A DNA stretch of 64,000 bases. It comes from Pectobacterium polonicum. GTDB taxonomy: Bacteria > Pseudomonadota > Gammaproteobacteria > Enterobacterales > Enterobacteriaceae. Both the position numbers and the translations under genes were made by a program. Shown one piece after another: positions 1 to 64,000 of the stretch (its first letter is position 1; each line of letters starts with the position of its first letter). Below the pieces are notes generated by a model that saw only the letters and a program-made list of their open reading frames with translations, searched no databases and had not been told where the DNA came from. The stretch lies in the NCBI RefSeq assembly GCF_005497185.1, contig NZ_RJTN01000002.1:372001-436000 (forward strand), given 5' to 3'.

Positions 1-1816
1 GTAGCCCCAACTCTTTCACTACCTGACGCAACTGCGTGTAGATATCCTGCCATTCACGAACGCGCAGGTAGTTAAGGAAATCGGTACGACACTGACGGCG
101 GAACTGGCTGGAAGACAGCGCCTTCTGCTGCTCACGCAGATAGTTCCACAGATTGACGAAGGCCAGAAAATCAGAGTCTTTATCGGCAAAGCGACGATGT
201 TTTTCATCCGACGCCTGCTTCTTATCCATCGGCCTTTCACGCGGGTCCTGAATCGACAACGCGGCGGTGATCACCATTACCTCACGCACACAGCCCATTT
301 TACGCGCTTCCAGCACCATACGCGCTAGGCGTGGATCAATCGGTAATTGCGCCAACTGTTGTCCTTGCGGCGTCAGATGGTAATGCCCGTTATCCGCCAG
401 ATGAATCGCGCCCAGCTCTTCCAGCAAGCGCACGCCGTCCTGAATGTTGCGCTTATCCGGCGCTTCAACAAACGGGAACGCGGCGATATCTCCTAACCCC
501 AGCGACGTCATTTGCAGAATGACGGAAGCCAGATTGGTGCGAAGAATTTCGGGATCGGTAAATTCAGGTCGCGACAGGAAATCCTGCTCGGAATAAAGGC
601 GAATACACACCCCAGCGGCAACGCGACCACAGCGCCCTTTACGCTGATTCGCCGACGCCTGAGAGACAGGTTCAATCGGCAGGCGCTGTACCTTGGTGCG
701 GAAGCTATAGCGGCTGATACGCGCCGTGCCGGGATCGATCACGTAACGAATCCCCGGTACGGTTAGTGAGGTTTCTGCCACGTTGGTCGCCAGCACGATG
801 CGGCGACCATGATGTGACTGAAAGACGCGGTTCTGTTCCTGATTCGACAGGCGCGCGTACAACGGGAGAATCTCGGTATGCGGCAAATCCAGACGGGTCA
901 GCGCCTCTGCCGTATCACGGATTTCACGTTCACCGCTCATGAAGACCAGAATATCTCCCGGCCCTTCACGCGTCAGCTCATCAACTGCATCGAAAATCGC
1001 CTGTAGCTGGTCGCGCTCGCTGTCATCCGCGTCTTCCACCACCGGACGGTAACGCACATCCACCGGATACGTCCGGCCAGACACTTCAATGATCGGCGCA
1101 TGATTAAAATGGCGGGAGAAACGCTGTGGATCGATAGTGGCTGACGTAATAATCACTTTTAAATCGGGGCGTTTTGGCAACAGCTGACGCAAATAGCCCA
1201 TAATGAAATCGATATTCAGGCTACGTTCGTGCGCTTCATCGATAATCAGCGTGTCGTACTGCATCAGCAGGCGATCTTGCTGAATTTCCGCCAGCAAAAT
1301 ACCGTCGGTCATCAACTTGACCAGCGTATTGTCACCGACCTGATCGTTAAAACGGACTTTATATCCGACACTGCCGCCCAGCGGCGTTTCCAACTCTGCC
1401 GCAATGCGGTCGGCAACGGTTCTGGCAGCCAGACGGCGCGGCTGCGTGTGGCCAATCAGACCATGTATACCGCGCCCCAGTTCTAGACAGATTTTCGGCA
1501 ACTGAGTGGTCTTACCCGACCCCGTCTCACCTGCGACGATAATCACCTGGTGATTGCGCAACGCCTCCAGTATTTCATCTTTTTTCTGGCTAACAGGAAG
1601 CTGTTCAGGGTAACGAATAGTCGGGCAATTTGCCCGCCGGTTCTCGACTTTCTGACGCGCAGCAACAATTTCCCCCTCAATTTCCTGCGCGATCGCGGAC
1701 TGAGCCTGCGGGCTGCTGACCTTCGCTGCGCCCTGCAAGCGACGGCGCAGACGTTGCCGATCGCGAAGCATTAGCTCACTTAACTGCGTAGATAATGCAC
1801 TGAGAGGTGATTTCAC
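1..1816 (-). CDS. hrpA: ATP-dependent RNA helicase HrpA, 3' part missing
   Basis: DEAH-box RNA helicase of the HrpA/HrpB family, cytoplasmic, involved in mRNA processing and rescue of stalled ribosomes. The reading frame runs off the left edge, so only about the first 605 residues are present. Read on the minus strand, it shows the Walker A motif GETGSGKT, the DEAH box (IIDEAHERSLN), motif III SAT, and the motif VI region QRKGRCGRV. The chosen start is GTG at 1816, preceded by AAGGA eight or so bases upstream; the first residues KSPLSALSTQLSELMLRDR align with the known HrpA N-terminus. It is divergent from azoR. The full protein is about 1300 residues, so the C-terminal OB-fold and DUF3418 regions lie outside the window. 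Confidence 0.95.
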   Translation of the reverse strand, partial: MKSPLSALSTQLSELMLRDRQRLRRRLQGAAKVSSPQAQSAIAQEIEGEIVAARQKVENRRANCPTIRYPEQLPVSQKKDEILEALRNHQVIIVAGETGSGKTTQLPKICLELGRGIHGLIGHTQPRRLAARTVADRIAAELETPLGGSVGYKVRFNDQVGDNTLVKLMTDGILLAEIQQDRLLMQYDTLIIDEAHERSLNIDFIMGYLRQLLPKRPDLKVIITSATIDPQRFSRHFNHAPIIEVSGRTYPVDVRYRPVVEDADDSERDQLQAIFDAVDELTREGPGDILVFMSGEREIRDTAEALTRLDLPHTEILPLYARLSNQEQNRVFQSHHGRRIVLATNVAETSLTVPGIRYVIDPGTARISRYSFRTKVQRLPIEPVSQASANQRKGRCGRVAAGVCIRLYSEQDFLSRPEFTDPEILRTNLASVILQMTSLGLGDIAAFPFVEAPDKRNIQDGVRLLEELGAIHLADNGHYHLTPQGQQLAQLPIDPRLARMVLEARKMGCVREVMVITAALSIQDPRERPMDKKQASDEKHRRFADKDSDFLAFVNLWNYLREQQKALSSSQFRRQCRTDFLNYLRVREWQDIYTQLRQVVKELGL

Positions 1817-2736
<920 letters not shown>

Positions 2737-2784
2737 CGAATCATCGTTACTACCCTTGCCATTATATTGATTTAATTGGCTTAA

Positions 2785-3015
2785 TTATTGCGCGCCCTCC
2801 GGCGCGCTTTTCTTTATCTCATCACCTGCGGCATTGTCCGATCGTTCCAGCAGTTGCGTCGCTTCTTTATCTGCTTTGATGTGAATCTCATGCTCGATCT
2901 TCACATTCATATTGATGGTGATCGGCTCTTTGGGGGCAGCGACCTCAATGCGCGGCACACAGCCCGTCAGGAAAGCTACCGTGCAACACATCATCACCGT
3001 CTCACTTTTATTCAT
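2785..3015 (-). CDS. ynbE: YnbE-type outer-membrane lipoprotein
   Basis: Small lipoprotein of 76 residues. A short signal sequence ends in the lipobox LTGC (Cys19), followed by PRIEVAAPKEPITINMNVKI, nearly identical to E. coli YnbE. In E. coli YnbE multimers pair by beta-strand stacking with the C-terminus of YdbH to form an inner-to-outer membrane bridge for phospholipid transport. It lies 15 bases downstream of ydbH and is surely cotranscribed. Its C-terminal tail (KKSAPEGAQ) is longer than in E. coli and is encoded by the stem-loop that serves as the azoR terminator. The ydbL gene that normally follows is absent; azoR starts its 3' end only 48 bases away. Confidence 0.92.
   Translation of the reverse strand: MNKSETVMMCCTVAFLTGCVPRIEVAAPKEPITINMNVKIEHEIHIKADKEATQLLERSDNAAGDEIKKSAPEGAQ
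2790..2815 (+). terminator. azoR terminator overlapping ynbE 3' end
   Basis: Perfect 7-bp stem GCGCGCC/GGCGCGC (2790-2796 with 2801-2807), loop CTCC, then TTTTCTTT on the plus strand. It terminates azoR. Read on the minus strand the same bases encode the last residues of YnbE. Confidence 0.85.
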
Positions 3016-3030
3016 TGTTCTGCCTTGAGT

Positions 3031-5622
3031 TTATTCATTCGCCTGCTGCTCCAACGTATCCCGCAAGTTATCGCCAAAGCGCAGACTTCGCCAGAGCTGG
3101 AAGATATTCTCCTGATGGCGATAGTTAAGAATGACCTGTCGGTTTGCGCTGAGCTGCGGATTTTTCCCTTGCACTCTCGACGTTAATGTCAGCTCACCTT
3201 GGTTACTCAGGTCAAGTGTGGCATAGGAGCGCCCGATCTCCAGATAGCGTAACCAGCCAATCGCCGCGCCTCCCGCCAGATTTTTACTCGCTAACTCATC
3301 TGCCAGTTGATCATCCAGCCGCAGCGTCAGGAAACCCTCATTGGTAATACGCCCGCGCTCAATCAACATGGTCGGATGATTGAAATTCAGCGGTAGTGTG
3401 CCGCTCACACGCCCTGACAGCGCAAACTGCTTTTGCTTCAGCGCCGTAGTCAGTTCGCTGAGATCGACGCGCTTAACGGTGAACAGCGCCGGTTCACGCT
3501 GCGGCCAGCGTAGCGTAGACAGCCCAATATGCCCATTCAATACGTCCAGATCGGCCTGAGACATAACCAAAGGGCGTCGATCGCTGTACGGATAAAAACC
3601 CTGTAGATCGACGCGAATATTGCTCATCCTAAACAGGTTGTCCAACACGTCAATTCGCAGCGTGACCGGTTGCCTGACGCCCAATTGCCAGCGTTGATCT
3701 TTCAGGCGGTAAGGCAGGACAAAATTTACCCCACTGACTTCACCATCCTGTAGCCACAGTCCGCCATTCTTCACGACCCAGTGTCCGCCAGCACTGAACC
3801 CTTCTCTACGCGCAGCGGAAAATGCCGCCTGAGCATAAAACTGCCCGGCGCGGATGTTCATTTTCAACAGCGGAGAAAGCAGAGGCTGAAACACTTTAAG
3901 TGGCTGCATTGGCCACCACGCACCACCGCGTAGCCGTTCCCCATCCCAACGCCCACGCAGCTTGACTGGCCCGATATCTTCAGCCTGTAGCTGCCCCTGT
4001 AACTGGAAATCATCCGGGCTACGCCCCTGCATCGCCAGCGTTAGCAATGAAGGCGGCAAGTAGCCACCGTTACTGAAATTTGTCCGCTCTGAGGCTAATT
4101 GCAGCGCCCCTTGAAAATGTTCGCCTGAACGGGCGCGTTGCCAACGAATCGGCTCAGTAATCGTCAGGCGAGGCTGGTGTACCGTCACAATGCCATAGCC
4201 CAGTTGGTCCAGCCCACTCGATAGTTGGCTGACTTCTATCAGAGTATCCTGCCAGTGCCCTCGCCCAGCCACATCCCATTGCCCTTTTAGCGGTGGCAGA
4301 CGACCGTTGCCCCAATACCGCCATTGCCACTGTCCTTGATCCGGCCAGAAATCCTGTGCCTGACCGTCAAGATGTAGGTTAAAGCGTCCCCAGTATGCTT
4401 CCCGCGCCTTAACTATCGCCTGTAACCGCCCATTCACGCCCGTCGCGCTCACCCGAACGCCCGCCAGCGGCCAGCGCGCTTCTTCAAGATAAATCTGCGG
4501 CGCGGGCGTCCCCCAGGCACGCAGCAGTGCGCCCGGTAAAAGAGAGAGTTCGGGATTAAGAATAGAACCCTGCAAAACCCCTGGTAGCGTCGCCGTCAAG
4601 GAGAGTGCCGGTAAATTCGCTTGTCCGGTAAGCTGAAAGCGCAATTCACTGTTGAGCAGACCAATATTACCCGGCCCAAGTACCAACACGGCGTTAGCCT
4701 TACCGTTATGCCCTTGCGTCAGCATATTCAAACGCGCGTTAATCGTGGTGGCATCCAACCCTTGTCGCCAATGCTGCAATGTCATCGCCACTTGCCCAGA
4801 GAGTGGCTGATCCGCATAAGGCCACCGCCAGATGCCGTCAGAAACCTGAATCACCTCATCCGTCAATTGCCACGGCAGCGATATCAGCGGTGCGTCATCA
4901 TGCGCAGCATTCAGCACCAGTTCGCCTCGCTGATTATGCCAATTCAACAGAAGAGAAAGCGGGTCCGGCGTCTGCCCTGAATCCAGTTTCCCAGTGAGAC
5001 GTCCCTGCACTGGCGCGGCATCCAGCGTATCGGCTAATTCCATCTCACCGCTGACTTGCAGACGCACAAAACCCGCAGGCGTTGCGAGCATGCTCTCATG
5101 GAGAGTTAGACGTTTATCATTCAGCTCGGCCCTAAACGCCAGTTGATCGCCCTGATAATCGAGCGTTTGTTGCTGTTTGCCCTTGCTACTGAACCGCACC
5201 TGTCCGGCATAGTCCTGCCAGGGTTGTAGCGTCAGTTTTTTCACCTGAATAGCGGCAGCAGGCAACCATTCTTGCCACTGCGACAGTTGCGCGGGTGGCT
5301 CAGTGCTATGGCTCGCTGGCACATATTGCAGGCAGTCGCTGTTTAACGTCACAGCATCAATATCAGCATGCCACTGCCAGCGATGCCAACCCAGCGTGAT
5401 ACTCTGCACATCAAGCAATACGCATTCTCCAGCCTTAATGCTAAAGCCTTTGCTATGTAACCCGCTGTTCTGCCAACTCAGCGTATCCTTTACAGCCAAA
5501 GACATGCCAGTCGGTAGCCAGGTATTGGCAAGGCGCGGCAACCACTGCGGCGTCGTCCGCCAGGAAACCAATAGCAAAGTGACAAGCAGGAGCGCCATTG
5601 GAAGTGCGTATTTTTTAATCAT
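3031..5622 (-). CDS. ydbH: AsmA-like intermembrane lipid transfer protein YdbH
   Basis: Inner-membrane anchored, periplasm-spanning AsmA-like protein (with TamB and YhdP the three partly redundant lipid transporters of enterobacteria). It is 863 residues, the usual size. One N-terminal membrane segment (about residues 7-24, ALPMALLLVTLLLVSW) is followed by a long beta-rich periplasmic body; the C-terminal dicarboxylate/DUF2993-like end (YLEIGRSYATLDLSNQGELT...RHQENIFQLWRSLRFGD) is the part that pairs with YnbE. Start ATG at 5622. It is first in a two-gene unit ydbH-ynbE; E. coli has ydbL third, missing here. No functional anomaly seen in the protein itself. Confidence 0.93.
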   Translation of the reverse strand: MIKKYALPMALLLVTLLLVSWRTTPQWLPRLANTWLPTGMSLAVKDTLSWQNSGLHSKGFSIKAGECVLLDVQSITLGWHRWQWHADIDAVTLNSDCLQYVPASHSTEPPAQLSQWQEWLPAAAIQVKKLTLQPWQDYAGQVRFSSKGKQQQTLDYQGDQLAFRAELNDKRLTLHESMLATPAGFVRLQVSGEMELADTLDAAPVQGRLTGKLDSGQTPDPLSLLLNWHNQRGELVLNAAHDDAPLISLPWQLTDEVIQVSDGIWRWPYADQPLSGQVAMTLQHWRQGLDATTINARLNMLTQGHNGKANAVLVLGPGNIGLLNSELRFQLTGQANLPALSLTATLPGVLQGSILNPELSLLPGALLRAWGTPAPQIYLEEARWPLAGVRVSATGVNGRLQAIVKAREAYWGRFNLHLDGQAQDFWPDQGQWQWRYWGNGRLPPLKGQWDVAGRGHWQDTLIEVSQLSSGLDQLGYGIVTVHQPRLTITEPIRWQRARSGEHFQGALQLASERTNFSNGGYLPPSLLTLAMQGRSPDDFQLQGQLQAEDIGPVKLRGRWDGERLRGGAWWPMQPLKVFQPLLSPLLKMNIRAGQFYAQAAFSAARREGFSAGGHWVVKNGGLWLQDGEVSGVNFVLPYRLKDQRWQLGVRQPVTLRIDVLDNLFRMSNIRVDLQGFYPYSDRRPLVMSQADLDVLNGHIGLSTLRWPQREPALFTVKRVDLSELTTALKQKQFALSGRVSGTLPLNFNHPTMLIERGRITNEGFLTLRLDDQLADELASKNLAGGAAIGWLRYLEIGRSYATLDLSNQGELTLTSRVQGKNPQLSANRQVILNYRHQENIFQLWRSLRFGDNLRDTLEQQANE

Positions 5623-5994
5623 TAGCGAATATTAAGCATCCCGTTAACTATTTGTAAAAACCAGCGCTGCATCGACCTGTCGATTATTTATTCATAAATC
5701 GCTCTTTTTTTTAACAAACAATTCTATCCACCTCACATTTACCCCTATTGTGCATACAGGCTTATTACCCTTTCGTGGTAAAATGTTTAATTGAGGTTAT
5801 ATTTTGTAATGAATCGCGTTATCTCATCATGAACAAAGCGTTTCCGATCGGATATCAGGATTGTCTCCTTTTGCCCGACTCGCCGTAAAAAAGCCATGAG
5901 CAACCTGAACCATTACCGCTATCTACTGATTCATCTTCGTGGGTATGCCTCATGTTAAATCAGTATTCGGACACAGCATATCAAGGACTGCTTT
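5623..5994. other. ydbH / aer-like intergenic region
   Basis: About 370 bases between divergent ydbH and the first Aer-type receptor. The stretch is AT-rich with the palindromic-looking GATTTATTCATAAATC near 5685-5700. I looked for a sigma-28 promoter (TAAAGTTT-N11-GCCGATAA) and found no convincing one, unlike upstream of the second receptor. No ORF with a ribosome-binding site. Confidence 0.35.
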
Positions 5995-7548
5995 ATGCGT
6001 AATAACACCCCTGTCACCGACCATCAACTCCCTCTTTCTGAAAAAACCAGACTTATGTCGGTCACCACGCCAGAAAGCCACATTACCTACGCAAACAAAG
6101 ACTTTATTGATGTCAGCGGCTATAGCATGGATGAGTTAATGGGACAGCCCCATAATCTTATCCGCCACCCGGATATGCCACCAGCCGCCTTCGCGGATAT
6201 GTGGAAAACGCTGCGTGCAGGTAATATCTGGACAGGAATTGTGAAAAATCGGCGTAAAAATGGCGACCACTATTGGGTAAAATCCAGCACCACGCCGCTG
6301 AGAAAAGGCGGTGAGATTACCGGCTATATGTCTGTGCGAACCGCAGCATCAGCCGAAGAAATTCATCAGGCAGAGGCGCTCTATGCCAGTGCGAACAACG
6401 GTAAATTAAAATACCGCACCTTCCACCATGGTCTGCTCATTTATACCGGGCCATTGCGCGCCCTGAGCCTGTTTAAAACCATGTCGCTACGCTGGCGTAT
6501 CCGCAGTTATTTTCTGCTTTTTAGCCTGCTCCCACTCGTCGCCGCCTATGCCCTGTTAGCGGGAACAGCATTGGCATCCGTACTCTTTCCGCTGCTCATT
6601 GCCTGCTGTTTTATCAGTGGTGAACTTCTGGTGCACCATGTCGCGCGCCCTATTGAGCAAATTTTGTCTCAGGCTATGCGTTCTGCCGCCGGACAAGCAG
6701 ACAACCTGACACAATTTAACCGCGTGGATGAAATTGGCATGTTAATGCGCGCGGTAAACCAGTCCGGCATGAATTTCCGCACCTTTGTGGACGATGTGAA
6801 CACCAATTTGAGCGAGTTGAAAAACGCCTGTAATGAAATTGCGCAAGGTAACCACACGCTGGCACGGTGCTGTGAGGAAACCGAAGAAAGCCTGCAACAA
6901 ACGGCGGCGTCCGTGGAGCAACTGACCGCAACCATCAAAAGCAACGCGGAAGCCTCGCTTCAGGCCTCAATCTATACGCAGGATGTGAATCAGGCCGTCA
7001 ACTCTGGTGAACAGGCCGTGAGCCAGGTCTCTGATACCATGGAGACCATCACGCGTTCCAGTGAACGCATTACGGATATTGTCAGCGTCATGGATAACCT
7101 CGCGTTTCAGACCAACATTCTTGCCGTTAATGCTGCCGTCGAAGCGGCGCATGCGGGAGAACAGGGCAAAAGTTTTGCGGTCGTCGCCAGTGAAGTTCGC
7201 TCTCTGGCACAGCGTAGCGCCACCTCTTCCAGCGATATTTCGACTATCATCGACGAAACGCTGAATAGCATTCGCACCGGTGAACAGCAGGTTTCACATA
7301 CGCACAAATCCATGAGCAATATTCTACTTCAGGTCCAACATGTCACCAATTTAATGAATGAGATCAGCCTCGCAACGCAGGAACAATCTCAGGGACTGGA
7401 ACAAATAAATGAAGCGGTAAATCGCATTGATGAACTCACGCATCAAAACACCGCACTGGCCAGCCAATCGCACTCGGCTACCGATCATCTGCAACAGAAA
7501 ATATCGAGCATGGTACAGGCAGCCTCTGTCTTCAGCCTTTCCCGATAA
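5995..7548 (+). CDS. Aer-type PAS energy-taxis receptor (copy 1)
   Basis: Methyl-accepting chemotaxis protein homologue of 517 residues with the Aer layout: N-terminal cytoplasmic PAS domain (about 10-120) for FAD, a membrane hairpin (about 171-190 and 192-210), HAMP, and a signalling hairpin with the conserved tip FQTNILAVNAAVEAAHAGEQ. The Aer FAD-site motif RHPDMP is present with Arg57, His58 and Asp60 at the E. coli positions. It should report redox or oxygen state to CheA/CheW. There is no C-terminal NWETF-like pentapeptide, so it probably needs other receptors for adaptation. Shine-Dalgarno AAGGA lies eight bases before the ATG. It shares most of its sequence with the next gene, so the two are a tandem duplication. 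Confidence 0.93.
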   Translation: MRNNTPVTDHQLPLSEKTRLMSVTTPESHITYANKDFIDVSGYSMDELMGQPHNLIRHPDMPPAAFADMWKTLRAGNIWTGIVKNRRKNGDHYWVKSSTTPLRKGGEITGYMSVRTAASAEEIHQAEALYASANNGKLKYRTFHHGLLIYTGPLRALSLFKTMSLRWRIRSYFLLFSLLPLVAAYALLAGTALASVLFPLLIACCFISGELLVHHVARPIEQILSQAMRSAAGQADNLTQFNRVDEIGMLMRAVNQSGMNFRTFVDDVNTNLSELKNACNEIAQGNHTLARCCEETEESLQQTAASVEQLTATIKSNAEASLQASIYTQDVNQAVNSGEQAVSQVSDTMETITRSSERITDIVSVMDNLAFQTNILAVNAAVEAAHAGEQGKSFAVVASEVRSLAQRSATSSSDISTIIDETLNSIRTGEQQVSHTHKSMSNILLQVQHVTNLMNEISLATQEQSQGLEQINEAVNRIDELTHQNTALASQSHSATDHLQQKISSMVQAASVFSLSR

Positions 7549-7715
7549 CCTCGTTTTCACGGGCGCTCACCTCTGGGCGTCCATCACCTGATCCCCATCA
7601 TTTAACGTACGTTGCCCACCGTGCAAATTCGCAGAGTCATAATATACTTAACAAATGAATGCTTTTGGTCATCGGCACGAGCGCGTACAGCGAGTCGAGC
7701 CAGACAACGACTTTT

Positions 7716-7755
7716 CTGAAGAAAAAGTAACGGTTTCCTAAAGAAAAAATAACGG
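7716..7755 (+). repeat. direct repeat upstream of second aer-like gene
   Basis: Two 18-base copies, CTGAAGAAAAAGTAACGG (7716-7733) and CTAAAGAAAAAATAACGG (7738-7755), with two mismatches and a 22-base period, i.e. two helical turns. They sit 34 bases upstream of a sigma-28-like promoter, a position suited to a regulator site. The binding protein is unknown. Confidence 0.5.
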
Positions 7756-7788
7756 ACGAAACTAGTAAGAATATATAAGTCTACTCGC

Positions 7789-7815
7789 TAAGTATTTCGT
7801 GAAGATTGCCGTTAA
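7789..7815 (+). promoter_or_regulatory. sigma-28 (FliA) promoter of second aer-like gene
   Basis: TAAGTATT (7789-7796), an 11-base spacer, then GCCGTTAA (7808-7815). Compared with the consensus TAAAGTTT-N11-GCCGATAA the -10 matches 7 of 8, the spacer is exact, and the -35 is weaker. It would place this receptor in the flagellar class 3 regulon. The transcript start would be about 80 bases before the ATG. Confidence 0.65.
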
Positions 7816-7899
7816 TTAAATAGCATTAATCGCTTTTCAGTTAGCTAATGGATCTAAAAACATTATTTTTATGCTTGCTTATACTAAAAGGATCAATAA

Positions 7900-9453
7900 A
7901 TGCGTAAGAATTTTCCTGTCAGTGATATTCAGTATTTATTAGATGAAAAAGCCAAGCTAATGTCGGTTACGACCACCGATAGCCATATCACTTACGCCAA
8001 TGACGATTTTATTGATGCCAGTGGTTACGACTTCGAGGAGATTCTCCATCAGCCTCACAATATCGTGCGCCACCCGGACATGCCCCCACAGGCGTTTGCC
8101 GACATGTGGGCAACACTGAAGGCCGGTAAAATCTGGACTGCTGTCGTCAAGAATCGCCGTAAGAGTGGCGATTATTATTGGGTGAAAGCGAGTACAACAC
8201 CGCTGATGAAGGAAGGGAAAATAACCGGGTATATGTCGGTGCGAACACGCGTTTTACCGGAAGAGGTTCGACAAGCAGAGTCACTTTACCGCCGAATGAA
8301 CGAGGATAAATTAAAAAACCGTCGGCTCTATCAGGGACTATTGATTTATAAAGGGCCGTTAAAACTTCTTAGCTTATTTAACGTCATTCCCGTACGTTGG
8401 CGGATACGAAGCTATATTTTCCTTTTCATGCTCTTCACGCTGCTTTTCTTACTGACTACCCTTCCTGTTACTACACCGCTACTCGTTTTTGTTTTAGTGC
8501 TACTCGCTGGCGCGACAATAACCAGTGAATTATTAGTTCAACACCTGGCAAAACCACTAGAAAAAATTCTCCACCAAGCCATTAATTCTGCATCCGGGCA
8601 GGCGGATAATTCGTTTCAACTTAATCGAGTGGACGAAGTCGGTATGCTATTACGCGCCGTCAACCAATCCGGTATGAATTTCCGCACGTTTGTCGATGAT
8701 GTCAACGGCAAGCTAGCAGAATTGCGTCACGCCTGCGGCGAGATTGCATCGGGGAATTACACGCTAAGTCAGCGTTGCGAAGATACCTCACAAAGTTTGC
8801 AATCTACCGCTTCCTCAGTCGAACAACTGACCGCGACGATTAAAAGTAACGCTTCGGCCACCCAGTTAGCGACACGCTGCGCCAGTGATGCCAATCAGGC
8901 CGTCGATGCGGGAGAGAAAGCGGTCAGTCAAGTCACGGACACCATGGCGACCATGACCCGCTCCAGTAAAGAGATCACCGACATCATCAGCGTGCTGGAT
9001 AATCTGGCGTTCCAGACCAATATTCTGGCGCTCAATGCAGCAGTAGAGGCCGCCCATGCTGGGGAACAAGGCAAGAGCTTCGCCGTCGTTGCGGGGGAAG
9101 TCCGTATTTTGGCGCAGCGAAGTGCCGCCGCAGCCAAGGACATCGCAGAGATCATTGATGCCACCATTACCAACATTCACACCAGCGATAAATTGGTCAA
9201 TCACACCAGCCAGTCAATGCAGAATATACTGACGCAGGTACAGCAGGTGACGCAGCTCGTGAATCAAATCAGCCTGGCGACACAAGAGCAATCACAAGGG
9301 CTGGGGCAAATTAACTCAGCGGTGAATAACATTGATGAATTAACCCGCCAGAACACCATTTTGGCTACCCATTCCAGTTCTGCCATCAGCAGCCTGGAAC
9401 AACAGATTGCTACCATGTCTGAAGCCGTGTCGGTCTTCAGCATCCCTCGCTAA
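7900..9453 (+). CDS. Aer-type PAS energy-taxis receptor (copy 2)
   Basis: Second receptor of exactly the same length (517 residues) and domain order as the preceding gene: PAS (about 10-120) with RHPDMP at residues 57-62, membrane hairpin around 171-210 (IRSYIFLFMLFTLLFLL...), HAMP and MCP signalling domain with tip FQTNILALNAAVEAAHAGEQ. The PAS domain and signalling tip are almost identical to copy 1; the transmembrane segment and the linker after PAS have diverged most. No C-terminal pentapeptide. Shine-Dalgarno AAAGG ahead of the ATG at 7900. It has its own sigma-28-type promoter and ends in a clear terminator. Which copy is the orthologue of E. coli aer cannot be told from the sequence. 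Confidence 0.93.
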   Translation: MRKNFPVSDIQYLLDEKAKLMSVTTTDSHITYANDDFIDASGYDFEEILHQPHNIVRHPDMPPQAFADMWATLKAGKIWTAVVKNRRKSGDYYWVKASTTPLMKEGKITGYMSVRTRVLPEEVRQAESLYRRMNEDKLKNRRLYQGLLIYKGPLKLLSLFNVIPVRWRIRSYIFLFMLFTLLFLLTTLPVTTPLLVFVLVLLAGATITSELLVQHLAKPLEKILHQAINSASGQADNSFQLNRVDEVGMLLRAVNQSGMNFRTFVDDVNGKLAELRHACGEIASGNYTLSQRCEDTSQSLQSTASSVEQLTATIKSNASATQLATRCASDANQAVDAGEKAVSQVTDTMATMTRSSKEITDIISVLDNLAFQTNILALNAAVEAAHAGEQGKSFAVVAGEVRILAQRSAAAAKDIAEIIDATITNIHTSDKLVNHTSQSMQNILTQVQQVTQLVNQISLATQEQSQGLGQINSAVNNIDELTRQNTILATHSSSAISSLEQQIATMSEAVSVFSIPR

Positions 9454-9486
9454 ACCCGCTCTTACGCCGTTACATCTCTTATTTGC

Positions 9487-9520
9487 AAACCGTTACTGTC
9501 AGTCAGGTAACGGTTTGTTA
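9487..9520 (+). terminator. terminator after second aer-like gene
   Basis: Perfect 10-bp stem AAACCGTTAC/GTAACGGTTT (9487-9496 with 9507-9516) and a 10-base loop, followed by GTTA. Confidence 0.7.
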
Positions 9521-9571
9521 CCGCCCGATTTTCTGATAGCTTAATCTGAGGATTTTTCGGAGAAACTATCA

Positions 9572-10564
9572 ATGAAACTGGCAATTTACAGCACTAAGCA
9601 GTACGACCGTAAATATCTGGAGCAGGTCAATCAACAGTTTGGCTATGAACTGGAGTTTTTTGATTTCATGCTGACATCGCGTACCGCAAAAACAGCCGCG
9701 GGCTGTCAGGCCGTTTGCATCTTCGTGAACGATGACGGTGGCCGCGAGGTGCTGACCGAACTGGCAGAGTTAGGCATCAAAACGCTGGCGTTACGCTGTG
9801 CCGGTTTTAACAATGTCGATTTGGAAGCCGCCAAGGAGCTAGGTATCAGCGTCGTACGCGTTCCTGCGTATTCCCCTGAAGCCGTAGCCGAACATGCGGT
9901 GGGTCTGATGTTGACGCTTAACCGCCGTATTCACCGCGCCTATCAGCGTACCCGCGACGCGAACTTCTCTCTGGAGGGGCTGATTGGGTTCAACATGCAT
10001 AACCGGACAGCGGGCATTATCGGCACCGGAAAAATCGGCGTCGCCGCCATGCGTATCCTGAAAGGCTTTGGTATGCGCCTGCTGGCCTTCGATCCCTACC
10101 CAAACCCGCAGGCATTGGAGCTAGGTGCGGAGTATGTCGATCTAAAAACGCTGTATGCCAACGCAGACGTTATTTCCCTGCACTGCCCGCTGACGCCGGA
10201 AAATCACCATCTGCTCAATCAGGCGGCCTTTGCGCAAATGAAAAATGGCGTCATGATCGTTAACACCAGCCGTGGCGGATTGATCGACTCGCAGGCCGCT
10301 ATCGATGCGTTGAAGCAGCAAAAAATTGGCGCACTGGGGATGGACGTCTATGAAAACGAACGCGATCTCTTCTTTGCCGATAAATCTAACGATGTGATCC
10401 AGGACGACATTTTCCGCCGCCTATCAGCGTGCCACAACGTACTGTTTACCGGACATCAGGCTTTCCTGACCGAAGAAGCGCTGATCAGCATTTCTCAAAC
10501 CACGCTACAGAACCTGAAAGACATCAGCCAAAACGCACCCTGCGCCAATCTGGTTACATCTTGA
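9572..10564 (+). CDS. ldhA: fermentative D-lactate dehydrogenase
   Basis: NADH-dependent D-lactate dehydrogenase of the D-2-hydroxyacid dehydrogenase family, 330 residues, cytoplasmic; it regenerates NAD+ from pyruvate under fermentation. The NAD-binding Rossmann motif GTGKIG lies near residue 152, and the catalytic Arg, Glu and His fall in NTSRGGLID, MDVYENERDLFF and FTGHQAFLTEEAL, all characteristic of LdhA. Shine-Dalgarno CGGAGAAA precedes the ATG. It is monocistronic and separated from convergent ydbJ by a 191-bp repeat. E. coli has hslJ between ldhA and ydbJ; it is not present here. Confidence 0.97.
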   Translation: MKLAIYSTKQYDRKYLEQVNQQFGYELEFFDFMLTSRTAKTAAGCQAVCIFVNDDGGREVLTELAELGIKTLALRCAGFNNVDLEAAKELGISVVRVPAYSPEAVAEHAVGLMLTLNRRIHRAYQRTRDANFSLEGLIGFNMHNRTAGIIGTGKIGVAAMRILKGFGMRLLAFDPYPNPQALELGAEYVDLKTLYANADVISLHCPLTPENHHLLNQAAFAQMKNGVMIVNTSRGGLIDSQAAIDALKQQKIGALGMDVYENERDLFFADKSNDVIQDDIFRRLSACHNVLFTGHQAFLTEEALISISQTTLQNLKDISQNAPCANLVTS

Positions 10565-10569
10565 CCTTA

Positions 10570-10760
10570 TATACCCTAAATAATTCGAGTTTCAGGGCAA
10601 AACGTTAGCGTTTTGAACGACGCAAAGCGTTGGCTCCGAAGGGGTGAGGCCACAAGGCAGATTTGAACGCTGCTTGCAGCGGCCCCAACGGGACGAGGCA
10701 CACGCCAGTGTGCCGAGTTGCGCGGCCAACGCACATGCAACTTGAAGTATGACGGGTATA
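10570..10760 (+). repeat. dispersed palindromic element, copy A (expanded)
   Basis: Begins TATACCCTAAATAATTCGAG and ends CAACTTGAAGTATGACGGGTATA, the termini shared with four other places in the window (copies B-E). The 127-bp core form seen in B and D is enlarged to 191 bp here by internal sequence around GCAGATTTGAACGCTGCTTGCAGCGGCCCC that recurs in copy C. It looks like a non-autonomous MITE-like element with inverted ends; no coding capacity. Confidence 0.8.
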
Positions 10761-10787
10761 TTGCGGCAGTGCAGACTGCCGCAACAC

Positions 10788-11078
10788 TCACCCTGCCGGA
10801 CAACTGCCATTCATCAGCGATTGCTCGCTACAGCGCTTGCCATTGGCTAACTGACAGGCTCCCACGCTTGCACCATCAAGCTGCCTGGAAACAGCCATCG
10901 TCCCACCAATCAGCGTACAGTTAACGTCAATCGGAGAACTGCTTTTCAATAGCACGGCTACACTTTCATCATCATTTTGCGTGGCTTTTTGTTGGGTAGC
11001 CGCCGTACTTTCACTATGATTGCTGCATCCCGCCAGCAACAACGCAGCAGCAGTACATAACCATGGCAATACTTTCAT
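10788..11078 (-). CDS. ydbJ: DUF333 lipoprotein YdbJ
   Basis: Small predicted lipoprotein, 96 residues. Signal sequence MKVLPWLCTAAALLLAGC has lipobox LAGC with Cys18; a low-complexity S/T/Q linker follows, then the DUF333 domain with its paired cysteines (VNCTLIGGT, GACQLANGKRCSEQSLMNGSCP). Function of the family is unknown. I start at 11078 rather than at the longer in-frame start at 11132, because only the shorter form begins with a signal peptide, and GAGGCC stands before it. Convergent with ldhA as in E. coli (where hslJ lies between). Confidence 0.85.
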   Translation of the reverse strand: MKVLPWLCTAAALLLAGCSNHSESTAATQQKATQNDDESVAVLLKSSSPIDVNCTLIGGTMAVSRQLDGASVGACQLANGKRCSEQSLMNGSCPAG

Positions 11079-11761
<683 letters not shown>

Positions 11762-12034
11762 ATGTCAGATCAACTTCTTGGTGGATGGACTGCTTTCCGC
11801 GATTTGAATGATGCAGATAAAGCGCTTTTTAAATCTACCGTACATCTGCTGGGTGTAGATTACTCCCCTTTGTTTGTCGCAACGCAGGTGGTGTCCGGTA
11901 CGAACTACTCTTTTCTGACAAAAGGCACGGTAACATCTCCAGATGCACCGTTAAAAATTGTCAAAATCCACATTTATAAACCACTAAGTGGCGATGCGCA
12001 CATTACTAAGATCGAAGAAGTTCTGCCGCAATAA
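11762..12034 (+). CDS. stefin/cystatin-like protein
   Basis: 90-residue protein, no signal peptide. It carries the hallmarks of type 1 cystatins (stefins): a glycine pair near the N-terminus (LLGGWTAF), the first inhibitory hairpin QVVSGTNYSF (residues about 42-51; stefins have QVVAGTNYY), and a second hairpin at VKIHIYKPLSG (stefins LKVFKSLPG). Those three segments form the wedge that blocks papain-like cysteine proteases. A bacterial copy could target host plant cysteine proteases or an internal protease, but with no Sec signal its export is unproven. Shine-Dalgarno GAGGTGAAATA precedes the ATG. It is monocistronic, with its own strong terminator, in AT-rich DNA between repeat copies B and C. 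Family assignment is from motif reading only. Confidence 0.75.
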   Translation: MSDQLLGGWTAFRDLNDADKALFKSTVHLLGVDYSPLFVATQVVSGTNYSFLTKGTVTSPDAPLKIVKIHIYKPLSGDAHITKIEEVLPQ

Positions 12035-12048
12035 TATATAAGCAAAGA

Positions 12049-12095
12049 GATGACACTACGGCTAGATTATTTCTCTAGCCGTGGTGTCATCTTAT
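12049..12095 (+). terminator. terminator of cystatin-like gene
   Basis: 18-bp stem, 12049-12066 (GATGACACTACGGCTAGA) with 12074-12091, one T-G wobble, 7-base loop, followed by TTATAATT. The stem is long; there is no pure T-run. Confidence 0.65.
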
Positions 12096-12230
12096 AATTC
12101 AGTCGTTTTATAGAATAACCTTTACTTTCCTGGTTACCCAGACCTTTCTGTTTTATTCGAATATCCACTCGAAGACGTTTTGACGCCGTTTCTTTAGATA
12201 TATATTGATGGATCATTTATCAAACAAATC

Positions 12231-12504
12231 TATACTCCAAATAATTTGAGTTTCAGGAAGGCGGCAAGAGAAGGACAAATTCGTCGGGAACGAATTTGAC
12301 CAGCCAAAGGCTGGCCTTCGGTGAGAGACAGGATGTCTCTCATATAATCCCAATGAGCTTACTTAGGTAAGTGATTCGGTGACAAATCTGTCGGAAGCAG
12401 ATTTGAACGCTGCTTGCAGCGGCCCCAGCGGGGCGAGGCACACGCAAGTGTGCCGAGTAATGAACGCGGCCAACGCACATGCAACTTGAAGTATTACGAG
12501 TATA
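12231..12504 (+). repeat. dispersed palindromic element, copy C (largest form)
   Basis: Termini TATACTCCAAATAATTTGAG and CAACTTGAAGTATTACGAGTATA. At 274 bp it combines the core (GAAGGCGGCAAGAG..., AATGAGCTTACTTAGGTAAGTGATTCGG) with extra modules: short palindromes such as CAGCCAAAGGCTGG and GAGAGACAGGATGTCTCTC, two forms of GACAAATTCGTCGGGAACGAATTTG, and the GCAGATTTGAACGCTGC block shared with copy A. It ends five bases before the next gene's stop codon. Confidence 0.8.
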
Positions 12505-12509
12505 TATGC

Positions 12510-12878
12510 TCAGAAAACCAGTAACGCAAAGACTATAATAAACCCATTAAAGATCGCCGAGATTCCCACTATCACACAACCAGCAGCCAAAATACGCAGC
12601 AGAAATATCTTAACCTCTCCTGATAGTTTCCGCGTCAGACGCCAGAATCCCATGCCAATATTAGCGACATAAATGCCATAAAAAATCATAGCGGCTATCG
12701 CAAGGTATCCCATACTAACACTGCCGTCTGTAATATATGTGGCTAAAATATGATCGATAACAGCCAGAAGCAACGCAATAGCAAGATGCCCAAATGTACC
12801 TTCTACGCCGCAGTCTCCACGCGCAATCTTCGCCAGCCAGTGGTGACTTTTGATATTTTCTGAACGAACAAAAATCAT
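12510..12878 (-). CDS. orphan inner-membrane protein
   Basis: 122-residue hydrophobic protein I do not recognise. Predicted membrane segments at about 28-48 (FGHLAIALLLAVIDHILATYI), 55-77 (MGYLAIAAMIFYGIYVANIGMGF) and one or two more in 90-121, separated by a short basic loop (RLTRKLSGEVK) that suggests a cytoplasmic side. The N-terminal 25 residues (MIFVRSENIKSHHWLAKIARGD) are soluble. Shine-Dalgarno AAGGA six bases before the ATG supports translation. It stands alone between repeat copy C and ttcA and has no E. coli counterpart at this position. No function can be proposed. Confidence 0.6.
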   Translation of the reverse strand: MIFVRSENIKSHHWLAKIARGDCGVEGTFGHLAIALLLAVIDHILATYITDGSVSMGYLAIAAMIFYGIYVANIGMGFWRLTRKLSGEVKIFLLRILAAGCVIVGISAIFNGFIIVFALLVF

Positions 12879-12995
12879 AACTCTTCCTTAAGTTCATAAC
12901 GCCATCAACCCATCTAAACGATGCTTATACACCGAAATATCTCTTATTTTCAACAATAAAGAGCACATAGAGTCAACATGAAGCGCACGGTGAGC

Positions 12996-13041
12996 CATAA
13001 CTTCACAGCATGAAACCATCGGTGCCGAACACGAAGTTATG
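12996..13041. other. inverted repeat upstream of ttcA
   Basis: CATAACTTC (12996-13004) and GAAGTTATG (13033-13041), nine perfect base pairs around a 28-base loop, in the roughly 300-base gene-free region between the orphan membrane protein and ttcA. Could be a leader structure of ttcA or an operator; no assignment. The rest of this gap shows no ORF with a ribosome-binding site. Confidence 0.35.
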
Positions 13042-13174
13042 ACACTGCCGTAAAACGATCTGGCATTCGTCGCCGTAATCCGTACCATACACGCCATGAT
13101 CGTGCAGAACGTGTTGGCGTCTGCATTGAACCGTTTTCTATCCGCAACGCCTTTTGCAACGAGCACAGATAAAA

Positions 13175-14110
13175 ATGCAAGAAAATCAACAAATTAACCA
13201 AAAACAACAATACAACCTCAACAAATTGCAAAAGCGCCTGCGTCGTAACGTCGGCGAAGCTATCGCTGATTTCAATATGATTGAAGAAGGCGACCGTATT
13301 ATGGTGTGCCTGTCCGGTGGGAAAGATAGTTTTACCATGCTGGAAATTCTGCGCAATCTGCAACAGAGTGCGCCTGTTAACTTTTCTCTGGTCGCGGTGA
13401 ATTTGGATCAGAAGCAGCCAGGGTTTCCAGAGCATGTCCTGCCGCAATACCTTGATAGCATCGGCGTGGAGTACAAGATCGTCGAAGAAAATACCTACGG
13501 GATTGTGAAAGACAAAATCCCAGAGGGCAAAACCACCTGCTCGCTGTGTTCACGCCTGCGTCGCGGGATTTTGTATCGTACCGCGACGGAACTCGGCGCG
13601 ACAAAAATCGCCCTTGGTCACCACCGCGACGATATTCTGCAAACGCTGTTTCTGAACATGTTCTACGGTGGAAAGCTAAAAGGTATGCCGCCGAAGTTGA
13701 TGAGCGACGACGGGAAACATATCGTTATCCGCCCTCTTGCCTACTGCCGTGAAAAAGATATCGAGCGTTTCGCTGAAGCACGCCAATATCCGATTATTCC
13801 GTGCAATCTATGCGGATCGCAGCCAAATCTACAACGTCAGGTGATTAAAGATATGCTGCGCGACTGGGACAAACGCTATCCTGGCCGTATTGAGACCATG
13901 TTCAGCGCCATGCAGAACGTTGTGCCATCTCATCTTGCCGATCATGCGCTGTTTGATTTCAAAAGCATTCGTCACGGCAGCGACGTGGTGGATGGTGGCG
14001 ATTTGGCCTTTGATCGTGAAGAACTGCCGTTGCAGCCTGTTGGCTGGCAGCCGGAAGAAGAAGATGAAACCTCGTCACTCACCCGCCTTGACGTGCTGGA
14101 AATAAAATAA
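13175..14110 (+). CDS. ttcA: tRNA 2-thiocytidine biosynthesis protein TtcA
   Basis: Iron-sulfur enzyme that thiolates cytidine 32 of certain tRNAs, using ATP to activate the base. 311 residues, family length. PP-loop SGGKDS near residue 51, the CxxC pair in TTCSLCSR and the further cysteine pair in PCNLCGSQ hold the cluster. The start at 13175 ([19 protein letters not shown]) aligns with the E. coli protein; a start seven codons upstream is also open but has no homology. In E. coli the Rac prophage integrates in this gene; here it is intact. Confidence 0.96.
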
Positions 14111-14156
14111 GCGCGATATTAATCATCAGAAACGGCACTACCGGTAAGAAGATGGA

Positions 14157-14202
14157 CACGGTGGTAAGAAGCAGCAAATGCTGTTTCACCACCGTGTTTT
14201 TT
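14157..14202 (+). terminator. ttcA terminator
   Basis: CACGGTGGT (14157-14165) pairs with ACCACCGTG (14188-14196); an inner AGCA/TGCT pair extends the hairpin. Six T residues follow at 14197-14202. Confidence 0.85.
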
Positions 14203-14231
14203 ATTGCCGTTTTCCATCGAGTACAGCGCGG

Positions 14232-14390
14232 TTATTTATTTTGCGGTGGTTCAGTGACAGGTTCGTGTTCCGGCCCTGTCGGCGGTGGATCGGGAAGCGG
14301 ACGAGGTGTCGGATCGTTCGGTATAATGGGAATCGGTTCAACCGGAACCGTATCAGCTTGCAGATAATCCGTCGCGTCTTGAGTGAGCAT
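14232..14390 (-). CDS. small proline-rich protein
   Basis: A 52-residue ORF with a very strong Shine-Dalgarno (GAGGAGGA, five bases before the ATG at 14390). The sequence begins MLTQDATDYLQAD and then becomes a proline-rich tail: 15 of 52 residues are proline, mostly spaced every second or third residue (PVEPIPIIPNDPTPRPLPDP), with many acidic residues and a C-terminal PPQNK. No signal peptide or membrane segment; likely unstructured or polyproline II, so possibly a binding partner for an SH3-like or WW-like surface. It is convergent with ttcA, whose terminator lies just beyond its stop. I do not recognise a named family. Confidence 0.7.
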   Translation of the reverse strand: MLTQDATDYLQADTVPVEPIPIIPNDPTPRPLPDPPPTGPEHEPVTEPPQNK

Positions 14391-14510
14391 ATTTTCCTCC
14401 TCGGTGTTGGATACTGTTAAGGCAAATCCAGCTACTGAAGCAGTACAGACATGCGTTACGGCTAGCCAAACAGCGCCAGCGCTTCCCCTTAAGCGTAGTA
14501 AGCTAATGAA

Positions 14511-14683
14511 TAAAATGCCAAAGGCATTTTATAACGTCGCTTGCGACGGCCCGGAGGGTGTGGCGCGTAGCCCACCATAATAAAATGCCAAAGGCATTTT
14601 ACAACGTCGCTTGCGACGGCCCGAAGGGTGTGGCGCGTAGCCCACCATAATAAAATGCCAAAGGCATTTTATAACGTCGCTTG
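14511..14683. repeat. 70-bp tandem repeat, 2.5 copies
   Basis: Unit starting TAAAATGCCAAAGGCATTTT repeated at 14511-14580, 14581-14650 and in part at 14651-14683. The two full units differ at two positions. Each holds two small palindromes: AAAATGCC-AAA-GGCATTTT and GTCGC-TT-GCGAC, so each can form two hairpins, like a BIME/REP cluster. It lies between the proline-rich gene and the 3' end of FnrS. Confidence 0.9.
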
Positions 14684-14715
14684 GGATGAAATGGAAAGAG
14701 TCCAGATCGAGGGAC

Positions 14716-14835
14716 AAAAAAAAGCCGACAAAACTGTCGGCATGGTGTGAATCAATTGTGCTATGCAGTAATTCAAAAAAGGAAGTAAGACAATATGGAG
14801 CGCAACGCCCATCGCTTGACGTTGCATTCACCTGC
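14716..14835 (-). ncRNA. fnrS: FnrS, anaerobically induced small RNA
   Basis: Read on the minus strand from 14835, the first roughly 90 bases (GCAGGTGAATGCAACGTCAA onward, including the GCGTTGCGCTCCATATTGTC seed region) match E. coli FnrS as I remember it almost base for base. The 3' end is the stem GCCGAC/GTCGGC followed by eight T residues. The E. coli gene occupies the same place next to zntB (ydaN). FnrS is an Hfq-dependent repressor of mRNAs for aerobic enzymes (for example sodB, maeA, gpmA) under FNR control. The ORFs that overlap it are shadows. Confidence 0.93.
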
Positions 14836-14870
14836 GGGAATGATAGTGCCGCACAACAGGGTAAAAAATG

Positions 14871-14884
14871 TTGATATTGCTCAA
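14871..14884 (-). promoter_or_regulatory. FNR box of fnrS
   Basis: TTGATATTGCTCAA, matching TTGAT-N4-ATCAA in 9 of 10 conserved positions. Its centre is 42.5 bases upstream of the FnrS 5' end at 14835, the class II activator position. A TATCAT/ACTATC -10 element lies at about 14840-14847. Confidence 0.85.
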
Positions 14885-14952
14885 TTTACGCGTGGTTTTT
14901 TAACCCTTCGCAACAGTTTGTGAGTATCTACGCTCCCACTCACCGTCAGTCG

Positions 14953-15936
14953 CTATAGCCATTTACTACGCTTTAACCACCATGCAACGCCGCCAACTAA
15001 TATCACTAACATCAGGCAGAACGTGAAAAAACCAAACGGCGCATCGCCACCGGGAATCCCCCCCAAGTTGACGCCAAATAAGCCGGTTAAGAACGTTGTC
15101 GGCAGGAAAACCATCGCCAAAAGCGACATCGTATAGGTGCGGCGGTTCATCGCTTCGGTCATCAAGGCGGTGATTTCATCCGAGAGCACCGTGGTACGCG
15201 CAATACTGGCATCCAGATCTTCCAGCCCGCGCCCTAATCGATCGGCAATTTCCTGCATTCTGCGACGATCGTCATCCTGCATCCAGGGCAGTTTCTCGCC
15301 GGAAATACGCGAGAATACATCGCGCTGTGGCGTCATATAGCGGCGTAACACGATAAGCTGTTTGCGGATCAGCGCCAGCTCACCGCGCGGTGGAATTTTT
15401 TGCTCCAGCAAGTCCTCTTCCAGATCGATGATTTTCTCATGCAAATCATCAATAAACTCGCTGGTATGATCGGTCAACGATTCCGCAATGGAGACCAACC
15501 AGCTTCCGCTATCTGTCGGGCCATTGCCTTCCTTCAAATCGGTAAGAATCTCGTCGATAGCCAAAATCTTACGACGTCGGGTAGAGATAATCAGCTTGTC
15601 GGTAATAAACACCCGAACGGCCACCAGTTGATCCGGTCGTGCATTGGCATTCAAGTTAATACTGCGTAGCGTGATCAGCGTGCCCTCGCCCAAACGTGTG
15701 ACTCTAGGGCGGACGCTTTCCCCCGCCAACGCATTGCGCACGCTATCCGGCACCAGCGTCGTTTTATTCAGCCAGCGAGCACTAGCCGGTAATGTAGAGT
15801 CGAGGTGCAGCCAACAGGGTTTCTCGCTGTTGACGACGTCCTGCTCGCCTATCGGGGTAATTCCGCCCTTTCCATCCAACTGATACGCATGAACCGCACC
15901 GCTGTGTTGCAACTCTTTTCCTGCAAAGGATTCCAC
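14953..15936 (-). CDS. zntB: zinc transporter ZntB
   Basis: CorA-family transporter, 327 residues, identical in length to the E. coli protein. A large N-terminal cytoplasmic domain (1-265) is followed by two membrane helices near 270-290 and 300-320, and the family signature between them is GVNLGGIPG rather than the GMN of CorA. In E. coli and Salmonella ZntB moves zinc driven by a proton gradient. It lies upstream of, and on the same strand as, FnrS, as in E. coli, with an 118-base gap carrying the fnrS promoter. Confidence 0.95.
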
Positions 15937-16060
15937 GTCTTGCCTCCAACGGTTTTTGCTATCAGCGCTTTGGCTATCAGTTTTGCACGCTACCAGCCGG
16001 AGTGACCATCACGATCGCTCCGGCTTTATCGTCACATCATTCGATGTATTAATACGGTAC

Positions 16061-17677
16061 TTAATGCTTTTCGATGTAAAGCATGTGGCTGTAGGCCACG
16101 TCTTCAGGGTTAGTAATGGGATAGCCCTTCACCCACGGTTTGATCAAGCGTCCGTTGGTATATTGATAGATCGGCGCAATCGGTGCTTCATCCATCAAAA
16201 TCTGCTCAGCCCGATTGTAGTCCGCATTCAGCGCCTGCGGGTTAGTCTGGTTACCCGCCTCATCCAGCACGCGATCGTAGTTCGCATTTTTAAAGCGAGC
16301 GATATTGCCGCTGTGGTGTGATGTCAGTAGTGAAAGGAATGTCGACGGTTCGTTGTAATCACCGACCCAAGACGCCCGTACGACGTCAAAATTACCGCTA
16401 TTACGGCTGTCGATGTAGGTTTGCCACTCTTGGTTGGACAACCGTACGTCAACACCCAATGTCTTCTTCCACATAGAGGCCACAGCAATCGCAATCTTCT
16501 GGTGGCTTTCCGATGTGTTATACAGCAGCGATAGTTTTAGCGGGTTGTTGGGGCCATAGCCTGCGGCTGCCATCAGCGCTTTGGCCTGCGCATCCAGCTC
16601 ATCCTGGGAATATTGCTGCAACAGGCTTTCCGTCGGTTTGAAGCCCGCGGTGACATCCGGCGTAAAGTTCCAGGCCGGTTTTTCCCCCGTGCCCAATACT
16701 TTTTCCGCAATCACTTTACGGTCGATGGCATAAGACAGCGCTTTTCGTACCCGGACATCATTGGTGGGAGCACGTTGCGTGTTAAACGCGTAGTAATAGG
16801 TGCCAAGCTGATCCGGCGTATAAACCTGGCCGGGTAAATCTTTCAGCAGCTTCTGGTACAGGTTTTTAGGAAATGACTCGGTGATATCGATATCCCCGGA
16901 CAGATAGCGTTTTGTCGCGTTTGACTCCTGATTGATCGGAACAAAAGTCACCTTTGTCAGGCGCGTGTTAGCGTTATCCCAATAATATTGATTCTGCGTG
17001 AGCACCAGCTTCTCATTCACGACGCGATGATCCAGCTTAAACGCGCCATTCCCGACCAGATTTCCCGGCTTCGTCCAGTCGTTTCCGAATTTTTCTACCG
17101 TAGCTTGATGTACCGGGAACAAACTAAAATTCGCCGTAAGGCTAACAAAATATGGCACTGGCTTGCTGAGTTGCACTTTCAGCGTGTGGTCATTAACCGC
17201 AGTCACCCCAAGCTGCTCAGCAGGCATGTCGCCGGCGAGAACCTGCTCAGCGTTCTGAATCCCTGCGAGTCGGGCAAACCAGGCGAATGACGAGCTGTTT
17301 TCAGGCGTGACCAGACGACGCCAGCTATAGACAAAATCCTTTGCTGTGACGGGTTCACCATTAGACCAGTGGGCATTATCTCGCAGGGTAAAGATAAACG
17401 TGCGGTTATCGGTCGTCTGCCAACGCAGCGCTACGCCTGGGACGATGTTACCCTTGGCATCCTGATTGACCAGCCCTTCAAACAGATCGCGCGCCACCTG
17501 TGCTTCCATCAACCCCACCGCTTTTATCGGATCGAGAGAAGCGGGTTCATCTTTAATGTGGCGAACGATTTCTTGCTTTTCAGCCAGAACCGTTCCCGCC
17601 GGAACCTGTGCCGCGACAGCATTGCCCGTCATGGCCGCCATCAACGCGGCATAAAATGCAGAATATCCATAGTGCAT
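16061..17677 (-). CDS. mppA: periplasmic murein tripeptide-binding protein MppA
   Basis: Family 5 extracellular solute-binding protein, 538 residues, that delivers L-Ala-D-Glu-meso-diaminopimelate to the Opp permease for cell-wall recycling. N-terminal signal peptide (about 1-23, ending AVAA), then VPAGTVLAEKQEIVRHIKDE, very close to E. coli MppA; OppA-type core motifs such as DITESFPKN, YYYAFNT and RASWVGDYNEPSTFL are present. The C-terminus (NPEDVAYSHMLYIEKH) is complete. It is divergent from mpaA, which releases exactly the tripeptide it binds. Confidence 0.95.
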   Translation of the reverse strand: MHYGYSAFYAALMAAMTGNAVAAQVPAGTVLAEKQEIVRHIKDEPASLDPIKAVGLMEAQVARDLFEGLVNQDAKGNIVPGVALRWQTTDNRTFIFTLRDNAHWSNGEPVTAKDFVYSWRRLVTPENSSSFAWFARLAGIQNAEQVLAGDMPAEQLGVTAVNDHTLKVQLSKPVPYFVSLTANFSLFPVHQATVEKFGNDWTKPGNLVGNGAFKLDHRVVNEKLVLTQNQYYWDNANTRLTKVTFVPINQESNATKRYLSGDIDITESFPKNLYQKLLKDLPGQVYTPDQLGTYYYAFNTQRAPTNDVRVRKALSYAIDRKVIAEKVLGTGEKPAWNFTPDVTAGFKPTESLLQQYSQDELDAQAKALMAAAGYGPNNPLKLSLLYNTSESHQKIAIAVASMWKKTLGVDVRLSNQEWQTYIDSRNSGNFDVVRASWVGDYNEPSTFLSLLTSHHSGNIARFKNANYDRVLDEAGNQTNPQALNADYNRAEQILMDEAPIAPIYQYTNGRLIKPWVKGYPITNPEDVAYSHMLYIEKH

Positions 17678-17841
17678 GATGATTTGACCTGAAAGCGTAA
17701 TGAATTGATTGAAGAATATAATAGTCAGAAATCGGCGCTATCATCCAGCGATACCCCGCAATTTGTCAGCCTGCATCGCCGTTTGCGTCTCCGGGCCGAT
17801 TTTTTTATGATGAAACGCATAGGCAATCACAGGGCGATATC

Positions 17842-18561
17842 ATGGAAAACACAATCATTCCTCTTCAGGCACGCCAGCAACGAGGTAATTTGCCGTCGCT
17901 GGGCGAACCGTATGGGAAATCGCTGCTGGGCGCACCATTACTCTACTTTCCAGCCGAATTAGCGCCTTCAGAGAGCGGACTGATTATTGCCGGAACACAC
18001 GGTGATGAGACTGCGGCAGTGGTGACGCTTTCCTGCGCGCTGCGTACCCTATTCTCAGGCCAGAGACGCCATCACGTTGTTCTTGCGGTCAATCCTGATG
18101 GCTGTCAGTTGGGTCTACGTGCCAACGCTAACGGCGTCGATCTGAATCGCAATTTCCCAGCCAGCAATTGGCAACCGGGGAGTACGGTTTATCGCTGGAA
18201 TAGCGCCGCAGATGAACGTGATGTCGAGTTATCCACGGGGGAAACCGCGGGCTCAGAGCCGGAAACGAAAGCTCTTTGTACGCTGATTGAGAAACTTAAC
18301 CCGCGCTGGGTTGTCTCTTTTCATGAGCCACTCGCCTGTATTGAAGATCCGCACCGCTCCGAACTGGGTCGCTGGTTGGCGCAACAGTGCGAGCTGCCGT
18401 TAGTATCGAGTATCGGCTACGACACACCCGGCTCTTTCGGAAGCTGGTGCGCCGATCGTTCGCTCCATTGCATTACCGCAGAGCTTCCGCCAATCTCGGC
18501 AGATGCGGCCAGCGAATGCTACCTTAACGCGATGGTCGCGTTGCTAAGCCAGCAATTTTAA
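17842..18561 (+). CDS. mpaA: murein tripeptide amidase MpaA
   Basis: Cytoplasmic zinc carboxypeptidase (M14 family) that cleaves the gamma-D-Glu-meso-diaminopimelate bond of the recycled murein tripeptide. 239 residues against 242 in E. coli. Zinc ligands His53 and Glu56 in THGDE, substrate region LNRNFP, third ligand His in SFHEPLACIED and the catalytic Glu in ITAELPP are all visible. E. coli has ycjG, the L-Ala-D/L-Glu epimerase next in the pathway, between mpaA and tpx; it is absent here and tpx follows after 79 bases. Confidence 0.95.
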   Translation: MENTIIPLQARQQRGNLPSLGEPYGKSLLGAPLLYFPAELAPSESGLIIAGTHGDETAAVVTLSCALRTLFSGQRRHHVVLAVNPDGCQLGLRANANGVDLNRNFPASNWQPGSTVYRWNSAADERDVELSTGETAGSEPETKALCTLIEKLNPRWVVSFHEPLACIEDPHRSELGRWLAQQCELPLVSSIGYDTPGSFGSWCADRSLHCITAELPPISADAASECYLNAMVALLSQQF

Positions 18562-18640
18562 TCGTAATTTTTATACCAATGTTGCTAATGTTGCCCTAAA
18601 CTGAGCAGCGTGTTAATCACCTGTAATTAAGGACGCAAAC

Positions 18641-19144
18641 ATGTCACAGAACGTACATTTTCAAGGCAACCCTGTGCCAGTAGCAGGGTCATTTCCAGCT
18701 AAAGGAAGCAAAGCGCCAGCATTTACTCTGGTCGCTAAAGACCTGTCAGATGCTTCACTCAGCAACTATGCTGGCAAACGCAAAATCCTGAACATTTTCC
18801 CAAGCATCGATACCGGTGTTTGTGCCGCGTCCGTGCGTAAATTCAACCAGTTGGGTTCTGAACTGGATAACACCGTTGTTCTGTGTATCTCTTCCGATCT
18901 GCCGTTCGCGCAGTCTCGCTTTTGCGGCGCGGAAGGTCTGAACAACGTGGTGGTACTGTCTACCCTGCGTGGCGGTGAATTCAAAGAAAGCTATGGCGTC
19001 GCTATCGCAGATGGCGCACTAAAAGGTCTGACCGCTCGCGCTGTCGTGGTGCTGGATGAAAACGACAACGTGCTGCATAGTGAACTGGTGAACGAAATCA
19101 CCACTGAACCAGACTATGACGCTGCGCTGGCTGTACTGAAATAA
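18641..19144 (+). CDS. tpx: thiol peroxidase Tpx
   Basis: Atypical 2-Cys peroxiredoxin of 167 residues that reduces lipid and hydrogen peroxides with thioredoxin. Peroxidatic Cys61 in DTGVCAAS and resolving Cys95 in SRFCGAEG lie at the canonical positions. The N-terminal half resembles E. coli Tpx closely ([16 protein letters not shown]). Shine-Dalgarno AAGGA precedes the ATG. It is monocistronic and convergent with tyrR across a shared terminator. Confidence 0.97.
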
Positions 19145-19164
19145 GCAACACTGGCATTACGTGA

Positions 19165-19190
19165 AAAACGGCTGCGCACGCAGCCGTTTT
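19165..19190. terminator. bidirectional terminator between tpx and tyrR
   Basis: Perfect 12-bp inverted repeat AAAACGGCTGCG/CGCAGCCGTTTT with a two-base centre; T-runs on both strands, so it serves both convergent genes. Confidence 0.9.
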
Positions 19191-19195
19191 GTTAA

Positions 19196-20764
19196 TTACT
19201 CCTCATCATCCCCCGCCGACTTGCGTTGGCTGAGTCCATACTCCCGCAGTTTGTTGGCGATCGCCGTGTGCGATACCCCTAGCCGTTTCGCCAGTTTGCG
19301 CGTACTTGGATAAGATTGATAAAGGCGGGTCAGCACAGAGCGCTCAAAGCGTTTGTTGATGTCGTCCAGCGAGCCATCAAGCAGAGTTTCATCTTGCGGC
19401 ACATCAATCGAAAATGCAGGAAGATCGATATCCTGCATATGCAATTCATTACCTTCCAACCGCGTCAGCGCCCGATAAATAGTATTTCTCAACTGCCGAA
19501 CATTGCCCGGCCAGCCATACTGTGGCAGGAAATGTTCTACATCTGCCGCTAGTTTGGGGCGAGAAATTCCCTGTTCGTCGGCAAAACGCGCCACGAAAAG
19601 CTCAGCCAGCGGCATAATGTCGGCCGGACGCTCACGCAGAGGCGGTAACATCAACGTAAGCACATTCAGGCGATAATAAAGATCTTCGCGGAACTCACCG
19701 CGCTGCACCAGTTCCAGCAGATTTTTCTTTGTTGCGCAAATCACCCGCACGTCCACATGAACTTCATGATCTTCGCCCACGCGGCGGAATGTGCCGTCAT
19801 TCAGGAAACGCAGCAGCTTAGTCTGCATCTGTGCCGACATTTCACCGACTTCATCCAGCAAAACTGAGCCGCCATTAGCCTGCTCGAAGAAGCCTTTTTT
19901 GCCTTCCTGCGCATTGAGATACGCACCGGGAGCATGACCGAATAACTCGCTTTCCATCACGTCATCGGGCAACGCTGCACAGTTCAGCGCCAGGAAAGGG
20001 TTCTTGCCGCGCGGTCCGCGCAGGTGGCAGGCACGCGCCAGCATATCTTTGCCCGTCCCTGTATCGCCGACGATCAACAACGGCGCATCCAGCATCGCTA
20101 GCTTGCGCGCCTGTTCCACCACCTGACGCATTTTGGGGCTAATCGCCACGATGTGATCAAATTCATTGTCATCGTTCACCGTGAGGTTCTGCAACTGTCG
20201 ACCCATACGTGCGGCAGATTTCAGCATAACCAATGCCCCTGCCGTTGCGGCTTTCCCAGCATCATCTTCCAGACGAACTGGCGTCATTTCCAGCAAGAAA
20301 TCCTGACCACGAATCACCACGCGCTCCGCTACGACGGAGCCGCTCTTCTCCAGCCAACTGGCAAAATTGAAACCGGGGATCATCGTGGCAATCGTCAGCT
20401 CGCTGATGGTTTCTGCCGATTGTTCAAACAACGCCAGTGCGGCGGGGTTAAACAGTTCGGGCTTCCCTTTCATATCCAGCGAAAACACCGGCTCAGGCAT
20501 AGATTCTAACAGCGCATTCAGCGCCCGATGTTCGCGTTCAGACGGCATAAACGCCACGGTACGCACATCGCTAACGCTGTCAATACGGCGAATTTCCGAC
20601 ATCAGAAGGCGAAAATTATCAAAATCGAGGGTGGCAAAATTAAGGTAAATACGACCAATAGACGCAATTTCGATGCCGCGTAAATCAATATTGCGTGACG
20701 CAAGCAGATCTAACAGTTCACGGACCATACCAATGCGGTCTTTACAAATTACTTCCAGATGCAT
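19196..20764 (-). CDS. tyrR: aromatic amino acid regulator TyrR
   Basis: Transcription regulator of aromatic amino acid synthesis and transport, 522 residues from the ATG at 20764 (MHLEVICKDRIGM). N-terminal ACT domain (1-75), PAS domain (about 78-190), AAA+ domain (about 205-430) with Walker A GDTGTGKD, and a C-terminal helix-turn-helix (RKLAKRLGVSHTAIANKLRE). The segment that in sigma-54 activators reads GAFTGA reads GAYLNA here; E. coli TyrR lacks this segment and acts on sigma-70 RNA polymerase. The protein should bind Tyr, Phe or Trp and ATP. Confidence 0.95.
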   Translation of the reverse strand: MHLEVICKDRIGMVRELLDLLASRNIDLRGIEIASIGRIYLNFATLDFDNFRLLMSEIRRIDSVSDVRTVAFMPSEREHRALNALLESMPEPVFSLDMKGKPELFNPAALALFEQSAETISELTIATMIPGFNFASWLEKSGSVVAERVVIRGQDFLLEMTPVRLEDDAGKAATAGALVMLKSAARMGRQLQNLTVNDDNEFDHIVAISPKMRQVVEQARKLAMLDAPLLIVGDTGTGKDMLARACHLRGPRGKNPFLALNCAALPDDVMESELFGHAPGAYLNAQEGKKGFFEQANGGSVLLDEVGEMSAQMQTKLLRFLNDGTFRRVGEDHEVHVDVRVICATKKNLLELVQRGEFREDLYYRLNVLTLMLPPLRERPADIMPLAELFVARFADEQGISRPKLAADVEHFLPQYGWPGNVRQLRNTIYRALTRLEGNELHMQDIDLPAFSIDVPQDETLLDGSLDDINKRFERSVLTRLYQSYPSTRKLAKRLGVSHTAIANKLREYGLSQRKSAGDDEE

Positions 20765-20900
20765 CAACGGCTACCTTCTTCAAGAGACACGACATGGCTA
20801 TTACTACTGATAATACCCTTTCGTTTGCACCGGATGAAGTAAGGTGGCAGCAAAAGTTGACACATCTGTACGTTTTTTCCACGTCAATAACGATACGGGG

Positions 20901-22445
20901 TTAAGACAGCGGCGTCGTTGCCATCGCGACAATGGTTCGGATGCCTTCCAGATAGTTACCGAGACGTAAGTTCTCATCAAAACTATGCTGATTATTATCG
21001 GCATTAACCAGAGGGACGATCACGTATGGCACCTTCAACACGCTGACCGCACCACTCATCGGCAGCGTACCGCCCATCATACGGTTCTTCTCCGGCGCGA
21101 TGCCGCGCGGTGCGGTTGTCGTAGCGACGGCCCAATGGCCCAGCGGGGAGTCGATCTCCGTTCTCGCCGCATAGGCGCTGCTCGGATAGGCCGTCAGGCT
21201 AAGGGAAATCAGGTGCGGATACTGTTCGCGCTCAGCCTGTGTTGGCACCTCACCAGCAATGATATGAAAACCTTTGCTGGCGATATATTGGCGTAACAGC
21301 GCATACATATCATCCGGCGGCGTTTCCGGCACGGTGCGAATATTCACGCTAGCCGTTGCGGTTGACGGAATGGCATTCGACGCTTTTTTGCCCGTATCGC
21401 CCGCTTTAATACCGAGAATATCCAGAGAAGGATATTGCACCGCTTCTGCCGCATTGCTGGCGACATTCTCTAGCCGCGCCACACCAAAGCGTTTCTCCAA
21501 CGCGCCAGTTGGAGGTGCGGTCTCGGCTACCTGTTTCTTGTCGCTATCGCTAAGCGTAACGCGGTCATAATAACCGGGGATCGTCACCTTGCCGTCCGCA
21601 TCCTTCATGCTGGCCAACAGCATAGCCAGATTTTGCACCGGATTGGGAATGACATTGCCATAACCACCGCTGTGCGCAGCCGCGTTTGCACCAAATACCG
21701 TCATGTCAATTTGGACTGACCCACGATTGCCAAAGTTGATACCAGGGCGATTGCTTGATGGCATCGCGCCATCATAAATCACCATGCCATCGCTTTTCAG
21801 CCGCGTCAGATGCTCCGCCATCACCGTCGTTAGACCAGGTGAACCTTTCTCTTCTTCAGAATCCAGCAACACTTTGATGTTGACGGCGGGCTCCACGCCC
21901 TTATCTTTCATCGCGTCCATGGCGGCGAGAAACATAACAATCGGCCCTTTATCATCAGCCGATGCCCGCGCGAAGAGACGCCATTCAGGGTTGATATCCC
22001 CTTTCAGAAGACGCGACTCAGGCAGCGTTTGCCATTTTCCAGCGGCATCTTTTTCTTTTAGCACAGGCTGCCACGGCGGCGTTTGCCACTCGGTCGGATT
22101 CACAGGTTGCCCGTCAAAATGCATGTAGAACAGGATGGTTTTACGATCGGATTTTGGCGTACCCAGCTCAGCATAAACCAACGGTTTATCGCCATTTTTT
22201 AGTTTCTGCGTGGTAAAGCCGCGCTTCTGAAACGCCTTTTCCAACCAGTCGGCATTACGCTGGATATCAGCGGGCGCGGCGGCATCGTTGGGCAACGTCA
22301 GTAATTCGAGATATTCGGGAAAGCTGTGTTGCGCGTAACGCTCAGCCTCGGCAGGCGCCAATACCAACTGGGCGCTGGCAGGTAAACAGAGAATGGCTGC
22401 CGACAGCGACAGTGCAGCCAGCGTCAGTTTTTTACCGGGAATCAT
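20901..22445 (-). CDS. exported M20-family metallopeptidase
   Basis: 514-residue zinc peptidase of the M20/M25/M40 family with a cleavable signal peptide (about 1-25, ILCLPASAQ), so probably periplasmic. Visible metal-site motifs are MHFDGQP (first His-Asp), ASADDKGP (bridging Asp), DSEEEKGSPG (catalytic Glu and ligand Glu), and VNADNNQHSFDENLRLGNY near the end for the last His. Related enzymes are carboxypeptidases or dipeptidases; the substrate cannot be told from sequence. It lies 145 bases downstream of the LacI gene on the same strand and may be a separate unit. The ATG at 22445 has only a weak Shine-Dalgarno. Confidence 0.85.
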   Translation of the reverse strand: MIPGKKLTLAALSLSAAILCLPASAQLVLAPAEAERYAQHSFPEYLELLTLPNDAAAPADIQRNADWLEKAFQKRGFTTQKLKNGDKPLVYAELGTPKSDRKTILFYMHFDGQPVNPTEWQTPPWQPVLKEKDAAGKWQTLPESRLLKGDINPEWRLFARASADDKGPIVMFLAAMDAMKDKGVEPAVNIKVLLDSEEEKGSPGLTTVMAEHLTRLKSDGMVIYDGAMPSSNRPGINFGNRGSVQIDMTVFGANAAAHSGGYGNVIPNPVQNLAMLLASMKDADGKVTIPGYYDRVTLSDSDKKQVAETAPPTGALEKRFGVARLENVASNAAEAVQYPSLDILGIKAGDTGKKASNAIPSTATASVNIRTVPETPPDDMYALLRQYIASKGFHIIAGEVPTQAEREQYPHLISLSLTAYPSSAYAARTEIDSPLGHWAVATTTAPRGIAPEKNRMMGGTLPMSGAVSVLKVPYVIVPLVNADNNQHSFDENLRLGNYLEGIRTIVAMATTPLS

Positions 22446-22554
22446 AAAAACGTCCTGTTATACAGAAATGAGGAATATTTATCCTACACACGATTCTGTA
22501 ACAACGGTACTCCCCATCATACCAGTATGACGTCTATTCTAGATTGCGGTCTCT

Positions 22555-22595
22555 ATTTATATGGATGTACTATCAATTTATATGGATATACTATC
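22555..22595. repeat. 21-bp tandem repeat at the LacI gene's 3' end
   Basis: ATTTATATGGATGTACTATC (22555-22574) repeats as ATTTATATGGATATACTATC (22576-22595), one mismatch, period 21, i.e. two helical turns. The second copy overlaps the stop codon of the LacI-family gene (22591-22593). It may be an upstream site for the M20 peptidase promoter. Confidence 0.6.
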
Positions 22596-23595
22596 GCGAT
22601 TCATCACGTATCTGGCTGATAGATTGCCCTTCGATGAAGGAATGGGGGAACTGTCGCGACTGTATAAGATAATCCTTACGCGTCAATTTCATAAGAATTT
22701 CTCTTGCTCCATACTCCGCCATTTCTTTTACCGGGTACACTACGCTATCAATATGTGGTGCCAGATATTCAGTAAGTCCAAAGCTATCAAAAGAAATGAC
22801 CGAAATATCACTCGGCACAGACAAACCCTGTAAACGTAGCGTTTTTAATCCCCCCGAACAGGCACGTTCACCACAATAGACAATGGCCGTAATATCCAGT
22901 TTTCGCTGTATTAATGTTAATGTCGCTTGCTCACCGAAGACATGATCGTAACTGCCTTGAATATAATACTCGTCTCCCCACGTTTTATTAACCGCTCGGA
23001 TGGCATCAATGCAGCCTTTTAATCGTTGGGACGCACTGTGACGTGATTCCGGCCCACCAATCACGGCGATTTTTTTATGTCCTGCCGCAATCAATTTATT
23101 CGTAGCATCAAATGCCGATAAATAATGATCGAATGACACTGAATAAATATCCGCCGTACCCGAAGCATCGAGCAACACCACGGGTTTATTTTCAGTATAG
23201 GCTTTAATCGTTTCGGTTGATAAATGGCGGGTGTAGAGAAGAAATCCATCGCAATTGATTTCATCCAGTTTTCTTAATGCATTTTCTTCTTCAACTTGCC
23301 CGGCGCTTTCCAGCACCATGAGCATTTTTCCTTTGGCATTCACTTCCTTATGCACTGCGCTCATCACTGAACCAAAGAAGCCTGACACGTTGTTAGGAAT
23401 AAGCATTCCGATCACACCGCTACTTTTGCTTACCAATGAGCGGGCACTTAAATTAGGTTTGTAGTTCAATAGTTTAATGGCATTCTCGACGCGTAACTTT
23501 GTCTCTTCCTTAACTTTTTCCGGCTCGTTAAGTACGCGAGTTACCGTTGCACGCGAAACATTTGCCATCCGGGCAACATCGACGATTGTTGACAT
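22591..23595 (-). CDS. LacI-family regulator of the PTS/dehydratase operon
   Basis: 334-residue LacI/GalR repressor. The N-terminal helix-turn-helix STIVDVARMANVSRATVTRV and hinge (YKPNLSARSLVSK) are typical, followed by a periplasmic-binding-like effector domain (about 60-330). It is last in the minus-strand run dehydratase-IIB-IIC-IIA-lacI, 72 bases after IIA, so it probably represses its own operon through the two CG-centred palindromes at 26843 and 26906, which have the symmetric form LacI-family proteins prefer. The effector is presumably the transported compound or its phosphorylated product. Confidence 0.88.
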   Translation of the reverse strand: MSTIVDVARMANVSRATVTRVLNEPEKVKEETKLRVENAIKLLNYKPNLSARSLVSKSSGVIGMLIPNNVSGFFGSVMSAVHKEVNAKGKMLMVLESAGQVEEENALRKLDEINCDGFLLYTRHLSTETIKAYTENKPVVLLDASGTADIYSVSFDHYLSAFDATNKLIAAGHKKIAVIGGPESRHSASQRLKGCIDAIRAVNKTWGDEYYIQGSYDHVFGEQATLTLIQRKLDITAIVYCGERACSGGLKTLRLQGLSVPSDISVISFDSFGLTEYLAPHIDSVVYPVKEMAEYGAREILMKLTRKDYLIQSRQFPHSFIEGQSISQIRDESR

Positions 23596-23667
23596 AGAAT
23601 TCCATTATAAAGAAAAGCAATGCCTGACTGCGGCACTGCTTATTTATTAGCAATAATACTGAAACTA

Positions 23668-23973
23668 TTACACTTTATCGCGGTAAAGTTCAATCATTTC
23701 TTTGATTAAGTCATTTGCCAACATCGATGTCATTAAATGATCCTGTGCATGAACCATAACTAACGTTACAGGGATTTTTCCTTCCCCTTCATCCATACCG
23801 ATCAATTTAGTTTGCACGCCATGCGCCCGACTTGCCGCTTCTCGTGAACGAATCAATGCATTATCGCATGCTTCCCACTCCCCCTTTTTCGCATGCTGTA
23901 ATGCAATCATCGCTTCGCTTTTACTTTCTCCCGCATTGGTAATGATCTCCATTATTTCCAATTCAAGATCCAT
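23668..23973 (-). CDS. PTS lactose/cellobiose-class IIA component
   Basis: 101-residue helical IIA protein of the lactose/N,N'-diacetylchitobiose class (PTS-Lac). The phosphorylated histidine sits in MVHAQDHLM, the family signature, near residue 78. It takes phosphate from HPr and passes it to the separate IIB. The ATG at 23973 (MDLELEIMEI) follows AGAGGAGAG; a TTG six codons upstream lies within this Shine-Dalgarno region and is less likely. It is 32 bases downstream of the IIC gene. Confidence 0.93.
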   Translation of the reverse strand: MDLELEIMEIITNAGESKSEAMIALQHAKKGEWEACDNALIRSREAASRAHGVQTKLIGMDEGEGKIPVTLVMVHAQDHLMTSMLANDLIKEMIELYRDKV

Positions 23974-24005
23974 AAAGCTCTCCTCTTTCAAAATTAAATG
24001 ATTTG

Positions 24006-25295
24006 TTACGCTTTAGATTCGGCTTCTTGTGCTAACAGCTGTTTTTCATATGCCTTATAAAATGGAAGCCATATCACACAGGAAATAGCGAAATTAGTCA
24101 GAACTAAGATTATCGGTCCGATAGACCATCCTGCTGCCCATGGAGCCCCTAAAATAGAAGGCGTCGTCCAGGGAACAATAGACATCGGTTTATCAACAAA
24201 CCCTGAACTCAATGCAAACCAGGCTACTGTGGCATTAATTAGCGGTGCACCGATGAAGGGGAGCAGCATCAGAGGATTCATGATAATTGGCGAACCAAAA
24301 ATAACGGGTTCATTGATATTAAAAAAAGAGGGAACAACACTCAATTTTCCGATCGAACGTAGATGCGCTGAACGACTACGCAAATACATGATGACGAGCG
24401 CAAGCGTGGAACCACAGCCGCCAATAACAATATAAAAGCGCCAGAATGGATCAACAAAGCTATGGGGAAGCGCCTGCCCTAATTCCAGCGCCGTTTGATT
24501 AGCGGCAATATTCGCCAACCAGAACGGTTGCAGTAAATTAGTCACGATAGCCGCACCATGAATACCGCAGAACCATAGCAGATGGGAAACCAGTACACAG
24601 ATAAGTATTGCGGTTAAGCTATCAGATGCAGCAACAAAGGGTTTGAAGGCAGCCATAATCACTTCAGGCACCAGCATCCCAGTAAAATGCTGAACCAACA
24701 GCGATAAGGGGTATAACGTCGCAATCATCACCAGCACAGGCACAAGCAATTCAAATGACTGGGCGATCTTTTCAGGTACCTGCTCCGGCAGACGAATGGT
24801 CAGGTTTCTGGTTTTTAAAAACCGCATCAGTTCAACCGAATATATCGATGTCATCAATGCTGTAAAGATACCGGTGCCGCCCATAAATGCCGCAGGAATG
24901 CTGCCATTGGTAAAGGGTGCAGCAACAATAAGGAAAGAACAGAGTGACAGTAGTCCGCCCATCAACGGGCTAAGATTATATCCCTGAGAAAGGTTGTACC
25001 CAATCCCAACGGCAATATAGATAGTCATAATCCCCATTGTCATGCGGAATGGCATCATGATTGCGTCTTTATTGTTGGTCGCAAACTCCACCCACATCTG
25101 CCCTAGCGCGAACGTCGTATCTTTTGAAAAAGGCGGAAACGCCATAATCATCAGAAAGCTGCCGACAATCATGAAAGGCATGGCAGAAATAAAGCCATCA
25201 CGCACGGCAAGAACATGCCGCTGCCCGCCGATGCTTCCAGCTAAGGGCGCTATTTTTCTTTCAATAAAAGAGATCACATTATTATAGATACTCAT
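24006..25295 (-). CDS. PTS lactose/cellobiose-class IIC permease
   Basis: Membrane channel of the PTS, 429 residues from the ATG at 25295 (MSIYNNVISFIERKIAPLAG), which has AGGGGG six bases upstream; the ATG two codons earlier overlaps this site. About ten membrane segments are visible, and the signature loop SVVPSFFNINEPVIFGSPII with the substrate-binding Asn-Glu pair is the mark of CelB/ChbC/LicC permeases. Substrates of this class are usually beta-linked disaccharides or related glycosides. No phospho-beta-glucosidase lies nearby, which makes the substrate hard to predict. Confidence 0.93.
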   Translation of the reverse strand: MSIYNNVISFIERKIAPLAGSIGGQRHVLAVRDGFISAMPFMIVGSFLMIMAFPPFSKDTTFALGQMWVEFATNNKDAIMMPFRMTMGIMTIYIAVGIGYNLSQGYNLSPLMGGLLSLCSFLIVAAPFTNGSIPAAFMGGTGIFTALMTSIYSVELMRFLKTRNLTIRLPEQVPEKIAQSFELLVPVLVMIATLYPLSLLVQHFTGMLVPEVIMAAFKPFVAASDSLTAILICVLVSHLLWFCGIHGAAIVTNLLQPFWLANIAANQTALELGQALPHSFVDPFWRFYIVIGGCGSTLALVIMYLRSRSAHLRSIGKLSVVPSFFNINEPVIFGSPIIMNPLMLLPFIGAPLINATVAWFALSSGFVDKPMSIVPWTTPSILGAPWAAGWSIGPIILVLTNFAISCVIWLPFYKAYEKQLLAQEAESKA

Positions 25296-25322
25296 TATCA
25301 TCCCCCTGGTGTTAGCAACATA

Positions 25323-25628
25323 TTATGAAAGCAGACCAAGGGCGAACTTAAGTACATTGTCGCCTTTCATCATGCCGTAATCCATTGGATTTATTGTCTC
25401 TACCTTTTTGTTTTTCTGTGCGGCAATTTTCTTAAATTCATCCAATTTATATCTAACCTGAGGCCCCAATAAACAGAGGTCGTACTGTTCGATGCCTTCG
25501 TTAAATTTCTCTAAAGGAAGCGCTGTCAGTTCCACATCAATATTTTCTGCCGCTGCGGCTTCTTTCATTTTTTTTACGAGCATGGATGTGCTCATGCCTG
25601 CATTACAGCAGAGAAAGATTTTTTTCAT
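25323..25628 (-). CDS. PTS lactose/cellobiose-class IIB component
   Basis: 101-residue IIB protein. The phosphocysteine is in the N-terminal loop IFLCCNAGMSTSMLV; the body (LLGPQVRYKLDEFKKIAAQK) is typical of the CelA/ChbB family. It donates phosphate to the substrate bound by IIC. It lies 23 bases downstream of the dehydratase gene and 27 upstream of IIC. Confidence 0.94.
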   Translation of the reverse strand: MKKIFLCCNAGMSTSMLVKKMKEAAAAENIDVELTALPLEKFNEGIEQYDLCLLGPQVRYKLDEFKKIAAQKNKKVETINPMDYGMMKGDNVLKFALGLLS

Positions 25629-25651
25629 TTTGTCACCTTAGCAAGTTTTAT

Positions 25652-26812
25652 TTATTGGAAAGTGTGTTTTTTAAAGTTTGATAAATAGGAATGATTTAAT
25701 TCCACTCCCAGACCCGACTTCATTTCACCTACGGTGAAATAACCATTTTTAGCCTGTGGCTCTAACGCATGCTGCACGATGTTGTAGCGTTCATCCTGCC
25801 AATAGGGAAACCATTCCTGTATTGGCACATTTGTCGTACTGATATCAAATTGAATACAGGCTGCCGTTAAGATTGGCCCTGAGGCATTATGCGGCTGAAC
25901 CTGGATCTGATGCGTTTCTGCATAAGAAGCAATTTTTTTCATTTCTGTGAATCCGCCAGCCAACCCCATATCGGGCTGAATCAGTTCGAACACCCGATTT
26001 TCAATAAAAGGGGCGAAGTCAAAACGGGTATATAAGCGCTCTCCGCCAGCCAGCGATAAATTCACCCCCGCTTTTACTTCCAGGCTTGAATTGATTAATA
26101 AGGTATCCGTCGGTTCCTCATAAAAATAAGGGGTAAACTCTTCTAATTTTCTCCCCCATTTAATGGCATCAGAAACGTTCAGGCAGCCGTGAAGATCGAG
26201 CATAATGTCGATATGTTCACCCACGGCCTCTCTTACTGCATTAACCCGGGCAACTGCCATGTCTCCCCATTCTTTACTAATAGGTCGGGATGGCGTTGAT
26301 TTCTCACCCGTTGGCGACATTTTAAAAGGATCAAACTTTAATCCGGTATAGCCGTCGTTTATCACCCTCATGGCTTTTTCAGCAAATTCTTCAGGCCGCC
26401 AGGCATCAAAATACCAATGGTTGGCATAAAGCCGGATAGTATCGCGACATTTTCCTCCCAGCAGTTGGTAAATCGGGACATTTAATAGCTTGCCTTTGAT
26501 ATCCCACAGCGCCATATCTATTGCACTAATCGCACCATAAATAGCCAGCGATCGCCCTCTTCCCCAATAGGTATTATCAAAACATTGCTGGAAGATTTTC
26601 TCAGAATCGAAGGGCGATTGCCCGATCAGGAATTTTTTCGTTAGTGCATCCAATATTGGAATGACCGACTTAGCCCCCACTCCATAGCTCATCGCCACTT
26701 CGCCAATCCCGGTCACCCCCTCATCGGTTTCAATCTCAACCACGATCAGGTTATGTGCTGGTGCACGGTGCCTTAGATCAACATCGTAAACATTTAACTG
26801 CGTAACTTTCAT
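25652..26812 (-). CDS. enolase-superfamily acid-sugar dehydratase
   Basis: 386-residue protein of the mandelate racemase/muconate lactonizing family, close to the D-galactonate/D-mannonate dehydratase branch. Metal ligands are Asp206 (MLDLHG), Glu232 (FYEEPT) and Glu258 (AGGERL); His208 next to Asp206 and His308 (QPHNASGP) are the expected acid/base residues, and IQEWFPYW near 331-338 closes the site. Such enzymes dehydrate aldonic acids to 2-keto-3-deoxy acids. It is the first gene of an operon that otherwise encodes a complete PTS and LacI regulator, so its substrate may be a phosphorylated sugar acid, which would be unusual for this family. Start ATG at 26812. Confidence 0.85.
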   Translation of the reverse strand: MKVTQLNVYDVDLRHRAPAHNLIVVEIETDEGVTGIGEVAMSYGVGAKSVIPILDALTKKFLIGQSPFDSEKIFQQCFDNTYWGRGRSLAIYGAISAIDMALWDIKGKLLNVPIYQLLGGKCRDTIRLYANHWYFDAWRPEEFAEKAMRVINDGYTGLKFDPFKMSPTGEKSTPSRPISKEWGDMAVARVNAVREAVGEHIDIMLDLHGCLNVSDAIKWGRKLEEFTPYFYEEPTDTLLINSSLEVKAGVNLSLAGGERLYTRFDFAPFIENRVFELIQPDMGLAGGFTEMKKIASYAETHQIQVQPHNASGPILTAACIQFDISTTNVPIQEWFPYWQDERYNIVQHALEPQAKNGYFTVGEMKSGLGVELNHSYLSNFKKHTFQ

Positions 26813-26842
26813 AATTCACCCCGAATACAGCCTGAAAACATT

Positions 26843-26858
26843 ATGTGCACGTTCACAT
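26843..26858 (-). promoter_or_regulatory. proximal LacI-type operator
   Basis: ATGTGCACGTTCACAT, a near-palindrome with a central CG, 31 bases upstream of the dehydratase start. The exact reverse complement recurs at 26906-26921. Centre-to-centre distance is 63 bp, six helical turns, so a DNA loop by a tetramer or two dimers on one face is possible. Confidence 0.75.
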
Positions 26859-26905
26859 TTTCATTCAAGACAGAAAAGCCGATCAAGATCACAGATAAAG
26901 CATAA

Positions 26906-26921
26906 ATGTGAACGTGCACAT
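26906..26921 (-). promoter_or_regulatory. distal LacI-type operator
   Basis: ATGTGAACGTGCACAT, inverse of the proximal site. The operon promoter should lie between the two. On the minus strand TCTGTGATCTTGATC (26883-26897) between the operators resembles half a CRP site, which would fit catabolite control. Confidence 0.75.
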
Positions 26922-26971
26922 TTCAATATTAAGGAAAGTTTACTGTGTTGCTGTATGGAGAATAAACAAAA

Positions 26972-26996
26972 GAAAAAGGAAGGGAATCCCCTTCCT
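26972..26996 (-). terminator. ycjF terminator
   Basis: AGGAAGGG/CCCTTCCT (26977-26984 with 26989-26996), loop AATC; on the minus strand it is followed by TTTTTCTTTTG. It ends the psp-side ycjX-ycjF transcript before the dehydratase operon promoter. Confidence 0.8.
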
Positions 26997-27016
26997 GTCG
27001 ATAGCTTTTTCCACCC

Positions 27017-28066
27017 CTAACGCCCTTTTTGCAGCGTTTCTTTTACCTGGCCAATCAGTTCGCGGCGGAAATCACCGAGGCGTGGTTTGTCATCCAACCA
27101 CGGCAGTGGGCGGCATAATTCCATCGCTTTGATACCCAAACGTGCGGTCAGCAAACCGGCACCAATGCCCTGCGCGGCGCGCGTTGATAGCCGTGCCGCA
27201 AGATCCTGCGACATCCAGTCCATGCCAATTTCCCGCACCAGCTCCGATGCCCCGGCAAACGCGATATTAATCAGCACCAGGCGGAACAGGCGAATGCGGC
27301 TGAAATAGCCAAGTTCGATGCCGTACAGCGCGGCAATACGGTTAATCAGCCGCAAATTACGCCAGGCAATAAAGGCCATATCCACCAGCGCCAGCGGGCT
27401 GACGGCGATCATTAAGGTGGATTCCGCCGCCGAGCGGCTGATTTCACGCCGTGCCTGTGTGTCCAGTACGGGCTGAACCAGACGCGCATACAGTTCCAGC
27501 ACTTCACGGTCGTTGTGGGTTTCGTGGAGTGAAGCCTGCCAACGCTGTATCGCCGGATGACCGCTATCCAACCCCGCTTGCCGCGCCAGTTTTTCACAGA
27601 ATTCGCGTCCACGTCCCACACCGTGACTGTGCAGCAGATCGCGTGCCACGTCGCGTTCTTCCGCGCGTTCTCGCAGGCGATAGAGCCGCCGCCACTCGAC
27701 GGCCAGCGAACCAACGCCCGCCGCCACAATCAGGCTCCCCGCCGTAATACCACCCAGCGCGATCCAATCCTGTTGCACCCAGGCGTTATGCAGCGACTGT
27801 ACGCCCTGTGCCAGCGCGCTGACGCCAAACAGCCCTATTCCCGCCATCACCATACGCCGCCACAGGCTGCGTTTAGGACGCAACGCCGCACTGATAGCGT
27901 CTTCCGCCACGCCTTCTTCCGGCACTTCTTCTTCGCGGCTAATAGGGGAAAATGGCGTGCCACTCTGTTCGTCAAACGCCAACCCGGCACGTAGCTGTGG
28001 CTGTGGCTGTGGCGCTTGTGGTGCAACATCGTCGAACGTGACGCGTGGTTTTAATGGCTCGTTCAT
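27017..28066 (-). CDS. ycjF: UPF0283/DUF697 inner-membrane protein YcjF
   Basis: 349-residue inner-membrane protein of the UPF0283 family. The N-terminal 70 residues are acidic and proline/glutamine-rich ([13 protein letters not shown]), followed by a membrane pair near 72-120 and a DUF697 C-terminal region. Function is not known; it forms a unit with ycjX and is part of the extended phage-shock regulon. Its ATG overlaps the ycjX stop by four bases (ATGA), so translation is coupled. Confidence 0.93.
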
Positions 28067-29460
28067 CGCAATTTATCCTTTAGCAGAAAGTCCATGACCG
28101 TATCCAGCCGGATATGCGGCAACGGCGTGTCTACCGTCATCTCGCGTGGACGAAATTGATCGAAGTGGAAACCCTGCGTTTGCCAGAATGCTGCACCCGG
28201 TAGACGTGCAGGCACTTCACCGGGATAGACCGTTAACGGCTGGCCGTCGCTGAGCCGATGCCCTTTCAGCGCCGGAATTTTTTGCCCCTGATGATCGACA
28301 ACGCCGCTCTGCGTTGACTGGATTGACGCAATGCCTTCGCAGCGCATATCAATGCCTTCAAACGCGGCATTCTGCCAGGCTTCTTGCACCAGTTGCTGAA
28401 GCAAAGACACCAAATTGGCGTGCTGGTCGGCGGTAATGTGATCCGCTTTACTCGCGGCAAACATCAGTTTGTCGATACAGGGCGAGAACAAACGCCGGAA
28501 CAGCGTGCGCTTCCCGTAATGAAAACTTTGCATCAGTTGGGTCAGCGCCAGGCGCATATCGTTAAACGCATGAATGCCGCTATTGAGCGGTTGCAGGCAA
28601 TCGACCAGGACGATCTGTCGGTCGAAGCGCACGAAGTGATCTTTATAGAATCCTTTCACAACCGACTGACAGTAATAGTCAAAACGCTTGCGCAGCATAC
28701 CAATATTGGTTTTCTCATCCGCCTGCGCCAGTTTGGCTTCACCGATATTATTCACCTGCGGCCAGGGGAAGAATTGCAGCACCGGCGCGCCAGCCAGATC
28801 GCCCGGCAGCACAAATCGACCCGGCTGAATAAAGTGCAGCCCTTCCTGCTTGCAGCGGTGCAGATAGTCGGTATAAGCCTGTGCCACCTCGGCAAGCTGG
28901 TTTTCATCGGCCGGAGCCAGCGGATCGATTTTCTCGCACAGCGCCAGCCACGATTTCGCCCATTCAATGCGTCCTCCATGCAGCAAGCCGCTCATCTGCT
29001 GCGACCAGCTCAGATAGGTTTGCTCCAGCAGCGGTAAATCCAACAGCCACTCGCCGGGGTAATCGACAATTTCCAGATAGAGCGTCGAGGTATCTTTGAA
29101 GTGACGCAGCAACGAATCCTTGGAGCGATAGCGCAGCGCCAGACGGATTTCACTCACGCCGCGCGTCGGCGTCGGCCAGTCCGGCGGTGAACCATACAGC
29201 GACGCCATGCCTTCATCATAGGCAAAGCGCGGCACGCCCAGATCGCGCTGCGGCACACGTTTCACACCGAGCAAACGCTCTTCGCGCACGGGGGAAAACA
29301 TCGGCAAATGTGCCCCGCTGTGAGTGTTCAATAATTGATTGACGAACGCCGTGATAAACGCGGTTTTGCCGCTGCGGCTCAACCCGGTGACGGCAATCCG
29401 CAGGTGGCGATCCACGCTACGATTGACCAGTGAGTTAATCTCGTTCTGTAGGCGACTCAT
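28063..29460 (-). CDS. ycjX: DUF463 P-loop protein YcjX
   Basis: YcjX/STM1658 family protein with a GTPase-like P-loop. Walker A GLSRSGKT near residue 30, switch-like [11 protein letters not shown], and KADH (the guanine-specificity NKxD-like motif) are seen; GTP binding was shown for a Shewanella homologue. 465 residues from the start at 29460 ([11 protein letters not shown]), which matches E. coli. The frame stays open for five more codons to a GTG at 29475, and the Shine-Dalgarno AGGAG sits close to those upstream codons, so a start at 29472 is possible. It follows pspC after 160 bases; the E. coli pspD and pspE are not present in between. Confidence 0.92.
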
Positions 29461-29550
29461 TGAATGAACCATCACTCCTGTAGTTGCGTTTAGTGGCGGT
29501 GCAAAAGCGCATTCAGGCTACCGCATTGATCGCGGAGAAAAAAGGAGCGC

Positions 29551-29593
29551 GATGCTATCCGCTTTCAGTTCAGGTTGAACGGTGGATAGCATC
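29551..29593. other. nested inverted repeat between pspC and ycjX
   Basis: Outer stem GATGCTATCC/GGATAGCATC (29551-29560 with 29584-29593), inner stem GTTCA-GGT-TGAAC. The structure is symmetric on both strands, in the transcript between pspC and ycjX where pspD would lie in E. coli. It has no T-run, so it is more likely an mRNA processing or partial attenuation structure than a terminator. Confidence 0.6.
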
Positions 29594-29619
29594 AGCGAAA
29601 GAGTATAACCGATGACAGA

Positions 29620-29985
29620 TTACAGGTGACGAAAGCGATTCTGCACGCCAAAGGTATCCGAGGTGACATAGCGCTCAATATTACGTAGGCGCTGTTCGCT
29701 GGCCTGCAAGGTCGCATCCGCCTCATTCAGCAGTTGGCTGGGTGTGCGGCTTGTCTTTTCATCCTCAAATCTCATTCCTGCCGGAGCGGGATCGAGCATA
29801 AAGGTCAGAATGATGTACGCCACGATGGTGAAAAAGAACAGGCCGAACAACATCGACAACACCGTAATCAGCCGTACAAGTTTCACCGGCACGTCAAAAT
29901 AACGTGCTAAACCAGCGCAAACCCCTTTCAACATGCCTTCTTCCGGTAAGCGGTATAACGTTTTACCTGACCACGTATTTTTCAT
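29620..29985 (-). CDS. pspC: phage shock protein C
   Basis: 121-residue inner-membrane protein that, with PspB, senses secretin mislocalisation and draws PspA away from PspF. The N-terminal PspC domain (LYRLPEEGMLKGVCAGLARYFDVP) is followed by one membrane helix (about 38-65) and a cytoplasmic helical tail with a leucine-zipper-like ANLQASEQRLRNIERYV segment. Start ATG overlaps the pspB stop by one base. There is no pspD after it. Confidence 0.96.
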   Translation of the reverse strand: MKNTWSGKTLYRLPEEGMLKGVCAGLARYFDVPVKLVRLITVLSMLFGLFFFTIVAYIILTFMLDPAPAGMRFEDEKTSRTPSQLLNEADATLQASEQRLRNIERYVTSDTFGVQNRFRHL

Positions 29986-30209
29986 TACGATTTTCTCCAG
30001 TCCGGGTGTTCTGCATCCAGAATGTCTTCCAGCGCCCTGATACGCTCACGCATACGGCTGGACTCTTCCGTTAAATGCGTCAACCGTTGCATCTCGTTTT
30101 GTCCCAGTTGAGCACCGTTTTTACGCTGGCTGTAATGTAGCCAAAGCCATATCGGTGCCACAAACAGCATGAAAATGGTCAGCGGAATGGCAAGAAACAA
30201 CGCACTCAT
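29985..30209 (-). CDS. pspB: phage shock protein B
   Basis: 74-residue inner-membrane protein; one N-terminal membrane helix (ALFLAIPLTIFMLFVAPIWLWL) and an amphipathic C-terminal coil (MQRLTHLTEESSRMRERIRALEDILD). It partners PspC. The downstream pspC start overlaps its stop by one base. Confidence 0.96.
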   Translation of the reverse strand: MSALFLAIPLTIFMLFVAPIWLWLHYSQRKNGAQLGQNEMQRLTHLTEESSRMRERIRALEDILDAEHPDWRKS

Positions 30210-30245
30210 TGTGTCTCCTTAGTTATTATTCATACGCCCTATGGT

Positions 30246-30269
30246 GGCTGCCGTTTTCAAACGGCAGCC
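30246..30269 (-). other. hairpin between pspA and pspB
   Basis: GGCTGCCGTTT/AAACGGCAGCC with a two-base loop, perfect 11-bp stem and no T-run downstream. It probably lowers readthrough or protects the 3' end of the abundant pspA message, since PspA is needed in excess over PspB and PspC. Confidence 0.7.
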
Positions 30270-30293
30270 CCTCCGATGACGTTTACGCTTTGA

Positions 30294-30959
30294 TTACTCT
30301 GCTGGCTTAACTTTAGCTTTAAGTGCCGCCAGTTGCGCGCTGATTTCATCATCCGCTTTCAGCTCGGCAAACTGCTGATCCAGCGATTTTTGTTTCCCCA
30401 ACCCATGGCTTTCTGCTTCCGCTTCCATAGTGTCGATACGGCGTTCAAACTGATCGAAACGCGCCATAGCTTCATCCAGCTTGCCGCTATCCAATTGGCG
30501 ACGTACATCACGCGACGATGCCGCAGCCTGATGACGCAACGTCAGCGCCTGTTGGCGAGCGCGGGTTTCGCTTAATTTATTTTCCAACTCACCGATTTCA
30601 CGCTTCATCCGCTCCAGCGTTTCATCCACGCTTTCGGCTTCATGCTGTAACAGCGCAATCAGGTCGGTCAGTTTCTGCTTCTCAATCAACGCCGCACGAG
30701 CCAGATCGTCTTTATCTTTGCGCAGCGCCAGCTCGGCTTTTTCCTGCCACTGATCTTGCTGACCGTGCGCTTGTTCAATACGGCGGGCAATCTGTTTCTT
30801 TTCTGCCAGCGCCCGCGCCGAGGTTGAACGTACTTCAACCAGCGTATCTTCCATTTCCTGAATCATCAGCCGCACCAATTTCTGCGGATCTTCCGCTTTA
30901 TCCAGCAATGAATTGATGTTGGCGTTCACGATGTCGGCAAAACGAGAAAAAATACCCAT
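30294..30959 (-). CDS. pspA: phage shock protein A
   Basis: 221-residue coiled-coil protein of the PspA/Vipp1 (ESCRT-III-like) family. N-terminal amphipathic helix [25 protein letters not shown] binds membranes; the rest is almost wholly helical coiled coil (about 25-190). Free PspA inhibits PspF; on stress it forms scaffolds on the inner membrane to limit proton leakage. First gene of pspABC, read from a sigma-54-type promoter about 80 bases upstream. Confidence 0.97.
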
Positions 30960-31050
30960 AATTACATCCTCTTCATGATTTCCAGCGTCTGATTACGCCT
31001 GATTGATCATCGTGACCAGCCGAGCCAGTCGCGATCTCCCTATAGGTATA

Positions 31051-31066
31051 TCAATAAACATGCCAA
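31051..31066 (-). promoter_or_regulatory. sigma-54 promoter of pspABC
   Basis: On the minus strand, TTGGCATGTTTATTGA: the -24 element TTGGCA with GG, ten bases, then GA instead of the canonical GC at -12. The spacing is exact. The transcript would start near 31040, leaving an 80-base leader. PspF and IHF sites would lie upstream, inside the 120 bases shared with pspF. Confidence 0.7.
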
Positions 31067-31184
31067 CTTTTAATTTAAGTTAACTAATTGAAAATAAAGG
31101 AATAGATAATTTTGACTATTTTTCCCTTTCCGTTAGATTAGTCAAATACGCTAACAGTTAGTAAAAATAACACGGTGGAACATC

Positions 31185-32171
31185 ATGCTTCAGGAAAAAG
31201 AGAATCTGCTGGGCGAAGCCAACAGCTTTTTAGAGGTTCTGGAACAGGTGTCGCAGCTGGCGCAACTGAATAAACCGGTGCTGGTAATCGGTGAACGTGG
31301 AACCGGCAAAGAACTGATCGCCAGCCGCCTACACTACCTTTCCCCACGTTGGCAAGGGCCGTTCATTTCCCTCAACTGCGCGGCACTCAACGAGAATCTG
31401 CTCGATTCCGAACTATTTGGTCATGAAGCCGGTGCCTTTACCGGGGCGCAGAAGCGCCATCTAGGACGCTTCGAACGCGCCGACGGCGGAACGCTATTTT
31501 TAGATGAGCTAGCCACCGCGCCGATGCTGGTGCAGGAAAAATTACTGCGAGTGATCGAATACGGCATGCTGGAACGCGTCGGCGGCAGAGATCAGCTACA
31601 GGTTGATGTGCGTCTGGTGTGCGCCACCAACGACGATCTGCCTGCGCTGGCTGCCAGCGGTAAATTCCGTGCCGACCTGCTCGATCGTCTGGCCTTTGAC
31701 GTCGTGCAACTTCCGCCGCTGCGCGAACGCCAGCAGGACATTATGTTATTAGCAGATAATTTTGCGATTCAGATGTGCCGCGAATTGCACTTGCCGCTGT
31801 TTCCCGGTTTTACCGCTACCGCACGCGAGACGCTGCTGAATTACGACTGGCCGGGCAATATTCGTGAATTGAAAAACGTAGTTGAACGTTCGGTGTATCG
31901 TCACGGCGATAGCGAGCAGCCCCTTGATGCCATCATTTTGAATCCTTTCCGCCGGACTACCGCCGTTCAGGAAAAACGACAGACAGCAGCGGGTCAGCCG
32001 GATTTACCGCTGGACATGAAACCGTGGCTGCTGGAACAAGAGAAAGGCTTGATCGAACGGGCGTTAAATCAAGCAAAATTTAACCAGCGCAAGGCCGCAG
32101 AACTGCTGGGATTAACCTACCACCAGTTGCGTGGGTTATTGAAGAAACACGATATCGCGGTGAATGAGTAA
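31185..32171 (+). CDS. pspF: psp operon transcriptional activator PspF
   Basis: Sigma-54 enhancer-binding protein lacking a receiver domain, 328 residues. AAA+ domain with Walker A GERGTGKE near residue 42, the sigma-54 contact loop GAFTGA, Walker B GTLFLDELATA, and C-terminal Fis-type helix-turn-helix (FNQRKAAELLGLTYHQLRGLL). PspA binds and inhibits it. Divergent from pspABC, the standard arrangement. Confidence 0.97.
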   Translation: MLQEKENLLGEANSFLEVLEQVSQLAQLNKPVLVIGERGTGKELIASRLHYLSPRWQGPFISLNCAALNENLLDSELFGHEAGAFTGAQKRHLGRFERADGGTLFLDELATAPMLVQEKLLRVIEYGMLERVGGRDQLQVDVRLVCATNDDLPALAASGKFRADLLDRLAFDVVQLPPLRERQQDIMLLADNFAIQMCRELHLPLFPGFTATARETLLNYDWPGNIRELKNVVERSVYRHGDSEQPLDAIILNPFRRTTAVQEKRQTAAGQPDLPLDMKPWLLEQEKGLIERALNQAKFNQRKAAELLGLTYHQLRGLLKKHDIAVNE

Positions 32172-32188
32172 GAAACTGGAAAGAAAAT

Positions 32189-32208
32189 GCGGGCGAATTA
32201 GCGCCCGC
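32189..32208. terminator. hairpin between pspF and celV
   Basis: GCGGGCG/CGCCCGC (32189-32195 with 32202-32208), six-base loop, in the 70-base gap between the convergent genes. There is no T-run, so intrinsic termination is only probable. Confidence 0.5.
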
Positions 32209-32242
32209 ACAGTCAGTCGGTTAATGAGTCAATAACGCGATA

Positions 32243-33760
32243 TTACGGCTCAACACCCCAGACTAGCGTACCTTTATCATGCACGGTGATCTTGTCCCAG
32301 TTGGTGTAACTCGTGACGTTAGGGCCATATGAATAGTCATTCGTCTCGTTCACGTTGCTCCAGTCACCGGCATGGATACGCACCTGCACTTCACCCGTTT
32401 CCGCCCCCGGTTGCAGGGAACCCGCCCCGCTGGCGAAGGTCACCAGAACATAGCGATTGGCCTTATCGGTGCTGGCGGCTGGCGTCCCTGTGCTGGTTAC
32501 GATGTTGTTAGGGCCGACGTTAGCCCAGTCAACAAACAGGTTCGCGCCGGGCTTCCCATCATCATGGAAGTAGTAGCGAACTTGCAGATCGCTCAGTTTG
32601 ATCGCCGTACTTCCGGTATTTTTGATGTTGAAGGCCATACGAATCGCATCATCGGACGGGTTGTTATCCACATTGCGATATTGCAGCACGACGTCACCCG
32701 TGGTTCCGTTACCTGGGTTGGTCGGTTCCGTTGGTGTGGTCGGCGTATCGCCACCGCTCAGATCCGCACCTGCACGAATCTGCTCTCTGACAAATTTTCC
32801 TGACGCCGACAGATTTTGCTCTGTCCAGCCGCCTGACTTACTTGCCCCCGATGCCAGCGCCGCCGATGCCTCTGACTTATCGGTAAGCGACCAGTTCACC
32901 CAGCTTACGCCTCGGTTATTCAGGAAATCGATCCAGGTTTGCGACTCTGGCAGGAACGGTCCGCCGTTGCCGGACGCATCGCTGGTTCCCCACTCGCTGA
33001 CGAAAATCGCCGCGCCACGGCTTTGCGCATAGTCAATGCGATCGCGCAGGAACTGCCCGTGCGTACCGGCATAGAAATGCAGTGCGTACAGAGTATTGGG
33101 ATCGGGCAGCTGATTATCCGCGGCATCATGGATATCCTGACTCCAGGTGCCCGTACCAACGATAATGAGGTTGTCAGGATCTTTGCTGCGGATAGTGTCA
33201 GTGACTTCCAGCGCATAAGGCCGAATCTGCCCGTTCCACGTCACGCCGCCGTTGGGTTCATTGGCGATTTCATAAATCACGTTCGGCGAACTGCCATACA
33301 GCCCCGCCATTTCGGCAAAGAAAGTTTTTGCCTGAGCTTTATAAATATTAGGATCGTTATCCGACAGGATATGCCAATCGATAATGATATAGACGCCGAG
33401 ACTTTGTGCTGCCGCAACGGCTTCTTTTACCTTATTGGCGAGGGACGGGTTAGAAATATAGCCATCAGCCGCCGTGTACATAGCGACGCGGAACACGTTA
33501 ATTCCCCAGTCATCCCGCAGCCATTTCATCGAATCTTTGTTGACGTAGTCGCCAAACCACTGCAAACCGTGTGAACTGACCCCTCTCAGTTGCACCCTTT
33601 TCCCCTGTTCATCCACCAGTCGTCCGTTTTCGATGGACAGCTGACCATGCGTTTCTACTGGCGTGGCGGATAATGCTGAAAAACTGAGTGACATCCCCAG
33701 CACCGTTGTTACCACACCTAACGTCAATTTCCTGACGATTTGATTCCTTCTCATCCACAT
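32243..33760 (-). CDS. celV: secreted endoglucanase, GH5 plus CBM3 (CelV type)
   Basis: Plant cell-wall degrading beta-1,4-endoglucanase exported by Sec and then the type II (Out) system. The chosen start at 33760 ([12 protein letters not shown], 505 residues) has GGAG nine bases upstream; ATG at 33754 and 33775 are alternatives. Signal peptide ends near SFSALSA. GH5 domain (about 38-325) with acid/base Glu in [11 protein letters not shown] and nucleophile Glu in [10 protein letters not shown], a Pro/Thr linker ([19 protein letters not shown]), then a family 3 cellulose-binding module (about 360-503). It is characteristic of Pectobacterium. It lies alone between pspF and an xre-res pair. Confidence 0.93.
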
Positions 33761-34142
33761 ATTCCTTATCTCCATTGTGAACCCACATGATCTTGGGTAT
33801 AGGCATGATAAGGGAGATTTTTGTTCCCGCAAACAATTTAGGAAATATCCCAACCATATTGATTTTATTAATTATTTACAGGGAAATAGAAAGCAAGGTA
33901 AGTATCTGGCAAGGTCATTTTTCAGGCAAAAAAAAGCCAGCACGTAGGCTGGCTAAAATAATACTGGAAGCAATGTGAGCAATGTCGTGCTCTCCTTCAG
34001 TGCCTGCGATAAGCCACTGCTGAAGTGCGAAAATGATGATAATAGTTATCAGTATCATCTGTAAAGCACTTTGTTGAGAATTTTTCTCATTTCCATACTG
34101 ACTATGGGGTTCCTGCCCGCATCATCGCTGTCGATTGCAGAC
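33761..34142. other. celV upstream region
   Basis: About 380 bases holding the celV promoter and, at 33927-33954, the res terminator. AT-rich (CATATTGATTTTATTAATTATTTACAG). I found no convincing KdgR or CRP box, and no ORF with a ribosome-binding site. Confidence 0.4.
33927..33954 (-). terminator. terminator of the xre-res pair
   Basis: AGCCAGC/GCTGGCT stem (33935-33941 with 33948-33954), six-base loop, followed on the minus strand by eight T residues. It lies 190 bases past the res stop codon. Confidence 0.85.
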
Positions 34143-34631
34143 TTAATGCCCCGTGGGATTAAACAGTCTATGACTGTAAAAATCTGGGATCGCCTCAATC
34201 AGACGTAGCTGGTTTAATGCTGGATGCAGCGGATTCACCAGCGCATTACGCATGCTGCCAAATGGCTTAACCGTGCTGGTCGGTACCCAAATCACCAGCG
34301 ATTGCCCAGCGTTCAAGCAGCGCGACCCCAGCGCCTGCACGTCCGGCATAAACGGGTAGCGGTGCCAGTCCTCAGGCAGCATGTCCAGTGTAATGGATTC
34401 TTGCGGGACGTCATCCGGCAGCTCATACACGCCCAGACGATAGCTGGCGGGCAGCAACTGCGGCGAAGGCAGATAATTGCCCATTTCCAGCATCGCGACG
34501 GCGGGCGTTTCACTGAAATATAGCACTGGCGTATTAGGCTGATTGAAACGCGCACCGTGCTGGAAACTCACGCCCGTTTGTCCTGAAAATGCTTCGAGCC
34601 AGACCGCTTTGGTAATGCGGTAAAGCCTCAT
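34143..34631 (-). CDS. RES-domain toxin
   Basis: 162-residue RES-family toxin. RES toxins are ADP-ribosyltransferase-fold enzymes; characterised members degrade NAD+ or modify Prs. The characteristic pattern is seen: LYRIT at the N-terminus, then GARFNQPNTPVLYFSETPAVAMLE with the conserved Arg, Tyr, Ser and Glu, and the late PLHP segment (residue about 140). Its start overlaps the antitoxin stop by four bases (ATGA), the usual antitoxin-first arrangement. Complete and apparently intact. Confidence 0.92.
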   Translation of the reverse strand: MRLYRITKAVWLEAFSGQTGVSFQHGARFNQPNTPVLYFSETPAVAMLEMGNYLPSPQLLPASYRLGVYELPDDVPQESITLDMLPEDWHRYPFMPDVQALGSRCLNAGQSLVIWVPTSTVKPFGSMRNALVNPLHPALNQLRLIEAIPDFYSHRLFNPTGH

Positions 34632-35068
34632 ATAAATTCGCCGTATTCAATACGACTCAGCGCGTTATCAACCAGTTGACGCCCTTTGTGCGTATCCAGC
34701 ATTTCTGCTGGCGTTTTTCCGCCAAAGGCCGGAATACCGCTCTCCATCCACAGTTGCGCCTTCGCTTCATCTTCAAACGTCGTCATGGCTTTTAACCACA
34801 GGCGGAACGTCTCCAGCGCCGCCTCCCCCTGCTCCAGCGTTAAATGTTTACGGCGAAACAAACGGGAGATGTTCGAGGGATCGACGGACAGCGCCGAGCC
34901 AATTAGCTTACGGCTTAACCCGCTGGCATCCGCCCCGCGTTTCAGCAGCGCACCGGAGATCCCGCTGCGCACCACATTAACGAACATCAACGGGTCATGA
35001 AAAACGCCGTCAGGCAATTCAGCTTCGCGAGCAAAATTTTCAACTTTAAGGCTTATCTCGGCATTCAT
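34628..35068 (-). CDS. Xre/MbcA/ParS-type antitoxin
   Basis: 146-residue antitoxin partner. A helical Xre-like region (about 38-85: GADASGLSRKLIGSALSVDPSNISRLF) gives DNA binding, and the C-terminal DUF2384 toxin-binding region has the typical GIPAFGGKTPAEMLDTHKGR...IEYGEF. Shine-Dalgarno GAGGAAAT precedes the ATG. Two palindromes (TCATTATGAC) directly upstream suit autoregulation. Confidence 0.92.
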   Translation of the reverse strand: MNAEISLKVENFAREAELPDGVFHDPLMFVNVVRSGISGALLKRGADASGLSRKLIGSALSVDPSNISRLFRRKHLTLEQGEAALETFRLWLKAMTTFEDEAKAQLWMESGIPAFGGKTPAEMLDTHKGRQLVDNALSRIEYGEFI

Positions 35069-35080
35069 AATTATTTCCTC

Positions 35081-35114
35081 GTCATTATGACTTAACTATA
35101 GCATTCATTATGAC
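35081..35114 (-). promoter_or_regulatory. paired operator upstream of xre-res
   Basis: GTCATTATGAC at 35081-35091 is an exact palindrome around a single T; TCATTATGAC recurs at 35105-35114, 23 bases on (about two helical turns). The position, 13-46 bases before the antitoxin ATG, covers the expected promoter. Confidence 0.65.
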
Positions 35115-35237
35115 GTTTTCAATCAGCCATCCGGCGACTCAAACGGTTGGAAAGTCGCCAGACGCACACAACAAGAGTGGGGAGGACGCCAAGAGTGCGA
35201 TACACTCTCTATAACCGTATTGACTGAAAAATCCCGT

Positions 35238-36926
35238 ATGTTCGGAAAAACCTGTTTCGCACTGGCACTCACCTGGCTGGCTTTACCCGCACTGGCCGCA
35301 CCGCAACCCGTGCTAACGCCGCCTGCTCCGCTGGAAAACATCCACCAGAGCGGTTTTGTCTATTGCGTCAATGATGTCCTGAACACGTTTAACCCGCAAA
35401 TGGCGCGCAGTGGCGTCACGATCGATACGCTGGCGGCGCAACTTTATGACCGCCTGCTGGACGTCGATCCTTATACTTATCGGTTAATGCCAGAACTGGC
35501 GCAGCGCTGGGAAGTATTGGACAACGGTTCGACGTACCGTTTCTATTTGCGTCACGATGTCCCGTTCCAGAACACGTCTTGGTTCAGCCCGACTCGTAAT
35601 ATGAATGCCGACGATGTGATATTCAGTTTCCAGCGCATGCTGGATAAGAAACACCCGTATCATGATGTCAACGGCGGTGAATATCCCTATTTCGATAGCC
35701 TGCAATTCGCCGATTCGGTGCAAAGTATTCGCAAATTGGGCGAATACAGTATTGAAATCCGCCTGAACAGCCCAGATGCCTCTTTCCTGTGGCATCTGGC
35801 TACACATTACGCGCCGATTCTGTCCGCTGAATATGCTCAACGTCTGGTGAAAGAAGATAAGAAAGAGCTGCTGGATCGCGAACCGGTCGGCACCGGGCCT
35901 TATCTGCTCAGTGAATACCGCACCGGACAATATATCCGTCTGACGCGCAACGTCGACTACTGGCGCGGCGTGCCGCGTATGCCGCAGGTGGTTATCGATC
36001 TTGGCTCTGGCGGCACAGGCCGTTTATCCAAACTGTTGACGGGCGAATGTGATGTCCTCGCTTACCCTGCTGCCAGCCAATTGGCCATCCTGCGTAACGA
36101 CCCGCGCCTGCGTCTGTCGCTACGTCCCGGTATGAACGTCGCCTATTTGGCATTCAACGTACGAAAAGCGCCGTTGGATGACCGCCGCGTGCGGGAAGCC
36201 ATCGCGCTGGCGATCAATAACGATAGGTTGATGCAGTCAATTTATTACGGCACAGCGGAAACGGCGGCCTCTATTCTGCCTCGCGCGTCGTGGGCGTACG
36301 ACAATGAATCGCAAATTACGGAATATAATCCGCAGAAAGCACGACAAATCTTGCAGGAACTGAGGCTGACTAACCTGAACCTACGCCTGTGGGTGCCGAG
36401 CGCGTCACAATCCTACAACCCTAGCCCGCTTAAAACCGCAGAGCTGATACAGGCCGATCTGGCACAGGTTGGCATCACCGTGACCATCGTTCCGGTGGAA
36501 GGCCGTTTTCAGGAAGCACGGTTAATGGAGCTTAGCCACGATTTAACGCTGGCGGGTTGGGCAACGGACAGTAATGACCCGGACAGCTTTTTCCGCCCTT
36601 TGCTAAGCTGCGCAGCGATTCGTTCCCAGAGCAACTATGCTCACTGGTGCAATCCCACCTTTGATGAAGTGCTGCAAAACGCGCTTTCATCACAGCAACT
36701 CTCTAAGCGGATTGACTATTATCAGCAGGCACAGCGTATTCTGGCAGAACAGTTACCCGTTCTACCGCTGGCGTCGTCATTGCGGCTGCTCGCTTACCGC
36801 TATGATATGAAAGGGCTGGTATTGAGCCCGTTCGGCAATGCCTCATTCGCGGGCGTATACCGTGAGGAGCAGCAAGCGCAGCAGAAGCCCTCTGCACCGG
36901 AAACCGTGGAGGAAGCACAGCCGTGA
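35238..36926 (+). CDS. sapA: antimicrobial peptide ABC transporter binding protein SapA
   Basis: Family 5 periplasmic solute-binding protein, 562 residues from the ATG at 35238, of the Sap system. In soft-rot bacteria and Salmonella it is linked to resistance to host antimicrobial peptides, with SapA binding peptide in the periplasm. Signal peptide [21 protein letters not shown] is clear; a TTG start at 35220 six codons earlier is open too and neither has a good Shine-Dalgarno. SapA core motifs [39 protein letters not shown] and the C-terminal [16 protein letters not shown] are highly conserved. First of sapABCDF; the sapB start overlaps its stop by four bases. Confidence 0.95.
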
Positions 36927-37888
36927 TTATTTTTACCTTGCGACGTCTGGTGTTGCTGATCGTCACCTTGTCACTGCTGACGCTGGTTGGCTTCAGCCTC
37001 AGCTATTACACGCCTAACGCCCCACTCAATGGTGCTGCGCTGTTTGATGCCTATCATTTCTATCTCTCTAGCCTGCTTCAGGGCGATTTTGGCCGTTCCA
37101 GCATTAACGGACAGGCCATCAGTGAGCTGCTGAAAGAAGTGTTCCCGGCCACGATTGAACTTTGTCTGCTGGCGTTTGCGCTCTCGCTGCTGGTCGGTAT
37201 TCCACTGGGGATTACCGCAGGCGTGATGCAGAACCGCGGGGCGGACATCGTGATCAGCACACTGGCGCTGATCGGCTTTTCCCTGCCGGTGTTCTGGCTG
37301 GCGCTACTGTTGACGCTGTTCTTCTCGTTGCACCTCGGCTGGCTACCCGTTTCAGGCCGTTTCGATCTGCTCTATCAGGTGAAAACCGTGACCGGTTTTG
37401 CGCTGATTGATGCCTGGCTGTCCGATTCACCCCATCGCGGCGAAATGATCGTCAGCGCCATCCGCCACCTGATTCTGCCGATTACCGTGCTGGCCGTCGG
37501 GCCAACGACCGAAGTGATCCGCCTGATGCGCGTCAGTACCACGGAAATTATCAGTAAAAATTACATTAAAGCAGCGGCAACCCGTGGGCTATCACGCTTT
37601 ACGATCATTCGCCGCCACCTGATTCACAACGCGCTACCGCCGATTATTCCCAAGCTGGGGTTACAATTTTCCACCATGCTGACGCTGACAATGATTACCG
37701 AAGTGGTCTTTAACTGGCCGGGTATCGGCCGCTGGCTGGTGAACGCCATTCGCCAGCAGGATTTCGCCGCGATTTCTGCGGGCGTGATGGTGGTCGGCGC
37801 GATGGTCATCACGGTCAACATCCTGTCTGATATCTGGGGCGCTATGGCAAATCCGTTGAAACATAAGGAATGGTATGCCCTACGATAA
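36923..37888 (+). CDS. sapB: Sap ABC transporter permease SapB
   Basis: 321-residue inner-membrane permease of the DppB/OppB type with six membrane helices. The EAA loop is visible at [24 protein letters not shown]-terminal [16 protein letters not shown] matches E. coli. ATG overlaps the sapA stop by four bases, and its own 3' end overlaps sapC by 14 bases. In E. coli SapBCDF without SapA exports putrescine. Confidence 0.95.
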
Positions 37889-38765
37889 CGTCTATAGCGA
37901 AAAGCGGCTGCCAAGCCGACTGGGCGATACCTGGCGGGCATTCCATCAGGATATGCTGGCAATGATCGGGCTATATGGCTTTTTGATCCTGATCGGCCTG
38001 TGCCTGTTCGGCAAGTTTCTCGCACCTTATGAAGTTGATCAGCAATTCTTGGGCTATCAACTGCTGCCGCCTTCCTGGTCGCATTACGGCGAAGTGTCGT
38101 TCTTTCTCGGCACCGACGATTTAGGACGCGACCAGCTAAGTCGCTTATTGAGCGGTGCCGCCCCTACCGTTGGCGCGTCGCTCATCGTCACCTACGCGGC
38201 GGCGCTGTGCGGCATCGTGCTAGGTGTCTTTGCGGGCGTTACGCGCGGGCTACGTTCGGCGATGCTCAACCATATTCTGGACACGCTGCTATCGATTCCG
38301 TCGCTGTTGTTGGCGATCGTGGTGATTGCCTTTATCGGCCCGAAGCTCGAGCACGCGATGCTCGCCGTCTGGCTGGCGCTGTTGCCGCGCATGGTGCGCA
38401 CCATCTACAACGCGGTGCACGATGAAATGGACAAAGAATATGTGATCGCCGCCCGCCTTGACGGTGCGTCCACGTTTTATCTGGTCTGGTACGTCGTACT
38501 GCCCAACATCGCCGCACTGCTGGTTTCAGAATTTACCCGCGCGCTGTCGATCGCCATTCTGGATATTGCCGCGCTGGGCTTTCTCGATTTGGGCGCACAG
38601 CTGCCCACCACCGAATGGGGTGCCCTGCTTGGCAACTCGCTGGAGCTGGTTTATGCCGCGCCGTGGACCGTGATGCTGCCCGGCGCGGCCATCGCGCTGA
38701 GCGTGTTAATCGTCAACCTGCTGGGCGACGGCATCCGCCGCGCGCTCGTCGCGGAAACGGAATAA
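37875..38765 (+). CDS. sapC: Sap ABC transporter permease SapC
   Basis: 296-residue permease of the DppC/OppC type. N-terminal [12 protein letters not shown] is the SapC signature, six membrane helices follow, and the EAA loop reads [20 protein letters not shown]. The start lies inside the sapB coding end (14-base overlap), so translation is coupled. Confidence 0.95.
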
Positions 38766-38781
38766 GAGGCGACGACTCCCT

Positions 38782-39774
38782 ATGCCATTACTTGATATCC
38801 GTAACCTGACGATTGAATTTCTGACCCCCGACGGCGCCGTAAAAGCCGTTGACCGCGTCAGTATGACGCTGAGCGAAGGGGAAATTCGCGGGCTGGTGGG
38901 CGAATCCGGTTCAGGCAAAAGCCTGATCGCTAAAGCCATCTGCGGGATTACCAAAGAAAACTGGCGCGTGACTGCCGACCGCTTCCGCTTCGATGATATC
39001 GACCTGCTGCAACTGTCGGCGCGCGAACGGCGGAAACTGGTCGGCCATAACGTCTCCATGATTTTTCAGGAGCCGCAATCTTGTCTCGATCCGTCAGAGA
39101 GCATCGGTCGACAATTGGTGCAGGCGATCCCCGGCTGGACCTATAAAGGTCGGTGGTGGCAGCGAGTTAACTGGCGCAAACGCCGCGCTATCGAACTGCT
39201 GCACCGCGTCGGGATTAAAGATCACAAAGACATCATGGGCAGTTATCCCTATGAACTGAGTGACGGTGAGTGTCAGAAAGTGATGATTGCTATCGCACTG
39301 GCGAACCAGCCGCGTCTGCTGATTGCCGATGAGCCGACCAATGCGATGGAATCCACCACGCAGGCGCAGATTTTCCGCCTGCTGTCGCGCCTGAACCAAA
39401 ACAATAACACCACGATCCTGCTCATCAGCCATGATCTGCAAACCATGAGCAAATGGGCGGACCGGATTAACGTGCTTTATTGCGGACAAACGGTGGAGAG
39501 TGCCACCTGTGAAGATTTGATCACCGCGCCGCATCATCCTTATACGCAGGCGCTGATCCGCGCGATGCCCGATTTTGGCCGTTCACTACCGCACAAAAGC
39601 CGGTTAAACACCCTGAACGGTGCGATTCCCTCACTGGAACACTTACCGATTGGCTGTCGGCTCGGCCCACGCTGCCCTTATTCACAAAAACAGTGTATGC
39701 AAACACCGCCGCTGCTTTCCGTGAAGAACCACTTATATGCCTGCCACTTCCCGCTCAACATGGAGGAACCGTGA
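38782..39774 (+). CDS. sapD: Sap ABC transporter ATPase SapD
   Basis: 330-residue ABC ATPase of the oligopeptide group. Walker [14 protein letters not shown], the signature region reads [13 protein letters not shown] (LSDGE instead of LSGGQ, as in E. coli SapD), Walker [13 protein letters not shown]. The C-terminal oligopeptide-type domain carries [14 protein letters not shown]. In enterobacteria SapD also supports Trk potassium uptake. The sapF start overlaps its stop by one base. Confidence 0.95.
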
Positions 39775-40589
39775 TGGTTGAGATGCTGCTTGAAGCCCGC
39801 AACCTGACCAAGACGTTCCGCTACCGGACCGGGCTGTTCCGTCGTCAACATGTTGAAGCGGTGAAATCCGTCAGCTTTACGCTACGTGAGCGCCAGACGC
39901 TTGCCATCATCGGCGAGAACGGTTCGGGGAAATCGACGCTGGCGAAAATGCTGTCAGGCATGATCGCGCCGACGTCCGGTGAACTCGTTATCGATGATCA
40001 TCCGCTGCATTATGGCGATTATGGCTACCGCAGCCAGCGTATCCGCATGATTTTTCAAGATGCGAGCAATGCGCTCAACCCGCGTCAGCGTATCGGGCAA
40101 CTGTTGGATGTTCCGCTGCGGCTGAATACCGACCTCAGCGCCGAAGCGCGCGAAAGAGCGATTAATCAGGCGCTACAGCAGGTCGGGTTACGTCCCGATC
40201 ATGCTTATTACTATCCACATGCGCTCGCGCCGGGGCAAAAACAGCGCGTCGGTCTGGCGCGTGCGCTGATCCTGCAACCGAAAGTGATTGTCGCCGATGA
40301 AGCGCTGGCGTCGCTGGATATGTCTATGCGGTCACAGATTATTAATCTGATGCTGGAATTACAGGAAAAGCACGGTATCTCTTATATTTACGTGACGCAG
40401 CATCTGGGCATGATGAAGCACATCAGCGACCAGATTCTGGTGATGCAGGCAGGTGAAGTGGTCGAACGCGGCAGTACCGCCGACGTGTTGTCCGCCCCGC
40501 TCCATGACCTGACGAAACGTCTGATTGCCAGCCACTTCGGCGAAGCGCTTAGCGCGGATGCCTGGCGACGCGACGGCGCACAACGTTAA
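39774..40589 (+). CDS. sapF: Sap ABC transporter ATPase SapF
   Basis: 271-residue ABC ATPase, second of the pair. Walker [12 protein letters not shown], signature region [16 protein letters not shown] (LAPGQ, as in E. coli), Walker [13 protein letters not shown]. The start at 39774 ([15 protein letters not shown]) follows GGAGG and overlaps the sapD stop (TGATG). A longer upstream frame from 39693 is only readthrough of sapD sequence. Last gene of the operon; a CCCGC/GCGGG hairpin (40591-40608) follows. Confidence 0.95.
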
Positions 40590-40780
40590 CCCGCGTGCTC
40601 CAGCGGGTAAGTACCGCTAAGCTACAGGTCGGTGGAAAATGGGGACACTGCTCGGAGTACCCCTACCGCCCCCAACATGGTAGAATTGCGCGGTTTATTC
40701 ATCTCGGTCGTCACTTGCCGCGTAGGTTTACAGGCACAGACGTGGCGATCGCAGCAACAATGATCACAAGGATTACTGCT

Positions 40781-41569
40781 ATGGGTTTTCTTACCGGTAA
40801 GCGCATTCTGGTAACAGGTGTTGCCAGCAACCGTTCTATTGCCTACGGTATTGCACAAGCAATGCAACGTGAAGGTGCCGAACTGGCGTTCACGTATCAG
40901 AACGAAAAATTGAAAGCACGCGTTGAAGGCTTTGCCAGCGAACTGGGTTCCAGCATCGTTCTGCCGTGTGATGTCGCTGAAGATGCGAGCATCGAGGCAC
41001 TGTTTACCGAACTGGCTAACGTATGGCCGAACTTTGATGGCTTCGTACATTCCATTGCTTACGCACCGGGCGACCAACTGGACGGTGACTACGTTGATGC
41101 CGTTACCCGTGAAGGCTTCAGCATTTCTCACGATATCAGCTCTTACAGCTTCGTCGCGATGGCGAAAGCCTGCCGTAAGATGCTGAACCCGAACTCTGCG
41201 CTGGTTACCTTGTCCTACCTGGGTGCTGAGCGTGCTATCCCTAACTACAACGTGATGGGTCTGGCAAAAGCCTCTCTGGAAGCGAACGTACGTTACATGG
41301 CAAATGCCATGGGTGCTCAGGGCGTGCGCGTCAACGCCATCTCTGCGGGCCCGATTCGTACACTGGCTGCCTCCGGCATCAAAGACTTCAAGAAAATGCT
41401 GTCGCATTGCGAAGCCGTTACGCCAATCCGCCGTGTCGTGACCATTGAAGACGTGGGCAATTCTGCCGCGTTCCTGTGTTCCGATCTGGCTGCCGGTATC
41501 TCCGGTGAAGTTCTGCACGTTGACGGCGGCTTCAGCATCGCCGCGATGAACGAGCTGGAACTGAAATAA
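40781..41569 (+). CDS. fabI: enoyl-[acyl-carrier-protein] reductase FabI
   Basis: NADH-dependent enoyl-ACP reductase of fatty-acid synthesis, 262 residues, exactly the E. coli length. Nucleotide-binding [13 protein letters not shown], the catalytic Tyr156/Lys163 in [15 protein letters not shown], and Gly93-type triclosan site in AYAPGDQL are present. The ATG at 40781 is the [10 protein letters not shown] start; the reading frame stays open upstream but codes nothing conserved. Terminator follows directly. Confidence 0.97.
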
Positions 41570-41575
41570 GTCATA

Positions 41576-41608
41576 AAAGTAGCCTATCTCGTATAGGCTA
41601 CTTTCTCT
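41576..41608 (+). terminator. fabI terminator
   Basis: Perfect 12-bp stem AAAGTAGCCTAT/ATAGGCTACTTT (41576-41587 with 41593-41604), five-base loop, T-rich tail TTTCTC. Confidence 0.85.
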
Positions 41609-41748
41609 ACGTCAAATATTCCCTACTCCTATTTATTATTCCTCTTAATCTTTGGCAGTGAATTTCTGCTTTCTTTTTGATAGTTAATTCTGTATTAGCG
41701 GATTATGGGCAGATAATAAAATAATTAAAACTTCACATGGAGTGTTAA

Positions 41749-42396
41749 ATGGTTATTCACAAAGTCTGCGCAAACGATAGCTTTATTGAGGAATTGTTAA
41801 ATGGGTGGATTAGCGCAAATCAACGCTATGTTGAACTATTAAACAGAACAGATTGCTGTTGGTGGTACAACGAACGCACTAATGTCAGCGTTCTTGCTGG
41901 GGCGGCGTGGTCATTAGGCTGGACAGCGATTGAGGAATATCCATCAGGCAAAAAAATAAAGGGTGATACAGGAGAAAATCCTGATAGTAATACCAGTAAA
42001 GGGCGAGTTGATCTTTATATAAAAAGTGAATTGAAAAGCATTGCCCTCGAAGCTAAGCATGTATGGCACAACCTGGATGAAAATACAAATACCATTAGAA
42101 TAGATAGAGGGATGAATAGTGCGCGCGACGACGCAGGACGTTTAAAAGAACAAGCAAACCGCCATTTTTCGGCAACATTTATTGTTTTCTACACTAAAGA
42201 AAGCCCAAACGAAATTATTCTCGAAGAGCGCATCACCGCTACAATTAATAATGCAATTAAAAATATAAGTAAGGAATCTATCTCCTACGCCTATCTTATT
42301 GATAATAAATCAGCATTTGTGAACCATAAAAATGAATTTTATCAAAGTGTTGCATTAGTGCTGGAACAGATTGAATTGAACTCAGCTATTAAATAA
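41749..42396 (+). CDS. PD-(D/E)XK nuclease-like orphan
   Basis: 215-residue soluble protein I cannot name. Residues about 60-105 contain a plausible PD-(D/E)XK core: Glu in TAIEEYPSG, Asp in GRVDLYIK, then LEAKHVW (ExK). The preceding aromatic segment DCCWWYNERTN and the charged helix RDDAGRLKEQANRHFS are also notable. AT-rich relative to fabI, with Shine-Dalgarno GGAGT before the ATG at 41749. It stands alone on the plus strand, convergent with the next two genes, in a region absent from E. coli. It might be an anti-phage or DNA-repair nuclease, but that is inference from motif order alone. Confidence 0.6.
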   Translation: MVIHKVCANDSFIEELLNGWISANQRYVELLNRTDCCWWYNERTNVSVLAGAAWSLGWTAIEEYPSGKKIKGDTGENPDSNTSKGRVDLYIKSELKSIALEAKHVWHNLDENTNTIRIDRGMNSARDDAGRLKEQANRHFSATFIVFYTKESPNEIILEERITATINNAIKNISKESISYAYLIDNKSAFVNHKNEFYQSVALVLEQIELNSAIK

Positions 42397-42467
42397 GCGC
42401 TTATGCATTATCGACCCCAGCACACAGGGCGATGGAATGAAGAAGTGATTTTTCACCGTCGTTCTGG

Positions 42468-42854
42468 TTACTCATTTCCTTGCGGCAAACTGGTACGAAT
42501 ATGCTGCAATAGGGCAATAAAGGCCTGTTTATCTGCCAAATTATTCAGCACGCGGCTGGATATCACCGTGGTGTCCAGTAATGCGATCTGCTCAATAGCA
42601 TAGTGCAGTGCGTGACCGAATTCTGCTGGTTCCAGTTTACGAGCGGCGGCGTACAGTGTATCAGCATAGAAATCAAAGGCATCAAAGCCGCAGCAGGCGG
42701 CCACACACTCAGTTTCAATAGCCGCCCATAAGGGCAACAATCCTTCGAGCAGGTAATCAATATTAACAGCCTGCTGATACCGCCCCGTTAAATCGGGTAA
42801 GACAATGCGGTCGTTATCTCCTATCGAGATAAAATTTTCCTTAATAAGCGCCAC
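42468..42854 (-). CDS. unknown protein, second of a coupled pair
   Basis: 128-residue soluble protein from a GTG at 42854, one base after the stop of the preceding gene, with AGGGG six bases upstream; an ATG nine codons earlier overlaps that gene and has no ribosome-binding site. It contains a Cys-rich motif CVAACCGFDAFDFYADTLYA near the middle and helical ends. It may belong to the DUF6331 family, as I recall it, but I cannot check. No signal peptide. The tight coupling with its neighbour implies a joint role, perhaps an immunity-type pair; the function is unknown. Confidence 0.6.
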   Translation of the reverse strand: MALIKENFISIGDNDRIVLPDLTGRYQQAVNIDYLLEGLLPLWAAIETECVAACCGFDAFDFYADTLYAAARKLEPAEFGHALHYAIEQIALLDTTVISSRVLNNLADKQAFIALLQHIRTSLPQGNE

Positions 42855-42855
42855 G

Positions 42856-43179
42856 TTAGTCCCCTTCTGGTTCCGTGCCATACATCAGGTATTCCCATTC
42901 AACGAATCCCTGAAAAGAACCGATAAATGTCATCCGAGGAAGATTGGCAAACTCTTTTTGCATAGCCCAGGTTAAATGTACAACCGATACACGATCAGCC
43001 TCCTGAATATGTTTCAGCAGGATGTCATCATTACCATCACGATAGGCAATCACATCAATATCAACGCCATGGAGTGGATGAACGGTTGGCAACTCAAGCT
43101 GATATTCAGCCAGTAAAGCCTGCTGTTTTTTGCCGTTGGCATATTCCCATCCGGCGGGAAGTTCTAGTGTAGAGGACAT
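42856..43179 (-). CDS. unknown protein, first of a coupled pair
   Basis: 107-residue soluble protein beginning MSSTLELPAGWEYANGKKQQ. It contains the motif HPLHGVDIDVIAYRDGNDDILL followed by VHLTWAMQKE, reminiscent of small immunity-like proteins of polymorphic toxin systems, but I cannot name a family. Its stop lies one base before the GTG start of the next gene. About 100 bases separate it from the apbE stop upstream; no toxin gene is nearby. Confidence 0.6.
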   Translation of the reverse strand: MSSTLELPAGWEYANGKKQQALLAEYQLELPTVHPLHGVDIDVIAYRDGNDDILLKHIQEADRVSVVHLTWAMQKEFANLPRMTFIGSFQGFVEWEYLMYGTEPEGD

Positions 43180-43283
43180 GGTATTTTTTGTTTAATAGAG
43201 AAAAGGCTATTTTACCGAAAGGCTGGGAAAATAGTGAGTTAAACAATCAAATTCCTCAGGAGGCGCGAATACAATGTTCACTT

Positions 43284-44255
43284 TCACCGTATAGCCACCA
43301 AATAATCTTTATCCAGCAATTCAAACCTATAATGCCGCTGAGAAGAAAAGATAATCTCTCGCGCTTTTGTCACAAAAATCGCTTCAATATCCGGCTGGTG
43401 TTGTAAAAACTTGATACCTGCGTCCACGCCCATGCCGTAGAGCAATGTCGTATAGATATCACCATCGAGGGAATCGTTCGAGATAACCGTCACGCTGTGC
43501 AGTTCATTATCCAGCGGATACCCCGTCCGGGGATCGAGAATATGATGATAGATATGATCGTCCACGGTAAAAAAGCGCTCATAGACGCCGGACGTCACCA
43601 CGGATTTATTCTTTACTCTAATCACACCGAGCAGACTATCGCGGTCCGCAAAAGGTTTCTGCAATCCCACGCTCCATAGCCCCTGCTCATCCGTCAACGC
43701 GCTGCCGATAGCCAGCACATTCCCCCCCAGATTAATCAGCGCATCCTGAATAGCGTGTTGATGCAGCACGTCCCTGACGATATCGGCAATATAACCTTTC
43801 GCAATCGCGCCCAGGTCGATCTCCATTCCTGCTTTTTCTAACAATACGGCGCAGTCTTGTTCTCTGAGGATAATACGTTCGGGATCGGTTAATGCCAGCG
43901 CCCGATCTATCGATTCACTGTCAGGCACCGTGCTGCCGCTAAAACCGATTTTCCATAGTTTGACGACAGGGCCGATCGCCACGTTAAAGCGACTATTTTC
44001 AATCAGGCTTACCGTTTTAGCGCGCTTAATCAGCGCAAAGACAATCGGGCTGACCGAAACGAATGCTTTACCCGCCGCGTGGTTGATACTCATCACTTCC
44101 GACTGTGCCCGATTAACGGTGAGCAAATCTTCGAGCTGCTTGATGCGATGGAAAACCTGCCTGACGGCGGTTTCATCATGGGTAAACAGTTTAAGCAGGA
44201 TAGGACTGCCCATCAGATGTACGGAATAGACGTAGGCGTTATCGACAGAAGGCAT
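43284..44255 (-). CDS. apbE: FAD:protein FMN transferase ApbE, cytoplasmic type
   Basis: 323-residue ApbE-family flavin transferase, which attaches FMN covalently to a Thr in proteins carrying a DxxTGAT-like site. Motifs seen: GSPILLKLF at the N-terminus, VNLGGN-type ALINLGGNVLAIG, IDLGAIAKGYIAD, HHILDPRTGYP, and the Mg-site SNDSLDGDIYTTLLYGMG. It lacks both a signal peptide and lipobox, so it works in the cytoplasm, unlike the usual periplasmic lipoprotein. It lies 88 bases downstream of a flavoprotein whose FMN-binding domain has such a site, so that protein is its likely substrate. Confidence 0.93.
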   Translation of the reverse strand: MPSVDNAYVYSVHLMGSPILLKLFTHDETAVRQVFHRIKQLEDLLTVNRAQSEVMSINHAAGKAFVSVSPIVFALIKRAKTVSLIENSRFNVAIGPVVKLWKIGFSGSTVPDSESIDRALALTDPERIILREQDCAVLLEKAGMEIDLGAIAKGYIADIVRDVLHQHAIQDALINLGGNVLAIGSALTDEQGLWSVGLQKPFADRDSLLGVIRVKNKSVVTSGVYERFFTVDDHIYHHILDPRTGYPLDNELHSVTVISNDSLDGDIYTTLLYGMGVDAGIKFLQHQPDIEAIFVTKAREIIFSSQRHYRFELLDKDYLVAIR

Positions 44256-44343
44256 AGGGTAACTCCCATGAACAAATTGCAGTGCAGAGAGGAAACGGTC
44301 GAAACAGGGCGAACGCCCTTTCAGACGCTCGCCAGCGGCTCCA

Positions 44344-47217
44344 CTACTCCATCATAGCCGACTGTTTTTCAGCGATTTTATCCGTGGATTCCACAAACCT
44401 TGCTTTACGAGCCTTAGCAGGAGAAAACCCAGAATGACGCGGTGCACGAGCATACGCCGCAGCCTGAATCCCCGCCTGAATACCGAAGATAATGATATCC
44501 GCCACGGCGTTACCCCCAATGCGGTTCGCACCGTGAATCCCACCCACCACTTCCCCTGCCGCATAAGCGCCGGAGATCGTCTCTTTGTGACGGTTCAACA
44601 CCTCCGCTTTCGCGTTAATCGTCACACCGCCCATCGTATGATGCACGCCCGGTGCCACCTTAATCGCATAGTAAGGTGCCTGATTCAGCGGATCGCGCAT
44701 CCCCGTGGTTCGGCCAAAGTCTTCATCGTGTTTGTCGGCAATAAAGGTATTGTAGCGCTCAAGCGAGGCGTGCAGCGCTGCCTGCGGTATATCGAGTTTC
44801 TCGGCCAGTTCCGCTACGCTGCCTGCGCTGACGGTCAGCCCTTGAGCGACATATTCTTCAACCGCCCGGTTGCGATTTCTTACCTGTTCATCAAACAGGA
44901 TATACGCGTATTCTTCCGGTAAATTGACGATGGCGGACGAGACGTTATCGCGCGTTTCCATTTCGTTAAAGAAACGCTCCCCGCGCTGCGATACCAGAAT
45001 GGCACCACCGCCGCGAATGGATTCGGAGATCAGATAAGAGGTGGTCTGTTCGACCGTCGGATGGGTTTGAATTTCCCCCATGTCCACCGTATCCGCGCCG
45101 ATCTGTTCCAGCAGGCGAATGCCACCGCCTGTCGCGCCTTTGTGATTGGTGGTGACGAAGCCTTTCAGGTCTGGGCGGTATGACTCCACCATCGCCTGAT
45201 TGGCACTAAAACCGCCCGTGGCAACAATCACCGCTTTTGTCGCAATCAGGCTCTCTTCCTGCTCATCATTGACGACTCTGACGGCGGTAACCTTGCCCTT
45301 CTCCTGCACAATTTCGGTCACCGACGTTTCCAGCAGCACCTCAATATTGTATTTATTAAGGTTCTTAATCAGCCCGCTGACCAGATAGCCGCCCACCGCT
45401 GCGCCATTGGCAGGGCGATGCGTTCTGTCAACGCTCATGCCGCCCGTCGTCGTAATATCACTCAGTTCGATATCGTGCTGCGCCAGCCAGTTAATCGCAT
45501 CAGATGCGTGATCGACAAAATATTGCACCAGCGTCGGGTTATTTTTCTGTTTTCCGCTTTTCAGCGTTTCGTTATAAAACAGCGCGTGGCTATCTTCGAT
45601 GCCTTTATTTTGCTGGAAGACCGTTCCCGCCGCGTTCATACCAGCAGAGGCCTTAATCGTGTTGCCGCCGATGACCGGCATCTTTTCAATCACGATAACG
45701 CGCGCGCCCTCTTCACTGGCCTGAATCGCCGCCGCCAGCCCTGCGCCGCCGCTGCCAATCACCACCACATCCGCCTCGCGACGCGCATCCGGGTTACCGC
45801 CATCGGCGATAATAGCGTCTTTGCTGGATTTCACCATCGCCTTGGTGACGGCTTTTTTAATCGCTTCACTCTGCGCCGTTGCGCCCGTTACTGCATCTAC
45901 GTGGGGGCTATTGGTATCCAGAATGCGCTCACGGATAATCTCAAAACTGATTTTCAGTGAATCATCAATCTCGCTATTATCCAGCGCAATATCGGCGACC
46001 CGATTTTGCTCGAAATGGACGGTAATTAGCAGTTCGCCACCTTCATCCTGAACGTTTTCCTGATAAGCGCCGGATTTAAATTTCTTGCCGGTTAAATTCA
46101 CGTCCCGAATCATGGCTTCAACTAATGAAAAACGCCACAGCGGTTCAGGAATCATTAATGCTTCACGTTTATCGCTGGCAATATAAAGATCGCGTTTTTT
46201 CTGTTCGGCAATGCAATCCATCCAGTCTGGATAAGCAATACAGGCTCTGCCAACGGCAATCAGGTCGTAACCATTTTCTAACGCTGCATCGGCATCGGCT
46301 TGATTGACAATATCCCCGACGCCAATCACCGGAATTGCCGCTAATGTCGCAGAACGGCGGGCAACGTATTTTTTAATCAGCGGCGTCGGATCGTTTGTCT
46401 CGATAATCGATGAGCGCAGGATATTTCCCATAGAGAAGTGGACGTAATCCAGTCCGCGCGCCGCCAGTTTTTCCAGCAGATAGAGCGAATCATCAAAATG
46501 AATGCCCGGTTCTTCGATCTCTTCTGGCGAGAAGCGATAGCCGATGATAAAGGACGGATCGGCGTAGTTATCGGCGACAGCATGGGCAATATCCAGAACG
46601 GCAAGCGGAAACGCCGCGCGTTTGTCACGGCTGCCACCCCATTGATCTGAGCGCTGATTAGAGTGAGGTGAATAAAACTGCTGGATCAGGTAGGTGTTGG
46701 CTCCGTGGATTTCTACACCATCGAAACCCGCCTGAATGGCGCGATGGACAGCATCACCAAACTTGCCGATCATGGCTTCCACTTCATCACCTGACAGCGC
46801 GACCGGAACGATGGCACCCGCGCGCGGTGCCGCGATGGCGCTAGGGGCAACGGGCGTCGCACCACCAATGAAACGCGGCTCAACCATTCTGCCGCCATGG
46901 TAAATTTGCAGGATCGCCGTCGAGCCTTTTTCTTTAATCGCTGTCGCAATGTTGGCGAGTCCGGCAATTTTGTCGTCGTTGTCTATCCCTATCGCGCCGG
47001 GAAAAGCCAACCCTTTATCATCAATAAAACAGCATTCCACAATCACGGTGCCGATGCTGCCAGCTCTGAGCTGATAATATTCCACCAGCTCTTTGGTCAC
47101 GCTTCCATCATAAAATCCACTACAGGTGGTCATCGGAGCCATCAAAACCCGATTTTTCAGCGTCACGCCGTTGGGGAGAGTAAAAGCAGCAAATAAATCA
47201 TGGTGACTATTCTTCAT
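44344..47217 (-). CDS. soluble NADH:fumarate reductase-type flavoprotein (OYE + FMN-bind + FAD)
   Basis: 957-residue three-domain flavoprotein. Residues 1-345 are an Old-Yellow-Enzyme-like NADH oxidoreductase (GVEIHGANTYLIQQF), 375-460 an FMN_bind domain with the ApbE target DAVTGAT (Thr447), and 482-940 a FAD fumarate-reductase domain beginning VVIGSGGAGLAAA. The four residues used for fumarate are recognisable: His in QTHPT, Arg in SESIRGGGA, His in VHHTMGG and Arg in HGANRIGGNA. No signal peptide. The layout is that of the cytoplasmic NADH:fumarate reductase of Klebsiella; related enzymes reduce acrylate, urocanate or cinnamates, so the substrate here is a prediction. It precedes apbE. Confidence 0.9.
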   Translation of the reverse strand: MKNSHHDLFAAFTLPNGVTLKNRVLMAPMTTCSGFYDGSVTKELVEYYQLRAGSIGTVIVECCFIDDKGLAFPGAIGIDNDDKIAGLANIATAIKEKGSTAILQIYHGGRMVEPRFIGGATPVAPSAIAAPRAGAIVPVALSGDEVEAMIGKFGDAVHRAIQAGFDGVEIHGANTYLIQQFYSPHSNQRSDQWGGSRDKRAAFPLAVLDIAHAVADNYADPSFIIGYRFSPEEIEEPGIHFDDSLYLLEKLAARGLDYVHFSMGNILRSSIIETNDPTPLIKKYVARRSATLAAIPVIGVGDIVNQADADAALENGYDLIAVGRACIAYPDWMDCIAEQKKRDLYIASDKREALMIPEPLWRFSLVEAMIRDVNLTGKKFKSGAYQENVQDEGGELLITVHFEQNRVADIALDNSEIDDSLKISFEIIRERILDTNSPHVDAVTGATAQSEAIKKAVTKAMVKSSKDAIIADGGNPDARREADVVVIGSGGAGLAAAIQASEEGARVIVIEKMPVIGGNTIKASAGMNAAGTVFQQNKGIEDSHALFYNETLKSGKQKNNPTLVQYFVDHASDAINWLAQHDIELSDITTTGGMSVDRTHRPANGAAVGGYLVSGLIKNLNKYNIEVLLETSVTEIVQEKGKVTAVRVVNDEQEESLIATKAVIVATGGFSANQAMVESYRPDLKGFVTTNHKGATGGGIRLLEQIGADTVDMGEIQTHPTVEQTTSYLISESIRGGGAILVSQRGERFFNEMETRDNVSSAIVNLPEEYAYILFDEQVRNRNRAVEEYVAQGLTVSAGSVAELAEKLDIPQAALHASLERYNTFIADKHDEDFGRTTGMRDPLNQAPYYAIKVAPGVHHTMGGVTINAKAEVLNRHKETISGAYAAGEVVGGIHGANRIGGNAVADIIIFGIQAGIQAAAYARAPRHSGFSPAKARKARFVESTDKIAEKQSAMME

Positions 47218-47568
47218 AATGAATACTCCACTTAAAATAAAATCCTGTTCGAAAAGGCCATGTTTTTCTTTTAATTATTAATTCTTCTGGCTGATAATTT
47301 GCGAACTTATTACTTACCAAGTATCTATTTTTTTTAATGTTATAAAATGTTTTCTTAGTATTTAAACTATTTTGTAGATCCGCTTTCATTAGGGGTATTT
47401 GTACAACTCTTTTTTATATTTAATATTCCATTCACTTCATTAACATCTTCTTATCCTTAAAATAACCAATCTGATATTATTTATATTCTGCATAACAAAA
47501 AAACACCCTGGTAAACAATAAGACTGGGGCGTAACAGAAACAAAAAGAGAGAATTATTGGTCACACCG
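47218..47568. promoter_or_regulatory. upstream region of the flavoprotein gene, with LysR-type palindrome
   Basis: About 350 bases, strongly AT-rich, with no supported ORF. At 47294-47310 the sequence ATAA-N9-TTAT (ATAATTTGCGAACTTAT) is a palindrome of T-N11-A type such as LysR regulators bind, and it lies 77-93 bases upstream of the start. A CCAGGGTG hairpin with seven T residues near 47500-47510 (minus strand) may end the upstream LysR gene. I found no FNR box. Confidence 0.45.
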
Positions 47569-48471
47569 CTATGGCTGAGCATGCAACCACTGCTGTGCGA
47601 CATCAAAGAAATTCTGCGCCAGCGGCGTCGCTCTGCCAGCCTGTGCGATGACAACCGCAGGCTGGCGGCGCATCGGGGGAAATTGCAGCGGCCGCAGCGT
47701 TAATGCGGGCGTCATCTCTGGGATCAGGCTGCCATGAGGCACAATGCCGCAGCCAAGCCCAACATAGACGCTTTGGAGCAGTTGCAGGACGGAAGCGCTT
47801 TCCACCTTGACCCACGGCGAGACCCCAGCCTCACGAAAATGGCTATCCAGATAGCGACGGAAATAGCGGCTGGCTTCCGCCAGACAGAGTGGCACCTCAG
47901 AAAGCGCATCGAGAGTCAGCGGTACATCCCCTATCAACTGCGGAAAATGGTGCGGATGGAACAACAGGTCAACGCCCCGCTCCGTCAGTGGCGACGCCTG
48001 AAAGTGCAGCTCCTGTAGCGTCGAAAATTCAAAAAAGCCGATACCGACATCCACCGAATGCGCATTCAGCGCTTCCAGCAGTTGATCCGCACTGAACAGC
48101 GAGATCTGGAAATCCAACTGTGGATATTCCTTATTCACCGCTGCCAGCAGGCTCGACAGCGCGATACTGCTTTGCGGCACCGCCCCGATACGCAATACCC
48201 CGCTTACGCCACGTTTCAGCGACGCGACTTCCAGTTTTAATCCCTGATAGACCGAAACGATCTCCCGCGCCCAGGCCAGCACGCGCTCGCCTTCGGCCGT
48301 GAAACCTTCAAAATTGTTACCCCGATTGATTAACGCCAGATCCAGCTCCTTCTCCAGATTTTTCAACCGCATGGAGAGCGTGGGCTGACTGACAAAACTG
48401 GCTTCCGCTGCCCGGCCAAAATGGCGCTCTTTCTCCAGATTGCATAGGTATTGCAGCTGTTTAATATCCAT
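47569..48471 (-). CDS. LysR-family transcription regulator
   Basis: 300-residue LysR regulator: N-terminal winged helix-turn-helix (MDIKQLQYLCNLEKERHFGRAAEASFVSQPTLSMRLKNLE) and effector domain from about 90. It lies upstream of the flavoprotein gene on the same strand but is also divergent from the YdeP-type gene with only 171 bases between. Divergence is the common LysR pattern, so regulation of the molybdoenzyme is the first guess and of the flavoprotein the second. A palindrome CTATCCCACCATAG (48523-48536) lies in the shared gap. Confidence 0.9.
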   Translation of the reverse strand: MDIKQLQYLCNLEKERHFGRAAEASFVSQPTLSMRLKNLEKELDLALINRGNNFEGFTAEGERVLAWAREIVSVYQGLKLEVASLKRGVSGVLRIGAVPQSSIALSSLLAAVNKEYPQLDFQISLFSADQLLEALNAHSVDVGIGFFEFSTLQELHFQASPLTERGVDLLFHPHHFPQLIGDVPLTLDALSEVPLCLAEASRYFRRYLDSHFREAGVSPWVKVESASVLQLLQSVYVGLGCGIVPHGSLIPEMTPALTLRPLQFPPMRRQPAVVIAQAGRATPLAQNFFDVAQQWLHAQP

Positions 48472-48642
48472 CGTCAGACTCTGTAGTGGGTAAGCGACAA
48501 GTATACCATCGATAAACCGCCTCTATCCCACCATAGCCGCATTTGATTAGACGCGATCGCTGGCGGCACCTAAACTTCCCTCAAGAGCAAATATTTAAAA
48601 TTTTGTTCACATAAAAAAAACATCATCACCTGCGGAACGTAC

Positions 48643-50955
48643 ATGAAATTCAAACCATCCATCAAGCCATACCGCAACGCGGCTGGCGGCTGGGGCTCAT
48701 TGGAAGCCACCACGCGTTTTGTCCTCGACAGCAAGCAAGCGCTGAAAAATATCCGAAACTTGTTACGGGTCAATAAATCAAAAGGGTTTGACTGCCCCGG
48801 CTGTGCCTGGGGTGATGACAACAGCAGCACCTTCAGCTTCTGTGAAAACGGCGCAAAAGCGGTCAGTTGGGAAGCGACGCGCAAGGCGGTCGATCTGGAT
48901 TTCTTCGCCGCTCACAGCGTTACGACGCTACGCCAGCAAAGTGACTATTTTCTTGAGTATCAGGGGCGCTTGACCCACCCGATGCGCTACGATCGCGCCA
49001 GCGATCGCTATGTTCCCATCGACTGGGACGCCGCTTTCGCACTGATCGCTCACCATATCAGTAACATGGCACACCCCAATCAGGCCGAGCTTTATACTTC
49101 TGGCCGTGCCAGTAATGAAGCGTCTTATCTGTACCAACTTTTTGGCCGCATGCTAGGCACTAACAATTTTCCTGACTGCTCGAATATGTGCCATGAAGCC
49201 AGCGGCACCGGCCTGAAACAGAGTATCGGCGTTGGCAAAGGCACTATCCGACTGGATGATTTCGAACAGGCTGACGCGATTTTCGTCTTCGGTCAGAACC
49301 CCGGCACCAACCATCCGCGTATGCTGCACAGCCTGCGTCACGCCGCCGATCGCGGTGCACACATCGTCTCCTTCAATACGCTCCGCGAGCGCGGTCTGGA
49401 ACGTTTTGCCAATCCGCAGAATCCGCTGGAACTGCTCACGCCGCTGTCCGGCACCATTAGCGAAACTTACCTGCAACCTAATTTGGGCGGTGATATGGCT
49501 GCCGTGCGCGGCATGGTAAAAGCGCTGCTGGAAACGCATCGTCAGCGTCTGTCTGACGGAGAGTCGGGGTTATTCGATCAGGATTTCCTGTCTACGCATA
49601 CTCAACAAGTAGACGAGTATCTGGCGGCTGTCGATGCCACAAGCTGGCAGAAAATCGAACAGCAGTCCGGCTTGAGTGAAGCACAGCTACGCTATGTGGC
49701 GGCGATTTATCAGCAATCTCCGCGCGTGATCTGCACCTGGGCGATGGGCATAACCCAACACAAGCATTCCGTCGCCACCGTGCGCGAAATCGTGAACCTG
49801 CAACTGCTGTTCGGGCAGTTGGGGAAACCGGGCGCTGGGCTGTGTCCGGTACGCGGTCATAGTAATGTGCAGGGTAATCGCACGATGGGGATCGATGAGA
49901 AGCCGACCGCTGCGTTTCTCGATCGTCTGGCAGCGCATTATGATTTCACCCCACCTTACGCCGCAGGCCACAACACGGTAGAGGCGCTGGAAGCCATGCT
50001 GCGCGATGAGATAAAAGTGCTGATCGCACTGGGTGGTAACCTCGCCGCCGCCGCCCCCGATTCAGCACGCACCGAAGAAGCTCTCAGCCGTTGCGATCTG
50101 ACCGTACATATCAGCACCAAACTCAACCGCAGTCATCTGGTTACCGGCAAGGTTGATGCGTTGATTTTGCCAACGCTCGGCCGTACCGATCTCGACATGC
50201 AGGCCAGCGGCGCACAGTTTATTACCGTCGAGGATTCCTTCAGTATGGTGCACGCCTCGCAGGGTGTCGGGCAGCCGCTTTCACCGTTGCAGCGTTCAGA
50301 GACAGCGATTGTTTGCGGTATTGCCAATGCGGTTCTCGGCAATGAAAAGCTCGACTGGCTGGCGCTGGCGGACGATTATTCACGCATCCGCGATCATATT
50401 GCCGCCACCATCCCTGGCTTTACCGATTTCAACGCCAACTGCGACCTGCCAGGCGGCTTTTATCTCGGCAATGCGGCCGCAGAACGGCGGTTTAACACCC
50501 TCAACGGAAAAGCCCAATTCGGCCATGCCGCTCTGCCCGATACGCTGTTCCCGCAGCTACAAGGCAGCGACGTCCCCTTTACGCTGCAAACGCTGCGTTC
50601 GCACGATCAGTACAACACCACGATTTATGGTCTGGATGACCGCTATCGCGGCGTTTATGGTCAGCGGGAAGTGCTATTTATGCACCCGGATGACATTACC
50701 GCGCTAGGGCTGGAAGATGGCGATCGGGTCGATATCGAAACGCTGTGGAACGATGGTATTACCCGCATCGTCAACGGCTTCAAGCTGGTGAGCTACAATA
50801 TTCCACGCGGTAATCTGGCAGCCTATTACCCGGAAACCAACCCGCTGGTGCCGCTGTCCAGCTTCGGCGATGAAACGCACACACCAACCTCTAAGTCGGT
50901 GCCCGTTAGCGTTCGGCGCAGTACGCAAGCGGAATCTCTGCTGCGTATCGCTTAA
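48643..50955 (+). CDS. FdhF/YdeP-family molybdopterin oxidoreductase
   Basis: 770-residue molybdopterin enzyme of the YdeP branch. No twin-arginine signal, so cytoplasmic. N-terminus FDCPGCAWGDD is the region of the family's cysteines; the catalytic area CSNMCHEASG and PGTNHPRML are typical of the YdeP type; the C-terminal domain (from about 640) has the MPT-binding GDRVDIETLW. E. coli YdeP contributes to acid resistance; the reaction is unknown, though formate dehydrogenase-like activity is often assumed. Its divergent neighbour is a LysR regulator. No fdhD is visible in the window. Confidence 0.88.
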   Translation: MKFKPSIKPYRNAAGGWGSLEATTRFVLDSKQALKNIRNLLRVNKSKGFDCPGCAWGDDNSSTFSFCENGAKAVSWEATRKAVDLDFFAAHSVTTLRQQSDYFLEYQGRLTHPMRYDRASDRYVPIDWDAAFALIAHHISNMAHPNQAELYTSGRASNEASYLYQLFGRMLGTNNFPDCSNMCHEASGTGLKQSIGVGKGTIRLDDFEQADAIFVFGQNPGTNHPRMLHSLRHAADRGAHIVSFNTLRERGLERFANPQNPLELLTPLSGTISETYLQPNLGGDMAAVRGMVKALLETHRQRLSDGESGLFDQDFLSTHTQQVDEYLAAVDATSWQKIEQQSGLSEAQLRYVAAIYQQSPRVICTWAMGITQHKHSVATVREIVNLQLLFGQLGKPGAGLCPVRGHSNVQGNRTMGIDEKPTAAFLDRLAAHYDFTPPYAAGHNTVEALEAMLRDEIKVLIALGGNLAAAAPDSARTEEALSRCDLTVHISTKLNRSHLVTGKVDALILPTLGRTDLDMQASGAQFITVEDSFSMVHASQGVGQPLSPLQRSETAIVCGIANAVLGNEKLDWLALADDYSRIRDHIAATIPGFTDFNANCDLPGGFYLGNAAAERRFNTLNGKAQFGHAALPDTLFPQLQGSDVPFTLQTLRSHDQYNTTIYGLDDRYRGVYGQREVLFMHPDDITALGLEDGDRVDIETLWNDGITRIVNGFKLVSYNIPRGNLAAYYPETNPLVPLSSFGDETHTPTSKSVPVSVRRSTQAESLLRIA

Positions 50956-51191
50956 GCCGCTCTTCATTAGGGCCTATGTCATAGCGTAAGCATCCCCCTG
51001 TCGTGTTGCGAAACCAATAGCGCACACGACAGGGCTTCTCTCAAATCAGCGTTGACTTTATTCAAATTTATTCGCGCTTTCCCCGTCGTTATACGGCCAC
51101 GGCTCCCCCGATTATTCTTGCCGCCAGCACCTGATTCGAGTAAAACTGTGAACTGCTAATTAAGCCACTCACAATCGTATTTCTGGACGCT

Positions 51192-53126
51192 ATGTTTCAA
51201 GATAATCCGCTGCTTGCACAGCTAAAACAGCAACTTCACTCTCAGACACCGCGTGTTGAAGGTGTCGTCAAAGGTACCGACAAGGCATTTGGCTTTCTTG
51301 AGGCTGACGGACAAAAAAGCTATTTCATTCCCCCTCCGCACATGAAAAAAGTGATGCACGGCGACCGGATTACCGCCACCCTGCATACGGAAAAAGATCG
51401 GGAAATTGTCGAACCAGAAACGCTGATCGAACCCTTCCTTACCCGATTTGTTGGGCGCATTCATAAAAAAGACGATCGCTTATCTATTACGCCTGACCAC
51501 CCGTTGCTGAAAGATGCGATTCCTTGCCGCGCCGCGCGCGATGTGACGCACGATTTTCAGGAAGGCGATTGGGCGGTAGCCGAAATGCGCCGCCACCCGT
51601 TGAAAGGCGACCGTGGTTTCCATGCTGAACTGACGCAGTACATCACCACGGGCGATGACCCACTGGTGCCGTGGTGGGTGACGTTGTCACGCCACAATCT
51701 GGAGCGTGCTGCCCCGGAAGTTGAAACCACTGAACGCCATGACGGCGAGCTCGTGCGTGAAGATCTGACTGCGCTGAACTTTGTCACTATCGATAGCGCC
51801 AGCACCGAAGATATGGACGATGCGCTGCATGTGCAGGACAACGGTGATGGTTCACTGCAATTAACTATCGCCATCGCCGATCCAACCGCGTATGTGGATG
51901 CGGGTAGCGAACTGGACAACATTGCACGCCAGCGCGCCTTCACCAACTATTTGCCCGGCTTCAACATCCCGATGCTGCCGCGTGCGCTGTCGGACGATAT
52001 CTGTTCCCTGCTCCCGAACGAGCGTCGCCCCGTCCTCGCCTGCCGCGTGACGATTGCCGCCGACGGAGCACTGGGTGACGATATCCACTTCTTTGCCGCC
52101 TGGATCGAATCCAAAGCCAAATTAGCGTATGACAACGTCTCTGATTGGTTGGAAAATCAAGGCGAGTGGCAGCCACAAAGCGAGGCCATTGCTGAACAAA
52201 TCCGTTTGCTGCACCGCCTCTGTCTGGCACGCAGCGAATGGCGCACCACGCATGCCTTAGTGTTTAAAGATCGCCCGGATTATCGCTTCCTGCTGGGTGA
52301 AAAGGGTGACGTCCTGGATATCGTGGTTGAACACCGCCGCATCGCCAATCGTATCGTTGAAGAATCCATGATTGCCGCCAACGTCTGTGCGGCCATTGTG
52401 CTGCGCGATAAACTGGGCTTTGGTATCTATAACGTGCACAACGGTTTCGATCCCGCCTCGGTTGAACAAGCCGTTGCGGTACTGGACACGCATGGCGTTC
52501 AGGCTGATGCACCGACGCTGCTGACACTGGAAGGCTTTTGTACGCTGCGCCGCGAGTTGGATGCCCAGCCGACACAGTTCCTGGATAGCCGTATCCGCCG
52601 CTTCCAGTCTTTCGCGGAAGTGAGCACCACGCCGGGGCCACACTTTGGTCTGGGGCTGGAAGCCTATGCCACCTGGACATCCCCGATCCGTAAATACGGC
52701 GATATGGTGAACCACCGTTTGCTGAAAGCGGTTATCACCGGACAGGCCGCAGAAAAACCGCAGGATGACATCACGGTACAACTGGCCGAACGCCGTCGCC
52801 TTAACCGCATGGCCGAGCGCGATGTCGGCGACTGGCTGTACGCCCGCTACCTCAAAGATAAAGCCGGCACGGAGAGTCGCTTCAACGCCGAAATCATTGA
52901 TGTCACACGCGGCGGTCTGCGCGTTCGCCTGTTAGATAATGGTGCGGTGGCGTTTATCCCGTCCTCCTTTATCCATGCGGTGCGTGATGAGTTGGTGTGT
53001 AGCCAGGAAATGGGCACCCTCTCGGTGAAAGGCGACGTGGTTTATCGTCAGGGGGATACGCTAGACGTCCTCATCGCTGAAGTGCGTCTGGAAACCCGCA
53101 GCATCGTGGCAAAACCCGCCGCATAA
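51192..53126 (+). CDS. rnb: exoribonuclease II
   Basis: 644-residue processive 3'-5' exoribonuclease. Two N-terminal cold-shock OB domains (about 1-175) with [19 protein letters not shown], the RNB catalytic domain (about 190-550) with the Asp cluster [16 protein letters not shown], and the C-terminal S1 domain (about 560-640). Identical in length to E. coli RNase II. In E. coli it follows fabI-ycjD closely; here 9.5 kb of other genes are inserted. Confidence 0.97.
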
Positions 53127-53134
53127 TCGTCATA

Positions 53135-53198
53135 CCGCCGAGTCATCTCGGCGGACAACATCTCCGCGCGGGGCGTTCACAGCGAACCGCCCCGCGCG
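53135..53198 (+). terminator. double hairpin after rnb
   Basis: CCGCCGAG-TCAT-CTCGGCGG (53135-53154) followed by CGCGCGGGGCG/CGCCCCGCGCG (53165-53175 with 53188-53198). Both are perfect stems; no long T-run. Confidence 0.65.
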
Positions 53199-53281
53199 TC
53201 ACCAGCGTTTATTCCGCACATGGTTTCAAGGCATGGTTTATCAACGACAGACGTGCCACCCTACTAACAGGAGTGTTTCCG

Positions 53282-54199
53282 ATGAAAAAAATAACAATCG
53301 GCACATCCGCGATACAGGCTTCCAACATTGCGTTGGGCTGTATGCGAATGGCGAAGAAAAGCACGGATGAAGCGGCTGACATCCTTAATGCATCCGTTGA
53401 AGCCGGCATTGATTTCTTCGATCATGCCGATATCTATGGCTCTGGCTTGTCGGAAGAGGTTTTCGCCGCAGGTTTACAGAAGACGTCCATCCGCCGGGAA
53501 TCGATTTTTCTGCAATCCAAGTGCGGCATCCGCAAGGGCTTTTTCGATTTTTCCAAAGCGCACATCGTTGCGTCCGTTGAAGGCAGCCTTCAACGCTTAA
53601 AAACGGACTATCTTGATACACTCCTGCTGCACCGCCCAGACACGCTGTTTGAACCCGATGAAGTCGCGGCAGCATTCGATGAACTGGAACGTAGCGGGAA
53701 GGTTCGTCATTTCGGCGTCAGCAATCAGAACCCATTACAAATTGAGCTACTGAAGAAATCCGTGCGTCAGCCGCTTATCGCCAACCAATTGCAGTTCAGC
53801 ATCATGCACACGGGCATGATTGATGCGGGTTTTAACGTCAATATGACGAACCCCGCATCGGTGAATCACGACGGTGCGATTCTGGAGTACAGCCGCCTGA
53901 ATTCAATGACGATTCAAGCCTGGTCACCTTTCCAATACGGTTTTTTTGAGGGCGTTTTTCTCGACAATGAGAAATTCCCCAAGCTAAACGCGACGATTGA
54001 CCACATCGCCAAGCATCATAACGTCACCAACACTGCGATCGCCACCGCGTGGATTCTGCGCCACCCTGCCGACATGCAGGTGGTTATCGGCACCATGAGC
54101 CCAGAACGTATTCGTGATATCGCTGCGGCGTCTACGCTGACGCTCAGCCGCGAAGAGTGGTACGAGATTTACCGCGCCGCCGGCAACGTGTTGCCTTAA
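53282..54199 (+). CDS. aldo/keto reductase, YdhF-type
   Basis: 305-residue NADP-dependent aldo/keto reductase. Catalytic Asp/Tyr in FFDHADIYGSG, Lys in FLQSKCGIRKG and His in LLLHRPDTL fit the family tetrad, and the C-terminal cofactor loop reads VVIGTMSPERIRDIA. The ATG at 53282 follows AGGAG eight bases away; the start three codons earlier is less good. Substrate unknown. Monocistronic with its own terminator. Confidence 0.9.
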   Translation: MKKITIGTSAIQASNIALGCMRMAKKSTDEAADILNASVEAGIDFFDHADIYGSGLSEEVFAAGLQKTSIRRESIFLQSKCGIRKGFFDFSKAHIVASVEGSLQRLKTDYLDTLLLHRPDTLFEPDEVAAAFDELERSGKVRHFGVSNQNPLQIELLKKSVRQPLIANQLQFSIMHTGMIDAGFNVNMTNPASVNHDGAILEYSRLNSMTIQAWSPFQYGFFEGVFLDNEKFPKLNATIDHIAKHHNVTNTAIATAWILRHPADMQVVIGTMSPERIRDIAAASTLTLSREEWYEIYRAAGNVLP

Positions 54200-54222
54200 G
54201 TAAACGTTTTGTCTTAAACGCT

Positions 54223-54270
54223 CAGACTCTGCCATCCTCTGAATTTCCCCCGGCAGAGTCTGTCATCTTT
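54223..54270 (+). terminator. terminator of aldo/keto reductase gene
   Basis: Perfect 11-bp stem CAGACTCTGCC/GGCAGAGTCTG (54223-54233 with 54252-54262), 18-base loop, then TCATCTTTT. Confidence 0.75.
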
Positions 54271-54419
54271 TCACGCTAATTTTACTGCTCGACTACCTTA
54301 GCCATTGTTTACTCTTTAAGTTTCTTTACAGAAATTCACGTTCGCTCACACTTTCTCATCCATCCGCTTCTCTTCGCCAACAAACCCACTATTGTTAAAT
54401 TGCATTAACACTCGCGCCA

Positions 54420-54546
54420 TATACCCCAAATAATTCGAGTTGCAGGAAGGCGGCAAAGGCATTAATCCCCAAGAGCTTACACAAGTAAGTGACTGGGGTG
54501 AGTAAGAGAAGCCAACGCACATGCAGCTTGAAGTATTAACGGTATA
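54420..54546 (+). repeat. dispersed palindromic element, copy D (core form)
   Basis: TATACCCCAAATAATTCGAG to GAAGTATTAACGGTATA; 127 bp, same size as copy B. The central inverted repeat is CCCCAAGAGCTTACACAAGTAAGTGACTGGGG. It occupies the cstA upstream region within the 376-base gap between the aldo/keto reductase and cstA; its right end is 30 bases from the cstA ATG, so it may carry part of the promoter. Outside it the gap shows nothing else beyond the terminator. Confidence 0.8.
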
Positions 54547-54576
54547 CCCTTTCTGAATAACGAAGGAGCCGTTGTT

Positions 54577-56640
54577 ATGAATAACGTAAAGAGCATTGTG
54601 ATCTGGCTGCTGGTCGGACTGGCGGGCGCCTTTTCGTTCGCCACGCTGGCGCTAAGCCGCGGTGAGCATGTCAATGCGGTGTGGTTAGTTATCGCCGCCG
54701 TCTCGTGTTACAGCATTGCCTATCGCTTTTACAGTCTGTTCATCGCCAAAAAAGTGTTTGAACTCGACGATCGCCGGCTGACACCGGCGGAACGTCATAA
54801 CGACGGTCTGGATTACGTTCCCACCAATAAATGGGTCCTGTTCGGCCACCACTTCGCCGCCATCGCCGGGGCTGGCCCGCTGGTTGGGCCAATTCTCGCC
54901 GCACAAATGGGCTTTCTTCCTGGTACGATCTGGATTTTGGTCGGCGTGATGCTCGCCGGTGCCGTACAGGACTTTCTGGTGCTATTTATCTCTACCCGCC
55001 GGGATGGTCGTTCGCTGGGTGAAATGGCAAAACAGGAACTGGGCACGTTCGCGGGTATTATCACGATGCTCGGCGCGCTGGGCGTGATGATCATCATTCT
55101 TTCGGCGCTGGCGCTGGTCGTTGTAAAAGCGCTGGCGGAAAGTCCATGGGGATTGTTCACCATTGCCGCCACCATCCCCATTGCGCTCTTTATGGGCGTT
55201 TACATGCGCTTTTTACGGCCAGGTAAAATTGCTGAAGTGTCTATTATCGGCTTTGTGCTGATGATGCTGGCGATTGTCTACGGCGGTAATATCGCCGCAC
55301 ACCCCTATTGGGGGCCGTTCTTCACACTGAAGGGAACATCGCTCACCTGGGTTCTGGTCATTTATGGCTTCGTCGCTTCTGTCCTGCCAGTCTGGCTGCT
55401 GCTAGCACCGCGTGATTATCTCTCTACGTTCCTGAAAATCGGCGTGATTGTCGGGCTGGCCTTCGGCATCGTGTTCGCAATGCCGGAAATGAAAATGCCT
55501 GCGGTCTCTCGGTTTATTGACGGTACTGGCCCGGTTTTCTCCGGTTCCTTGTTCCCCTTCTTGTTTATTACTATCGCCTGCGGTGCGATTTCTGGTTTCC
55601 ATGCGCTGGTTTCCAGCGGCACCACGCCAAAACTGGTTGAACGTGAAAGCCACATCCGCTTCATCGGCTATGGTGCAATGCTGATGGAATCCTTCGTCGC
55701 CATCATGGCGCTGATTTGTGCTTCGGTTATCGAACCGGGTATCTACTTTGCCATGAACTCACCAGCCGCTTTGATCGGCACCACAGTTGAGAGTGCCTCA
55801 TTGGCCATTAATAGCTGGGGGTTTGTAATTACGCCACAGGAATTGAGTGCGATTGCCAATGACGTCGGCGAAGCCTCCATTCTTTCCCGTGCCGGTGGCG
55901 CACCGACCTTCGCGGTGGGCATGGCTTATATCATCACCGAAATTTTTAACAGCCGGGCGATGATGGCATTCTGGTATCATTTCGCGATTCTGTTTGAAGC
56001 ACTGTTCATCCTGACCGCGGTTGACGCCGGGACGCGCGCCTGTCGCTTCATGGTGCAGGATTTGGTCGGTATTGCGATTCCCAGATTAGCGAACAGCCAT
56101 TCCTGGCTGGGGAATCTGGCCGGTACGACCGTTGCCGTTTCCGGCTGGGGATTCTTCGTCTATCAGGGCGTGATCGATCCACTGGGCGGCATCAACACAC
56201 TCTGGCCGCTGTTTGGTATCGGTAACCAGATGCTCGCCTCGATGGCGTTGATTCTCGGCACCGTGGTGTTGTTTAAGATGAAGAAACAACGCTATGCATG
56301 GGTGACGATCGTCCCTACCGTCTGGCTGTTTATTACATCGATGACGGCGGGTTGGCAAAAAATCTTCCATGAAAAACCCAGTATCGGCTTCCTGGCTCAG
56401 GCGAAACGCTTCGCAACGGGCATTGAACAGAACACGCTGATCGCACCAGCAAAATCGATTAAAGACATGGAAACTATCGTTTTCAGTAATCAGATCAACG
56501 CGGCGCTGTGTGGATTCTTCATGCTGGTAGCTGTGACGATGCTGGTTTCCGCGTTCTTTGTCATTCGCCGTGCAATCAACAGCAATGTGCCAACGGCAAA
56601 AGAAACCCCGATTGTCTTGCGCGACAGCGCTCAACCTTAA
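54577..56640 (+). CDS. cstA: carbon starvation protein CstA, peptide/pyruvate-type transporter
   Basis: 687-residue integral membrane protein of the CstA family with about 16-18 helices. Family motifs LFGHHFAAIAGAGPLVGP, LLAPRDYLSTFLKIG, FLFITIACGA and TAVDAGTRACRFM are present. E. coli CstA is a pyruvate and peptide uptake protein induced by starvation; the paralogue BtsT is similar, but the spacing and loops here look more like CstA. Shine-Dalgarno AAGGAG precedes the ATG. The small ybdD/yjiX partner that usually follows is not here; a terminator follows instead. Confidence 0.88.
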   Translation: MNNVKSIVIWLLVGLAGAFSFATLALSRGEHVNAVWLVIAAVSCYSIAYRFYSLFIAKKVFELDDRRLTPAERHNDGLDYVPTNKWVLFGHHFAAIAGAGPLVGPILAAQMGFLPGTIWILVGVMLAGAVQDFLVLFISTRRDGRSLGEMAKQELGTFAGIITMLGALGVMIIILSALALVVVKALAESPWGLFTIAATIPIALFMGVYMRFLRPGKIAEVSIIGFVLMMLAIVYGGNIAAHPYWGPFFTLKGTSLTWVLVIYGFVASVLPVWLLLAPRDYLSTFLKIGVIVGLAFGIVFAMPEMKMPAVSRFIDGTGPVFSGSLFPFLFITIACGAISGFHALVSSGTTPKLVERESHIRFIGYGAMLMESFVAIMALICASVIEPGIYFAMNSPAALIGTTVESASLAINSWGFVITPQELSAIANDVGEASILSRAGGAPTFAVGMAYIITEIFNSRAMMAFWYHFAILFEALFILTAVDAGTRACRFMVQDLVGIAIPRLANSHSWLGNLAGTTVAVSGWGFFVYQGVIDPLGGINTLWPLFGIGNQMLASMALILGTVVLFKMKKQRYAWVTIVPTVWLFITSMTAGWQKIFHEKPSIGFLAQAKRFATGIEQNTLIAPAKSIKDMETIVFSNQINAALCGFFMLVAVTMLVSAFFVIRRAINSNVPTAKETPIVLRDSAQP

Positions 56641-56663
56641 ATGGTATCAGCGCATATTTTTCA

Positions 56664-56689
56664 ATCCCTCCTGCGTGGAGGGATTTTTT
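56664..56689 (+). terminator. cstA terminator
   Basis: ATCCCTCC/GGAGGGAT (56664-56671 with 56677-56684), five-base loop and six T residues. Confidence 0.9.
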
Positions 56690-56765
56690 ATGGCCGCCAC
56701 CCTTACGGATTTAGCACGGAACTCGTGCCGTTCAGGAGAGAGGTCATCAAACCGCACAAATAACA

Positions 56766-56789
56766 ATAGCGCCGCAAATGCGGCGCTAT
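56766..56789 (-). terminator. araD terminator
   Basis: ATAGCGCCGCA/TGCGGCGCTAT, 11-bp perfect stem with a two-base centre; TTGTTATTT follows on the minus strand. Confidence 0.75.
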
Positions 56790-56825
56790 ATGGCTTAAAG
56801 GTCATGAGGAAGGAATCGCTGCGGT

Positions 56826-57521
56826 TTACTGCCCGTAATAGGCGTTCTTACCGTGCTTACGTAAGTAGTGCTTATCCAACAGCGTTTGCTGCATCTCGCC
56901 TAACTGAGGCGTTAGCTGGCGGGAGAAAATCCCCATGTAGGCAAGTTCTTCCAGAACCACGGCATTGTGCACCGCGTTATCAGCATCTTTCCCCCATGCA
57001 AAGGGGCCATGCGAATTAACCAATACAGCGGGGACATCCACCGGAGAAATGCCGCGCTGGCGGAAAGTTTCGACGATCACCGTTCCCGTATCCCACTCAT
57101 AGCGACCATTGATTTCTTCGTCCGTCATTAGACGAGTACAGGGAATGGAACCATAAAAGTAGTCAGCGTGCGTGGTTCCCCAAGCGGGGATGTCTTTACC
57201 GGCTTGCGCCCAGATCGTGGCATGGCGAGAATGGGTATGCACAATACCGCCGATATCGGCAAACTCCAGATACAACACTCGGTGGGTATCGGTATCTGAC
57301 GATGGCTTCTTCGTCCCCTCCACTACCTTGCCGCTTTCCAGTTCGACAACGACCATGTCCTCTTGCGTCATAGCCGAGTACTCAACGCCGGAGGGTTTGA
57401 TCACCATCAGGCCGCGCTGCCGATCTACCGCACTGACATTTCCCCAGGTAAACGTCACCAAATTATGCTGCGGCAAGGCCAAATTGGCTTCCAACACCTG
57501 TCTTTTTAGCGTTTCTAACAT
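56826..57521 (-). CDS. araD: L-ribulose-5-phosphate 4-epimerase
   Basis: 231-residue zinc enzyme that interconverts L-ribulose-5-phosphate and D-xylulose-5-phosphate, the last step from arabinose to the pentose phosphate pathway. Zn ligands lie in HTHSRHA and NSHGPFAW, and the tunnel region [11 protein letters not shown] and [11 protein letters not shown] are well conserved. The ATG at 57521 has GGGAGA six bases before it. araB and araA are not adjacent. Sequence and length fit AraD; UlaF/SgbE paralogues share the motifs, so the name is not fully certain. Confidence 0.85.
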
Positions 57522-57857
57522 AACCAATCTCCCGTCGACGCGATAACACCATTTTCGCGGCCTGGCGAACTCGTCGCTATAGGCTAAATCGCTAAAGACC
57601 TAGCGGTGTTCTGCTATGGGAAAAAGAAAGAGACACGCCACAATATTGAGCAAAAAACAGCCAGAATTATCAATTATTGCTATCGTTAAGGTAACGCAGG
57701 GGAATTAGGAGTTTTTACCTGTTGCCGTTTTTTCCGATGATTATACTTGTCATTAGGCGGCAAAAGGCTCCATTCCTTTATTTAATACCGCAAAAATAAC
57801 TTTTTTCGATATTTTACTCACAAGAAACGTGAGACTAAGAGCAGAAAGGGGAAGAAA
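57522..57857. other. araD-osmB intergenic region
   Basis: About 335 bases shared by divergent araD and osmB. AT-rich, with runs such as TATTTAATACCGCAAAAATAACTTTTTTCG near osmB. No ORF supported. A stress (sigma S or Rcs) promoter is expected for osmB, but I cannot mark one with confidence; no clear AraC half-sites for araD. Confidence 0.35.
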
Positions 57858-58073
57858 ATGAAATTAAACAAACGTTTTGCGACAGCCACTCTGGCAATTA
57901 CGCTTGCTGTTACTCTCGCAGGCTGTTCAAACATGTCCAAACGTGACCGTAATACCGCGATTGGTGCCGGTGCCGGTGCGGTAGGTGGAGCGATCTTAAC
58001 GGATGGCGGAACATTAGGTACGCTGGGCGGTGCGGCTATCGGCGGGCTGATTGGCCGCCAGGTCGATAAATAA
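57858..58073 (+). CDS. osmB: osmotically inducible lipoprotein OsmB
   Basis: 71-residue lipoprotein. Signal sequence with lipobox LAGC (Cys23), then SNMSKRDRNTAIGAGAGAVGGA and a second glycine-zipper half LGTLGGAAIGGLIGRQV, the 17-kDa surface antigen type glycine zipper. Induced by osmotic stress and stationary phase in E. coli. Shine-Dalgarno AAGGGG before the ATG. Convergent with yciH. Confidence 0.96.
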   Translation: MKLNKRFATATLAITLAVTLAGCSNMSKRDRNTAIGAGAGAVGGAILTDGGTLGTLGGAAIGGLIGRQVDK

Positions 58074-58082
58074 CACATTTAT

Positions 58083-58118
58083 AGCAGCAGGTTCACGGGA
58101 GTAAACCTGCTGCTTTTT
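58083..58118 (+). terminator. osmB terminator
   Basis: AGCAGCAGGTT/AACCTGCTGCT (58083-58093 with 58104-58114), ten-base loop, then TTTTT. Confidence 0.9.
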
Positions 58119-58151
58119 ATACTCGTCATACTTCAAGCCGCATGTGCTTTA
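58118..58151 (-). repeat. truncated end of the dispersed element, copy E
   Basis: TATACTCGTCATACTTCAAGCCGCATGTGC is one end of the repeat family (compare TATACCCGTAATACTTCAAG in copy B). It breaks off inside the yciH stop codon area, where GTTGGCT of the full element is replaced by the yciH end. Only this half remains. Confidence 0.6.
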
Positions 58152-58478
58152 GCCGCCAGCCAGCTTGACCTTCATCCCTTTCGCTTCCAGAAGCTGTTTT
58201 AGCAGATCGCGTTTATCTCCCTGAATTTCGATCACGCCCTCTTTCGCTGAACCACCGCAGCCACATTTTTTCTTCAATTCAGCCGCCAGCTTATCCAGCT
58301 CAGCATCATCAAGATCGAGGCCACTAATCAGGCATACCCCCTTTCCTTTGCGCCCACTGGTTTGGCGCTGGATACGCACGATGCCATCACCTTTTGGCCG
58401 AACATCCTTTTCTTCTTCAGGCTTAATACGCCCCGTTTCCGTGGAATAAACCAGTTGGCTGTTCTTATCATGATTCAT
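58149..58478 (-). CDS. yciH: SUI1-family translation factor homologue YciH
   Basis: 109-residue protein of the eIF1/SUI1 fold, with a minor role in initiation fidelity in E. coli. N-terminal Tyr/Arg-rich tail [10 protein letters not shown], then [36 protein letters not shown] and the C-terminal GMKVKLAGG are conserved. The ATG at 58478 overlaps the pyrF stop by four bases (ATGA). Confidence 0.96.
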
Positions 58479-59218
58479 GATGCAGCACCCTTTAACAGTG
58501 AAGCACGGATATCGCGTAGCGTCTGTGCGGGGTCCGCTGATTGTGTGATCGGTCGGCCAATCACCATATAATCCACACCAACCTGCTGCGCCTGAACTGG
58601 CGTCATAATGCGGCGTTGATCGCCAACATCGCTGCCAGCAGGACGAATTCCCGGCGTGACCAGTTGAAATGCCTGCCCGCATACCTGCTTCAACCGCTGC
58701 GCTTCATGTGCGGAACACACCACACCATCCAGCCCGCTGTTATGTGTTAGCACAGCCAGCCTTTCCGCCTGCTCAGCCGGGCTGACGGTAATACCAAGCC
58801 CACGTAAGTCCTCTTCGTCCATGCTAGTCAACACAGTCACGGCAATCAGTAACGGTGCATCTTTACCAAACGGCACCAGCGCGTCTTTCGCCGCCGTCAT
58901 CATGCGCGTACCGCCACTGGCGTGCACATTGACCATCCACACGCCAAGATCGGCGGCTGCCGCCACGGCATGAGCGACGGTGTTCGGAATATCGTGGAAT
59001 TTTAGATCGAGAAACACATCAAAGCCGCGCTGCTGTAACGTCTGCACGAACTGTGGGCCAAATAAGGTAAACATCTCTTTGCCTACCTTCAAACGGCAAT
59101 CCTGCGGATCGATACGGTCAACAAACGACAGCGCCGCATCCTGACTGGCGTAGTCCAACGCGACAACAATCGGGGAGGATACCGTTTGATTCTTTTGCTG
59201 TAGATTCTCGTTTTTCAT
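58475..59218 (-). CDS. pyrF: orotidine 5'-phosphate decarboxylase
   Basis: 247-residue TIM-barrel enzyme for the final step of UMP synthesis. Catalytic Lys-Asp array [10 protein letters not shown], substrate-phosphate loop [12 protein letters not shown] and GRPIT are conserved. Coupled with yciH by a four-base overlap. Shine-Dalgarno is weak. About 180 bases separate it from lapB upstream. Confidence 0.97.
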
Positions 59219-59399
59219 TCGTCACCCAGTCTTTTGCGAAGCCAAAATTCCCGCCGCATTCTACATGCCCCGCCCCTGAAATCCCAGCGCCTGAAGACGA
59301 ATGCCGTTAAAGACGCAGGCTGAAACGGAAACCACACCCAACCATTGGTATGTTGTAACTAAATTAGTTTAAAGAACAATTATTCGATATCGCGAGAGG

Positions 59400-60569
59400 C
59401 TATTGCCCGTCTAATCCACGGATTGGCTTTACACTAGCCCAGGTGCGGCAGGAAGGACATTGCCAATAGAGTGATTGTGACGTGAAACCACATTTGCGGC
59501 AGCTGTAGCGGGGTTTAGTGCGAATCTGTTCGCCCACCATGTCGCGTAATCCTTGAAGATTTTCTTTTGTACGTCCGTCTTCCGCTTCATGCAGGTGAAA
59601 ATCCATCAGGCGATGGAATACGCGCATCGTGGGGTGGCGTTGAAGCTGGCGATTAATATAGATCTGAGCCACCTCCGCCCCCTCTTCTCTTTCAAGGATG
59701 TCGGCCAGCATCAATTCCGCCGTCGCACCGGTATTTTCTTCTACGCAGCGTTTGAGGAAATCCGCCCAATCAAGAGGTTTATCTAAATGCTGATAGCACT
59801 CCTGTAGCATCGGCAACGTTTCACTGACCAGCTCTTTATCCTGATCCAGAACCTGCCGCAGCGCCTCCACGGCACGCAAATAATCCTGCTGTGCCATGTA
59901 AATACGCCCCATCATGATGGATGCACGAGCGCACTGGCTGTCTGCCGCCGCCCCTTTCTTCAGGAGCGTTAGCGCTTTATCCAGATCGTCGCTGCCCATC
60001 GCCAACAGCGCTAGCTCACAGTAAAAATGGGCGATATCAACACGAAGCTGATCTTTTCCCATCTTGACCAGTTTTTCCGCAACCTCAATCGCCGTCTGCC
60101 AGTCGCTGGTCGCCTGATAGATCTGCAAGAGCTGCTGCAAGGCGCTGCGCCGAAAATCTTCTTCATCCACGAGTTGGTTGAAACTTTCTTCAGCACGGTC
60201 ATACAACCCAGCAGCCATGTAATCACGGCCCAGTTGTTGCACCGCCAGCAGACGTTGTTCAAACGTTAACGATGCGCTTTCGGTCAGCGCCTGATGGATG
60301 CGGATCGCACGGTCAACCTCGCCGCGCGAACGAAACAGGTTGCCAAGTGTAAGATGGGCTTCAAAGGTGTTGCTGTCATCCTTGAGCATGTCGAGGAACA
60401 GCTCTACCGCCTTATCCTGCTGATTGGACAACAGGAAGTTAACCCCGGTGACATATTCACGGGACAGGCGGTTGGATTCCTGCTCTTTGTCCTGCTGCGC
60501 ACTTCTGCGACCCATGTACCAGCCGTACGCGGCGGCCACGGGCAGCAACAGAAACAGCAGTTCTAACAT
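59400..60569 (-). CDS. lapB: LPS assembly regulator LapB (YciM)
   Basis: 389-residue inner-membrane TPR protein that guides LpxC to FtsH and so limits LPS synthesis; essential in E. coli. N-terminal membrane anchor (LLFLLLPVAAAYGWYMG), about nine TPR repeats (residues 35-345), and a C-terminal rubredoxin-like zinc site CRKCGF and CPSCRTW. It lies 12 bases after lapA, so the two are one unit. Confidence 0.96.
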   Translation of the reverse strand: MLELLFLLLPVAAAYGWYMGRRSAQQDKEQESNRLSREYVTGVNFLLSNQQDKAVELFLDMLKDDSNTFEAHLTLGNLFRSRGEVDRAIRIHQALTESASLTFEQRLLAVQQLGRDYMAAGLYDRAEESFNQLVDEEDFRRSALQQLLQIYQATSDWQTAIEVAEKLVKMGKDQLRVDIAHFYCELALLAMGSDDLDKALTLLKKGAAADSQCARASIMMGRIYMAQQDYLRAVEALRQVLDQDKELVSETLPMLQECYQHLDKPLDWADFLKRCVEENTGATAELMLADILEREEGAEVAQIYINRQLQRHPTMRVFHRLMDFHLHEAEDGRTKENLQGLRDMVGEQIRTKPRYSCRKCGFTSQSLYWQCPSCRTWASVKPIRGLDGQ

Positions 60570-60581
60570 AGAGAGAATTCC

Positions 60582-60887
60582 TTAGTGGGTGACCGTCTGC
60601 ACTGGCGCCACATTCTCCTCGGTGGAGGTAGCAAGCTGTTGTTCCAGACGCTTGATTTTACGTTGTGCGCGGCCAAGCGCAATGCGCTGGCGCAGATAAA
60701 ACAGACCACAGATAACCCAGCCAAGGACAAAACCCAAGGCAAACAGCGTGGCAAGCAGCGTGGAGATACGATACTCCCCCTGCGCCAGCAGATAGTTAAA
60801 TGTCACAACCTGATCGTTGTGCGCACCCAGTGTGACAGAAATGATGAATATCGCCAGCACGAGTAAAAAAATCAGCAAATATTTCAC
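60582..60887 (-). CDS. lapA: LPS assembly protein LapA (YciS)
   Basis: 101-residue inner-membrane protein with two helices (about 5-24 and 41-66) and a C-terminal coiled coil (RQRIALGRAQRKIKRLEQQLATS). Partner of LapB. First of the pair; the start ATG at 60887 has AAGGAAG upstream. Confidence 0.95.
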   Translation of the reverse strand: MKYLLIFLLVLAIFIISVTLGAHNDQVVTFNYLLAQGEYRISTLLATLFALGFVLGWVICGLFYLRQRIALGRAQRKIKRLEQQLATSTEENVAPVQTVTH

Positions 60888-61071
60888 ATTTTCCTTCCTG
60901 TGATATCCATTAACCGGATGAATTATGCCAAATTTTGGCGACCAACCCCATTAAATTACCATGTCCGATACAGACAGGGAAATCCAGAACGACACTCTGC
61001 TGCCGTCTACGCTTGTTATTTATTCTGTACTGAATAAAAATGACAACAGCGTGCCAGCAAGGGGAAAAGTC

Positions 61072-62016
61072 ATGTCAAAACAGGACGAACAGCGATTATT
61101 GGTCAAGATCGCTACGCTCTATTATAGCGAAGGGATGAAACAAGCAGAAATTGCCGCCTCACTCCATTTGTCACAGTCTTTTGTATCCCGCGCTATCACG
61201 CGCAGTGTTAAAGAAGGTGTGGTCAAAATCAGCGTAATTCAACCCCCGAATATGTTCATGGGGCTGGAGTCCGCAATTCAGAAGCAGTATGGCATCGATC
61301 AGGCTATTGTGGTGGATATCGCCGACAATGCTACGCTGACGCAAATCAAACAGGCGATTGGTTCCGCGGCGGCGCACTATGTCCAAACCAGTATTCGTCC
61401 TGACGATTTGGTCGGTATCTCATCCTGGAGTAGCACGCTGCGGGCGATGGTGGACAGCCTGCATCCGCAAAGCGTCAAAGCTCAGGGCGTCATCCAACTG
61501 CTGGGCGGCGTGGGGCCGAACGGCAATGTACAGGCAACTATCCTGACGCAAACGCTAGCCAACCAGCTAAGTTGTCCAGCCTATCTTTTACCCGCGCAGA
61601 GCATTGAACGTTCGGTGGAAGATCGCGCTCGTTTGGTGACCAGCGATGAAGTTTCCAACGTGGTCGACAAATTCAGCGAAGTGAGCCTGGCGCTCGTAGG
61701 CATCGGCGTACTAGAGCCGTCGCAACTGCTGAAAAACTCCGGTAACTACTATCACGAAGCGATGCTGCAACAGCTGGCTGAACGCGGTGCCGTGGGTGAT
61801 TTGTGCCTGCATTACTACAATGCGGAAGGCGAACCGGTGTTACAGGACGATGAAGATCCAGTGATTGGTATGGCGCTGCCACAGCTGCGTCAATGTCCGC
61901 GCGTGGTCGCGCTGGCTGGCGGAGTCGAAAAAAGTGCGGCGATTCGCGGCGCGTTAATCGGCCACTACATTGATGTGTTGATTACCGATCGACTAACCGC
62001 CGAGACGCTGATCTAA
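61072..62016 (+). CDS. SorC-family sugar-responsive regulator
   Basis: 314-residue regulator. N-terminal helix-turn-helix (MKQAEIAASLHLSQSFVSRAITRS) and the C-terminal SorC sugar-phosphate-binding domain (about 60-312, including GISSWSSTLRAM, LLGGVGPNG, ALAGGVEKSAAIRGAL). The ATG at 61072 follows AAGGGG; a start at 60961 is also open. It converges with the isomerase and kinase genes, which are its likely targets, and its effector is probably a phosphorylated pentose or polyol. Confidence 0.88.
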   Translation: MSKQDEQRLLVKIATLYYSEGMKQAEIAASLHLSQSFVSRAITRSVKEGVVKISVIQPPNMFMGLESAIQKQYGIDQAIVVDIADNATLTQIKQAIGSAAAHYVQTSIRPDDLVGISSWSSTLRAMVDSLHPQSVKAQGVIQLLGGVGPNGNVQATILTQTLANQLSCPAYLLPAQSIERSVEDRARLVTSDEVSNVVDKFSEVSLALVGIGVLEPSQLLKNSGNYYHEAMLQQLAERGAVGDLCLHYYNAEGEPVLQDDEDPVIGMALPQLRQCPRVVALAGGVEKSAAIRGALIGHYIDVLITDRLTAETLI

Positions 62017-62051
62017 CACGCCAGGCACCTAATGGTAAGCAATAACGGTAA

Positions 62052-62090
62052 CGTCAGGCGCAACATGATTCCCCTGCTCCGCGCCTGACG
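62052..62090. terminator. shared terminator between sorC-type and isomerase genes
   Basis: Perfect 10-bp stem CGTCAGGCGC/GCGCCTGACG (62052-62061 with 62081-62090) in the 86-base gap of two convergent genes; no T-run. Confidence 0.65.
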
Positions 62091-62103
62091 GACCATGGCG
62101 AAA

Positions 62104-63102
62104 TTACTCGTTAACGTTAATGGATGACAGCAGCGCATCCTGCACAATTCGTTGTGCCTGTAATGGGTTTTGCGCTTCCTGTGCCGCCTGAAGCGCGGGG
62201 ATATCCAACTTATCCAGCGCGCGATAAATATGCTTCAGGAAACGAATGGACAGCTGTGCCGCTTCAACGTGATTCTCACGGAACGGGAACTGGTCGAGCT
62301 GCCAGACGCCCTGCCAGTTATTAATTTTCAGCACGTAGAAAAACTCGAAAATCTCGGTCATATGCACGGTGCCAACCACCAGATCGTCATCCCAGCCGCG
62401 CAGGTTGTCGTTCACATCCATACCGAATAGCCGGCCGCGATCGATAATCAACTGGGCAGAATCAGCGGGTGATTCGCCGCCATACAGCGCATGGCCGAAG
62501 TCCAGCAGCACGCCGACGTTATCCAGCCCGATATCTTCAATCCCCAGCAGCGTTCTCGCTGCGGAATCCCAGGTCATTTTCACGCGTGGTTCGCGCGGCT
62601 TGTACTCGATAGCAAATTTAACATCGGGGTTAGCACCTGCCAGATCGCGCATGCCATCAACCGCCAGCTTCCACAGATTTTTATGGCTGACCTGGAATGG
62701 ATAATCCCAGCCATCCTGGCCCGGCCAGACTTTGACGTAATTCGCCCCCAGTTCACGCACAATGCCAGCAGATTCGTGCATCAGTTCAAACGCCGCCGCC
62801 CGCGCAGCCGGATCGGGGTTGGTGAAAGCGCCACGCGACCACTTTTGCAGGTAAATTTCCGGCGTGATGCCAATCGCTTTCAGCCCTGCATCTTTCAGCG
62901 CATCTTTCACTTCGCTGAGCGTCACACCCGGCGTGAAGGGATAAGGCAAATCGACATAGGAAAGCTCACCGACCTCTTTTGCCGCTTTGATCTGGTCGAT
63001 CGTGCTCAAGGCCGGGCCGTAACCGTCAACGGCGTAGCGGTCGATATAGTTCGCAAAATGCCACAAACCGGCGCCAAATTCAGGGTAGGTATACGTTGCC
63101 AT
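62104..63102 (-). CDS. TIM-barrel sugar (phosphate) isomerase/epimerase
   Basis: 332-residue xylose-isomerase-like TIM barrel protein of the AP-endonuclease-2 superfamily. Metal-binding acidic residues appear in [12 protein letters not shown] (Glu), [14 protein letters not shown] (Asp, His), DVNDN and YFF-type ends. The start at 63102 ([10 protein letters not shown]) has GAGGTGA five bases upstream; a GTG three codons earlier overlaps that site. The substrate is not evident; the FGGY kinase upstream points to a ketose or polyol pathway. Confidence 0.82.
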
Positions 63103-63161
63103 AAAAGTCACCTCATTGATTCATAATAGTGTTGAGCTGCTTATCTTTCGTATCGGATAGG

Positions 63162-63207
63162 TTCTTACTGCTAACATTTCTTACTGCTAAAAATGTCTTA
63201 CGGTTAA
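63162..63207 (-). repeat. three direct repeats between isomerase and kinase genes
   Basis: TTCTTACTGCTAA at 63162-63174 and 63178-63190, and a decayed GTCTTACGGTTAA at 63195-63207, periods 16-17 bases. They fill most of the 111-base gap between the two same-strand genes. Confidence 0.6.
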
Positions 63208-63213
63208 AAATGG

Positions 63214-64000
63214 TTATGGCTCAGGCCGCAGACGCGCACGCGCCACCGCCGTTCGCCACTGTTGATAGCTTTCCAGAATGGCGTGGTTTGTCGTCGACGG
63301 TTCGATAACTTCAACTTCTCTGGGCAGTGCGGCAATCTGTTCGTTGTGTTCCCACCACCCCAGCATTTTTCCGCCCAAATACGCCGCGCCCAGCGCAGAC
63401 ACTTCCGCGTTATGGTTGCGAATTAATGGACGCTGCAAGAGATCGGCCTGAAACTGCATCAGCCAGCGGTTTTGTGTCGCCCCACCGTCAACGCGCAGCG
63501 CGGGTAACGCGGCCTGCGATGCCTGTTCCATCGCGAAAAAGACGTCAGCAATCTGATACGCGATAGCTTCCAGCCCGGCACGGGCGATGATAGCGGGCGT
63601 GGTGGCGTCACATAGGCCGCACAGCAGGCCGCGCGCCTGCACATCCCAATAAGGCGCACCCAGCCCGGATAAGGCTGGAACAAAGAAGACGCCCTGATTC
63701 GATTCGACGCTTAACGCCAGTTCGGTCAGTTGTGTCACGGAAGGAATGCCCAGCATCTGGCCAATCCAGGCAAATCCCGAACCCGTGTGGGTAATGTTGC
63801 CTTCCAGTGCGTAGCGCAGTTCGCCATCGTGCCAGGCGATCGTGGTGCTGAGCCCAGCAGCATGAAGATGTGGCGTGTTGATGGTCGTCATTAGCGACGA
63901 ACCGGTGCCGTATGTCGCCTTGATTTCACCGCTTTGGGTGATGCCCTGACCGTACAGAGCCGCATGAGAATCGCCAATCAACGCCACAATCGGTACACCA
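63214..64000 (-). CDS. FGGY-family carbohydrate kinase, 5' end outside window
   Basis: C-terminal part (about 262 residues) of an FGGY kinase; the frame runs off the right edge (VPIVALIGDSHAALYGQ). The ATP-binding domain shows the adenosine motif GGATQNRWLMQF, VPALSGLGAPYWD and the C-terminal AEVSALGAAYLGG. The closest general likeness is to glycerol/xylulose-type kinases. Upstream of, and on the same strand as, the TIM-barrel isomerase gene. Confidence 0.85.
   Translation of the reverse strand, partial: GVPIVALIGDSHAALYGQGITQSGEIKATYGTGSSLMTTINTPHLHAAGLSTTIAWHDGELRYALEGNITHTGSGFAWIGQMLGIPSVTQLTELALSVESNQGVFFVPALSGLGAPYWDVQARGLLCGLCDATTPAIIARAGLEAIAYQIADVFFAMEQASQAALPALRVDGGATQNRWLMQFQADLLQRPLIRNHNAEVSALGAAYLGGKMLGWWEHNEQIAALPREVEVIEPSTTNHAILESYQQWRTAVARARLRPEP

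Follow-up and report, generated by a model that had tools for sequence, protein, structure and literature searches.

Stefins, the type 1 cystatins of MEROPS family I25, are proteins of about 100 residues that combine the cystatin fold, an N-terminal glycine and a Q-x-V-x-G hairpin in one domain, carry neither disulfides nor a signal peptide, and inhibit proteases of the papain family. Their presence in bacteria, Pectobacterium included, has been known since 2009, when Kordis and Turk (PMC2784779) listed stefins in 17 bacterial genera, "Erwinia (Pectobacterium)" among them, and, besides making a case for horizontal transfer, suggested that these proteins inhibit proteases of the host. A 2012 review (PMC3594739) states that more experimental data on bacterial stefins are needed, and no functional study of a Pectobacterium stefin is among the open-access papers listed by our searches of titles and abstracts, an absence that is not thereby proven. 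Bacterial inhibitors of plant papain-like proteases are also represented by Cip1 and SDE1 (PMC12485229), the latter from Liberibacter (PMC5928222); both are likened to the protein discussed below by description, and the passages of PMC12485229 on them do not call them stefins.

Here we analyze a 90-codon gene at positions 11762-12034 (+) of a 64,000-nucleotide stretch of the Pectobacterium polonicum genome, referred to throughout as the window. A preliminary description made from the letters alone had proposed that it encodes a stefin homologue and a possible plant effector, an idea that, with both the genus and host-protease inhibition already in PMC2784779, is a rediscovery, correct in kind. 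The bacterial stefins of that survey are the same kind of protein, and since genomes of the genus as a rule have a single stefin locus, the window gene is likely the very stefin listed there. To this the present analysis adds the genomic site, the purifying selection acting on the gene, the finding that 4 of 25 genus genomes have broken copies and that one of these four also has a second, divergent copy, a folded stem downstream of every one of the 13 intact copies, and the discovery of a relative that a conjugative plasmid of Bradyrhizobium carries.

A Conserved Gene with Stefin Motifs

The open reading frame begins with ATG, preceded by a ribosome-binding site, GAGGTG, at 11751-11756 (+) that is kept in 12 of the 13 intact copies and reads AAGGTG in the remaining one. 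Its product holds the glycine pair (residues 7-8), QVVSGTNY (42-49) and PLSG (74-77) in the order first described. In an alignment of 26 rows of bacterial relatives, the N-terminal segment Gly7-Gly8 (11780-11785, +) is followed by a Trp9 that is invariant in every row, with the glycine pair itself altered in 6. The first hairpin loop, QVVSG (residues 42-46; 11885-11899, +), lies between model strands 34-43 and 47-55, and Q42, V44 and G46 are invariant in 26/26 rows, as is Tyr34 beside the motif; the longer pattern Q42-x-V44-x-G46-x-N48 stays constant among relatives as distant as 29% identity. The second loop, PLSG (residues 74-77; 11981-11992, +), is found between model strands 66-73 and 80-88, its P74 being present in at least 90% of the rows. 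Alignment A1 omits one weak locus with internal stops (L041 of G153, E 0.005), two loci identical to a listed row (L017 and L018), duplicate genomes, broken copies and the loci that came later from the order sample.

Pooled over the 78 pairs among the 13 intact copies, which encode 11 distinct proteins and were compared over 89 codons, pN/pS is 0.094, and the sequence of the protein is thus under strong purifying selection; dS relative to the window copy spans 0.27-0.83. Together with its conservation in the genus, these data establish the frame as a real, selected Pectobacterium gene. Within its own genome it matches only itself. Its GC content is 0.44, as compared with 0.25 for the 300 nucleotides upstream and 0.515 for the window, in agreement with the AT-rich setting initially described. 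Only three codons separate the ATG from the upstream in-frame stop in 13/13 intact copies, leaving no room for a Sec signal; the predicted lack of a signal peptide thus held, and nothing indicates export.

Relation to the Cystatin Superfamily

The search against cystatin family models called for at the outset gave a divided answer. Scans of the 90-residue protein against Pfam and NCBIfam returned no match, and the window protein does not reach the gathering cut-off of PF00031 (Cystatin domain), a model that 3 of the 26 rows match with a best E of 0.044. Against solved structures, however, the single sequence has its best cystatin match at E 0.0011 and the 26-row profile finds cystatin-superfamily structures in 19 of 20 PDB matches (best E 2.7e-5), several of these covering the first hairpin alone, some 20 positions. 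The failure of PF00031 is a limit of one model, which misses the bacterial stefin group, and not a biological feature of these stefins.

The predicted structure points the same way. The AlphaFold2 model (pLDDT 80, with the five models ranging from 63.9 to 80.3 on an input of 7 near-identical sequences) places a helix packed on a beta sheet, and its best structure matches are stefins and cystatins, as the preliminary description had anticipated, with a single Foldseek match at E <= 0.001, TM-scores of 0.31-0.66 over the first 17 rows and rmsd values of up to 18 Å. The motif, the predicted fold, the profile and the complete absence of cysteines, as well as the size of 90 residues in one domain, the lack of room for a signal, and the glycines G7 and G8, all agree and support assignment of the window protein as a stefin-type cystatin. 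With eukaryotic type 1 cystatins (Fasciola 6i1m, CsStefin-1 5zc1 and human stefin B 1stf) it shares the predicted fold, the Q-x-V-x-G hairpin and the single small domain at 15-26% identity in structure alignments; unlike them, it has GGW at the glycine segment, a sequence unusual for eukaryotic stefins, and it bears no signal whereas 6i1m is titled as secreted.

Fetuin-B, latexin, SQAPI and monellin, which put the cystatin fold to other roles, also appear among the structure matches, and invariant Trp9 and Tyr34 residues sit beside the motif; both would suit a protein that has adapted the fold to a different use and inhibits no cysteine protease. We nevertheless consider such a use improbable, since a noninhibitory protein would not need the motif of the inhibitory hairpin, and Q-x-V-x-G is constant throughout the 26 rows. 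As for viruses, the window protein has no match in PHROGs, where some relatives give weak, unnamed matches (best E 0.015), the phage search yielded no match, and among viral structures the protein shows a weak match to a cystatin-domain protein of Catovirus (E 0.036) and none at E <= 0.001.

Distribution and Genomic Context

Intact copies at 89-100% identity are found in 13 of 25 genus genomes, the window genome included, and are accordingly absent from 12; any stefin match at all is seen in 17, with none in the other 8. Broken copies occur in four genomes: G012, G022 and G003 hold broken or partial copies only, those of G012 and G022 being alike, and G015 combines one broken copy with an intact, divergent one (56%) elsewhere in its genome. 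Near this second copy lie genes that match DUF6387, DUF4756 and, at an E of 0.00067 that narrowly passes under the cut-off, RepL; judging by these matches its surroundings resemble an island. Nine loci could be named, seven from Pectobacterium (one of them broken, in P. versatile) and two from Solitalea; the latter (L009 and L010) were dropped, since both match by chance within a reading frame of 176 codons that we take to resemble ribosomal protein L10.

Beyond the genus, the own-family sample gave matches at E <= 0.01 in 14 of 295 genomes, 3 of them from Pectobacterium, and the order sample gave 33 of 394 at E <= 0.001, divided into 16 strong (E < 1e-20) and 17 weak ones. Eleven of the strong genomes belong to one genus (g187) and three to Pectobacterium; going by the 2009 list, our guess is that Aeromonas and Vibrio are among the genera of this sample. 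Translation covered 14 of the 17 weak genomes (L061-L074; E 5e-6 to 7e-4); their cystatin-like proteins share GGW or GGx and Q-V/I-V-x-G-x-N-Y with the window stefin but differ from it in a signal-like N-terminus in all 14 and, as judged by eye, a lipobox-like cysteine in 13. A phylum-wide sample of 398 genomes returned at E <= 1e-4 only three genus genomes that were already known, so the family is either sparse outside the order or beyond the reach of the profile.

A tblastn search of plasmids yielded three records, from Persicobacter, Aureibacter and a conjugative plasmid of Bradyrhizobium diazoefficiens. The last carries its stefin relative at L043 4989-5258 with transposase genes around it, and the table of PMC2784779, in contrast, has no stefin in the Alphaproteobacteria. 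In the protein encoded by the Aureibacter tunicatorum record (L044 2980-3543, on a 615-kb plasmid), two tandem stefin domains are present. With 17 of its 27 inner branches open, the protein tree is mostly unresolved, and we base no account of transfer on it.

Around the window gene, Pfam identifies a 2-hydroxyacid dehydrogenase, a DUF333 protein, a PP-loop protein, a CorA-type transporter and chemotaxis receptors, among which presumably are ldhA, ttcA and zntB. The ten neighboring frames scanned, which lie in the interval 5995-19141, resemble chemotaxis, metabolic, tRNA-modification, transport, DUF333 and other housekeeping genes, and none of them matches a secretion or effector family. Within the stretches examined, 12 of the 13 intact copies are preceded by ldhA, the DUF333 gene or both, the exception being G011, which has neither within 1.5 kb. 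Downstream, ttcA follows in 7 of the 13, another five having been examined over at most 1.5 kb on this side; in G004 (L007) the right flank differs, with 5 kb devoid of both ttcA and zntB. Among the eight genus genomes that lack a stefin, six have the DUF333 gene and then ttcA with no stefin between them, a 122-residue frame taking up that place in two, and the other two have ttcA but neither ldhA nor DUF333 in the stretch examined. The flanks of stefin-less genomes do not tell loss from gain.

Proposed Target and Route

Matches to PF00112, PF03051 and PF01640 are all absent from the window genome, the control for PF01640 being a weak one, with 1 of 14 genomes found and none over the cut-off. 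As far as these three papain-like families tell, the target probably lies outside the cell and is probably an external protease, whether of plants, of predators or of insect vectors. A protein that is cytosolic by its N-terminus could instead regulate a cysteine protease of the bacterium itself, and C1 peptidases do exceed the cut-off in 2 of the 24 carrier genomes searched; both, however, are among the 10 carriers from other genera, PF00112 is found in 0 of 14 Pectobacterium carriers, and with none of the three families searched matched in its own genome we regard such an endogenous target as very improbable.

In light of these results and by analogy with characterized stefins, we infer inhibition, a plant target and an exit from the cell as the steps of the following proposal. 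As a single-domain type 1 cystatin, the protein would reversibly inhibit papain-family (C1A) cysteine proteases, with the N-terminal Gly-Gly segment and the two hairpins, QVVSG and PLSG, together making up a wedge that occupies the cleft of the active site. Its target would belong to another organism and most likely be a papain-like protease of the plant, either secreted into the rotting tissue or set free there, a choice that would fit the lifestyle of Pectobacterium and has parallels in the plant proteases attacked by Cip1 and SDE1; the stefin itself would be made in the cytoplasm and reach this target by lysis or a non-Sec route. We think it reasonably probable that C1A proteases of another organism, plants foremost, are inhibited by a stefin that leaves the cell in such a way. 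A wider reading, in which a true stefin occurs in unrelated bacteria, is sometimes carried on mobile DNA, has been lost and regained within this genus of necrotrophic plant pathogens and, signal-less and freed by lysis or some other route, disarms plant papain-like proteases, is put forward more tentatively, and on balance we would not yet expect all of it to hold. Were it true, both target and role would be established for a bacterial stefin. The protein is small and strongly conserved and the pathogen tractable, so that the question of what bacterial stefins inhibit can be put directly to the test.

The same inhibitor could, on the other hand, shield the bacteria when amoebae, nematodes or insect vectors engulf or eat them and expose them to digestive cathepsins. 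This purpose would be well served by a cytosolic inhibitor that has no Sec signal and is set free when cells lyse, its presence is patchy, relatives exist in Aureibacter tunicatorum and Persicobacter, bacteria without a stated plant link, and self-defense against host proteolysis was likewise proposed in PMC2784779. We consider a predator or vector target rather unlikely as the explanation, while strong selection within a genus of plant pathogens would fit plant targets equally well. The effector idea of the preliminary description is thereby split: an inhibitor aimed at other organisms appears likely from the missing papain-like matches, whereas a role as plant-directed effector is unproven: there is no Sec signal, the ten neighbors scanned look like housekeeping genes, 12 of 25 genus genomes lack an intact copy of the 89-100% type, and relatives occur in bacteria without a stated plant link. 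The preferred reading is that of a plant-directed inhibitor reaching its target by lysis or another non-Sec path.

Expression Signals and Flanking Elements

Downstream of the gene, a terminator-like stem-loop at 12047-12093 (+) folds at -35.0 kcal/mol with a z of -9.24 against shuffles, a comparison made for the window copy, and all 13 intact copies have a folded stem after their stop codon. The terminator that had been proposed is supported to this extent, whereas a consensus terminator scan of the locus found none. The proposed promoter found no support in a consensus scan, which located 3 sites as against 3.6 expected, no excess over shuffles. The upstream leader is partly conserved, and it may contain a small, tentative hairpin of 6 pairs (11695-11718, +). 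Across 13 sequences 92.3% of the cells of this hairpin are paired, and 5 of the 13 show a change on both sides of one pair; 411 of 500 shuffles, however, have at least as many co-varying pairs, and the folding of the window leader does not surpass that of its shuffles (z 0.14).

As was first noted, the gene lies between two copies of a palindromic repeat, which are related, stand in opposite orientation and are presumably ERIC-like. The upstream copy lies within 11364-11491 and the longer downstream one within 12231-12505; the repeat arms are 89-94% complementary, and a third related copy occurs further upstream within 10569-10761. Inside the downstream copy, Rfam RF02902 (Aggregatibacter sRNA 22) matches at 12374-12470 (+) with a score of 44.7 vs. 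a cut-off of 39.8, and the family itself may describe a repeat element, not an sRNA.

Several further elements were observed nearby. The DUF333 protein (10788-11132, -; E 2.1e-12), whose gene adjoins that of the stefin, has a lipobox-like LLAGC. On the other side, the membrane-like frame of 122 residues (12510-12878, -) has no family match above cut-off; it recurs in some genus stretches and is missing from others that span both flanks. In the record of Pectobacterium sp. PL152 (L004), tblastn breaks ldhA, DUF333, ttcA and zntB each into several pieces but returns the stefin undivided, and the fragmentation of these four neighbors suggests sequencing errors. Finally, Rfam RF01796 (frnS, the fumarate/nitrate reductase regulator sRNA) is matched at 14720-14835 (-) with 126.4 bits.
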